A program made the position numbers and the translations under genes. This document shows positions 1 through 32,123 of a stretch of DNA of 32,123 nt, piece by piece; within the stretch, counting starts at the first letter, position 1, and the number at the start of each line of letters is the position of its first letter. This DNA is from Rhodococcus phenolicus. GTDB taxonomy: Bacteria > Actinomycetota > Actinomycetes > Mycobacteriales > Mycobacteriaceae. Under the pieces are notes generated by a model. That model made no database searches. It was not told where the DNA came from and saw nothing but the letters and a program-made list of their open reading frames with translations. Location: assembly GCF_001646785.1 (NCBI RefSeq), contig NZ_LRRH01000122.1, positions 1-32,123 of the forward strand, given 5' to 3'.

Positions 1-340
1 GTTCCAGCCCGCCCACGACGGCGTGACCCTCGATCGCGGCGATGACCGGCTTCGTCGGTTGCATCCGTGTCACACCCAGAGGAGCGTCGCCGTCGGGAGC
101 GAACCGATTGGGCAGCCCGCCGGCAACCGACTTCAGATCGGCACCGGCGCAGAATGTTCCGCCCATGCCGTGGAGAACGGCCACGGTCGCGTGCTCGTCT
201 CCGTCGAAAACCCGGAAGGCGTCGGCCAGCGCTTCTGCGGTGGTGCAATCGGCGGCGTTGCGCACGTGCGGGCGATCGATCGAGATGATCGTGACCGCGC
301 CGTCGTGTTCGATGACCACAGGTGGATGGGAACCGGTCAC
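1..340 (-). CDS. Enoyl-CoA hydratase/isomerase (crotonase) family, 3' end outside window
   Basis: About 113 N-terminal residues of a crotonase-fold acyl-CoA enzyme are visible; the rest lies beyond the left edge. The order is typical: VTGSHPPVVIEHDG start, ITIxxIDRP-like strand (TIISIDRPHVRNA), the first oxyanion-hole segment GTFCAGADLKSVA near residues 73-85, then KPVIAAIEGHAVVGGLE near 97-113, where the second oxyanion-hole glycine sits. Crotonases hydrate, isomerise or cleave acyl-CoA thioesters. The start chosen is a GTG at 340 with GGAG seven bases upstream; the only in-frame sequence further up runs into the stop of the preceding gene at 371-373. It lies 30 bases behind the MpaB-like gene in the same direction, so the two probably share a transcript. 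The substrate cannot be told from this part. Confidence 0.9.
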   Translation of the reverse strand, partial: MTGSHPPVVIEHDGAVTIISIDRPHVRNAADCTTAEALADAFRVFDGDEHATVAVLHGMGGTFCAGADLKSVAGGLPNRFAPDGDAPLGVTRMQPTKPVIAAIEGHAVVGGLE

Positions 341-370
341 GGATTCTCCGTTCGGGTTGTGGCGCCGGGC

Positions 371-1381
371 TCAGTGAGCGTGGGCGTTCGCTCGATTGCG
401 TTCCGCGTCGGCGGCCGCTCTGCCCGCGGCAAGCTGCTCACGGGAGTAGACGGTGCGCCATCCGGGTGTGCCGTAGCGGCGTCGCAGCCCGAAGTAGGTC
501 GGGGCGAACCAGCCGGCGATCGGGCGGGGCACGGAACGCCAGAACAGTGCGTGGATCTGCCTTTCGATGCGGTCGAGGAGGGTGATCCGCAGGCCCATTT
601 CCGAATGGAATCGTTCGGGGACTCCGGCGAGGATGCCGACACGGATCGTGCGGGTCGCGGGCAGTGACATCAACCGCCACAGAAGGGTGGGGACACGGTC
701 CCAACCCCGTGGTTTCGCGAGGGTCGTCGCATGGTCGACGATGAAGCGAACCTCGGGACCGACCGCGAGGGTTTCTTCGACGACGGGCGTCCAGTAGTCG
801 AGGAAGTCCGCATGGGTGCCGGGAAGGCTGCGCACACCGTAGCGGCGGCCGATCTCGACGAGCGCCCGGTAGGCCTGCTCGCGTTCGTCGTCGGTACGGA
901 ACAGTCCGAAGGCATCGGCGATGTCGATGCCGCCCTCGAGGATCGAACCCCACGTCCAGTTCCACACATCGTTGTTCCAGGCGTGGTACGGGGACCCGTC
1001 GGGCATGGTTCCGGAGATCGGCCGATGCAACTCGTGCAACCCGTGTGCCACCTCGTCCGCTTCCGGTCCGGCGAAGACGATACCCATCACCATCTCGTAG
1101 GTGCTGATCAACCGGCGGGCGTTGGACTGCAGGTCGGGGAGGGTGTCGCTCCCGTTGAGGGCGCGGTCCTTCACGCTGAGCACGTGGGCGATCTTCGGGT
1201 GCAGGGTCGGCATGATCAGGGCGGGTACGTTCGCGTAGAGCAGCACGAGCGGATGCCCGGCGATCCACCGGCCGAACGCCCCCGGCGCGAGCGGATCGTC
1301 GCCGATCACCCGGCGGGTGGAGGTATGTGGGGCAGGTGGTTCGAGAGTTCGGCTGCTCGGTGTCGTATTCGTCTTCGGCAT
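371..1381 (-). CDS. MpaB/rubber-oxygenase-like protein (DUF2236)
   Basis: A 336-residue protein resembling the DUF2236 / ER-bound oxygenase MpaB / latex-clearing-protein fold, a family in which characterised members are heme or metal oxygenases. Visible family features are GHPLVLLYANVPALIMPTLHPKIA (residues about 42-65), an HxxHxxHRPI-like stretch near 113-122 (HGLHELHRPI), and the tryptophan-rich YHAWNNDVWNWTW segment near 132-144, which contains candidate histidine ligands. The frame is open further upstream to 1552, but ATG 1381 follows AGGAG at good spacing, and the upstream extension is Arg/Ser-rich shadow. It precedes the crotonase on the same strand and is divergent from a PaaX-type regulator, suggesting a small regulated catabolic unit. 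Substrate unknown. Confidence 0.8.
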   Translation of the reverse strand: MPKTNTTPSSRTLEPPAPHTSTRRVIGDDPLAPGAFGRWIAGHPLVLLYANVPALIMPTLHPKIAHVLSVKDRALNGSDTLPDLQSNARRLISTYEMVMGIVFAGPEADEVAHGLHELHRPISGTMPDGSPYHAWNNDVWNWTWGSILEGGIDIADAFGLFRTDDEREQAYRALVEIGRRYGVRSLPGTHADFLDYWTPVVEETLAVGPEVRFIVDHATTLAKPRGWDRVPTLLWRLMSLPATRTIRVGILAGVPERFHSEMGLRITLLDRIERQIHALFWRSVPRPIAGWFAPTYFGLRRRYGTPGWRTVYSREQLAAGRAAADAERNRANAHAH

Positions 1382-1562
1382 GGTGGCTCCTGGATCTGTG
1401 GGCGGGCGGCGTGAGGGTATTGCCGACAGTCGACGAAGTGATCGCGAGCAGCGCCGACTCATCCGGGTTGCATTGACGTACAACGACTCTCGAGATAGAC
1501 GACGAGTCCGTACCCCGATTCCGGTCGTTTCGTTGCGTGGCAGGCTGACCATGCCGATGAGA

Positions 1563-1598
1563 GTTACATATTCGCATCAGTTGATGCAAGAGTGTAAT
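1563..1598. promoter_or_regulatory. Large symmetric operator candidate between mpaB-like and paaX-like genes
   Basis: Two nested inverted repeats share one centre (between 1580 and 1581): inner arms GCATCA (1574-1579) and TGATGC (1582-1587), outer arms GTTACA (1563-1568) and TGTAAT (1593-1598). Twelve of 18 mirrored positions pair. A further GTGTAAC lies at 1610-1616. It sits 28 bases before the regulator's start codon. The symmetry is seen directly; binding by the neighbouring PaaX-family protein is inferred. Confidence 0.6.
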
Positions 1599-1626
1599 GG
1601 AACCTCTGGTGTAACCTCCGAACTCG

Positions 1627-2358
1627 ATGTCCAGACCCCTAGTCCCCCCGGTTCCGGCCCGATCTGCGGTGTTGAGTCTGCTGCTCGGCGCGCAGCCGCC
1701 GACCCTGAGCGGTCGCGAGATCGTGGGCGCCATGGGCTTGTTCGGGATATCCGAATCCGCCACGCGCGTGGCACTCTCCCGGATGGTTGCGAGTGGCGAC
1801 CTGACGCGTCACGACGGCACCTACACACTGTCGGACCGACTCGTTCGCCGTCAGCAGGATGTGACCGCCCCGGACCGGCGCGAGTGGACCGGCACCTGGG
1901 AGGTGGCCGTCGTCACCACGACGGGTCGCAGCGCTGCCGACCGCGTCGCGCTCCGGAGCGAAATGGCGCGCCAACGCGTCGCCGAACTGCGGGAAGGAGT
2001 GTGGACCCGGCCCGCCAACCTCCGTCGTCGCTGGCCGGACAGCCTCCTCGAGGTGTCGACCTGCTTCGAGGCCCGGCCCCTCGACGACCCCGCTGTCCTC
2101 GCCGGCCGCCTCTGGGATCTCCCCGCCTGGTCCGCGCGTGGACACGCCTATCTCGACGCGATCGGAAAAGCGGACGATGAACCGACCCGTTTCGTGACCA
2201 TGGTCGCGGCTGTTCACCATCTGCAGACCGATCCACTACTCCCGGACGAACTTCTCCCGGACGATTGGCCGGCCGGTGAACTCGACGCCACCTACGACCG
2301 ATACCGCGGGTGGCTCGCGGCGATGCGCGACGACCCGCCCGCGTCACCTTCCACCTAA
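1627..2358 (+). CDS. PaaX-family transcriptional regulator
   Basis: A 243-residue protein with the PaaX layout. An N-terminal winged helix-turn-helix is visible at residues about 11-68 (RSAVLSLLLG, LSGREIVGAMGLFGISESATRVALSRMVASGDL, then a GTYTLS wing). The middle domain begins at WTGTWEVAVV, and the C-terminal PaaX segment contains FVTMVAAVHHLQTDPLLPDELLPDDWPAGELDATYDRY. PaaX proteins repress phenylacetate or other catabolic operons and usually respond to CoA thioesters, which would fit the divergent crotonase-containing unit. ATG 1627 is the natural start, though no strong ribosome binding site is seen. Its TAA overlaps the stop of the convergent hydrolase gene by three bases. Confidence 0.9.
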   Translation: MSRPLVPPVPARSAVLSLLLGAQPPTLSGREIVGAMGLFGISESATRVALSRMVASGDLTRHDGTYTLSDRLVRRQQDVTAPDRREWTGTWEVAVVTTTGRSAADRVALRSEMARQRVAELREGVWTRPANLRRRWPDSLLEVSTCFEARPLDDPAVLAGRLWDLPAWSARGHAYLDAIGKADDEPTRFVTMVAAVHHLQTDPLLPDELLPDDWPAGELDATYDRYRGWLAAMRDDPPASPST

Positions 2359-3167
2359 CGGTCCCGAAGGTGACCGTCGACGAAATCGAGCACGTCCCCG
2401 AGAACCTCGTCGCGGTTGATCTCGTTGAAGATCTCGTGGCGCGCACCGGTGTACACACCCGACCGGGCGTGCGCACCGGAGTACGTCGCCCAGCCCTGCA
2501 CGGTGCCTTCGATCGGCACGAGGCCGTCGTCCGAGCCGTGCAGCCACAGCACCGGGACGGTGTCGACCGGCCCGGTGGTCGAGATGGTGTCGAGGCAGTC
2601 CTTCAGTGCCTGCACCGTGGCCCGCTTGAACGGGCCGTGCCACACGAGCGGATCGGCGACGTACGCGCGGCCGACGGCGGGATCCCGCGAGAGCGTGGCG
2701 GGATCGATGGGGGTGTCGGGGATCTCGTCGGCGGCGAGCAGGGCGTCGACCGCGGCCCAGGTGCCGAGCACCGGCGCGGACAGGACGACCGCGGCAAGGG
2801 TCGCGCCGTACCGCTGCGCATAGCGCGCGGCGATCATCCCGCCCATCGAATGCCCGATGAGCACGACCGGCAGGTCCGGGTTCTCCCGTCGAGCGGTCAG
2901 GTCGAGCAGGTGGAAGTCGTCGACGACCTTCTCGAAGTCCTCGACGAGGACGCGTTCGCCGTCGCTGAGTCCGTGCCCGGCGTGGTCGATCGCGTAGACG
3001 ACGGCGCCGTCGGCGACGAGGCGGGCCGCGACGTATTCGTACCGGCCGGAGTGCTCGCCGTAGCCGTGGCACAGGAGCGCGACGTAGCGCGGGTTCTCAC
3101 AGGGCCAGCGGCGTCCGGCCAGGGTTCCGGCGTGACCGTCGAGCGTGAACGCGGTCGTCTCGTCCAT
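2355..3167 (-). CDS. Alpha/beta hydrolase, monoacylglycerol-lipase-like
   Basis: A 270-residue serine hydrolase. Visible elements are the oxyanion segment HGYGEHSGRY (residues 34-43), DHAGHGLSDG (61-70), the nucleophile elbow GHSMGG with Ser107, the acid in HGSDDGLVP (Asp213 or Asp214), and the histidine in GARHEIFNE (His244). The HGxxEHxxRY and DxxGHGxSxG pattern is that of the monoacylglycerol lipase family (Mycobacterium tuberculosis Rv0183 type), with a lid near 135-180. ATG 3167 is chosen because AGAGGAG lies seven bases upstream; an in-frame ATG at 3206 has no such support. No signal peptide is seen, so it is probably cytoplasmic. It is divergent from the steroid-isomerase unit, and the KstR-type site between them could also influence it. 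Confidence 0.88.
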   Translation of the reverse strand: MDETTAFTLDGHAGTLAGRRWPCENPRYVALLCHGYGEHSGRYEYVAARLVADGAVVYAIDHAGHGLSDGERVLVEDFEKVVDDFHLLDLTARRENPDLPVVLIGHSMGGMIAARYAQRYGATLAAVVLSAPVLGTWAAVDALLAADEIPDTPIDPATLSRDPAVGRAYVADPLVWHGPFKRATVQALKDCLDTISTTGPVDTVPVLWLHGSDDGLVPIEGTVQGWATYSGAHARSGVYTGARHEIFNEINRDEVLGDVLDFVDGHLRDR

Positions 3168-3283
3168 CGTCGGCTCCTCTCGGTGCGTAACTCCGGTGTC
3201 AGCCAAGCATCCCGCGCGCCGCGGCGGAGCCGATTCGTGCCGGGATCTGGTCTGCGGGGCTTCGTCACACTAGTCTCCTGTTC

Positions 3284-3297
3284 TAGAACGTGTTCTA
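3284..3297. promoter_or_regulatory. KstR-type operator (TAGAACGTGTTCTA)
   Basis: A perfect 14-base inverted repeat, TAGAAC-GT-GTTCTA, that fits the published KstR consensus TNNAACNNGTTNNA at every fixed base. It ends 15 bases before the start codon of the ketosteroid-isomerase-like gene and sits just upstream of its ribosome binding site (AAGGAGG, 3301-3307). KstR is the TetR-type repressor of steroid/cholesterol catabolism in mycobacteria and rhodococci. Binding here is inferred from the match and the steroid-type neighbour. Confidence 0.8.
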
Positions 3298-3312
3298 TTC
3301 AAGGAGGCATTC

Positions 3313-3696
3313 ATGGCACCGTCCAGCGACGCGATCCGCGCGACCGTCGAGAACTACATCCGCTCGGTCGCGAAAGGCACGACCGACGATGTCCTCGCCC
3401 TCTACGCGCCGGGCGCGACCGTCGAGGATCCGGTCGGTACCGAGCCGCGCACCACCGAGGTGGCGCTGCGCGAGTTCTACGGCGTCATCGAGCCGCTCGC
3501 CCAGACCGGCGAACTGCTCACCCTCAAGATCGCCGCGAACAACGCGGCGTTCCTGTTCCGTCTCACCACGCACCTGGGTGAGCAGAACCTCGTGATGGAG
3601 GTCATCGACGTCATGACCTTCGACGACGACGCGAAGATCACGTCGATGAAGGCCTACTGGAGCCAGGACGACATGGTCACGGTGCCCGCGTCCTGA
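3313..3696 (+). CDS. Steroid delta-isomerase-like protein (NTF2/SnoaL fold)
   Basis: A 127-residue protein matching the size and pattern of bacterial ketosteroid isomerases, which move the C5-C6 double bond of 3-oxo-steroids. The three catalytic positions appear present: Tyr15 (VENYIRS), Asp39 in ATVEDPVGT, and Asp99 in VIDVMTFD. The C-terminal block IDVMTFDDDAKITSMKAYWS closely resembles the Pseudomonas putida enzyme. ATG 3313 follows AAGGAGG. Its TGA overlaps the ATG of the epoxide hydrolase-like gene by one base, so the two are translationally coupled. The KstR-type site directly upstream supports a role in steroid degradation. Other SnoaL-fold functions cannot be excluded, but the retained triad makes isomerase the best call. 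Confidence 0.85.
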   Translation: MAPSSDAIRATVENYIRSVAKGTTDDVLALYAPGATVEDPVGTEPRTTEVALREFYGVIEPLAQTGELLTLKIAANNAAFLFRLTTHLGEQNLVMEVIDVMTFDDDAKITSMKAYWSQDDMVTVPAS

Positions 3697-4673
3697 TGCG
3701 CAGCGTCCTCGTGGAGGTCGATGGTTTCACGTGGAACATTGCCGAAGCGGGTGAGACCGATCGGCCCGCGGTCGTCCTGTGCCACGGTTTCCCCGGCCTC
3801 GGCTACAGCTACCGGCACCAGGTGACGGCACTCGCCGCCGCGGGCTACCGGGCGATCGCGCCGGACATGCCGGGCTACGGCGGCACCGACCGGCCCGATT
3901 CGATCGAGGAGTACACCGATGCGGCGGTCGCCGACCGGCTCGTCGGCCTCCTCGACGCCCTGGGCATCGAGCGTGCCGTCCTGGTCGGACACGACTTCGG
4001 GGCGCCCGCCGCGTGGACCGTCGCGCTGCGTCACCGGAGCCGTGTCGCCGGCCTGATGCTCCTCTCCGTGCCGTACGCCCCCGACCGGCTGCCGGCGCGA
4101 CCGAGCGAGCTGTACGCGGCGATGGCGCAGCGCCACTTCCTGCATCTGCACTACTTCCAGGAGCCGGGTGTCGCCGAGCGCGAACTCGATGCGCGGCCGC
4201 GCGAATTCCTGCAGCGGCTGTTCCATGCGCTGTCCGGCCGGTACAGGTACCTCGACATCTGGCAGCACCCGTCGGACGGAAACGGCTACCTCGATGTGCT
4301 GCCCGACGCGCCGGAGTTGCCCTGGGACTGGTTGAGCGAGGACGAACTCGACCACTACGCGACGGTGTTCGCACGCACCGGATTCGGTGGCGGACTGTCC
4401 TGGTACCGCGCCTACGACGCCAACTGGGAGGCATCGGCGGGAAGCGGAACCGCGCGGCTCGAGGTGCCGGCACTCTTCGTCGCCGGCGCGAACGATCCCG
4501 TCGTCACGATGGCCGGACCGAACGCTCTGGACCGCATGGAACAGACCGTCCCGGATCTGCGGGGCGTGCACCTGCTCGACGGTGCCGGGCATTTCGTCCA
4601 GATGGAACGGCCCCGGAAGGTCGGCGAACTGCTCGTGAACTTCGTGTCGGAGGTGGTCTCGGCGCCCCCGTGA
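3696..4673 (+). CDS. Alpha/beta hydrolase, epoxide hydrolase-like
   Basis: A 325-residue epoxide-hydrolase-type protein. It has the oxyanion motif HGFPG (30-34), the nucleophile elbow GHDFGA with Asp100 instead of serine, an acid at Asp267 (GANDPV), the base His299 (GAGHFVQME), and candidate lid tyrosines Tyr153 (HYFQEPG) and Tyr237 (SWYRAYDANWE) that would activate the epoxide oxygen. All residues needed for epoxide opening therefore appear present. It overlaps the steroid-isomerase-like gene (TGATG) and so belongs to the KstR-type unit. Its natural substrate, perhaps a steroid-derived or toxic epoxide, cannot be read from the sequence. Haloalkane dehalogenases share the Asp nucleophile, but the two lid tyrosines favour epoxide hydrolase. 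Confidence 0.88.
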   Translation: MRSVLVEVDGFTWNIAEAGETDRPAVVLCHGFPGLGYSYRHQVTALAAAGYRAIAPDMPGYGGTDRPDSIEEYTDAAVADRLVGLLDALGIERAVLVGHDFGAPAAWTVALRHRSRVAGLMLLSVPYAPDRLPARPSELYAAMAQRHFLHLHYFQEPGVAERELDARPREFLQRLFHALSGRYRYLDIWQHPSDGNGYLDVLPDAPELPWDWLSEDELDHYATVFARTGFGGGLSWYRAYDANWEASAGSGTARLEVPALFVAGANDPVVTMAGPNALDRMEQTVPDLRGVHLLDGAGHFVQMERPRKVGELLVNFVSEVVSAPP

Positions 4674-4860
4674 TGTGGCTGTCGATTCCTGTGAACAGCA
4701 GCAGGATTCGACTTCGATGTCAGATCATCCGCCTGTCGGGGACGCAACGGGTCGGGGGCGTTGCGCCGGAAGCCCTTCGGGGCCCGACGATGTCGTGCGA
4801 CGATGGCGACACGCAGAGCGGGAGATCGTCCGACAGGCAGCGAAGCCCGAGGAGTGCGAC

Positions 4861-6108
4861 ATGACCGTGCCCGGTGACATCGTGATCGACCCGACGCTCG
4901 TCGACGTGTACAAGGATCTGCACAGTCATCCCGAACTCGGCTTCCAGGAGAATCGCACCGCGTCGATCGTGGCCGAGCGGTTGAGGGCAACGGGATTCGA
5001 GGTCACCACGGGTGTGGGTGGGACCGGTGTCGTCGGGATCCTGAAGAACGGCACGGGACCGACTGCGCTGCTGCGGGCCGACATGGATGCCCTGCCGGTG
5101 CGGGAGGACACCGGGCTCGACTACGCCAGCACCGTCACGGCCACCGACGAGCACGGCAAAACCGTGCCGGTGGCCCACGCGTGCGGGCACGACCTGCACA
5201 CCACCTGCCTGCTGGGCGCGGCGCAGGTTCTCGCCGAGGACAGATCCGCCTGGGCCGGAACGTCGATGCTGGTCTTCCAGCCGGCCGAGGAACTCGGCGC
5301 AGGTGCGCAGGCGGTGGTGGACGACGGCCTGTTCGAGCGGTTCCCGACACCGGACGTCGTGCTCGGTCAGCACGTGGCACCTCTTCCGGCAGGGAAGATC
5401 GCCGGACATGCCGGACCGTCCTATGCGGCATCGGACTCGCTGCGTATCCGCCTCGTGGGCAAAGGCGCGCACGGTTCGATGCCGGAAGCGTCGATCGATC
5501 CCATCGTGTTGGCCGCGGCCACGGTGATGCGCCTGCAAACCGTCGTCTCGCGGGAGATCCCCAGTACCGCCACAGCGGTTCTCACGGTCGGTTCGATCCA
5601 CGCCGGTGACGCGGCGAACGTGATTCCCGGATACGCCGAGATCCAGCTGAACATCCGCAGCTACGACACTTCGGTCCGAAGCCGCATCCTCGACAGCGTC
5701 GAACGCATCGTACGAGGTGAAGCGGAGACGGCCGGCGCGCCGGACGAACCGACGATCACCGAGATCGAGCGCTTCCCCGTCGTCACCAACGACTCCGCTG
5801 CCCTGCACAGGACCCTCGACGCCTTCGGAGATTGGCTGGGCCACGGCAACGTCCTCGATCCGGGGGCCGGTGCGGGAAGCGAGGACGTCGGCATCCTCGC
5901 CACGAGCTGTGGAGCCCCGCTGTCGTACTGGTTGCTCGGCGGCGCGGATCCGTCGTTGTTCACCACCGGCGACATGACGGACCCTGCGCTGCTCACCGTG
6001 CCGTCCAACCACTCGCCGCACTATGCCCCCGTCGTCGAACCGACGCTGCCGATCGGAGTGCGTGCGCTGGTGACCGCAGCCCGCACCTGGCTGCCGCCCA
6101 CCCGCTGA
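4861..6108 (+). CDS. M20-family amidohydrolase (aminoacylase/hippuricase type)
   Basis: A 415-residue metal-dependent amidohydrolase that would cleave N-acyl amino acids or small peptides in the cytoplasm. Family motifs are DLHSHPELGFQE (19-30), LLRADMDALPVRE (70-82), the metal-binding AHACGHDLH (Cys108, His110), FQPAEE (Glu143/Glu144), GQHVAPLPAG (His171), GKGAHGSMPE in the dimerisation domain, and the final NHSPHYAP histidine. The frame is open back to 4675, but ATG 4861 has GAGGAG just upstream and gives the normal family N-terminus; the extension is unlike the family. The 187-base gap from the epoxide hydrolase gene suggests a separate promoter. It has a glutamate pair and all the metal ligands, so it is probably active. 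Confidence 0.9.
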   Translation: MTVPGDIVIDPTLVDVYKDLHSHPELGFQENRTASIVAERLRATGFEVTTGVGGTGVVGILKNGTGPTALLRADMDALPVREDTGLDYASTVTATDEHGKTVPVAHACGHDLHTTCLLGAAQVLAEDRSAWAGTSMLVFQPAEELGAGAQAVVDDGLFERFPTPDVVLGQHVAPLPAGKIAGHAGPSYAASDSLRIRLVGKGAHGSMPEASIDPIVLAAATVMRLQTVVSREIPSTATAVLTVGSIHAGDAANVIPGYAEIQLNIRSYDTSVRSRILDSVERIVRGEAETAGAPDEPTITEIERFPVVTNDSAALHRTLDAFGDWLGHGNVLDPGAGAGSEDVGILATSCGAPLSYWLLGGADPSLFTTGDMTDPALLTVPSNHSPHYAPVVEPTLPIGVRALVTAARTWLPPTR

Positions 6109-6223
6109 CGGCTCACCGGGCCCGCATCCTGTGGACTCCTCCGCCCGCACCCGCTCACGACCGTTCGCCGCCGGCGACGTGCCGCGAATTCGCGAATCCA
6201 CCGATCCGCCCCGGGGCTCGTCC

Positions 6224-6229
6224 TACTAT
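6224..6229 (+). promoter_or_regulatory. -10 element TACTAT for a leaderless transcript
   Basis: TACTAT ends six bases before the GTG at 6236, the spacing expected when transcription starts at the start codon. It decides the start of the lipoprotein fragment over other GTG codons at 6131 and 6230. No clear -35 is seen. Overlapping palindromes GCGAATTCGC (6184-6193) and ATTCGCGAAT (6188-6197) lie upstream and could be a regulator site. Confidence 0.45.
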
Positions 6230-6235
6230 GTGCGG

Positions 6236-6525
6236 GTGGCCACCGATGCCGCCGCGCGCGGATTCGGAATGGTGCTCGTGCTGACCGCGCTCGTGGTGAG
6301 TGGATGTTCGTCGGGTGGTTCCGAGCGAACCGACCCGGTGCGACTCGAGGTCGCGACCGCGCAGGACCAGTACCCCTGGACCGGACTGCTGCTTCCGGCC
6401 CAGGTCCCGGTCGTGGTGCCGTCACCCGAGGATGCGGAGGTCGCGGGCACCGGAGATCCCGTCGCCGTGACGGACGACGGCACCGCCGCGGTCGCCGGCG
6501 ACCGCACCGCCCTCTACGGCGGCAG
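6236..6525 (+). pseudogene. 5' fragment of a lipoprotein gene fused out of frame to thiM
   Basis: From GTG 6236 the frame encodes a short N-terminus, a hydrophobic stretch MVLVLTALVV and a lipobox VSGC followed by SSGGSE, a convincing lipoprotein signal. About 75 residues of Asp/Val/Ala-rich sequence with normal high-GC codon use follow (TAQDQYPWTGLLLPAQVPVVV, DDGTAAVAGDRTALYGG). Near 6515-6530 homology switches to hydroxyethylthiazole kinase in the +1 frame. The original frame stays open by chance to 7984, but beyond the junction it reads Arg-rich, shadow-like protein. I do not recognise the lipoprotein family. The end given is the approximate junction, not a stop codon. A short functional lipoprotein ending elsewhere cannot be excluded. 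Confidence 0.5.
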
Positions 6526-6533
6526 CCCCGTGG

Positions 6534-7082
6534 GTGCTCGATCCGGTCGGTGTCGGAGGGCTGCCGTGGCGTACCGGGCTGGCCGCCGAGTTGCTGACCC
6601 TGCACCCCACCGCGATCCGCGGCAACGCCTCGGAGATCATCGCGCTCGCCGGGCTCGGCGGCGACACCCGCGGTGTCGACAGCGCCGACGAGGCTGCCGC
6701 CGCGGTTCCCGCAGCGCTCGCCCTGCTCGAGCACGCCGACGCGGTGTCGGCGTCCGGTCCGGTGGACTACCTGATCGGCCGCGACCGCGACGGCGCGATC
6801 ACCGGCGTGCGCATCGCCGGCGGCAGTGCGATGCTCCCGCGTGTGACCTCGACCGGTTGCTCGCTGGGTGGGTTGGTGGCCGCCTACCTGGCGGTCGCGC
6901 CGACCCCGCTGATCGGTCTCGCCGCCGCGCACACCCACGTCGCGGTCGCGGCCGAGATCGCCGAGGAGAACTCCACGGGACCGGGATCGTTCGCCGTGGC
7001 CTACCTCGACGCGCTGTACACGGTCGACGCCGGCACGCTGCGGGCCCGTGCTCGCATCGAGCCGCTCGACCTCCCGAAGTAA
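6534..7082 (+). pseudogene. thiM: Hydroxyethylthiazole kinase, N-terminally truncated
   Basis: About 182 C-terminal residues of ThiM, which phosphorylates 4-methyl-5-(2-hydroxyethyl)thiazole in thiamine salvage. Clear motifs are VLDPVGVGG at the beginning, the nucleotide-site segment AIRGNASEIIALAG, ASGPVDYLIG, the VTSTGCSLGG loop containing the catalytic cysteine region, and GPGSFAVAYLDALY. A full ThiM is about 260-280 residues; the first 80-90, including the substrate-binding HNITN-type segment, are absent. Upstream in this frame there is a TGA near 6468 and then only low-complexity sequence before PWVLDPV. GTG 6534 is just the first possible start and lacks a good ribosome binding site. 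Most simply, a deletion fused a lipoprotein gene to thiM. It lies 12 bases before the LLM monooxygenase gene. Confidence 0.75.
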
Positions 7083-7094
7083 GGACGAGAACCG

Positions 7095-8204
7095 ATGGGC
7101 ATCAAGACTTTCTGGTACCTCACCCAGGCCGACGGGGACTACCCGTGGAGCCCGGGCGGGCTGTTCCCGGTCGACGGGCAGCGGCAGATCGAGCTGGCGA
7201 AGACGATCGACGCCGGCGGGTTCGACGGTGCGCTCGTCGCGACGTGGCCGAACGATCCGTTCGTCTCGGCGACCTGGGCCGCCGCGCACACCTCGCGTAT
7301 GAAGTTTCTCGTCGCGATCTACGCGAACATGACGCCGGCGCGGCTGCTCGCGGAGAAGGCGCTGACGTTCGACGCCTTCAGTGGTGGCCGCCTGATGATC
7401 AACTCGGTCAACGGCCGGGAGAACATCCTGACCCGGTACGACATGAACGTCGAACACGACCGGCGTTACGAGCTGGGGGAGCAGTACTGGGCGGACTTCC
7501 GCCGGATCTACGCCGAGGGCACGGAGTCGAATTTCCCGAACACGCCGCTGCGCATCGACGCACCGGGCGGCGGCCACACCGTGCCGCTGTGGGGAACCGG
7601 CGATTCACCTGCGGGACTGCAGAATTCGGGCAGGGTGCTCGATGCGTACCTGATCATGCTGCGCGAGACGGCGTTCGTCGAATCGAAATTCACCGCGGCC
7701 CGCGAGTCCGCGGCGGCGGAAGGCCGGGAGTTCACCGATTTCGGTGCCCTCTCGGGCGTGATCGTCCGGCCCACGCAGGCCGAGGCGCTGGACCGGTTCC
7801 GGTCGTTGTTCGAGAAGGCCGGTATCGATCAGGTCACCGACGTTCTGGACAAGGCGGTGCGGCGGCGCACGGGTGGCAAGCAGGATCTCAGGACGTTCAC
7901 CGCGCGCGATGCGCAGCGGCAGGGGTGGGTCGACACGATCAATGCCGGTCGCCTGCCCGAACCGAAGGATCTGTCCCTCGGTGACGGCCTGTACGCGGGG
8001 ATCACGGCGTGGTCGCCGCTCGACATCTTCGCGACCGGATCGTCGGCGGTGTACTACGCCGGCACGCCGGACGAGATCACCGGGCATGTGCGTACCCTGC
8101 GGGACCGCACCGGCCTCACGTCGTTGATCCTCGCCGGATGGCCGCTCATCGACGAGGCGAAGCACGTTGCCGAGCACCTGATTCCGCGTTTCCGGGAGTT
8201 GTGA
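7095..8204 (+). CDS. LLM-class FMN-dependent monooxygenase, alkanesulfonate/SsuD-like
   Basis: A 369-residue luciferase-like (TIM-barrel) flavin monooxygenase. The N-terminus KTFWYLTQADGDYPW followed by PVDGQRQIELAKTIDAGGFDGALV, then MKFLVAIYANMTPARLLAEKALTFDAFSGGRLMINSVNG, is the pattern of SsuD and dimethylsulfone-type monooxygenases, which use FMNH2 from a partner reductase to release sulfite from organosulfur compounds. The later motifs PLWGTGDSPAG and TSLILAGWPLIDEA are also family-like. ATG 7095 follows AAGGACGAG. No flavin reductase or ABC sulfonate importer lies next to it, so the substrate is open. A strong hairpin terminator follows at 8238. Confidence 0.88.
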   Translation: MGIKTFWYLTQADGDYPWSPGGLFPVDGQRQIELAKTIDAGGFDGALVATWPNDPFVSATWAAAHTSRMKFLVAIYANMTPARLLAEKALTFDAFSGGRLMINSVNGRENILTRYDMNVEHDRRYELGEQYWADFRRIYAEGTESNFPNTPLRIDAPGGGHTVPLWGTGDSPAGLQNSGRVLDAYLIMLRETAFVESKFTAARESAAAEGREFTDFGALSGVIVRPTQAEALDRFRSLFEKAGIDQVTDVLDKAVRRRTGGKQDLRTFTARDAQRQGWVDTINAGRLPEPKDLSLGDGLYAGITAWSPLDIFATGSSAVYYAGTPDEITGHVRTLRDRTGLTSLILAGWPLIDEAKHVAEHLIPRFREL

Positions 8205-8237
8205 TCCGCGCGGCAGGGAACCGCCGCACCACGAAGG

Positions 8238-8284
8238 AAGGCCGCCACGGCCGGGGTGAACCCCGTCCGTGGCGGCCTTCTTTC
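8238..8284 (+). terminator. Rho-independent-type terminator after the LLM monooxygenase
   Basis: Arms AAGGCCGCCACGG (8238-8250) and CCGTGGCGGCCTT (8267-8279) pair perfectly, with an inner CGGGG/CCCCG extension, followed by CTTTCGT. It separates the monooxygenase unit from the iron-regulated importer. Confidence 0.85.
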
Positions 8285-8319
8285 GTCCTGCAAAAGACAG
8301 GCTGTTGGTTAAAGCATCA

Positions 8320-8358
8320 TTAATGTAGGCTACCCAAAGTGAGGTTAGGCAGACCTCT
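8320..8358. promoter_or_regulatory. Two tandem DtxR/IdeR-type iron boxes
   Basis: Box 1 (8320-8338, TTAATGTAGGCTACCCAAA) and box 2 (8340-8358, TGAGGTTAGGCAGACCTCT) each match the 19-base iron-box consensus TTAGGTTAGGCTAACCTAA at 14 positions, counted by hand. They begin 20 bases apart, so two repressor dimers could sit side by side. They end 24 bases before the importer lipoprotein's start and overlap the expected core promoter (TAGGCT, 8326-8331, could be a -10), so iron-loaded repressor should block transcription. Confidence 0.78.
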
Positions 8359-8382
8359 CTTTTCCCTCGAAAGAAATGTGAC

Positions 8383-10029
8383 ATGCAGTTGACGCGTATC
8401 GTTCGGCGCTCGTATGCCGTTCCCCTCGTTCTCGCGCCGGCGCTCCTCGTGGCCGCCTGCGGCTCCGGCGGCACCACGGACACGGCGTCCGGTCCGGACA
8501 CCGCGGACTCGCTCACCATCGCGGTCGCCAAGGACAGCGGCCCGCTGAACATCTTCGCCGGACAGACCGACCAGATGACCGAACTCGTCTACGACAAGCT
8601 CCTGTCGCCCTCACCGTACGTCGCCGACCCGCAGCCGTGGCTCGCCACCGATGTCCGGCAGGTCGACGCGACCACCTGGGACGTCGACCTCCGCGAGGAC
8701 GTGACCTGGCACGACGGCGAGGCGTTCACCGCCGACGACGTCGTCTTCAGCTTCCACTACATGCACGCTGCGCCGACCGGGCGCTACACCCACCACGTCA
8801 ACGACACCCCGTCGATCTCCACGGTCGAGACCACCGGCGAGAACTCGGTCCGCTTCGTGTGCGACTACGCGTGCCCCGAGCTCGGTCCCGTCACCCTCGC
8901 GGACCTGCCGATCATCCCCGAGCACGTGTGGTCGAAGGTCGATCCGTCCAAGGCCAAGGAGATGACCGACCTGCCGGTCGGCACCGGGCCGTTCAAGCTC
9001 GTCGACTACAGCCCCACCAGCGGCTACCGCTTCGAGGCGAACGCCGACTATTTCGCCGGAACCCCGACGGTGGAGGAGCTGGTCATGCCGGTGATCGCCG
9101 ACAATGCCGCCGCCTTCACCGCGCTGAGCTCCGGCCAGATCGACGCCGCCGATCGTGCCCTCACCCCGGAGCTGGTGGACCGGTTCACCGCGTCGAACGA
9201 CATCGGCGTCGTCACCGTCGCGCCGCTGAGCTACCCCGAACTCAAGCTCAACTTCACGCGGGACACGTTCGCGCAGGCCGACTTCCGCGCTGCCCTGAAC
9301 CTCGCGGTCGACCGCGACGAGCTGCTCGAGGTCGTCGGTCTCGGCCAGGGCCGCCCCGGAACGCAGGGGTACGTCCATCCGGATGCGCCGTTCGCGGACC
9401 CGGACGCGTCGACCCCGTACGACGCCGCGCGCGCCTCGGCGATGCTCGACGAGCTCGGCTGGGCCGACCGCGACGGTGACGGCCGCCGCGAGAACCCCGC
9501 GGGTGAGCCGACCGTCTTCGACCTGATCGTCAACGGCGGCAACGCGCCGCAGGTCCGCGCCGCGGAGCTGCTCGCCGAGGACTTCGCCGAGGTCGGCGTC
9601 GCGGTCGCGGTCAAGCCGCTCGACTCGGGTTCGCTGTCGGACGCCTCGTCGAACAAGACCTACGACATGATGGTCACAACCAACAGCCCGCACGCCGTGG
9701 CGGACTCGACGCAGTTCATCATGTCGCACCGTTCCGGCAACCTGTGGAAGCATCCGGACCTGGTCTACCCCGAGTTCGACGCGCTGTACGACGCGTGGAA
9801 GGTCACCGAGACCAACGACGCCCGGATCGCCGCGATGCAGGACATGCAGAAACTGTTCAACCGGCAGCCGACCGCCATCGCGCTGTACTACCCGGACGAG
9901 TTCTGGGCCTTCCGGGCGGACACGTTCGGCGGCTGGATCGAAACCCCCGGCTACGGCATCGTCCACAAGTGGTCGTTCCTGCCCGCGGACGTCGTCGAGA
10001 CGGCCAACGCAGAAGCGCCGCAGGACTGA
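8383..10029 (+). CDS. ABC transporter substrate-binding lipoprotein, SBP family 5 (peptide/nickel type)
   Basis: A 548-residue extracytoplasmic solute-binding protein. The signal peptide MQLTRIVRRSYAVPLVLAPA ends in lipobox LVAAC, so Cys26 would be lipidated and anchor the protein to the membrane. Family 5 features include LVYDKLLSP, DLREDVTWHDGEAFTADDVVFSF, LPVGTGPFKLVDY, FRAALNLAVDRDEL and the C-terminal lobe ending FWAFRADTFGGW. The family carries oligopeptides, nickel complexes, opines and some siderophore-like compounds. The paired iron boxes upstream point to a metal-chelate or iron-starvation role (inference). An Asp-rich DRDGDGRREN loop near residue 365 resembles those seen in related binding proteins. 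The permease gene follows after three bases. Confidence 0.92.
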   Translation: MQLTRIVRRSYAVPLVLAPALLVAACGSGGTTDTASGPDTADSLTIAVAKDSGPLNIFAGQTDQMTELVYDKLLSPSPYVADPQPWLATDVRQVDATTWDVDLREDVTWHDGEAFTADDVVFSFHYMHAAPTGRYTHHVNDTPSISTVETTGENSVRFVCDYACPELGPVTLADLPIIPEHVWSKVDPSKAKEMTDLPVGTGPFKLVDYSPTSGYRFEANADYFAGTPTVEELVMPVIADNAAAFTALSSGQIDAADRALTPELVDRFTASNDIGVVTVAPLSYPELKLNFTRDTFAQADFRAALNLAVDRDELLEVVGLGQGRPGTQGYVHPDAPFADPDASTPYDAARASAMLDELGWADRDGDGRRENPAGEPTVFDLIVNGGNAPQVRAAELLAEDFAEVGVAVAVKPLDSGSLSDASSNKTYDMMVTTNSPHAVADSTQFIMSHRSGNLWKHPDLVYPEFDALYDAWKVTETNDARIAAMQDMQKLFNRQPTAIALYYPDEFWAFRADTFGGWIETPGYGIVHKWSFLPADVVETANAEAPQD

Positions 10030-10032
10030 CAC

Positions 10033-11028
10033 ATGACCGTCGCGCGACGAGCAGGGCAGTACGCCCTCGTACTGTGGGCGGCGGTGACGCTGAACTTCGC
10101 GTTGCCCTACTTGGCGCCCGGCGATCCGGTCGAATACCTCTACGGGGGTGACCAGCAGTCCCTCGATCCGAAGTACATCGCGCAGATGCGCGCGGACTAC
10201 GGGCTCGACCGGCCGATATTCGAGCAGTACCTCTCGTTCTGGTCCGGGCTGCTGCACGGAGATCTCGGAATGTCCGTGCAGCACAACCGGCCCGTCGTCG
10301 ACGTCCTGTGGGAAAAGCTTCCCTGGACGCTTGCGCTGGTCGGCATCGGCACGCTGCTCGCGTTCGTCATCGGCACGCTGCTCGGCACGTGGGCCGCGTG
10401 GCGACGCGGCACGGCGAAGGAAACGGCGACCGTGGTCGGTGTGCTCACCGTCGACTCCATGCCGGGTTTCTTCGTCGGCATGATCCTCATCGCGGTGTTC
10501 TCCGTGAACCTCGGATGGTTCCCGTCCTACGGGGCCGCGGCGATCACCTCCACCGGCGGTGAATGGCTGCTCGAAGTCGCGTCCCGGATGGTCCTGCCGG
10601 TCGCGACGCTCACCATCGCCGGCATCGGCGGCTTCTTCCTGATGACCCGGGCCTCGATGGTCGGGGTCCTCGACGAACCCTTCATCCGGCTCGCCCGCGC
10701 GAAGGGTCTCGGCGAGTTCCGGGTTGCGGTCGGGCACGCGCTGCGCAACGCGTTGCTCCCCGTCTACACCACCCTGACCCTCACGGTCGGCGTGTTGCTG
10801 TCCGGCGCAGTCGTCGTCGAATCGGTGTTCGCCTATCCGGGACTCGGGAAGCTCACCTACGACGCGGTGACCGCCCGGGACTACCCGATGCTGCAGGGCG
10901 CGTTCCTGCTCGCCACCATCGGCATCATCGCCGCGAACCTGATCGCCGATGCGACCTACCCCCTGCTGGATCCGAGGGTCCGGCGGGACCGGACGTCGGC
11001 ACCGACCCGCCAAGAGGCAGCCGTATGA
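10033..11028 (+). CDS. ABC transporter permease, DppB/OppB type
   Basis: A 331-residue inner-membrane permease with about six transmembrane segments. It begins with the DppB-type helix (QYALVLWAAVTLNFALPYLAPGDPV), followed by the long external loop containing YGLDRPIFEQYLSFWSGLLHGDLGMS, and carries the cytoplasmic EAA loop FIRLARAKGLGEFRVAVGHALRNALLPV, where the ATPase docks. The ending YDAVTARDYPMLQGAFLL and ADATYPLLDPRVR is also typical. ATG 10033 comes three bases after the binding-protein stop, and the TGA overlaps the next ATG (ATGA), so translation is coupled. It would form the channel together with the permease half of the next protein. Confidence 0.93.
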   Translation: MTVARRAGQYALVLWAAVTLNFALPYLAPGDPVEYLYGGDQQSLDPKYIAQMRADYGLDRPIFEQYLSFWSGLLHGDLGMSVQHNRPVVDVLWEKLPWTLALVGIGTLLAFVIGTLLGTWAAWRRGTAKETATVVGVLTVDSMPGFFVGMILIAVFSVNLGWFPSYGAAAITSTGGEWLLEVASRMVLPVATLTIAGIGGFFLMTRASMVGVLDEPFIRLARAKGLGEFRVAVGHALRNALLPVYTTLTLTVGVLLSGAVVVESVFAYPGLGKLTYDAVTARDYPMLQGAFLLATIGIIAANLIADATYPLLDPRVRRDRTSAPTRQEAAV

Positions 11029-12722
11029 CGATCATCGGAACGAAGACCCGGTCGCAGCGTCTCGCACTGGCGGGGGCGGTGATCCTGGGAATCCTGCTGG
11101 TGTGCGCGATCTTCGCGCCGTGGCTCGCCCCGTTCGACCCGGGAGAACGTGTGGCACGGCCGTTCGCCGCTCCGTCCGGCGATCATTGGCTCGGGGCCGA
11201 CGACGTGGGGCACGACCTGCTGTCGATGCTGATCCACGGAGCCCGCGTCTCGTTGTTCGTCGGTGTCGTCGCCGCGATCGTCGCCACTGTGATCGGCACG
11301 CTCGTCGGTGTCGTCGCGGGGTATGCGCGCGGCGTCGTCGACTCGGTGCTCATGCGCATCGTCGATGTCGTGCTGTCCCTGCCGGTGCTGCCGTTGACCA
11401 TCGTGATCGGCGTGTTCGCCGGCCCCGGCCTGCGCACGCAGATCATGGTCATCTCGGCGGTGCTGTGGGCGGGTATGGCCCGCGAGTTGCGGGCGCAGGT
11501 CCTGACACTGCGTGAACGCGACCACATTCAGGCCGAGCGCGCCATGGGCGCCGGGCCGATGTATGTGCTGCGGCGTCACATCGCTCCTGCGGTGGTGCCC
11601 CTGGTGATCCCGCAGTTCGTGCTCACGATCAAGACCGCGATCCTGCTCGAGGCCTCGCTCGCCTTCCTCGGCCTCGGTGACATCACGTCCGCGAGCTGGG
11701 GATCGATGCTGTCGATGGCGCACTCGCGCAACGCATTCCTCACCGATGCCTGGTTGTGGTGGGTCCTGCCCCCGGGTCTGGCGATCGGCGTCACGGTACT
11801 CGCGTTCGCGTTGCTCGGCAACGCGATCGAGGAGCGATCCCGCCCGGTGCTGGTGCGGCGCCGCAAGTTCCGGCGCCGTGCGGATCACGGCACGGCCGGC
11901 GCTGCCGGGACGCCGAGCGGCGACGCCGGGCATCCGCTCGTGATCGACGACCTCACCGTCGTGTACGGCGAGAACGGCCGGGGAGCCGCGAACGTGTCGT
12001 TCTCGGTCGCGCCCGGCGAACTCGTCGGACTGGTCGGGGAATCGGGCAGCGGCAAATCCACCGTTGCCGCCGCCACCGTGGGACTGCTGCCCGCGGCCGC
12101 ACAGATCACCTCGGGGCGGGTCCTGGTGTCCGGCCGCGACGTCGCGGGCATGGAACCGGCCGAACTGCGGGGCATGCGCGGAAACCGCATCGCGCTGATC
12201 CCACAGGAAGCACTCAGCGCGCTGAATCCGGTGCGCACCATCGGTTCCCAGCTCGACGAGGCGGTCCGGGTCCATCGATCATGCAGCCGGAACGACGCCC
12301 GCGAACGCACTCTCGACCTGCTGAACCAGGTGGGACTGGGTGCCGACCGCGTCGACGCCTACCCGCACCAACTCTCGGGCGGCATGCGCCAGCGCGTCGT
12401 CATCGCGATGGCGCTGGCCAACGAGCCGGACGTGCTCATCGCCGACGAACCCACCAGCGGCCTCGACGTACTCCGCGAAGTCGAAGTGCTCGCCCTGCTC
12501 GACGATCTGCGGGTCCGGCACTCGCTGGCGCTGCTCGTCGTCACCCACAACCTGCCGGTCATCGAACGGATCGCCGACCGCATCGCGGTGATGAAGGACG
12601 GGGCGCTCGTCGAGATCGGTACCGTCGCGCAGATCACCGGAGCACCGGAGCATCCCTACACGCGGCACCTCGTCGAGTCCGCTCCCCGGCTCCGGCCGCT
12701 CGTGCAGGAGGTCGTGCAGTGA
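11025..12722 (+). CDS. ABC permease-ATPase fusion (DppC-DppD type)
   Basis: One 565-residue protein joins two subunits that are usually separate. Residues 1-275 are a DppC/OppC-type permease: first helix [52 protein letters not shown] loop [22 protein letters not shown] at 171-192. A basic linker ([12 protein letters not shown], about 278-289) leads to an ATPase from 303 to 565 with Walker [10 protein letters not shown] (338-346), Q-loop Gln394, signature LSGGM (450-454), Walker B LIADEP (471-476), H-loop His508 and the peptide-transporter C-terminal segment [14 protein letters not shown]. All ATPase residues are present. No stop or frameshift separates the halves. The start overlaps the previous stop, and its own stop overlaps the next GTG. 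Confidence 0.93.
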
Positions 12723-13516
12723 GCACGCTTCTCGACATCGACGCACTGTCGGTCTCGTTCGACGGTGTCCCGGCCGTGTCCGACGTGACCTTGCAGGTCG
12801 CGGCGGGCGAATCCGTCGCGCTGGTCGGCGGATCCGGCGCCGGGAAGTCGACGGTGGCGCGGGCCGTGGCCGGACTGGTCGATCCGACATCGGGCAGCAT
12901 CCGGTTCGACGGTGTCGATCTGGCGTCCGCAGGCCGTAAACGGCGGCGTGAACTGCGCCGCGACATGCACATGGTCTTCCAGGACCCCTACGCGTCGTTG
13001 CCTCCCGGGCTCCGGGTCCGTGACATCGTCGCCGAACCGATGGTGATCCACGGACTCGGAGATCGCGGCGAACGCCGGGACGCGGCGATCGTAGCCCTCG
13101 ACGCGGTGAAACTGACACCGGCCGAGGACTATCTGGATCGCTTTCCCCACGAGCTGTCCGGCGGTCAACGTCAGCGTGTCGCCTTCGCCCGGGCGCTCGT
13201 GACCCGCCCGCGGCTGCTCCTCGCCGACGAACCCACGAGCGGTCTCGATGCGTCCCTGCGCATCGAGATAGTGGATCTGATGGCCGAACTCGCGGTCGTC
13301 CAGAACCTCGCGGTCGTGCACATCACGCACGACCTGGCCCTTGCGGGCCGCAGTTGCGAGAACATCGTCGTCATGCAGGGCGGCCGAGTCGTCGAATCGG
13401 GGCGCGCCGGCGACGTTCTCGCCCGTCCGGAACACCACTACACGGCATCGCTCGTCGCGGCCGCGTCGGGCACTCACCCACGCACGACGAACAGCAGTAC
13501 GACACAGGAGGATTGA
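12719..13516 (+). CDS. ABC transporter ATPase, DppF/OppF type
   Basis: A 265-residue ATPase that would pair with the ATPase half of the preceding fusion. It has Walker A GGSGAGKST (about 38-46), Q-loop MVFQDPYASLPPGLRV, signature LSGGQRQRVAFARAL, Walker [15 protein letters not shown] and H-loop ITHD. ASLPP replaces the more usual ASLNP. It is shorter than most OppF proteins (about 320) and lacks the long C-terminal oligopeptide extension. GTG 12719 overlaps the previous stop (GTGA), giving tight coupling. The FmdE-like gene follows after one base. Confidence 0.92.
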   Translation: MSTLLDIDALSVSFDGVPAVSDVTLQVAAGESVALVGGSGAGKSTVARAVAGLVDPTSGSIRFDGVDLASAGRKRRRELRRDMHMVFQDPYASLPPGLRVRDIVAEPMVIHGLGDRGERRDAAIVALDAVKLTPAEDYLDRFPHELSGGQRQRVAFARALVTRPRLLLADEPTSGLDASLRIEIVDLMAELAVVQNLAVVHITHDLALAGRSCENIVVMQGGRVVESGRAGDVLARPEHHYTASLVAAASGTHPRTTNSSTTQED

Positions 13517-13517
13517 C

Positions 13518-14024
13518 ATGCCCGCATCGCTCGAGGTCGTCGAGAACGGAACCCCCATCGAGTTCACCGTCGACGACGTCATGAAATACCACGGGCCGGG
13601 ATTTCCCGGTGGAGTCGCGCACGCGGTGAAGGTCCTCGAGCGCGCGCTGCCGGTGCTGAGTCCCGACGCACCCGCCGAGCGTCGTGAGATCACGGTCGCC
13701 ACCGCACATCGCGGGCCGGGCGTGCGCGACACGTTCGAGGTGGTGACCCGGGCGGTGACCGAGGGACGGTTCACCGTCGACGCCGAGCTCGAGCGCCGCG
13801 ATCGCGGGCAGACGCTCGAGCGGTACGTGTTCGCGCTGACCTACCGCGGGCGGACGGTGCGGCTCGAGATCCGTGACGGCTTCGTCACCGACGAGTTCAT
13901 CACTCTCGGACGCAAGGCCGAGCGCACCGACGACGAGGAAGCGCGGCTGACCGTGCTCAAGCAGGAGATGGCGGACCGTCTGCTGGCCGCACCCGCCGAC
14001 GAGGTCTACGACGTCGTGGACTGA
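13518..14024 (+). CDS. FmdE-like protein of unknown function
   Basis: A 168-residue protein closing the importer operon. ATG 13518 comes one base after the ATPase stop, with AGGAGG at 13507-13512. The segment VMKYHGPGFPGGVAHAVKVLERAL (about residues 20-43) recalls the HGHxCPG..GxxxA pattern of the FmdE family (named from formylmethanofuran dehydrogenase subunit E), whose characterised members bind metal or act near metal centres. Here Phe stands where FmdE has the metal-binding Cys. A second family-like block is TVATAHRGPGVRDTFEVVTRA, and the C-terminal half is charged. No signal peptide is seen, so the protein is cytoplasmic. The FmdE link is by eye and moderate; the function is unknown, but its place in an iron-box operon suggests handling of the imported compound. 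Confidence 0.65.
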   Translation: MPASLEVVENGTPIEFTVDDVMKYHGPGFPGGVAHAVKVLERALPVLSPDAPAERREITVATAHRGPGVRDTFEVVTRAVTEGRFTVDAELERRDRGQTLERYVFALTYRGRTVRLEIRDGFVTDEFITLGRKAERTDDEEARLTVLKQEMADRLLAAPADEVYDVVD

Positions 14025-14077
14025 TGCCGCCGGGGCCGGGCTCCGGCGATCGTGCCGCTCCTGTCCGACGGTGCCGC

Positions 14078-14083
14078 TAGCCT
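14078..14083 (+). promoter_or_regulatory. -10 element TAGCCT before the DUF4287 gene
   Basis: TAGCCT ends six bases before ATG 14090, and no ribosome binding site is present, which fits a leaderless transcript. The gene may therefore be expressed independently of the iron-regulated importer operon 65 bases upstream. Confidence 0.5.
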
Positions 14084-14089
14084 GCGCTC

Positions 14090-14299
14090 ATGACCGAGAA
14101 GGTGAAGGGCCCGCAATCGTATTTCCCGTCCATCGAGCAGAAGTACGGTCGCCCGATCGACGAGTGGAAGACCTTGATCCGCGAGTCGGATCTCACCGGG
14201 CACATGGAGCTGGTGAACTGGTTGAAAGGCGAGCACGGCATGGGCCACGGCCACGCCAACGCCCTCGTCGCCCACACCCTGAAGGAGAACGCAGGCTGA
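14090..14299 (+). CDS. DUF4287 domain protein
   Basis: A 69-residue protein that is essentially a single DUF4287 domain. SYFPSIEQKYGRPIDEWKTL, then HMELVNWLKGEHGMGHGHANALV, matches the family's SYFPSIExKYGxPxxxW and WLKxxHGxGHGHANALV pattern. The family is widespread in actinobacteria and of unknown function. It has no signal peptide or membrane segment. It is probably translated from a leaderless message and ends three bases before a strong terminator hairpin that it shares with the convergent ThuA-like genes. Confidence 0.9.
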   Translation: MTEKVKGPQSYFPSIEQKYGRPIDEWKTLIRESDLTGHMELVNWLKGEHGMGHGHANALVAHTLKENAG

Positions 14300-14301
14300 G
14301 A

Positions 14302-14336
14302 AAGGGCCCGCCACCGAACCTCGGTGGCGGGCCCTT
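14302..14336. terminator. Bidirectional terminator between DUF4287 and ThuA-like genes
   Basis: Arms AAGGGCCCGCCACCGA (14302-14317) and TCGGTGGCGGGCCCTT (14321-14336) pair perfectly around a three-base loop. It lies between two convergent genes and can serve both strands. Confidence 0.85.
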
Positions 14337-14351
14337 CGCCTGCGTCGACGC

Positions 14352-15026
14352 TCAGGTGTTGTCGACCCAGCGCAGCAGCGCGTACAGGAACCTGGTCGCG
14401 CCCGGCATGAAGTTGCTGCCGTGGTGGTAGGTCGGGTCGAGGGTGGTGACGATGAGGCGGCCCGGGGTCGAGGTGGTGTCCTCGTAGAGCATCATGCCCG
14501 CGTCGTGCGCGATGCCGTCGGCATCGGGTTCCTCGGAGACCAGCAGCGGCACCACGTCCGCGTCGGTGCGCAGCAGCCCGTGGTGATGCCAGATGACGGA
14601 CTTGGTGCTCAGGTACGTCCATGCACCGTGATCGTGACTGCGGGTGCGGATCAGGGGGTCCTCGCCGTGCAGCCACCACCAGAAGTTCGTCGGCCGCGGC
14701 TCCCACTCGACTCCGGGAAGCCATGTGTGGACACCGTTCTCGCCGAGCACGACGAGCGTGTCGCCCCGCTCGGCGACCGCACGGAACTGTGCGGCGTGGC
14801 GGGCCACGAGCCCGGGATGCAACCGATCGGCGACGATCACCGTCGTGTAGCCGTCGAGATCGCCGTCGGCGAGATCGGCCAGATAGTGGAAGTCCGGCTG
14901 GTGGGCGAGCACTGCCGGGTCCCTCATCGTCTGCAGGTGGGGATACGAGCCCCCGTGGACGATCGCCAGGCGCCGGTCGCGCAGCGGTGCGATGTCGGTG
15001 CGGGCGAAGGGTTCGGCGGTGGTCAT
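14352..15026 (-). CDS. ThuA/glutamine-amidotransferase-like protein, second of a pair
   Basis: A 224-residue protein with a class I amidotransferase/ThuA-like alternation: strand RRLAIVHGG, strand YTTVIVADRLHPG, then DTLVVLGENGVHTWLPG, where a nucleophile Cys would be expected in true amidotransferases but none is seen. A Trp/His-rich middle (FWWWLHGED, SVIWHHHGLL) and GRLIVTTLDPTYHHGSNFMPGATRFL follow; the histidines could bind metal. ThuA-type proteins act on sugars or have unknown roles. ATG 15026 overlaps the stop of the upstream partner (ATGA), so the pair is translationally coupled and shares the iron-box promoter. The open frame extends further upstream to 15287, but that part is shadow of the partner gene. 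Function unknown. Confidence 0.75.
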   Translation of the reverse strand: MTTAEPFARTDIAPLRDRRLAIVHGGSYPHLQTMRDPAVLAHQPDFHYLADLADGDLDGYTTVIVADRLHPGLVARHAAQFRAVAERGDTLVVLGENGVHTWLPGVEWEPRPTNFWWWLHGEDPLIRTRSHDHGAWTYLSTKSVIWHHHGLLRTDADVVPLLVSEEPDADGIAHDAGMMLYEDTTSTPGRLIVTTLDPTYHHGSNFMPGATRFLYALLRWVDNT

Positions 15027-15676
15027 CGCTGCGTCAGCCAATCGATCAGTTGCGGGGTCATCCGCGCGGAGGTGTTCGGGTCGTTCTTCCAGCCGGTCAG
15101 GTCGTTCCCGCCGTGGACGAGCACCTGGCCGTCCCCGAGCGGGTAGACGAAGTCGAGGGGCAGCGCGTGCCGGCCGATGCGGGTGGTGACGATCGCATTC
15201 TCGGGAATCTTGTCGACGTACCCGCGTGCGTAGAACCCGGTGACGCCCTTGCGGGAGCTCAGATCGGTGGGATCGACGCCGGCCCACACCGGGTGCGGAT
15301 CGGCGAGCGTGATCGCGAGGTCCTTCGGTCCGGTGTAGGCGAGCTTGCGCCAGACACCGAGGCCGGGAAGGAATTCGGTGAGCGCGTGTCCCATGACGGC
15401 GATGCGGCCGCCCCGGGTCACGAATCCGGTGAGCAGATCGCGGTTGCGTTCGAGGAAGATCTGATCGACGCCGCCGCCGATGATCAGTCCCTTCACGTGC
15501 GTGAGGTCCACGGCAGGGAGGTTGTAGACATCGACCAGGCCGACCCGCGGCCGGGAATCGGGGTCGCCGGCGAGGTCGTCGGTACCCATCGTCACGTGCA
15601 GGACGGCGGCGACCGCGGTGGGATCGTCGCCGATGGGGGAGTGCGCCGGGGCGGGCGGCCGGTTCGATTGCGACAC
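15023..15676 (-). CDS. ThuA/glutamine-amidotransferase-like protein, first of a pair
   Basis: A 217-residue protein. After a Pro-rich N-terminus it has strands RVGLVDVYN and VKGLIIGGGVDQIFLE, then GGRIAVMGHALTEFLPGLGVW. It follows the plan of the second protein, with GHA in place of the nucleophile Cys motif. DPHPVWAGVDPTDL and the ending QVLVHGGNDLTGW resemble ThuA and related glutamine-amidotransferase-like proteins. The start is GTG 15676, with AGGAAG upstream. Two tandem iron boxes lie 88-126 bases before it, so the pair is probably induced when iron is scarce. The two partners look like diverged relatives that could form a heteromer (inference). No signal peptide or membrane segment is seen; the activity is unknown. 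Confidence 0.75.
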   Translation of the reverse strand: MSQSNRPPAPAHSPIGDDPTAVAAVLHVTMGTDDLAGDPDSRPRVGLVDVYNLPAVDLTHVKGLIIGGGVDQIFLERNRDLLTGFVTRGGRIAVMGHALTEFLPGLGVWRKLAYTGPKDLAITLADPHPVWAGVDPTDLSSRKGVTGFYARGYVDKIPENAIVTTRIGRHALPLDFVYPLGDGQVLVHGGNDLTGWKNDPNTSARMTPQLIDWLTQR

Positions 15677-15763
15677 TGTTGCTTCCTGTTGTTGCTTCCG
15701 TGTGGTGACGGGTCCGGGTCTCCGCGGTCGTGTCGACTGCCAGGCTCGCCGGGTTCGTCCGAA

Positions 15764-15802
15764 TAAGGTGAACCTTAGATAGTAAAGGTAAGCCTAAACA
15801 GG
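15764..15802. promoter_or_regulatory. Two tandem iron-box-like sites before the ThuA-like pair
   Basis: TAAGGT-GA-ACCTTA (15764-15777) is a perfect inverted repeat, and AAAGGTAAGCCTAAACA begins at 15784. Each 19-base window matches 14 positions of the degenerate iron-box pattern TWAGGTWAGSCTWACCTWA, though fewer of the strict consensus. The start-to-start distance is 20 bases, the same as in the pair before the importer operon, which supports a real double site for a DtxR/IdeR-type regulator. Confidence 0.65.
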
Positions 15803-15817
15803 GTTGCCTGGCAAACG

Positions 15818-15854
15818 CCGCTGCGGTACCGCGACGGACGCGGTACCGCAGCGG
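15818..15854. terminator. Terminator of the PASTA protein gene
   Basis: Sixteen-base arms CCGCTGCGGTACCGCG (15818-15833) and CGCGGTACCGCAGCGG (15839-15854) pair perfectly around ACGGA. On the minus strand it follows the PASTA gene by seven bases and would insulate the iron-box promoter from read-through. Confidence 0.85.
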
Positions 15855-15861
15855 TGTCCGT

Positions 15862-16206
15862 TCAGTTGCAGACGACGGTGAGGCCGAGACCCCGCCAGAT
15901 CTCGTACTCGACGTAGTCCCATTCCTGGTTGGTGGAATCCCATTCGGCGCGGGTTTCGGTGCGGTAGCCCTTGTCGCGCTGGTCGGTCACGTTGCACACG
16001 GTCAGTGCGCTGCCCGACTTGTTGGTGACGGTGAACGGGATGTCCTGTGACTCGAGGGTGGCGACTGCGTCGGCCTCGCTCATCCCGACGACGTTCGGGA
16101 CCCCGGCGACGAGGATGTCCTGGTACAGCCATTCGGCGGAGGCGACTCCGGTTCCGAGGGTGAGCGCGGCGGCGGTGGCGACTGCGACGGTCAGGGTTCT
16201 GCGCAT
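15862..16206 (-). CDS. Secreted single-PASTA-domain protein
   Basis: A 114-residue exported protein. The signal peptide MRRTLTVAVATAAALTLGTG ends VASA, with predicted cleavage before EWLYQ. The mature part has one PASTA-like unit, VPNVVGMSEADAVATLESQDIPFTVTN, the repeat that in Ser/Thr kinases and penicillin-binding proteins senses peptidoglycan. A C-terminal part with two cysteines (TVCNVTDQ and the terminal VVCN) that could form a disulfide follows. Start ATG 16206 has GGAAGGA upstream. No kinase or membrane anchor is present, so it is probably free in the envelope or medium. Small actinobacterial proteins of this kind have no settled function. It is transcribed alone, toward a strong terminator. 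Confidence 0.8.
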   Translation of the reverse strand: MRRTLTVAVATAAALTLGTGVASAEWLYQDILVAGVPNVVGMSEADAVATLESQDIPFTVTNKSGSALTVCNVTDQRDKGYRTETRAEWDSTNQEWDYVEYEIWRGLGLTVVCN

Positions 16207-16546
16207 GACAACGTCCTTCCGGAGACGATGTCGGATCTGAATGCGGACCCGGCCGCGCGGGCCGGGCGACGGGGCGGGTCGCCGCGGCGTTCTGCAGCGT
16301 GCGGCGAGCCGGATGTGCAGTGCGGGATCGGGTCACGCAAATCGACGTGACGGCCGGCGTGCGGGCGCGATCCAATGCGCATCGGGTGCGTTCGCCGCGG
16401 GCTCGGGCGGCGAATGTGCTGTACGTCACAAATCGTACTCCAGGGTCTGTGGGGCATCGGCGAGTTGGCGGAAATCGAACATTGACAGAATACTGTCGAA
16501 TTGACAGGATACTTACGTAATTGATTCCGACTCCCGGGAGGCTCCC
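16207..16546. other. 340-base intergenic region between PASTA and DJ-1/PfpI genes
   Basis: No credible gene is seen. The left two thirds should hold the promoter of the PASTA gene (transcribed leftward), but I cannot point to its -10 with confidence. The right end holds the TTGACAG repeats and ribosome binding site (GGGAGG) of the DJ-1/MarR operon. Base composition drops in GC near 16430-16525. Confidence 0.6.
16482..16516. promoter_or_regulatory. Tandem operator candidate for the DJ-1/MarR operon
   Basis: GACAG-AATA-CTGTC (16484-16497) is a perfect inverted repeat within TTGACAGAATACTGTCGA. A degenerate second copy, GACAG-GATA-CTTAC (16503-16516), starts 19 bases later. Both contain TTGACA, so they overlap likely -35 elements. 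The downstream MarR-type repressor is the natural candidate to bind them, giving autoregulation (inference). Confidence 0.6.
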
Positions 16547-17176
16547 ATGAAGACCGCACTCGACACCGTCTACGTCGCCACCTACGACACGCTCGCCGAC
16601 TGGGAGACCGGACATGCCACCGCCTACCTGGCCCGTGCCGGCTACCCGATCCGTACCGTCGCGCCGAGCCGGGAGGCGGTCACGACCCTGGCCGGGATCC
16701 GCGTCGTTCCGGATCTGGTCCTCGACGAGGTCACGGTCGACGGCGCCGCGTTGCTGATCCTGCCCGGCGCCGATCTGTGGGACACCGGCGACGAACTCGC
16801 GCCGTACGCGCGTCTCGCCCGCGCCTTCCTCGACGCCGGCGTGCCCGTCGCCGGGATCTGCGGCGCGACCGCCGGACTCGCTCGCGAGGGACTTCTCGAC
16901 GACCGCGACCACACCAGCAATGTGTCCTTCTATCTCGAGGCCACCGGCTATGCGGGCGCGGGACGTTACGTCGAGACCGACGCCGTCACCGACGGTGACC
17001 TCGTCACCGCCGGCGGGACGGAACCCGTGGCCTTCGCTCGCGAGATCTTCGCCCGGCTCGGTGTGTACGAGGGGGAGGTGCTCGACGCGTGGTACCGGCT
17101 GTTCCACGACTCCGATGCCTCCGCCTTCCCGATCCTCGACGCGGCGGAGCGGGCGGCGGCGGGCGGCGAACGGTGA
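16547..17176 (+). CDS. DJ-1/PfpI family protein
   Basis: A 209-residue cytoplasmic protein of the DJ-1/ThiJ/PfpI superfamily. The nucleophile elbow VAGICGATAGLA places the conserved cysteine at Cys105, and a conserved-type glutamate sits at Glu20 (DWETGHA). The strand LLILPGADLWD (69-79) and the motif DHTSNVSFYL, with a histidine near 122, complete the site. Members act as deglycases, chaperones, proteases or isonitrile hydratases, and the sequence does not decide between them. ATG 16547 follows GGGAGG. The TGA overlaps the GTG of the MarR gene, so the two are coupled. DJ-1/MarR pairs often respond to electrophile or oxidative stress (family knowledge, not shown here). Confidence 0.9.
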   Translation: MKTALDTVYVATYDTLADWETGHATAYLARAGYPIRTVAPSREAVTTLAGIRVVPDLVLDEVTVDGAALLILPGADLWDTGDELAPYARLARAFLDAGVPVAGICGATAGLAREGLLDDRDHTSNVSFYLEATGYAGAGRYVETDAVTDGDLVTAGGTEPVAFAREIFARLGVYEGEVLDAWYRLFHDSDASAFPILDAAERAAAGGER

Positions 17177-17622
17177 GCCGCGAGGAGCAGGACCTGCTCA
17201 GCCGCGCCGCGCTCGGCGTGTTCCGTCTCAACGGCCAATTCCTCGCCGCGGCCGAAGGGCTCGCGAATCCGGCCGGTTTGACCGCTGCTCGTTGGCAGGT
17301 ACTCGGCGCGGTCCTGCGTGAGCCGCTGCCGGTCGCCGGGATCGCCCGCGCGATGGGCATCACCCGGCAGTCGGTGCAACGAATCGCGGACCTGCTCGTC
17401 GAGCAGAGGCTCGCGGACTACCTCCCGAACCCGGCGCACCGCCGCGCCAAGCTCGTCGTCCCGACCGCGGCGGGCCGCGCGGCGGTCGAGCGTATCGGTC
17501 CTGCACACGCCGAACTCGCGGCACGGCTCACCGGCGTGCTGGGTTTCGAGGGCTTCGCCGAGACGGTCCGGGTGCTCGAACGGCTGTCGGCGGCCCTCGA
17601 CGAACCGGAGGTCGCCGGGTGA
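17173..17622 (+). CDS. MarR-family transcriptional regulator
   Basis: A 149-residue winged-helix regulator. The DNA-binding domain spans about residues 35-95: LTAARWQVLGAVLREPLPVAGIARAMGITRQSVQRIADLLVEQRLADYLPNP, then the wing with HRRAKLVVPTAAG. Flanking helices would form the dimer interface. GTG 17173 overlaps the DJ-1/PfpI stop (GTGA); the frame is open a little further upstream, but the extension is shadow of that gene. It is likely an autoregulator of the two-gene operon through the TTGACAG repeats upstream. The single-cysteine redox sensor typical of OhrR is not seen near the N-terminus. Confidence 0.9.
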   Translation: MSREEQDLLSRAALGVFRLNGQFLAAAEGLANPAGLTAARWQVLGAVLREPLPVAGIARAMGITRQSVQRIADLLVEQRLADYLPNPAHRRAKLVVPTAAGRAAVERIGPAHAELAARLTGVLGFEGFAETVRVLERLSAALDEPEVAG

Positions 17623-17626
17623 CGCC

Positions 17627-17683
17627 TGAGCATCGTGACCAACGGGAATGTGTGGTCCACGTCACGTTGAATCGAAATGCTCA
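17627..17683. promoter_or_regulatory. TGAGCAT inverted pair before the ferredoxin oxidoreductase gene
   Basis: TGAGCAT (17627-17633) and its complement ATGCTCA (17677-17683) face each other 50 bases apart; CGTGAC/GTCACG (17634-17639, 17661-17666) is nested inside. The same pair recurs between the Lrp-type regulator and the permease gene. A promoter candidate TTGACG (17700-17705) with GATCAT (17724-17729) lies just downstream. Binding by the Lrp-type protein is inferred. Confidence 0.5.
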
Positions 17684-17797
17684 GTTGTTTCGCACGCCGT
17701 TGACGTAATGAATCAGCAGTAGCGATCATTGCTGCACCGAATGATGTGACCAGCGCGACACTGCACGACGATGTCGCACAAGGAACGGTGGTGAGCG

Positions 17798-20700
17798 ATG
17801 ACCGAGATCGCGGTCCGCGAAAGCGACAGCCTGCCCTATGATCCCAACGACCGATACCGCTCCGGCTCCGGGACGGTCCTGCTCACCGGTGTGCAGGCCA
17901 TCGTCCGGCAACTCGTGGAACAGCACGTGCGGGACATCCGTGACGGTCGCCGGGTGGCGACCTTCGTCTCCGGATATCCGGGAAGCCCGCTCGGCGGCCT
18001 CGACAAGCTGCTTCACGGAATGCCGAAGGTGCTCGCCGAACACGACATCACGTTCACGCCGGGATTCAACGAGGAACTCGCCGCGACGTCCGTGTGGGGC
18101 AGTCAGGGGCAGCTCGGTGCGGGCACGCCGACCCACGACGGGGTCGTCGGCGTCTGGTACGGCAAGGGCCCCGGCCTCGATCGCGCCACCGATGCGCTGA
18201 GGCACGCCAACATGTACGGCGTCTCACCCTCCGGCGGAGTGCTGCTGATGGTCGGCGACGACCCCGCGTCCAAGTCGTCGACCGTGCCCGCCGTCAGCGA
18301 GCGATCACTGGCCGCGCTCGGTATCCCGGTGTTGTTCCCGCGCAATGCCGCCGAGATCGTCACGATGGGCATGCACGGTGTTGCGCTCTCCCGCGCCTCG
18401 GGTTGTGTCGTGGCCCTCAAGATCGTCGCGGACGTCGCGGACGGCGCCTGGTCCGTCGAGGGATCGGTCGCGGACACCCGGATCACCGTGCCCGACATCG
18501 ATTGGGACGGTAAGCCGTTCGTCTACAAGCAACGACCCATGGCCGCACCCGTCGACAGCGTCGTCGCCGAAGCCGACCTGTACGGTCCCCGGTGGGCGAT
18601 GGTCCAGGCATACGGCAGGGCCAACGGCCTCGACACCATCGAGGTGAACCCCGCGACGGCGCGGATCGGGCTGATCGCGACCGGCACCACATTCGATGCG
18701 CTGCGCCAGGCCCTGCTCGACCTGTCGGTCACCGACGCCGAGCTGCACCGAGCCGGCATCCGGCTGATGCGCATCGGCATGCCGTACCCCCTCGGGCCCG
18801 ATCTCGTCCGCGAGTTCGCCGACGGGCTCGAGCGCATCGTCGTCGTCGAGGACAAGACCGCGTTCGTCGAAACCCAGATCCGCGAGATCCTCTACGGAAC
18901 CGCCGCGCCGCCGGTCGTTCTCGGTAAGAAGGACGCCGACGGCCGGCTCCTCGTTCCCGTCGACGGGGAACTGACCGCCGGCCGGATCCGCGGCCCGCTG
19001 CGCCGTGTGCTGACGGGGCACGTTGCCCTCGGCCCCGCGCCGCTGCCGCAGCTTCCGCTCGAGGTGCTCTCGGCCACCCGCAGTCCCTACTTCTGCAGCG
19101 GCTGCCCGCACAACCGCTCCACCGCGCTGCCGGAAGGATCCATCGGCGGCGGCGGGATCGGCTGCCACGCCCTCGTCACGATGTCCGGCCGTGCCGACAG
19201 CGCTGTCACGGGACTCACCCAGATGGGCGGCGAGGGCACCCAGTGGATCGGCCAGGCCCCGTTCACCGACATCGACCACATGTTCCAGAACCTCGGAGAC
19301 GGGACGTACTTCCACTCCGGCCAGCTCGCCGTCCAGGCGTGCGTGGCGGCCGGGGTGAACATCACCTTCAAGCTGCTCCACAACGACGTCGTCGCGATGA
19401 CGGGCGCGCAGGACGCCGAAGGCGCACTGACGATCCCGGCGCTCACCCACAAGCTCACCACCGAAGGTGTCCGCCGCATCATCATCTGCTCCGACGAACC
19501 GAAACGGCACCGCAAGCGAACCCTCGCCCGGGGTGTCACGGTCTGGCACCGCGACCGCCTCGACGAGGCGCAACGCGTGCTGCGGGAGGTTCCGGGCGTC
19601 ACCGTGCTCATCTACGACCAGCACTGTGCCGCCGACGCGCGGCGACAGCGCAAGCGCGGCACCCTTCCGGCCCGCACGACCCGTGTCGTGATCAACGAGG
19701 CGGTGTGCGAGGGTTGCGGTGATTGCGGCGTCAAGAGCAACTGCCTGTCGGTGCAGCCCGTCGACACCGAGTTCGGTTCCAAGACCCGCATCGACCAGAC
19801 CTCCTGCAACACCGACTACTCGTGCCTCGACGGCGACTGTCCCTCGTTCGTCACCGTCGAGACCGACCCCACCCGCACACGCGAGCGCCGCGCCGCACCC
19901 CGGCCGCCCGCCGTGCCCGACGTCGAGATCACGGTTGCCGGCACCCGCAACGTGTTCCTCGCCGGAATCGGCGGCACCGGCATCGTCACCGTCAACCAGG
20001 TCCTCGCGACCGCGGCGATGCGCGCCGGCTTCGACGTCGAAGCCCTCGACCAGATCGGGATGAGCCAGAAGGCCGGGCCCGTGGTCTCGCACCTGCGGTT
20101 CGCCGCCGACGGGCTCGAACCGGGCAATCGCGTCGCTACCGGGGGAGCCTCGTGCCTGCTCGCCCTCGACCTCCTCACCGCATCCGACGCGAAGAACCTG
20201 GCCTATGCCGACGCGGCCACGACTGTCGCGGTCGCGTCGACGAGCCGGACCCCCACCGGCGACATGGTGTACGACCGGTCGATCCGCCACCCCGACGAGG
20301 CGCAACTGCTGTCGCGGCTGGAGGCGGCCACCGCCCGGCTCGCCGCGTTCGACGCCCTCGCCGCAGCGCAGGAACTGTTCGGCGACACTGCTGCCGCGAA
20401 CTTCCTCGTGGTGGGTGCCGCCCACCAGCTCGGCGGCCTGCCCATCCCGGCCGGCGCCATCGAGGAGGCCATCGAACTCAACGGTGTCGCGGTCGCGGCG
20501 AACATCGCGGCGTTCCGGTGGGGGCGCGCCGCGGTCGCCGACCCCGACGCGTTCACCGCCGCGACCGAGCCTGCGCGGCCGTCGCGTGCCGTGACCTCCG
20601 TTCCGGAGGAGCTGCTCGCCGGTACCGCGTTCGACGGCGAGGTGCTGCGTCTGGTCCGGATCCGCGCGGCCGCGCTGATCGACTACCAGGGACCGCGCCT

Positions 20701-21307
20701 GGCCGTCCGGTACATCGATCACGTGCGCACGGTGTGGGAAGCCGAACGTCGCGTCACCGACCGCACCGACTTCACCGAGGCCGTCGCCCGCGGACTGTTC
20801 AAGTTCACCGCCTACAAGGACGAGTACGAGGTCGCGCGGATGCTCGTTGATCCCGCCTTCCTCGACGAGGTGAACGCGCAGGTGCCCGGGGGAGCGGACC
20901 TGACCTACCGGCTGCACCCACCGGTGCTGCGGGCACTGGGCCGCCGGAAGAAGGTCGGGTTCGGTCCGAGAACACATGTGGCGCTGCGTCTTCTGTCCAA
21001 GGGCAAGCGGCTGCGCGGAACCCGGCTCGACCCGTTCGGTTACGCACACGTGCGCAGGGTCGAGCGTGAGCTGCTCGCGCAGTACACCGACACCGTCCTC
21101 GGTCTCGCCGCCGAACTGAACGAGAACTCCTACGACCGGGCGGTCCGCGCCGCCGAGCTCGCCGACACGGTCCGCGGCTACGAGGACGTCAAGTTGCGGT
21201 CGATCGACCGCTACCGCGAACGACTCGCCGAACTCGGCATCGACGCCGCGCCGACGGCCACCGGCACCCCCCGGTTCTCCACCACCCGAAAGGAATCCGC
21301 AGCGTGA
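17798..21307 (+). CDS. Indolepyruvate ferredoxin oxidoreductase-type fused 2-oxo acid oxidoreductase
   Basis: A 1169-residue single-chain enzyme that would oxidise aryl- or branched 2-oxo acids to acyl-CoA and CO2, passing electrons to ferredoxin. An N-terminal pyrimidine-binding domain contains VSGYPGSPLGGLD (58-69) and FNEELAATSVWGSQ. A TPP-binding domain with FCSGCPHNRS (about 430-440) and GGEGTQWIGQAPF (about 477-489) follows. Next comes a [4Fe-4S] ferredoxin-like segment with Cys637, Cys640, Cys643 and Cys649 and further cysteines in TSCNTDYSCLDGDCPSF. The gamma-type domain begins with GIGGTGIVTVNQVL (723-736), and a long C-terminal extension ends at KRLRGTRLDPFGYAHVRRVERELL. The length equals that of other fused bacterial forms. 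ATG 17798 follows AAGGAACGG. Its stop overlaps the dehydrogenase start. Confidence 0.93.
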   Translation: MTEIAVRESDSLPYDPNDRYRSGSGTVLLTGVQAIVRQLVEQHVRDIRDGRRVATFVSGYPGSPLGGLDKLLHGMPKVLAEHDITFTPGFNEELAATSVWGSQGQLGAGTPTHDGVVGVWYGKGPGLDRATDALRHANMYGVSPSGGVLLMVGDDPASKSSTVPAVSERSLAALGIPVLFPRNAAEIVTMGMHGVALSRASGCVVALKIVADVADGAWSVEGSVADTRITVPDIDWDGKPFVYKQRPMAAPVDSVVAEADLYGPRWAMVQAYGRANGLDTIEVNPATARIGLIATGTTFDALRQALLDLSVTDAELHRAGIRLMRIGMPYPLGPDLVREFADGLERIVVVEDKTAFVETQIREILYGTAAPPVVLGKKDADGRLLVPVDGELTAGRIRGPLRRVLTGHVALGPAPLPQLPLEVLSATRSPYFCSGCPHNRSTALPEGSIGGGGIGCHALVTMSGRADSAVTGLTQMGGEGTQWIGQAPFTDIDHMFQNLGDGTYFHSGQLAVQACVAAGVNITFKLLHNDVVAMTGAQDAEGALTIPALTHKLTTEGVRRIIICSDEPKRHRKRTLARGVTVWHRDRLDEAQRVLREVPGVTVLIYDQHCAADARRQRKRGTLPARTTRVVINEAVCEGCGDCGVKSNCLSVQPVDTEFGSKTRIDQTSCNTDYSCLDGDCPSFVTVETDPTRTRERRAAPRPPAVPDVEITVAGTRNVFLAGIGGTGIVTVNQVLATAAMRAGFDVEALDQIGMSQKAGPVVSHLRFAADGLEPGNRVATGGASCLLALDLLTASDAKNLAYADAATTVAVASTSRTPTGDMVYDRSIRHPDEAQLLSRLEAATARLAAFDALAAAQELFGDTAAANFLVVGAAHQLGGLPIPAGAIEEAIELNGVAVAANIAAFRWGRAAVADPDAFTAATEPARPSRAVTSVPEELLAGTAFDGEVLRLVRIRAAALIDYQGPRLAVRYIDHVRTVWEAERRVTDRTDFTEAVARGLFKFTAYKDEYEVARMLVDPAFLDEVNAQVPGGADLTYRLHPPVLRALGRRKKVGFGPRTHVALRLLSKGKRLRGTRLDPFGYAHVRRVERELLAQYTDTVLGLAAELNENSYDRAVRAAELADTVRGYEDVKLRSIDRYRERLAELGIDAAPTATGTPRFSTTRKESAA

Positions 21308-22392
21308 GTACCTCCACCGTCATCCGCCCCGTCGAGGACACCACCTCCGGCGTCTTCGGCCGATCCCGACGGTTGTCGGATCGCCCGCACGAACAGGTCG
21401 TGTTCTGCGAGGACGCCGCGACCGGGCTCCGCGCGATCATCGCGATCCACTCGACCGCACTCGGACCCGCCCTCGGCGGAACCCGCTTCTACCCGTACGC
21501 GGACGAACGGCAGGCGCTCGACGACGTACTGCGGCTGTCGCGCGGGATGACCTACAAGGCCGCGGTGTCCGGGGTTCACCTCGGTGGCGGCAAGGCCGTG
21601 ATCATCGGTGACCCGGCGGTCGACAAGACCGACGCGCTGCTCGCCGCGTACGGCCGGTTCGTCGACTCGCTCGGCGGCCGTTACATCACCGCCGCCGACG
21701 TGGGCACCCACGCCGCGGACCTCGACGTCGTCGGCCGGCACACCGGGCACGCGGTCGGGCGGACCGTCGCCTCCGGCGGGTCCGGGGACAGTTCTCCGCT
21801 CACCGCGCTCGGCGTCTTCCAGGCGATGCGGGCCGCTGCAGAGAACATCTGGGGCACACCGCAACTGGAAGGACGAGTGGTCGGTGTCGAAGGTCTCGGA
21901 AAGGTCGGGTACGCGCTCGTCGGTCTACTCGCCGCGGACGGCGCACGTGTCGTGGTCTCGGACGTGGATCCCGCCGCGGTCGGACGCGTCGCGTCGGACT
22001 TCCCGGACGTGCGGGTCGCCGGCAACGTCGCCGAGACATCGCTGGACGTGTACGCACCGTGCGCGCTGGGCGGCACTCTCTCCCCGGCCACCGCCCGGTC
22101 GCTGGATGCGCGGCTGGTGTGCGGGGCGGCCAACAACCAGTTGACGGTCCCCGAGGTCGAAACCACGCTCGGGGAGCGGGGCATCACCTGGGTGCCCGAC
22201 TACGTGGCCAACGCCGGCGGGCTGATCCAGGTGGCGGGCGAGGTCGACGGATTCGATCCGGCGGTCGTGCGCTCCGATGTCGAGTCGATCTTCGAGCGCA
22301 CAGCCGAAATCTTCGAGATGGCACGGATTCTGGGCACCGGACTCGGTGCCGCGGCCGACCGGATCGCAGAGCAGCGCATCGACGCGGCCTGA
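21304..22392 (+). CDS. Glu/Leu/Phe/Val dehydrogenase, Leu/Val type
   Basis: A 362-residue NAD-dependent amino acid dehydrogenase that would convert a branched-chain or aromatic amino acid to its 2-oxo acid and ammonia. The catalytic domain shows LGGTRFYPYAD, the substrate lysine Lys85 (GMTYKAAVSG) and Lys97 (LGGGKAVI), and TAADVGTHAADLD. The Rossmann domain carries VEGLGKVGYAL (GLGKVG, 196-201), then DVDPAAV. C-terminal GAANNQLT and DYVANAGGLIQV are typical. The length and GGTRFYPY pattern are nearer to valine/leucine dehydrogenases than to glutamate dehydrogenase; exact specificity is open. GTG 21304 overlaps the oxidoreductase stop, so the enzyme making the 2-oxo acid and the one using it are translationally coupled. 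Confidence 0.92.
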   Translation: MSTSTVIRPVEDTTSGVFGRSRRLSDRPHEQVVFCEDAATGLRAIIAIHSTALGPALGGTRFYPYADERQALDDVLRLSRGMTYKAAVSGVHLGGGKAVIIGDPAVDKTDALLAAYGRFVDSLGGRYITAADVGTHAADLDVVGRHTGHAVGRTVASGGSGDSSPLTALGVFQAMRAAAENIWGTPQLEGRVVGVEGLGKVGYALVGLLAADGARVVVSDVDPAAVGRVASDFPDVRVAGNVAETSLDVYAPCALGGTLSPATARSLDARLVCGAANNQLTVPEVETTLGERGITWVPDYVANAGGLIQVAGEVDGFDPAVVRSDVESIFERTAEIFEMARILGTGLGAAADRIAEQRIDAA

Positions 22393-22426
22393 CGGAAGCG
22401 GCACCCACAGCGGGGGAGCAGGGGAC

Positions 22427-22460
22427 GAGCAGGAGAGACGCCACGGCGTCTCTCCTGCTC
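22427..22460. terminator. Bidirectional terminator between dehydrogenase and Lrp-type genes
   Basis: Arms GAGCAGGAGAGACGCC (22427-22442) and GGCGTCTCTCCTGCTC (22445-22460) pair perfectly around AC; the innermost pairs must open to form a loop. It lies between convergent genes. No T run follows on the plus strand. Confidence 0.8.
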
Positions 22461-22481
22461 CGCTGTGCGGGTCGGCGTGGC

Positions 22482-22991
22482 TCAGGGAAGATCGGCGACC
22501 GGTGTCGAACGGCCGTGCCCGGCGCCCCGGGTCAGCTGATCGAGCAGTGGTTGCGTCCGGTACGCCACCGGCGTCGTCAGCGCCAGGGTCGTGGTGGTGT
22601 GCGCGACGCCTTCGATCGAGTGGATCCGCTCGAGCACCTGCAGGAGATTCTCCTGCGACTGCGCTGCCATCCGGATCAACAGGTCCTCGCGGCCGGTCGT
22701 CGCGTGCACCTCGAGGACCTCGGGAAATCGTTCGAGTTCGGCGATCACGTGCCCCATCCGCGCCTGAACGAGTTCTGCTCCGATGAACGCCTGCAACGGG
22801 AGACCCAGCTTGGGCAGGTCGACGACCGGACGATAACCCGTCACCGCTCCCGACTCCTCCAGCTTCCGGATCCGCGACTGGACGGTGTTTCGTGCGACGC
22901 CGAGTTTCGCGGACAGATCGACGATCCCGGCGCGCGGGTTGTGGGTGAGCTCGGCGAGCAGGGCCGCGTCGAGGCGGTCGAGACTGAGCAC
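22482..22991 (-). CDS. Lrp/AsnC-family transcriptional regulator
   Basis: A 169-residue regulator with the Lrp layout. An N-terminal helix-turn-helix (LDAALLAELTHNPRAGIVDLSAKLGVARNTVQSRIRKLEESGAVTGY, about 7-53) is followed by an effector-binding RAM domain with FIGAELVQARMGHVIAELERFPEVLEVHATTGREDLLIRMAAQS. Lrp-type proteins sense amino acids and control their uptake or breakdown. It lies between the convergent dehydrogenase and the divergent APC permease. GTG 22991 has AAAGGA upstream. TGAGCAT elements around both the oxidoreductase and permease promoters are candidate binding sites, one of them 37 bases upstream of its own start, so it may be autoregulated (inference). Confidence 0.92.
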   Translation of the reverse strand: MLSLDRLDAALLAELTHNPRAGIVDLSAKLGVARNTVQSRIRKLEESGAVTGYRPVVDLPKLGLPLQAFIGAELVQARMGHVIAELERFPEVLEVHATTGREDLLIRMAAQSQENLLQVLERIHSIEGVAHTTTTLALTTPVAYRTQPLLDQLTRGAGHGRSTPVADLP

Positions 22992-23027
22992 GCTGACATC
23001 CTTTCGACTGTGATGCGGGTCACTGAT

Positions 23028-23147
23028 TGAGCATAGTGCATAGCTGTTGCGACAGATGTTGACATCGAACTTGCCGGTGCCATGATTACCTCATTGAAAT
23101 GCTCACGAAAACTCCTTGACGCACCGCGTTGCGCCGCCCGTGAGCAT
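23028..23147. promoter_or_regulatory. Three TGAGCAT elements in the regulator-permease intergenic region
   Basis: TGAGCAT occurs at 23028-23034, as ATGCTCA at 23099-23105 and again as TGAGCAT at 23141-23147. The first pair has the same inward orientation as the pair before the oxidoreductase gene, with 21 bases (two helical turns) more spacing. Read on the minus strand, 23105 downward gives TGAGCATTTCAAT, which differs at one base from the matching site at 17683 downward. Confidence 0.5.
23059..23086 (+). promoter_or_regulatory. Promoter of the APC permease gene
   Basis: TTGACA (23059-23064) is a perfect -35, followed after 16 bases by CATGAT (23081-23086). Transcription would start near 23093 and give a leader of about 115 bases holding two of the TGAGCAT elements, so a bound protein could block elongation or initiation. 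Confidence 0.55.
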
Positions 23148-23207
23148 TACGTCCCCCGGCTACCCACGAGGTCCGGTGGGCACACAACCCACACCGAGGA
23201 GCACACC

Positions 23208-24737
23208 ATGCCCGGAGTCGGCATCTGGCGCACCAAATCCGTCGAGCAGTCGATCGCGGACACCGACGATCCCTGTTCCAAGCTCAAGCGGGAACTCACC
23301 GCGAAAGACCTCACCGTGTTCGGTGTCGCCGTCGTGGTCGGCGCCGGCATCTTCACTCTCACCGCCCGCACCGCCGGAAACGTCGCCGGACCGTCGATCT
23401 CGCTGGCCTTCGTCCTTGCCGCGATCACCTGCGGTCTCGCCGCTCTCTGCTACGCCGAATTCGCCTCGACGGTTCCCGTCGCCGGCAGCGCCTACACCTT
23501 CTCGTACGCGACGTTCGGGGAGTTCGTCGCCTGGATCATCGGCTGGGACCTGATCCTCGAATTCGCACTCGCTTCAGCGGTCGTCGCGAAGGGATGGTCG
23601 TTGTACCTGGGCGGGATGCTCGGAGGGCAGGCCACCGCGCACCTCGGGCCACTCGACTTCGACTGGGGCGCGCTGCTCATCGTCGGCGCGATCACCGTGG
23701 TCCTCGCGATCGGAACGAAGGTGTCCTCACGCGTGTCCGCCGTCGTCACTGCCGTCAAGGTCGCGGTCGTGCTGCTGGTGATCGTCGTCGGCATCTTCTA
23801 CATCGACAAGAGCAACTACACGCCGTACATCCCACCGGCCGAGGAGGCGCAGACCACCGCGACCGGTGTGCACCAGTCACTGTTCTCGGCACTCACCGGA
23901 GCCGGCGGCAGCACCTACGGGTGGTACGGCCTGCTCGCCGCCGCGAGCCTGGTGTTCTTCGCGTTCATCGGATTCGACGTCGTCGCCACCACCGCCGAGG
24001 AAACGAAGAACCCCCAGAAGGCGCTGCCGCGCGGCATCCTCGGTTCGCTCGCCATCGTCACCGTCCTCTACGTCGGCGTCACGCTGGTGCTCACCGGCAT
24101 GGTGAAGTACACCGATCTGCGGACCGGTAGTGCGCTCGTCGGCGACGGCAGCGCAACCCTGGCCACGGCCTTCGAGGCGCACGGCATCACGTGGGCCGAA
24201 ATGGCCATCAACATCGGAGGTCTCGCTGGTCTCACCACAGTCGTGATGGTGATGATGCTCGGCCAGACCCGCGTGTTGTTCGCGATGTCCCGCGACGGGC
24301 TGATGCCGAAGAAGCTCGCCACTACCGGCCGCAAGGGCACGCCGGTGCGCATCACCCTCCTGGTCGGCGGCATCGTCGCGGTCCTCGCGGCCGTGTTCCC
24401 GATGGGGGTGCTCGAGGAGATGGTGAACATCGGCACGCTGTTCGCGTTCGTGCTTGTGTGCATCGGCGTCATGGTGCTGCGGCGGATCCGGCCGGACCTG
24501 CCCCGCGGCTTCCGTGTCCCGCTCGTGCCGCTCGTGCCGATCCTCGCGGTGCTCGCGTGCGGCTGGCTGATGCTCAATCTCTCCGTCGAGACGTGGATCC
24601 GGTTCGTTGCCTGGATGGCTCTCGGTGTCTTGGTCTACTTCGCGTACGGTCGCCGGAAATCTGTTCTCGGACAACGATTGCGGGCGGCAGAGACTCAGGT
24701 GGAACGCGCGTCCGCCCCGGAACCCGAACTCGTGTAG
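23208..24737 (+). CDS. APC-family amino acid permease
   Basis: A 509-residue integral membrane transporter with about 12-14 hydrophobic segments, resembling the cationic amino acid transporter (CAT/YhdG-like) branch. The conserved first helix VFGVAVVVGAGIFTLTA carries the unwound GAGIF-type substrate motif. PVAGSAYTFSYATFGEFVAWIIGWDLILEF and FIGFDVVATTAEETKNPQKALPRGI are also characteristic. ATG 23208 is chosen over an in-frame start at 23082 because GAGGAG lies nine bases upstream and the N-terminus then matches the family. It would bring in the amino acids degraded by the neighbouring dehydrogenase and oxidoreductase; which ones is not readable. A terminator follows at 24756. Confidence 0.92.
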   Translation: MPGVGIWRTKSVEQSIADTDDPCSKLKRELTAKDLTVFGVAVVVGAGIFTLTARTAGNVAGPSISLAFVLAAITCGLAALCYAEFASTVPVAGSAYTFSYATFGEFVAWIIGWDLILEFALASAVVAKGWSLYLGGMLGGQATAHLGPLDFDWGALLIVGAITVVLAIGTKVSSRVSAVVTAVKVAVVLLVIVVGIFYIDKSNYTPYIPPAEEAQTTATGVHQSLFSALTGAGGSTYGWYGLLAAASLVFFAFIGFDVVATTAEETKNPQKALPRGILGSLAIVTVLYVGVTLVLTGMVKYTDLRTGSALVGDGSATLATAFEAHGITWAEMAINIGGLAGLTTVVMVMMLGQTRVLFAMSRDGLMPKKLATTGRKGTPVRITLLVGGIVAVLAAVFPMGVLEEMVNIGTLFAFVLVCIGVMVLRRIRPDLPRGFRVPLVPLVPILAVLACGWLMLNLSVETWIRFVAWMALGVLVYFAYGRRKSVLGQRLRAAETQVERASAPEPELV

Positions 24738-24755
24738 AAGCCTCGCGCGCAGAAA

Positions 24756-24793
24756 CGGTCCGCCCACCCCGGCACCCGGGGTGGGGCGGACCG
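24756..24793 (+). terminator. Terminator after the APC permease gene
   Basis: CGGTCCGCCCACCCCGG (24756-24772) pairs with CCGGGGTGGGGCGGACCG (24776-24793) with one bulged base and a short loop. CCTGCTTCC follows. Confidence 0.8.
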
Positions 24794-24859
24794 CCTGCTT
24801 CCATGGGTCTTCTCGTGAATGATGACCTTCGAGCCGCATACCGACCGGAGGAGATCATC

Positions 24860-25279
24860 GTGGAGACATCTGTGTTCCGCCCGGCATTCTGCGCCGCCGT
24901 CGTCGCCGGATCGTTTCTGCTACCGGTGGTCGCCGCCGCGGAAACCGTTCCGTTCCAGATCGATCCGGCACCGTACGGGAACCCGACCGGCAGTTTCGAC
25001 GCACCCTCGGTGCGGTGCGTGGCGGTGGTCGGCGCAGAGCCCGGCACGGTGACGATCACCGGTGGCAAGGAAGATCACTGGGGATGCCTGCTCTCGGCGG
25101 ACGTGCGCTGGCTGAACCTGTCGACCGGAGCATCGGGCACCGCCCGGCTGTCGGATGGTCTGAACGGAATCCCGGCCGGCACGCTCGTGCCGACCGGGGC
25201 CGGGCAGGTCGTGGTGGCCCTCACTTCCTCCGCCGGAGGAGTGGTGACGCCGGGGTTCGCGACGTTCCACGTTCCGTGA
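24860..25279 (+). CDS. Small secreted protein of unknown function
   Basis: A 139-residue exported protein. GTG 24860 follows GGAGGAG by six bases and begins a clear signal peptide (ETSVFRPAFCAAVVAGSFLLPVVAAAET, cleavage likely after AAA or AET). The mature part, about 110 residues, is rich in Gly, Val and Thr with several predicted beta strands and one cysteine pair (SVRCVAVVG and WGCLLSAD) that probably forms a disulfide, suggesting a small beta-sandwich. I recognise no family. Similar short exported proteins of this type are common in rhodococci. It is alone, 66 bases after the permease terminator. Confidence 0.75.
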   Translation: METSVFRPAFCAAVVAGSFLLPVVAAAETVPFQIDPAPYGNPTGSFDAPSVRCVAVVGAEPGTVTITGGKEDHWGCLLSADVRWLNLSTGASGTARLSDGLNGIPAGTLVPTGAGQVVVALTSSAGGVVTPGFATFHVP

Positions 25280-25322
25280 GCGTCGGTCGACCGGCGTCAC
25301 CGGCTGTCGTCACCGCTGGTCG

Positions 25323-25784
25323 TCACGGGGAGGGACGGTCGACGTCGCCGCGCCAACCACCGGTCTCCGTGCCACGCTCCTCGATGAAGTGCTTGAACTC
25401 CTTCATGTCGTCCTTCACTCGGTGCGAGAGGATGCCCAGCTTGTCGGCGACGTTCTCGACGAACCCTTCCGGATCGATGTCCATCTGGGCGGTGACCCGG
25501 GTGTGCGTGTCGTCGAGGCGGTGGAAGGTGATCACTCCCGCGTGGTCGGGCCCCGCGTCGGAGTGCCACGCAATGCGCTCGTCCGGATGCTGCTCGGTGA
25601 TGGTGGCGTCGAACTCACGGGTCTTACCGGCGATATCGAGAACCCAGTGGGTGTGGGTGTCGTCGAGCTGACGGATCTCTTTCACACCGTGCATGAAGCG
25701 CGGGAACGTCTCGAACTGTGTCCACTGGTCGTAGGCGACCCGGACAGGAACATCGACATCTACTGCTTCGGTGATTGTGCTCAT
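25323..25784 (-). CDS. SRPBCC-fold (polyketide cyclase/dehydrase-like) protein
   Basis: A 153-residue cytoplasmic protein of the START/SRPBCC superfamily, whose members bind hydrophobic ligands in a deep pocket. The opening ITEAVDVDVPVRVAYDQWTQFETFPRFMHGVKEIRQLDDTHTHW is the standard beginning of the coenzyme Q-binding/polyketide cyclase subfamily. It is followed by DERIAWHSDAGPDHAGVITFHRLDDTHTRVTAQMDIDPEGF and a long C-terminal helix (VADKLGILSHRVKDDMKEFKHFIEER) that closes the pocket. ATG 25784 has no strong ribosome binding site. Ligand unknown. It stands alone between the small secreted protein and glnA. Confidence 0.88.
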   Translation of the reverse strand: MSTITEAVDVDVPVRVAYDQWTQFETFPRFMHGVKEIRQLDDTHTHWVLDIAGKTREFDATITEQHPDERIAWHSDAGPDHAGVITFHRLDDTHTRVTAQMDIDPEGFVENVADKLGILSHRVKDDMKEFKHFIEERGTETGGWRGDVDRPSP

Positions 25785-25840
25785 GACAGTCGCGTACCCG
25801 AGAGCCTCGGCGGTAAACGCGAGGAATGCACAAACGAATC

Positions 25841-25870
25841 GGCCCGCCCGCCCCGAAGGGCGAGCGGACC
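25841..25870 (-). terminator. glnA terminator with a UUCG loop
   Basis: On the minus strand GGTCCGCTCGCCC pairs with GGGCGGGCGGGCC around TTCG, with two G-U pairs, followed by GATTCGTTTG. A C(UUCG)G loop is unusually stable. It begins 31 bases after the glnA stop. Confidence 0.85.
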
Positions 25871-25900
25871 GTTCATCGAACTACCCGTGTTCCACGCGAC

Positions 25901-27337
25901 TCAGCAGTCGAAGTACAGCTGGAACTCGTAGGGGTGCGGGCGCAGGTTGACCGGAGCGATCTCCTGCTCGCGCTTGAGCGAGATCCAGGTCTCGATCAGG
26001 TCGGTGGTGAACACGCCACCCTCGGTGAGGTACTCGTGGTCGGCCTCGAGGCGGTCGATGACCGCGTTCAGCGACGTCGGAGCCTGCGGGATGTTCTTGG
26101 CCTCCTCCGGCGGAAGCTCGTAGAGGTCCTTGTCGACCGGGGCCATCGGCTCGATCTTGTTCTTGATCCCGTCCAGGCCGGCCATCATCTGCGCGGCGAA
26201 GTTCAGGTACGGGTTACCGGAGGAGTCCGGCGCACGGAACTCGAGGCGCTTGGCCTTCGGGTTGTTGCCGGTGATCGGGATGCGGACCGCGGCGGAGCGG
26301 TTGCGCTGGCTGTACACCAGGTTGATGGGGGCCTCGTAGCCCGGCACCAGACGGTGGTAGGAGTTGATCGTCGGGTTCGTGAACGCGAGCAGCGACGGTG
26401 CGTGGTGCAGGATGCCGCCGATGTACCAGCGCGCCAGATCCGACAGGCCCGCGTAGCCGGCCTCGTCGTGGAACAGCGGCTTGCCGTCCTTCCACAGCGA
26501 CTGGTGCACGTGCATACCCGAGCCGTTGTCGCCGAACAGCGGCTTCGGCATGAAGGTGGCGGTCTTGCCGTTCTTCCATGCGGTGTTCTTGACGATGTAC
26601 TTGAACAGCTGCAGGTCGTCGGCTGCGGCGAGCAGCGTGTTGAACTTGTAGTTGATCTCGGCCTGGCCGCCGGTGCCCACCTCGTGGTGGCCGCGCTCGA
26701 GCTCGAAGCCGGCGAGCTGCAGGTTGGTGGAGATCTCGTCACGCAGGTCGACGTAGTGGTCATACGGGGCGACCGGGAAGTAGCCACCCTTGGCGCGGAC
26801 CTTGTAGCCGCGGTTCGGGGTGCCGTCGGCGTTGTACTCGTTGCCGGTGTTCCAGCCGCCGGAGATCGAGTCGACCTCGTAGAACGCACCGTTCATCTTC
26901 GAGTCGTAGGAGACCGAATCGAAGATGTAGAACTCGGCCTCGGCACCGAAGAACGCGGTGTCGGCGATGCCGGTGGACTTCAGGTACTCCTCGGCCTTGC
27001 GGGCGACGTTGCGCGGGTCGCGCGAGTAGGACTCGCGGGTGAAGGGGTCGTGGACGAAGAAGCTGACGTTCAGGGTCTTGGCGGCGCGGAAGGGGTCGAT
27101 ACGCGCGGTGGTGACGTCGGGGAGGAGCAGCATGTCCGACTCGTGGATGGACTGGAAACCACGAACGGAGGAACCGTCGAAGGCCAGGCCGTCCTCGAAG
27201 ACATCCTCGTTGAACGCCTTCGCGGGGATCGAGAAGTGCTGCTCGATGCCGGGCAGGTCGGTGAAGCGGATATCGACGTACTCGACCTTTTCGTCCGCGA
27301 TGTACTTGATGACCTCTTCGGCCGTGGTGAACGCCAC
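25901..27337 (-). CDS. glnA: Glutamine synthetase type I (beta, adenylylated)
   Basis: A 478-residue type I glutamine synthetase making glutamine from glutamate, ammonia and ATP. The N-terminal domain has [18 protein letters not shown] and the latch-forming Asp region [10 protein letters not shown]. Catalytic metal and substrate motifs include [70 protein letters not shown] and [26 protein letters not shown]. Tyr406 in [11 protein letters not shown] is the adenylylation site, so activity should be tuned by GlnE. GTG 27337 follows AAGGAG; the length equals GlnA1 of mycobacteria. A GlnR-type site lies 96 bases upstream, and a UUCG-loop terminator follows. This is the main assimilatory enzyme. 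Confidence 0.97.
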
Positions 27338-27432
27338 GCTTGTGCTCCTTCAGTCGGTGCGCGCCAGTGTGATGGGCGCCTGCGTCGAAAGCAGACGGTA
27401 TGGACTCGGTGTTGCCCGCCCATCAATCCCAT

Positions 27433-27448
27433 GTTTCGCCAGTGTTAC
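27433..27448 (-). promoter_or_regulatory. GlnR-type site before glnA
   Basis: On the minus strand GTAAC-ACTGGC-GAAAC exactly fits the actinobacterial GlnR half-site pair GTNAC-N6-GAAAC. It lies 96-111 bases upstream of the glnA start and within the divergent region shared with the RDD gene. GlnR controls nitrogen genes, so glnA is probably nitrogen-regulated (inference). I do not see an equally good second pair beside it. Confidence 0.72.
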
Positions 27449-27536
27449 ACCTCGCGTCGTCCTGCGGTGAGGACGCGGTATGTGGTAGAAGTCACCGGCG
27501 TCGCACGGGGCTCGCCTAATAGTGCGACACACAGCC

Positions 27537-27542
27537 TATCCT
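27537..27542 (+). promoter_or_regulatory. -10 element TATCCT before the RDD gene
   Basis: TATCCT ends six bases before ATG 27549, and no ribosome binding site is present, indicating a leaderless transcript. The same TATCCT hexamer precedes the DUF4191 gene (minus strand, 28966-28971) seven bases from its ATG. Confidence 0.55.
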
Positions 27543-27548
27543 GGTCCC

Positions 27549-28025
27549 ATGGCACGGATGACGGGCAGTTGGCTTTCCGGTCCCTCGGCGGCACTGCCGA
27601 AGGACCAGCAGCGCGAGCAGGACTACGCCGGGCAGATGCTCGGCCTGCCGCAGCACGGTCCCGGATCTCTCGCGACCACCGGCAAGCGCGTGCTGGCTCT
27701 GCTGATCGACTGGTTCACCGCGATGGGAGTCGCGACGCTCCTCGTCGGTGACAGGCCGTTCGACAGCCCGAACCTGTCCGCCTACACCCTGATCGTCTGG
27801 TTCGTCGTCGGCGTGGTGTGCGTGACGCTGTTCTCGTTCACCCCCGGTCAGTACATCGCCGGCCTGCAGGTCGCGCGGGTCGACGCGCCGGTGCGAGTCG
27901 GCATCGTCCGTGCACTGTCGCGTCAGTTGCTGCTCGTGTTCATCGCACCGGCCCTGGTGACGGACGTCGACAACCGAGGTCTCCAGGACCGCGCCACCCA
28001 GACCGCGCTCGTACGCAGCCGCTAG
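27549..28025 (+). CDS. RDD-family membrane protein
   Basis: A 158-residue integral membrane protein of the RDD family. The cytoplasmic N-terminus has LPKDQQREQDYAGQMLGLPQHGPGSLATTGKRVLALLIDWF, where the family's Arg-Asp motif appears as KRVLALLIDW. Two hydrophobic helices (VLALLIDWFTAMGVATLLVG and TLIVWFVVGVVCVTLFSF) are followed by the conserved TPGQYIAGLQVARVD and a third hydrophobic segment, RQLLLVFIAPALVTDVDNRGLQDRATQTALVR. ATG 27549 follows a TATCCT -10 at leaderless spacing. In mycobacteria a protein of this type sits beside glnA and the DUF4191 and lip genes in the same order; its function is not established. Confidence 0.92.
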   Translation: MARMTGSWLSGPSAALPKDQQREQDYAGQMLGLPQHGPGSLATTGKRVLALLIDWFTAMGVATLLVGDRPFDSPNLSAYTLIVWFVVGVVCVTLFSFTPGQYIAGLQVARVDAPVRVGIVRALSRQLLLVFIAPALVTDVDNRGLQDRATQTALVRSR

Positions 28026-28173
28026 GGCTGTTGCGGATCGTCGCCGTCGTTCGCGCAGCTCGGTTTCGCGGCGAGTGCGGTGGTGCCCCGGCGCCGCCGA
28101 CACCCATCCCGATGCGAACGCATGTCCGAACAACGGCGCCAAGTCCGGCAAGACCTGTGGTCCTGTGCAGCGG

Positions 28174-28207
28174 CAGGGGCCGCCCCCGATCACGGAGGCG
28201 GCCCCTG
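28174..28207. terminator. Terminator between RDD and DUF4191 genes
   Basis: CAGGGGCCGCC (28174-28184) pairs with GGCGGCCCCTG (28197-28207) around a 12-base loop. It is placed 11 bases after the DUF4191 stop on the minus strand and could also end the RDD transcript on the plus strand. Confidence 0.75.
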
Positions 28208-28217
28208 TCCCTGTACA

Positions 28218-28958
28218 TCAGCGGCGTCGGATCGTGCGCTGCACGCTGCGCATCTTCGCGCCCTGCGGCAGCGGACCCTTCGGCATCGTCGCGCCGGTCT
28301 TCTTGGTGCTCAGCGCCGACAGGCGGCCCTCGATGGCGTCCATGCGCTTGGTGTCGATGTTGCGGGGGAGCTTCGACAGGTGCTTCTGCAGCTGCGACAG
28401 CCGCACCTGACCCTCTTCGTTTCCGACCACGATCTCGTAGATCGGGGTATCGCCGACCAAACGGGACACGCGCTTCTTCTCCTGCGCGATGAGGCCCTTC
28501 ACCCGGCCCGGCGAGCCCTCGCCGACGAGGATGACCCCGGGGCGGCCGATCACGCGGTGCACGGCGTCGAGCTGTGTGGTGCCGGCGACGGCCTGGGTCA
28601 CGCGCCACGCACCCTGAAGGTTGTCGAGCGCCCACGCAGCCGCACCGGCCTGGCCGTCGGCCTTCGCGTAGACGGTCTTCTGCACGCGGCGGCCGAAGAC
28701 GATGAACGCCAGCAGCGCACCGATGATGATGCCGATCGGCAGGAAGAACCACTGCAGCCCGAAGATCAGGCCGATCAGGAAGAACACGACGATCGACGCG
28801 ACGAGCACACCGATCATCCACGGCAGCAGAAGCTTGTCTTCCTTGCGCTGGATCTGGAACGCCTGCCAGAGCTGTGTGCGCCGCTCCTTCGATGCCTGCT
28901 TGCGCGCGGCCTTCGCCGCGGCTTTCGCTTCCTTGGTGGGTTTGCTGCCGTTCGCCAT
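28218..28958 (-). CDS. DUF4191 membrane protein
   Basis: A 246-residue protein of the actinobacterial DUF4191 family. A Lys/Ala-rich N-terminus (KEAKAAAKAARKQASKERRTQLWQAFQIQRKEDKLLLPW) precedes two adjacent transmembrane helices (MIGVLVASIVVFFLIGLIFG and FFLPIGIIIGALLAFIVFG), followed by a large cytoplasmic domain (VYAKADGQAGAAAWALDNLQGAWRV, GRPGVILVGEGSPGRVKGLIAQEKKRVSRLVGDTPIYEIVVG) and a basic tail ending QRTIRRR. ATG 28958 is taken because TATCCT lies seven bases before it, so the message is probably leaderless; the frame open to 29105 overlaps lipA and is not supported. The gene sits directly after lipA in many actinobacteria; its role is unknown. Confidence 0.92.
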   Translation of the reverse strand: MANGSKPTKEAKAAAKAARKQASKERRTQLWQAFQIQRKEDKLLLPWMIGVLVASIVVFFLIGLIFGLQWFFLPIGIIIGALLAFIVFGRRVQKTVYAKADGQAGAAAWALDNLQGAWRVTQAVAGTTQLDAVHRVIGRPGVILVGEGSPGRVKGLIAQEKKRVSRLVGDTPIYEIVVGNEEGQVRLSQLQKHLSKLPRNIDTKRMDAIEGRLSALSTKKTGATMPKGPLPQGAKMRSVQRTIRRR

Positions 28959-29016
28959 GCTTATCAGGATACGTTCCCCGTGGTGGCGCCTTCGCCACCA
29001 CGGGTCCCGGTTGCAG

Positions 29017-30027
29017 CTACTGCCCGAAGCGGGCGAGGACGGAGCTCGCCTCCTGCGAGGCGGTGCCCTCCTCGGCCAGATGTGCCTGGCCCGCGGGCAA
29101 CTCACGTCCGTGATGGGCCATCGCCTGCGCGTACAGGCGTCCCGCCCGGTACGACGACCGCACCAGCGGCCCGGCCATCACACCTGCGAAGCCGATCTCC
29201 TCGGCGGTCTTCGAGTGCGCCACGAACTCCTCGGGCTTGACCCACCGCTCCACCGGATGGTGCCGCGGGGACGGACGCAGGTACTGGGTGATGGTGACGA
29301 TGTCGCAGCCGGCGTTGTGCAGGTCGTGCAGCGCCTCGGTGACCTCCTCGGGAGTCTCACCCATGCCGAGGATCAGGTTGGACTTGGTGACCAGACCGAA
29401 TTCGCGTGCCGCGGTGAGCACGTCCAGCGACCGCTGGTAGCGGAACGCCGGGCGGATGCGCTTGAAGATCCGCGGGACGGTCTCGACATTGTGGGCGAGC
29501 ACCTCGGGACGGGACTCGAACACTTCCTGCAGAAGTTCGGGTTTGCCGTTGAAGTCGGGGACGAGGTTCTCGACGCCCGTGCCAGGGTTCAGCTCGTGGA
29601 TCTTGCGGACGGTCTCCGCGTAGAGCCAGGCGCCGCCGTCGGGCAGGTCGTCGCGGGCGACACCGGTGATCGTCGAATAGCGCAGGCCCATGGCCTGGAC
29701 GGACTCGGCGACGCGGCGCGGTTCGTCGCGGTCGAGGGCGGCGGGCTTGCCGGTGTCGATCTGGCAGAAGTCGCAGCGCCGGGTGCACTGTTCGCCGCCG
29801 ATGAGGAAGGTCGCTTCGCGGTCCTCCCAGCATTCGTAGATGTTGGGGCAGCCGGCTTCCTCACAGACCGTGTGCAGACCTTCGCTGCGCACCAGGCCTT
29901 TGAGCTCGGTGTATTCCGGGCCCATCTTCGCCCGGGTCTTGATCCAGTTCGGTTTGCGTTCGATCGGCGTCTGCGCGTTTCGGGTCTCGATCCGCAGCAG
30001 TTTGCGTCCTTCTGGGGCCACAGTCAC
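29017..30027 (-). CDS. lipA: Lipoyl synthase
   Basis: A 336-residue radical-SAM enzyme that inserts two sulfur atoms into protein-bound octanoyl groups to make the lipoyl cofactor. It has both iron-sulfur motifs: auxiliary cluster [12 protein letters not shown] (Cys55, Cys60, Cys66) and radical-SAM cluster CTRRCDFC (Cys81, Cys85, Cys88). It also has [36 protein letters not shown] and [20 protein letters not shown], and the serine that completes the auxiliary cluster in RSSYRAG. GTG 30027 lies seven bases after TACGAT, the arrangement of a leaderless transcript. The long upstream frame to 31020 is shadow of lipB. It lies 77 bases after lipB, with a hairpin between. Confidence 0.97.
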
Positions 30028-30052
30028 GGATTCGATCGTACGCCCGCGGGTA

Positions 30053-30087
30053 GGTCCGGCCCCGGCCGGGGAGCGCCCGGCCGGACC
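30053..30087 (-). terminator. Hairpin between lipB and lipA
   Basis: GGTCCGGC (30053-30060, extending with C) pairs with GCCGGACC (30080-30087), with further GC-rich pairing inside. It lies 17 bases after the lipB stop and before the lipA -10 element, so it could end or weaken lipB read-through into lipA. No T run follows. Confidence 0.5.
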
Positions 30088-30104
30088 ACCCGGCGGCGCG
30101 CCCG

Positions 30105-30884
30105 TCAGAAACGCAGGGTGGTGAATTCGGGGCTCTGCGAGGAGGGCTCGGACGCGGCGACGGCCTGCTCGAACGTGACCCGTTCGATGTCGTGGTCGGT
30201 GACCGGAAGGCTCCCGTCGAGCGCGTCGACGACCGCGGTCGTCACGGCGTCCATCACCTCCGTGACGGTCACGTCGCGGCCGAGTTCGCCGGTCAGCGAG
30301 GCGACACCGGCGTCGCGGATGCCGCAGGGAACGATCGAGTCGAACGCGTCGAGTGCCGAATCGCAGTTGAGGGCGAAACCGTGCATCGCGACGCCGCGCT
30401 GCACGCGGATCCCGATCGCGGCGATCTTGCGTTCGGGCAGCCACCGCCCGTCGCGCAGTTCGGCGGGCAGCCACACGCCGGAACGGCCCTCGACGCGCCC
30501 GCACCGCAGGCCCATGTCGGTGCAGACCGTGATCAGGGCCTGCTCGATACGTCGGACGTAGTTCACGACGTCGATCGGTTCGGCGAGCCGCACGATCGGA
30601 TACCCGACGAGCTGTCCCGGTCCGTGCCAGGTGATCTTGCCGCCGCGATCGACGTCGATCACCGGAGTGCCGTCGGTGGGACGGTCGCCGTCCTCGGTGC
30701 GCCGGCCCGCGGTGTACACGGGGGGATGCTCGAGCAGCAGGAGCGTGTCGGCACCGATACCGTCGGCGCGCTCGGCGGCCAGTTCGCGTTGACGCTCCCA
30801 CGCTTCGAGGTAGCCGATCAGGCCGAGGCGGGCGACGACGACGGGATTCGAATCGAGACGGGCGGACGCTGTGGTGCTGCTCAT
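30105..30884 (-). CDS. lipB: Octanoyl-ACP:protein octanoyltransferase
   Basis: A 259-residue LipB that moves octanoate from acyl carrier protein to lipoyl domains, the step before LipA. Family motifs are [19 protein letters not shown] (48-66), [20 protein letters not shown] (81-100), the catalytic lysine Lys153 ([23 protein letters not shown]) and the catalytic cysteine Cys187 ([15 protein letters not shown]), equivalent to the Lys/Cys dyad of the M. tuberculosis enzyme. A C-terminal extension of about 25 residues is variable in the family. The start is ATG 30884, with TAGGGT eight bases upstream; no clear ribosome binding site is seen. Together with LipA it supplies the E2 protein encoded upstream on the same strand. 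Confidence 0.96.
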
Positions 30885-30978
30885 GTCTGTCGACCCTACG
30901 CCGTCGGGGGACCGGTCTGAAGGGGAGGTGTTCCGCCGGCGGAAGCAGTTGCCGGAGACCGTGATTGCTCCGGAACAC

Positions 30979-31020
30979 GTGAACCGGGGGCGACGCCGTA
31001 CGGCATCGCCCCCGGTTCAC
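30979..31020 (-). terminator. Terminator of the acyltransferase (E2) gene
   Basis: GTGAACCGGGGGCGA (30979-30993) pairs perfectly with TCGCCCCCGGTTCAC (31006-31020), and the 12-base loop itself contains the palindrome GCCGTACGGC. It starts 35 bases after the E2 stop on the minus strand and separates it from lipB. Confidence 0.85.
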
Positions 31021-31055
31021 GAGGCAGTGGTCACCCGCCGGAACGGGTCACCGGA

Positions 31056-32123
31056 TCACAGACCGAGATCGGCCTCGAACGCGCCTTCCTCGAGCCGGTG
31101 CTTGACCGTGGTGAGGAAGCGGCCGGCGTCGGCTCCGTCGATGAGCCGGTGATCGTAGGTCATCGGCAGGTAGCACATCGACCGGACGCCGATCGATTCG
31201 TTGCCCGCCTCGTCCTTGACGACGACCGGACGCTTGACGATCGCGCCGGTGCCGAGCATGGCGGCCTGCGGCGGAACCAGGATCGGGGTGTCGAACAGCG
31301 CACCCTGGCTGCCGATGTTGGTGATCGTGAACGTGCCACCGGCAAGCTCGTCCGGCTTGAGCCCACCGTTGCGGGCACGGTCGGCGATGTCGGCGATCGC
31401 CCGCGCGAGGCCACCGAGCGTCAGGTCGCCGGCGTTGTGGATCACCGGGGAGAGCAGGCCCTGCTCGGTGTCCACCGCGATGCCGAGGTGCTCGGCAGCG
31501 TGGTAGGTGATCTCCTTCTTGCCCTCGTCGTACGACGCGTTGATGTTCGGGTGCACCCGCAACGCCTCGACCACGGCCTTCGCGAAGAACGGCAGGTACG
31601 TGAGGTTGACGCCCTCCCGCTCGGCGAACGACTTCTTCGCCTGGGCACGCAGCTGCGAGATCTTGGTGACGTCGACCTCGAAGGTCTGCGTGAGCTGAGC
31701 GGTGCTCTGCAGCGATTCGCGGGTCTTGACCGCCGTGATCTGGCGGATCCGGTTGACGCGCTGAGTGGTGCCGCGCAGCTGGGCGAGCTCGGGACGCACA
31801 CCCGGGGCGTTGGCCGGGGCCGTCGGTGCCGCGGTGGCCGGGGCCGCAGCGGCGGGAGCCTTCGAGGCCTCGGCCGCGGCGAGCACGTCCTGCTTGCGGA
31901 TACGTCCGCCCACACCGGTGCCCTTGACGGTCGACAGGTCGACACCGTTCTCGGCGGCGAGCTTGCGGACCAGCGGGGTCACGTACGGGGTCGCATCACC
32001 CGACGGCGCGGGCGCGGCCGGTGCTGCGGGAGCCGCTGCGGGCTTCGGCGCGGGTGCCGGTGCCGGCTTCGGTGCGGCCGGAGCCGGAGCCGGAGCGGCT
32101 GCAGCGGGGGCCGGGGCCGGAGT
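31056..32123 (-). CDS. sucB: Dihydrolipoamide acyltransferase (E2 of 2-oxo acid dehydrogenase), 5' end outside window
   Basis: The last 355 residues of an E2 acyltransferase. From the window edge inward there is an Ala/Pro/Lys-rich flexible linker, then the peripheral subunit-binding domain ([37 protein letters not shown]). A second Ala/Pro linker follows, then the catalytic domain with [49 protein letters not shown] and the active-site [16 protein letters not shown]-terminal lipoyl domain(s) are outside. In actinobacteria this gene, next to lipB-lipA, encodes the shared E2 (SucB/DlaT) of pyruvate dehydrogenase; the symbol follows that usage and could equally be dlaT or aceF. The frame runs unbroken to the edge; the GTG at 31982 is an internal valine. 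Confidence 0.93.

Follow-up and report, generated by a model that had tools for sequence, protein, structure and literature searches.

What do an ABC importer, an FmdE-like protein and two unfamiliar paralogous proteins do together behind candidate iron-responsive operators? The question is raised by a 32,123-nt stretch of DNA from Rhodococcus phenolicus (contig NZ_LRRH01000122.1 of assembly GCF_001646785.1, positions 1 to 32,123), which as a whole is called the window below. Two convergent units were found in it, a plus-strand unit encoding a NikA/Opp-type importer and the FmdE-like protein, and a minus-strand unit encoding the coupled paralogues T1 and T2. The features are as follows.

8320..8358, no strand assigned: operator of the importer unit, a pair of IdeR-box-like sites at 8320-8338 and 8340-8358, 5/19 mismatches in each site
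8383..10029, plus strand: SBP of the SBP_bac_5 family, 548 aa (PF00496, 249 bits)
10033..11028, plus strand: permease PermB, 331 aa (PF00528, PF19300)
11025..12722, plus strand: permease-ATPase fusion PermC-D, 565 aa, a single ORF with OppC_N, BPD_transp_1 and ABC_tran
12719..13516, plus strand: second ATPase, 265 aa, GTG start (PF00005, 121 bits)
13518..14024, plus strand: FmdE-like protein, 168 aa (PF02663, 17.9 bits, cut-off 22.9)
14090..14299, plus strand: DUF4287 protein, 69 aa (PF14117, 95.9 bits)
14352..15026, minus strand: T2, GATase1-like paralogue of T1, 224 aa, no Pfam or NCBIfam match
15023..15676, minus strand: T1, GATase1-like paralogue of T2, 217 aa, GTG start, no Pfam or NCBIfam match
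15764..15802, no strand assigned: operator of the T1-T2 unit, a pair of IdeR-box-like sites at 15764-15782 and 15784-15802, 5/19 mismatches in each site

With one SBP, two permease domains and two ATPase domains, the importer belongs to the SBP_bac_5 (NikA/Opp/Dpp) class of ABC importers. The top NCBIfam model for the SBP is NikA (TIGR02294), at 133 bits against a cut-off of 393, so that the equivalog cut-off is not reached. The T1 and T2 ORFs overlap by 4 bases. The DUF4287 gene, not mentioned in the initial annotation, was found in some Rhodococcus loci only, and its product is probably a passenger.

The initial annotation had described two pairs of iron boxes, 20 bases apart, before the two convergent units, and scoring against TWAGGTWAGSCTWACCTWA (19 positions), which we take to be the IdeR/DtxR box consensus, confirmed them. 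About 0.1 sites with at most 5 mismatches are expected by chance per window (0.025 at 4 and 0.075 at 5 mismatches; 40 first-order Markov simulations); the sole further such site in the window, 26203-26221, is situated inside the ORF 25901-27337 on the minus strand. Each box taken alone is weak, with its 5/19 mismatches, and it is the position, pairing and conservation of the sites that make them convincing. The R. phenolicus genome encodes one clear DtxR/IdeR-type repressor (PF01325, 79.5 bits).

Among actinobacterial relatives, an IdeR box (≤5 mismatches) was found in 60/63 FecB, SBP or T1 promoters, not all of them independent since divergent SBP and T1 use common boxes in six loci, compared with 4/545 when the regions upstream of other genes at these loci were scanned. 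The 63 promoters were drawn from 87 rows; the 24 excluded rows (9 FmdE, 4 ATPase, 2 PermB, 5 PermC-D, 2 FecCD, 1 FecE, and 1 T2) contain a box of this quality in two cases. The exact 20-base start spacing of two sites (≤6 mismatches) is observed in 20/53 actinobacterial loci, the other offsets being rarer (7, 1, 0, 0, and 1 loci for 15 to 19 bases; 1, 0, 0, 0, and 5 loci for 21 to 25 bases). In Bacillota, Fur-like boxes with 1–3 mismatches are present in 5/5 loci, compared with a Fur-like box (≤4 mismatches) in 1/23 other upstream regions. In Microvirga (L135), the SsuABC-type operon is preceded by an Irr-like site with 2 mismatches; L118 carries a Fur-like site with 4 mismatches. A search for iron boxes found none at Methylobacter L156, Rubrobacter L145 and the alphaproteobacterial locus L131, nor in the Chloroflexales loci by the Fur and Irr patterns. 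The iron control proposed earlier for the two units is supported by these boxes, and for the T1-T2/importer loci in general such control may be regarded as well supported at the level of sequence.

The initial annotation had made conserved co-occurrence of the two gene groups a test of its reading. We compared 80 of 163 named loci, which were chosen as the best matches and are not an even sample. T1 adjoins T2 in 78 of these 80 (74 called as genes, 4 recovered in six frames), and 77 of the 80 have an importer within 6–8 kb (6 kb for "Fec", 8 kb for "Nik", on either strand); the expected link between an importer and the unfamiliar proteins is thus borne out in nearly all 80, and from gene neighborhoods the linkage of T1-T2 to importers appears well supported. 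At L155 the contig ends just upstream of T2, at L116 a NikA-type importer lies about 8.4 kb off, and at L154 no importer was found nearby. T1 has a patchy distribution, as it is present in 4/150 genomes of the order.

The importers themselves vary. In the same best 80 of 163 loci, the type is FecB-FecCD-FecE in 51, NikA/Opp in 19 and SsuABC in 5, with two types in 2 loci and no type assigned in 3. The window indeed lacks a FecCD importer, as the initial annotation noted, but elsewhere FecCD is the commonest partner of T1-T2. On a T2 tree of 82 rows, built by a quick method (L154 and L104 excluded; L116, L110, and L149 labelled by hand; L155 left without a label), the importer type changes at least six times, two being the least possible number. 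The window clade represents one of these changes: its NikA-type rows, 8 in number, fall within a FecCD-type set of rhodococci and gordoniae (98*). Single loci also show unusual arrangements, e.g., two consecutive FecB-T1-T2 sets served by one FecCD-FecE pair (L144), T1-T2 between the SBP and permease genes (L145), and, in Methylobacter (L156), the order TonB receptor-FecB-FecCD-FecE-T1-T2-FmdE followed by a ferritin-like gene.

Such tight association could mean that T1-T2 is a membrane-bound accessory or regulatory part of ABC importers, devoid of chelate chemistry. The constant coupling to importers and the embedding of T1-T2 within the importer operon of L145 fit this explanation. We nevertheless consider it unlikely, as the same T1-T2 pair occurs with three importer classes having unrelated binding proteins and permeases, and a subunit fitted to one permease should not change class, whereas the T2 tree requires six or more such changes. 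Presence beside three unrelated kinds of importer suggests instead that T1-T2 probably acts within the cell on the iron compound brought in.

The two proteins are paralogous (hhalign probability 97.2, E 3.3e-11). Their description as ThuA-like proved weak and not demonstrable, since PF06283, with E-values up to 1 allowed, matches 2/50 T1 proteins (best E 0.092) and 0/56 T2 proteins. DUF4350, DUF4159 and other class I amidotransferase-like families yielded weak matches with E-values no better than 8.5e-5, and no credible match emerged when PDB sequences were searched with the T1, T2, and FmdE profiles, the best E-values running from 0.061 to 0.51. T1 and T2 were aligned separately, because a joint alignment with a natural fusion placed T1 rows on the T2 half. 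No column has more than 50% cysteine in T1 (n = 50) or T2 (n = 56), and neither shows a conserved counterpart of the catalytic cysteine of amidotransferases. Conserved residues are W116, W118, W146, H147, H149, and D197 in 56/56 and H201 in 55/56 T2 proteins, and D71 and Q72 in 50/50, H128 in 49/50, and H188 in 48/50 T1 proteins. T1-T2 fusions occur at L058, L068, and L088, which constitute a single clade of the T2 tree and hence may reflect a single event; a T2-FmdE fusion is found in one genome (L075). Coupling and fusion suggest a T1-T2 heteromer, and the lack of a signal peptide, as judged by eye, points to a cytoplasmic location.

The label FmdE-like is fair, but the resemblance is distant. 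The match of the window protein to PF02663 (17.9 bits vs. the gathering cut-off of 22.9) is weak and spans the whole domain; the family is matched by 8/29 FmdE-like relatives (best E 5.5e-6), and the protein of L160 also stays under the cut-off with 21.6 bits (hmmscan E 0.00025). No column exceeds 50% cysteine among the 29 relatives, the expected cysteine ligand of FmdE lying in the HG-H-x-CPG region. A search of 12 T2-bearing genomes turned up no canonical PF02663 protein, but it overlooked even the L160 protein and so carries little weight. A core role for FmdE was rejected: among T2 genomes without an adjoining FmdE (18 of 36 such loci tried), it is missing from the whole genome in 15/18. 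Conversely, 9/28 FmdE-bearing genomes lack T2, and FmdE alone is associated with an iron box in only 1/9 cases. FmdE is accessory, not core.

A trivial explanation would be that this is an ordinary iron-uptake locus with T1, T2, and FmdE carried along by operon inertia. The dispensability of FmdE and a T1-T2 function predicted from sequence alone speak for it. It seems very improbable given that T1 adjoins T2 in 78 of the best 80 of 163 loci across several phyla, and that T1-T2 has undergone fusions and been retained through importer exchange.

The initial annotation also took the ligand to be a peptide-like chelate. The Dpp-like family of the window importer says little about the ligand, because T1-T2 also pairs with FecCD- and SsuABC-type importers; with the importer class changing on the T2 tree, the peptide-like ligand was dropped as unsupported. 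Heme is another candidate; FecCD- or SBP_bac_5-type systems would import it, and T1-T2-FmdE would be a novel set for heme handling or iron removal. For the TonB receptors encoded next to the Methylobacter and alphaproteobacterial loci, the top-scoring models are the hemin/hemoglobin receptor subfamilies TIGR01785/TIGR01786 (5/5 tested), the nearest solved structure to the L156 receptor is the heme receptor PhuR, and relatives of the window SBP include the heme-binding protein HbpA. However, all five receptor scores are below the curated cut-offs of these models, and 12 orthologous receptors lack an invariant histidine, the residue used by heme receptors, which together lower the case for heme; SsuABC-type importers are, to our knowledge, not known for heme. 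We therefore regard a heme ligand as rather improbable.

Alternatively, nickel, cobalt or another metal might enter on an opine-type carrier, iron acting only in regulation. The window importer is of the NikA/Opp family, and CooC- and HupE-like genes (recognized by eye) lie between the importer and T1 in Chloroflexaceae L116. Against this speak the IdeR and Fur boxes across Actinomycetota and Bacillota, the exchange with FecCD-type importers, and the further neighbors, of which only TonB receptors and SsuAC genes recur in at least four genus groups; such a metal is accordingly quite improbable.

Beyond the gene order, paralogy, fusions, iron boxes, and importer exchange observed computationally, we favor, with some reserve, the reading that T1-T2 forms the core of an unrecognized cytoplasmic module for iron-chelate assimilation behind interchangeable importers, to which FmdE is accessory. 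With ample iron, IdeR bound to the double boxes would shut both units. Under iron scarcity, the NikA/Opp-type ABC importer would take in an iron chelate, probably a small anionic compound that other organisms produce. Inside the cytoplasm, the putative T1-T2 heteromer, of a class I amidotransferase-like fold that would have lost any conserved cysteine, may take up the chelate and help to strip or release its iron, joined by the FmdE-like protein where present. Chelate binding, iron release and the identity of the ligand are predictions of this model.

More tentatively, T1-T2 could constitute a new class of iron-release machine in the cytoplasm, a paired and cysteine-free heteromer resembling amidotransferases, which would take intact ferric chelates from the FecCD, NikA/Opp, or SsuABC importer of the given lineage and dismantle them with no SIP/FhuF-type reductase or esterase and with the FmdE-like protein as an optional metal-handling partner. 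We know of only a few protein classes that release iron from chelates inside the cell, namely, SIP/FhuF reductases and Fes-type esterases, and of no SsuABC-type iron importer. Ferric-siderophore reductase (SIP) genes are located elsewhere in all 21 genomes examined, about 41 kb from T1-T2 at the nearest; T1-T2 hence need not be the iron-release step.

A module outside the Pfam families that is kept through importer replacement points to a shared intracellular step open to genetic test. T1 and T2 would be two families to be named, whose range includes Actinomycetota, Bacillota, Chloroflexota, and Pseudomonadota. Their genes would serve as markers of iron-chelate importers in classes whose annotation otherwise reads peptide, nickel, or sulfonate transport.

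We found no described system containing T1-T2-FmdE and, among openly licensed papers judged mostly by their listing, no paper naming the T1-T2/importer system. SIP (PF04954), FhuF, and Fes are iron-release proteins, and the likeness to them lies in the role proposed for T1-T2, iron release from an imported chelate; in contrast to them, T1-T2 has no Pfam match to these families, and SIP genes occur elsewhere in the same genomes. DUF4350, DUF4159, and ThuA show the weak likeness to T1 and T2 noted above and differ in the absence of a conserved cysteine. The FmdE-like protein resembles FmdE (PF02663) weakly over the whole domain and differs in its score under the cut-off, the absence of a conserved cysteine and its iron-uptake setting; one study deals with fmdE expression in a methanogen (PMC10390477). 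NikABCDE and CntABCDF have in common with the window an SBP_bac_5 protein, two permease domains and two ATPases, whereas the window is distinguished by the fused permease-ATPase, the iron boxes and T1-T2; no NikA or Cnt cut-off is reached among the 25 best matches listed.

IdeR/DtxR-controlled FecB-FecCD-FecE siderophore importers are a known kind of system in Actinomycetota. In the same phylum, the iron genes of R. equi with IdeR-like regulators, including iupABC (REQ24080-100), have been described (PMC2947987). The window differs from the FecB-FecCD-FecE systems in its NikA/Opp-type importer; its iron boxes and importer logic are alike, and an importer of that same class stands by T1-T2 in 51 of the 80 relatives compared (best 80 of 163).

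The window, contig 40 of a 6.28 Mb genome, contains two convergent units comprising the following genes.

8383-10029, plus strand: SBP_bac_5 binding protein (SBP), opening the plus-strand unit
13518-14024, plus strand: FmdE-like protein, closing the importer run
14090-14299: small DUF4287 gene, after the FmdE-like gene and between the convergent units
15676-15023, minus strand: T1, overlapping T2 by 4 bases
15026-14352, minus strand: T2, overlapping T1 by 4 bases

In the plus-strand unit, SBP is followed by a permease, a second permease naturally fused to an ATPase, another ATPase, and FmdE; no gap between these genes exceeds 4 bases. The window T1 and T2 have no match in Pfam or NCBIfam. T1 and T2 are paralogues (hhalign probability 97.2, E 3.3e-11, 168 columns). 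The window T2 and its Rhodococcus zopfii counterpart share 95% identity, which makes a rhodococcus close to that species the very probable source. The DUF4287 gene is retained in several Rhodococcus loci. A DJ-1/PfpI gene, overlapping a MarR-like regulator gene (labeled by eye) by 4 bases at 16547-17622, adjoins the iron locus in the window and, with its partner, in R. zopfii and Rhodococcus sp. HM1 (L083 and L084).

Among 151 genomes of the family, T2 is present in 21, FmdE-like proteins in 28, and both in 19. A profile scan of named genomes identified 163 T2 relatives, of which the best 80 were retained together with flanking stretches of up to 10 kb at either end. These 80 include Rhodococcus, Tomitella, Gordonia, Nocardia, Pseudonocardia, Corynebacterium, Actinomyces, Leucobacter, Brevibacterium, Rubrobacter, Acidimicrobiales, Chloroflexales, Bosea, Rhodopseudomonas, Rhodoplanes, Bradyrhizobium, Microvirga, Methylobacter, Paenibacillus, Cohnella, and others. 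T1 adjoins T2 in 78 of the best 80 loci (74 by gene call; L131, L137, L142, and L147 by six-frame search); of the remaining two, L155 starts at T2 and L154 has no T1. Both proteins form one ORF in L058, L068, and L088, fusions that belong to one clade and hence may reflect a single event, and T2 is fused to FmdE in L075. The order FecCD-FecE-FecB-T1-T2-FecB-T1-T2 in L144 would fit one T1-T2 pair per binding protein. At 44 of the best 80 loci FmdE is encoded within 8 kb, and it is wholly absent from 15 of the 18 genomes tested among the 36 loci lacking it nearby; thus T1-T2 is the core and FmdE an accessory.

The importer beside T1-T2 is of the FecB-FecCD-FecE type in 51 of the best 80 loci, NikA/Opp-type in 19, and SsuABC-type in 5, while FecCD- and NikA/Opp-type occur together in 2 and 3 are unassigned. 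Classes were defined by Pfam/NCBIfam scans of example loci (the window, SBP_bac_5; L070, FecCD 288.9 bits and Peripla_BP_2 92.7 bits; L135, SsuA_fam 180.5 bits, over its cut-off) and extended by BLAST to these examples, except for the five SsuABC labels, assigned by reading loci and clustering. A TonB receptor lies next door in FecCD-type Alphaproteobacteria and in Methylobacter. On the T2 tree (82 rows) the importer label changes at least six times, the minimum possible being two; starred branches alone force at least four changes between FecCD and the rest. The window clade of eight NikA-type rows (98*) is nested within a 20-row set (98*) whose other 12 members are FecCD-type, and the window T2 shares 79% identity with the T2 of L088, which has a FecCD-type importer beside it. 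The importer was thus swapped while T1-T2 was retained. A luciferase-like monooxygenase gene (PF00296, SsuD-like; 7095-8204), just upstream of the window importer, has a homologue that borders the iron locus in L083 and L084; in eight FecCD-type loci the homologue and FecB are three genes apart. This pattern would fit importer replacement at a single site in the chromosome.

Both importer types converge in one Rhodococcus locus (L088:5900-16185), where FecB-FecCD-FecE-T1-T2 faces NikA-type genes accompanied by a T1-T2 fusion, an additional T1, and two FmdE-like genes. In a Chloroflexaceae locus (L116:5400-9400), CooC-type ATPase-like and HupE-type membrane protein-like genes (identified by eye) lie between the NikA-type importer and T1; nickel instead of iron is possible there. 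In Methylobacter, a ferritin-like gene (L156:11416-11865; PF00210, E 6.4e-17) directly follows the TonB receptor-FecBCD-T1-T2-FmdE run.

Four 19-mers in the window, each with five mismatches to an IdeR consensus, are arranged as two pairs, one preceding SBP and the other T1; the members of each pair start 20 bases apart. About 0.1 sites with at most five mismatches would be expected by chance; one extra site, at 26203, falls within a long coding ORF. The genome encodes an IdeR/DtxR-type repressor. Across 53 actinobacterial loci, boxes at this threshold precede 32/33 FecB, 14/15 SBP, and 14/15 T1 genes (60 of 63 promoters, lacking in L112, L102, and Rubrobacter L145), vs. 4 of 545 regions upstream of the remaining genes in these loci. 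A spacing of exactly 20 bases between paired boxes is seen at 20 of the 53 loci, with both importer types; offsets of 15 (7 loci) and 25 (5 loci) are also over-represented, as if operators were built on a 5-base repeat.

In Bacillota, Fur-like boxes (1–3 mismatches) precede the operon in 5/5 loci, vs. 1/23 other upstream regions at up to four mismatches. Of 18 alphaproteobacterial loci, 10 have Irr-like sites (3–4 mismatches) ahead of FecB, FmdE, or the TonB receptor, vs. 1/59 controls. The L135 SsuABC-type operon has an Irr-like site (2 mismatches), L137 and L142 have Irr-like sites and L118 a Fur-like site (4 mismatches each); neither kind was found in L131 or three Chloroflexales loci, nor any box in Methylobacter L156. 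The evidence from the Fur and Irr patterns is suggestive. Stand-alone FmdE genes have an IdeR box in one of nine cases. Predicted iron control travels with the T1-T2 module. Two further genomes of the family differ from most stand-alone cases in having an IdeR-like site (4 mismatches; L067:10362, L069:9572) just upstream of an FmdE-like gene without T1-T2 nearby.

The sole recurring family hints for T1 and T2 are weak matches to DUF4350 (11/56 T2, 10/50 T1), DUF4159 (6/50 T1), and DUF7408 (5/56 T2, 1/50 T1), the first two of which are class I amidotransferase-like; ThuA is matched by 2/50 T1, at E 0.092 or worse. Neither alignment contains a conserved Cys, which excludes the usual amidotransferase chemistry. 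Conserved instead are W116, W118, W146, H147, H149, and D197 (56/56) and H201 (55/56) in T2, D71 and Q72 (50/50), H128 (49/50), and H188 (48/50) in T1, and H25 and D71 (29/29) in FmdE. Our guess is an aromatic, histidine-rich pocket holding a metal chelate. Sequence searches found no solved structural relative of T1, T2, or FmdE.

We propose that iron scarcity would relieve IdeR control, the importer would carry an iron chelate into the cell, and T1-T2 would receive it in the cytoplasm and aid iron release, while FmdE may hold the metal or hand it on. No siderophore reductase (SIP) gene adjoins T1-T2; across 21 genomes that have SIP genes, the closest one is about 41 kb distant. Because several contigs are short, this figure is a lower bound only as far as the contig extends. 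The reduction could still be the work of SIP proteins located elsewhere in the cell. No recurrent biosynthetic neighbor was found in the loci; the chelate may thus originate in other organisms, and its service by three importer classes hints that it is small and anionic. Heme is the most serious rival ligand: the hemin or hemoglobin subfamilies give five TonB receptors their best scores, but none of these reaches the cut-off, and 12 orthologous receptors share no invariant His.

The initial annotation was right to propose an iron-controlled importer with unfamiliar intracellular proteins, and indeed understated the case, as the conserved part is T1-T2 and the importer is exchangeable; its "peptide-like" ligand is unsupported. 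No published description of the T1-T2 system was found within the openly licensed literature. We read the system as a new form of iron-chelate uptake; should T1-T2 prove to release the iron, it would represent a new class of iron-release step.
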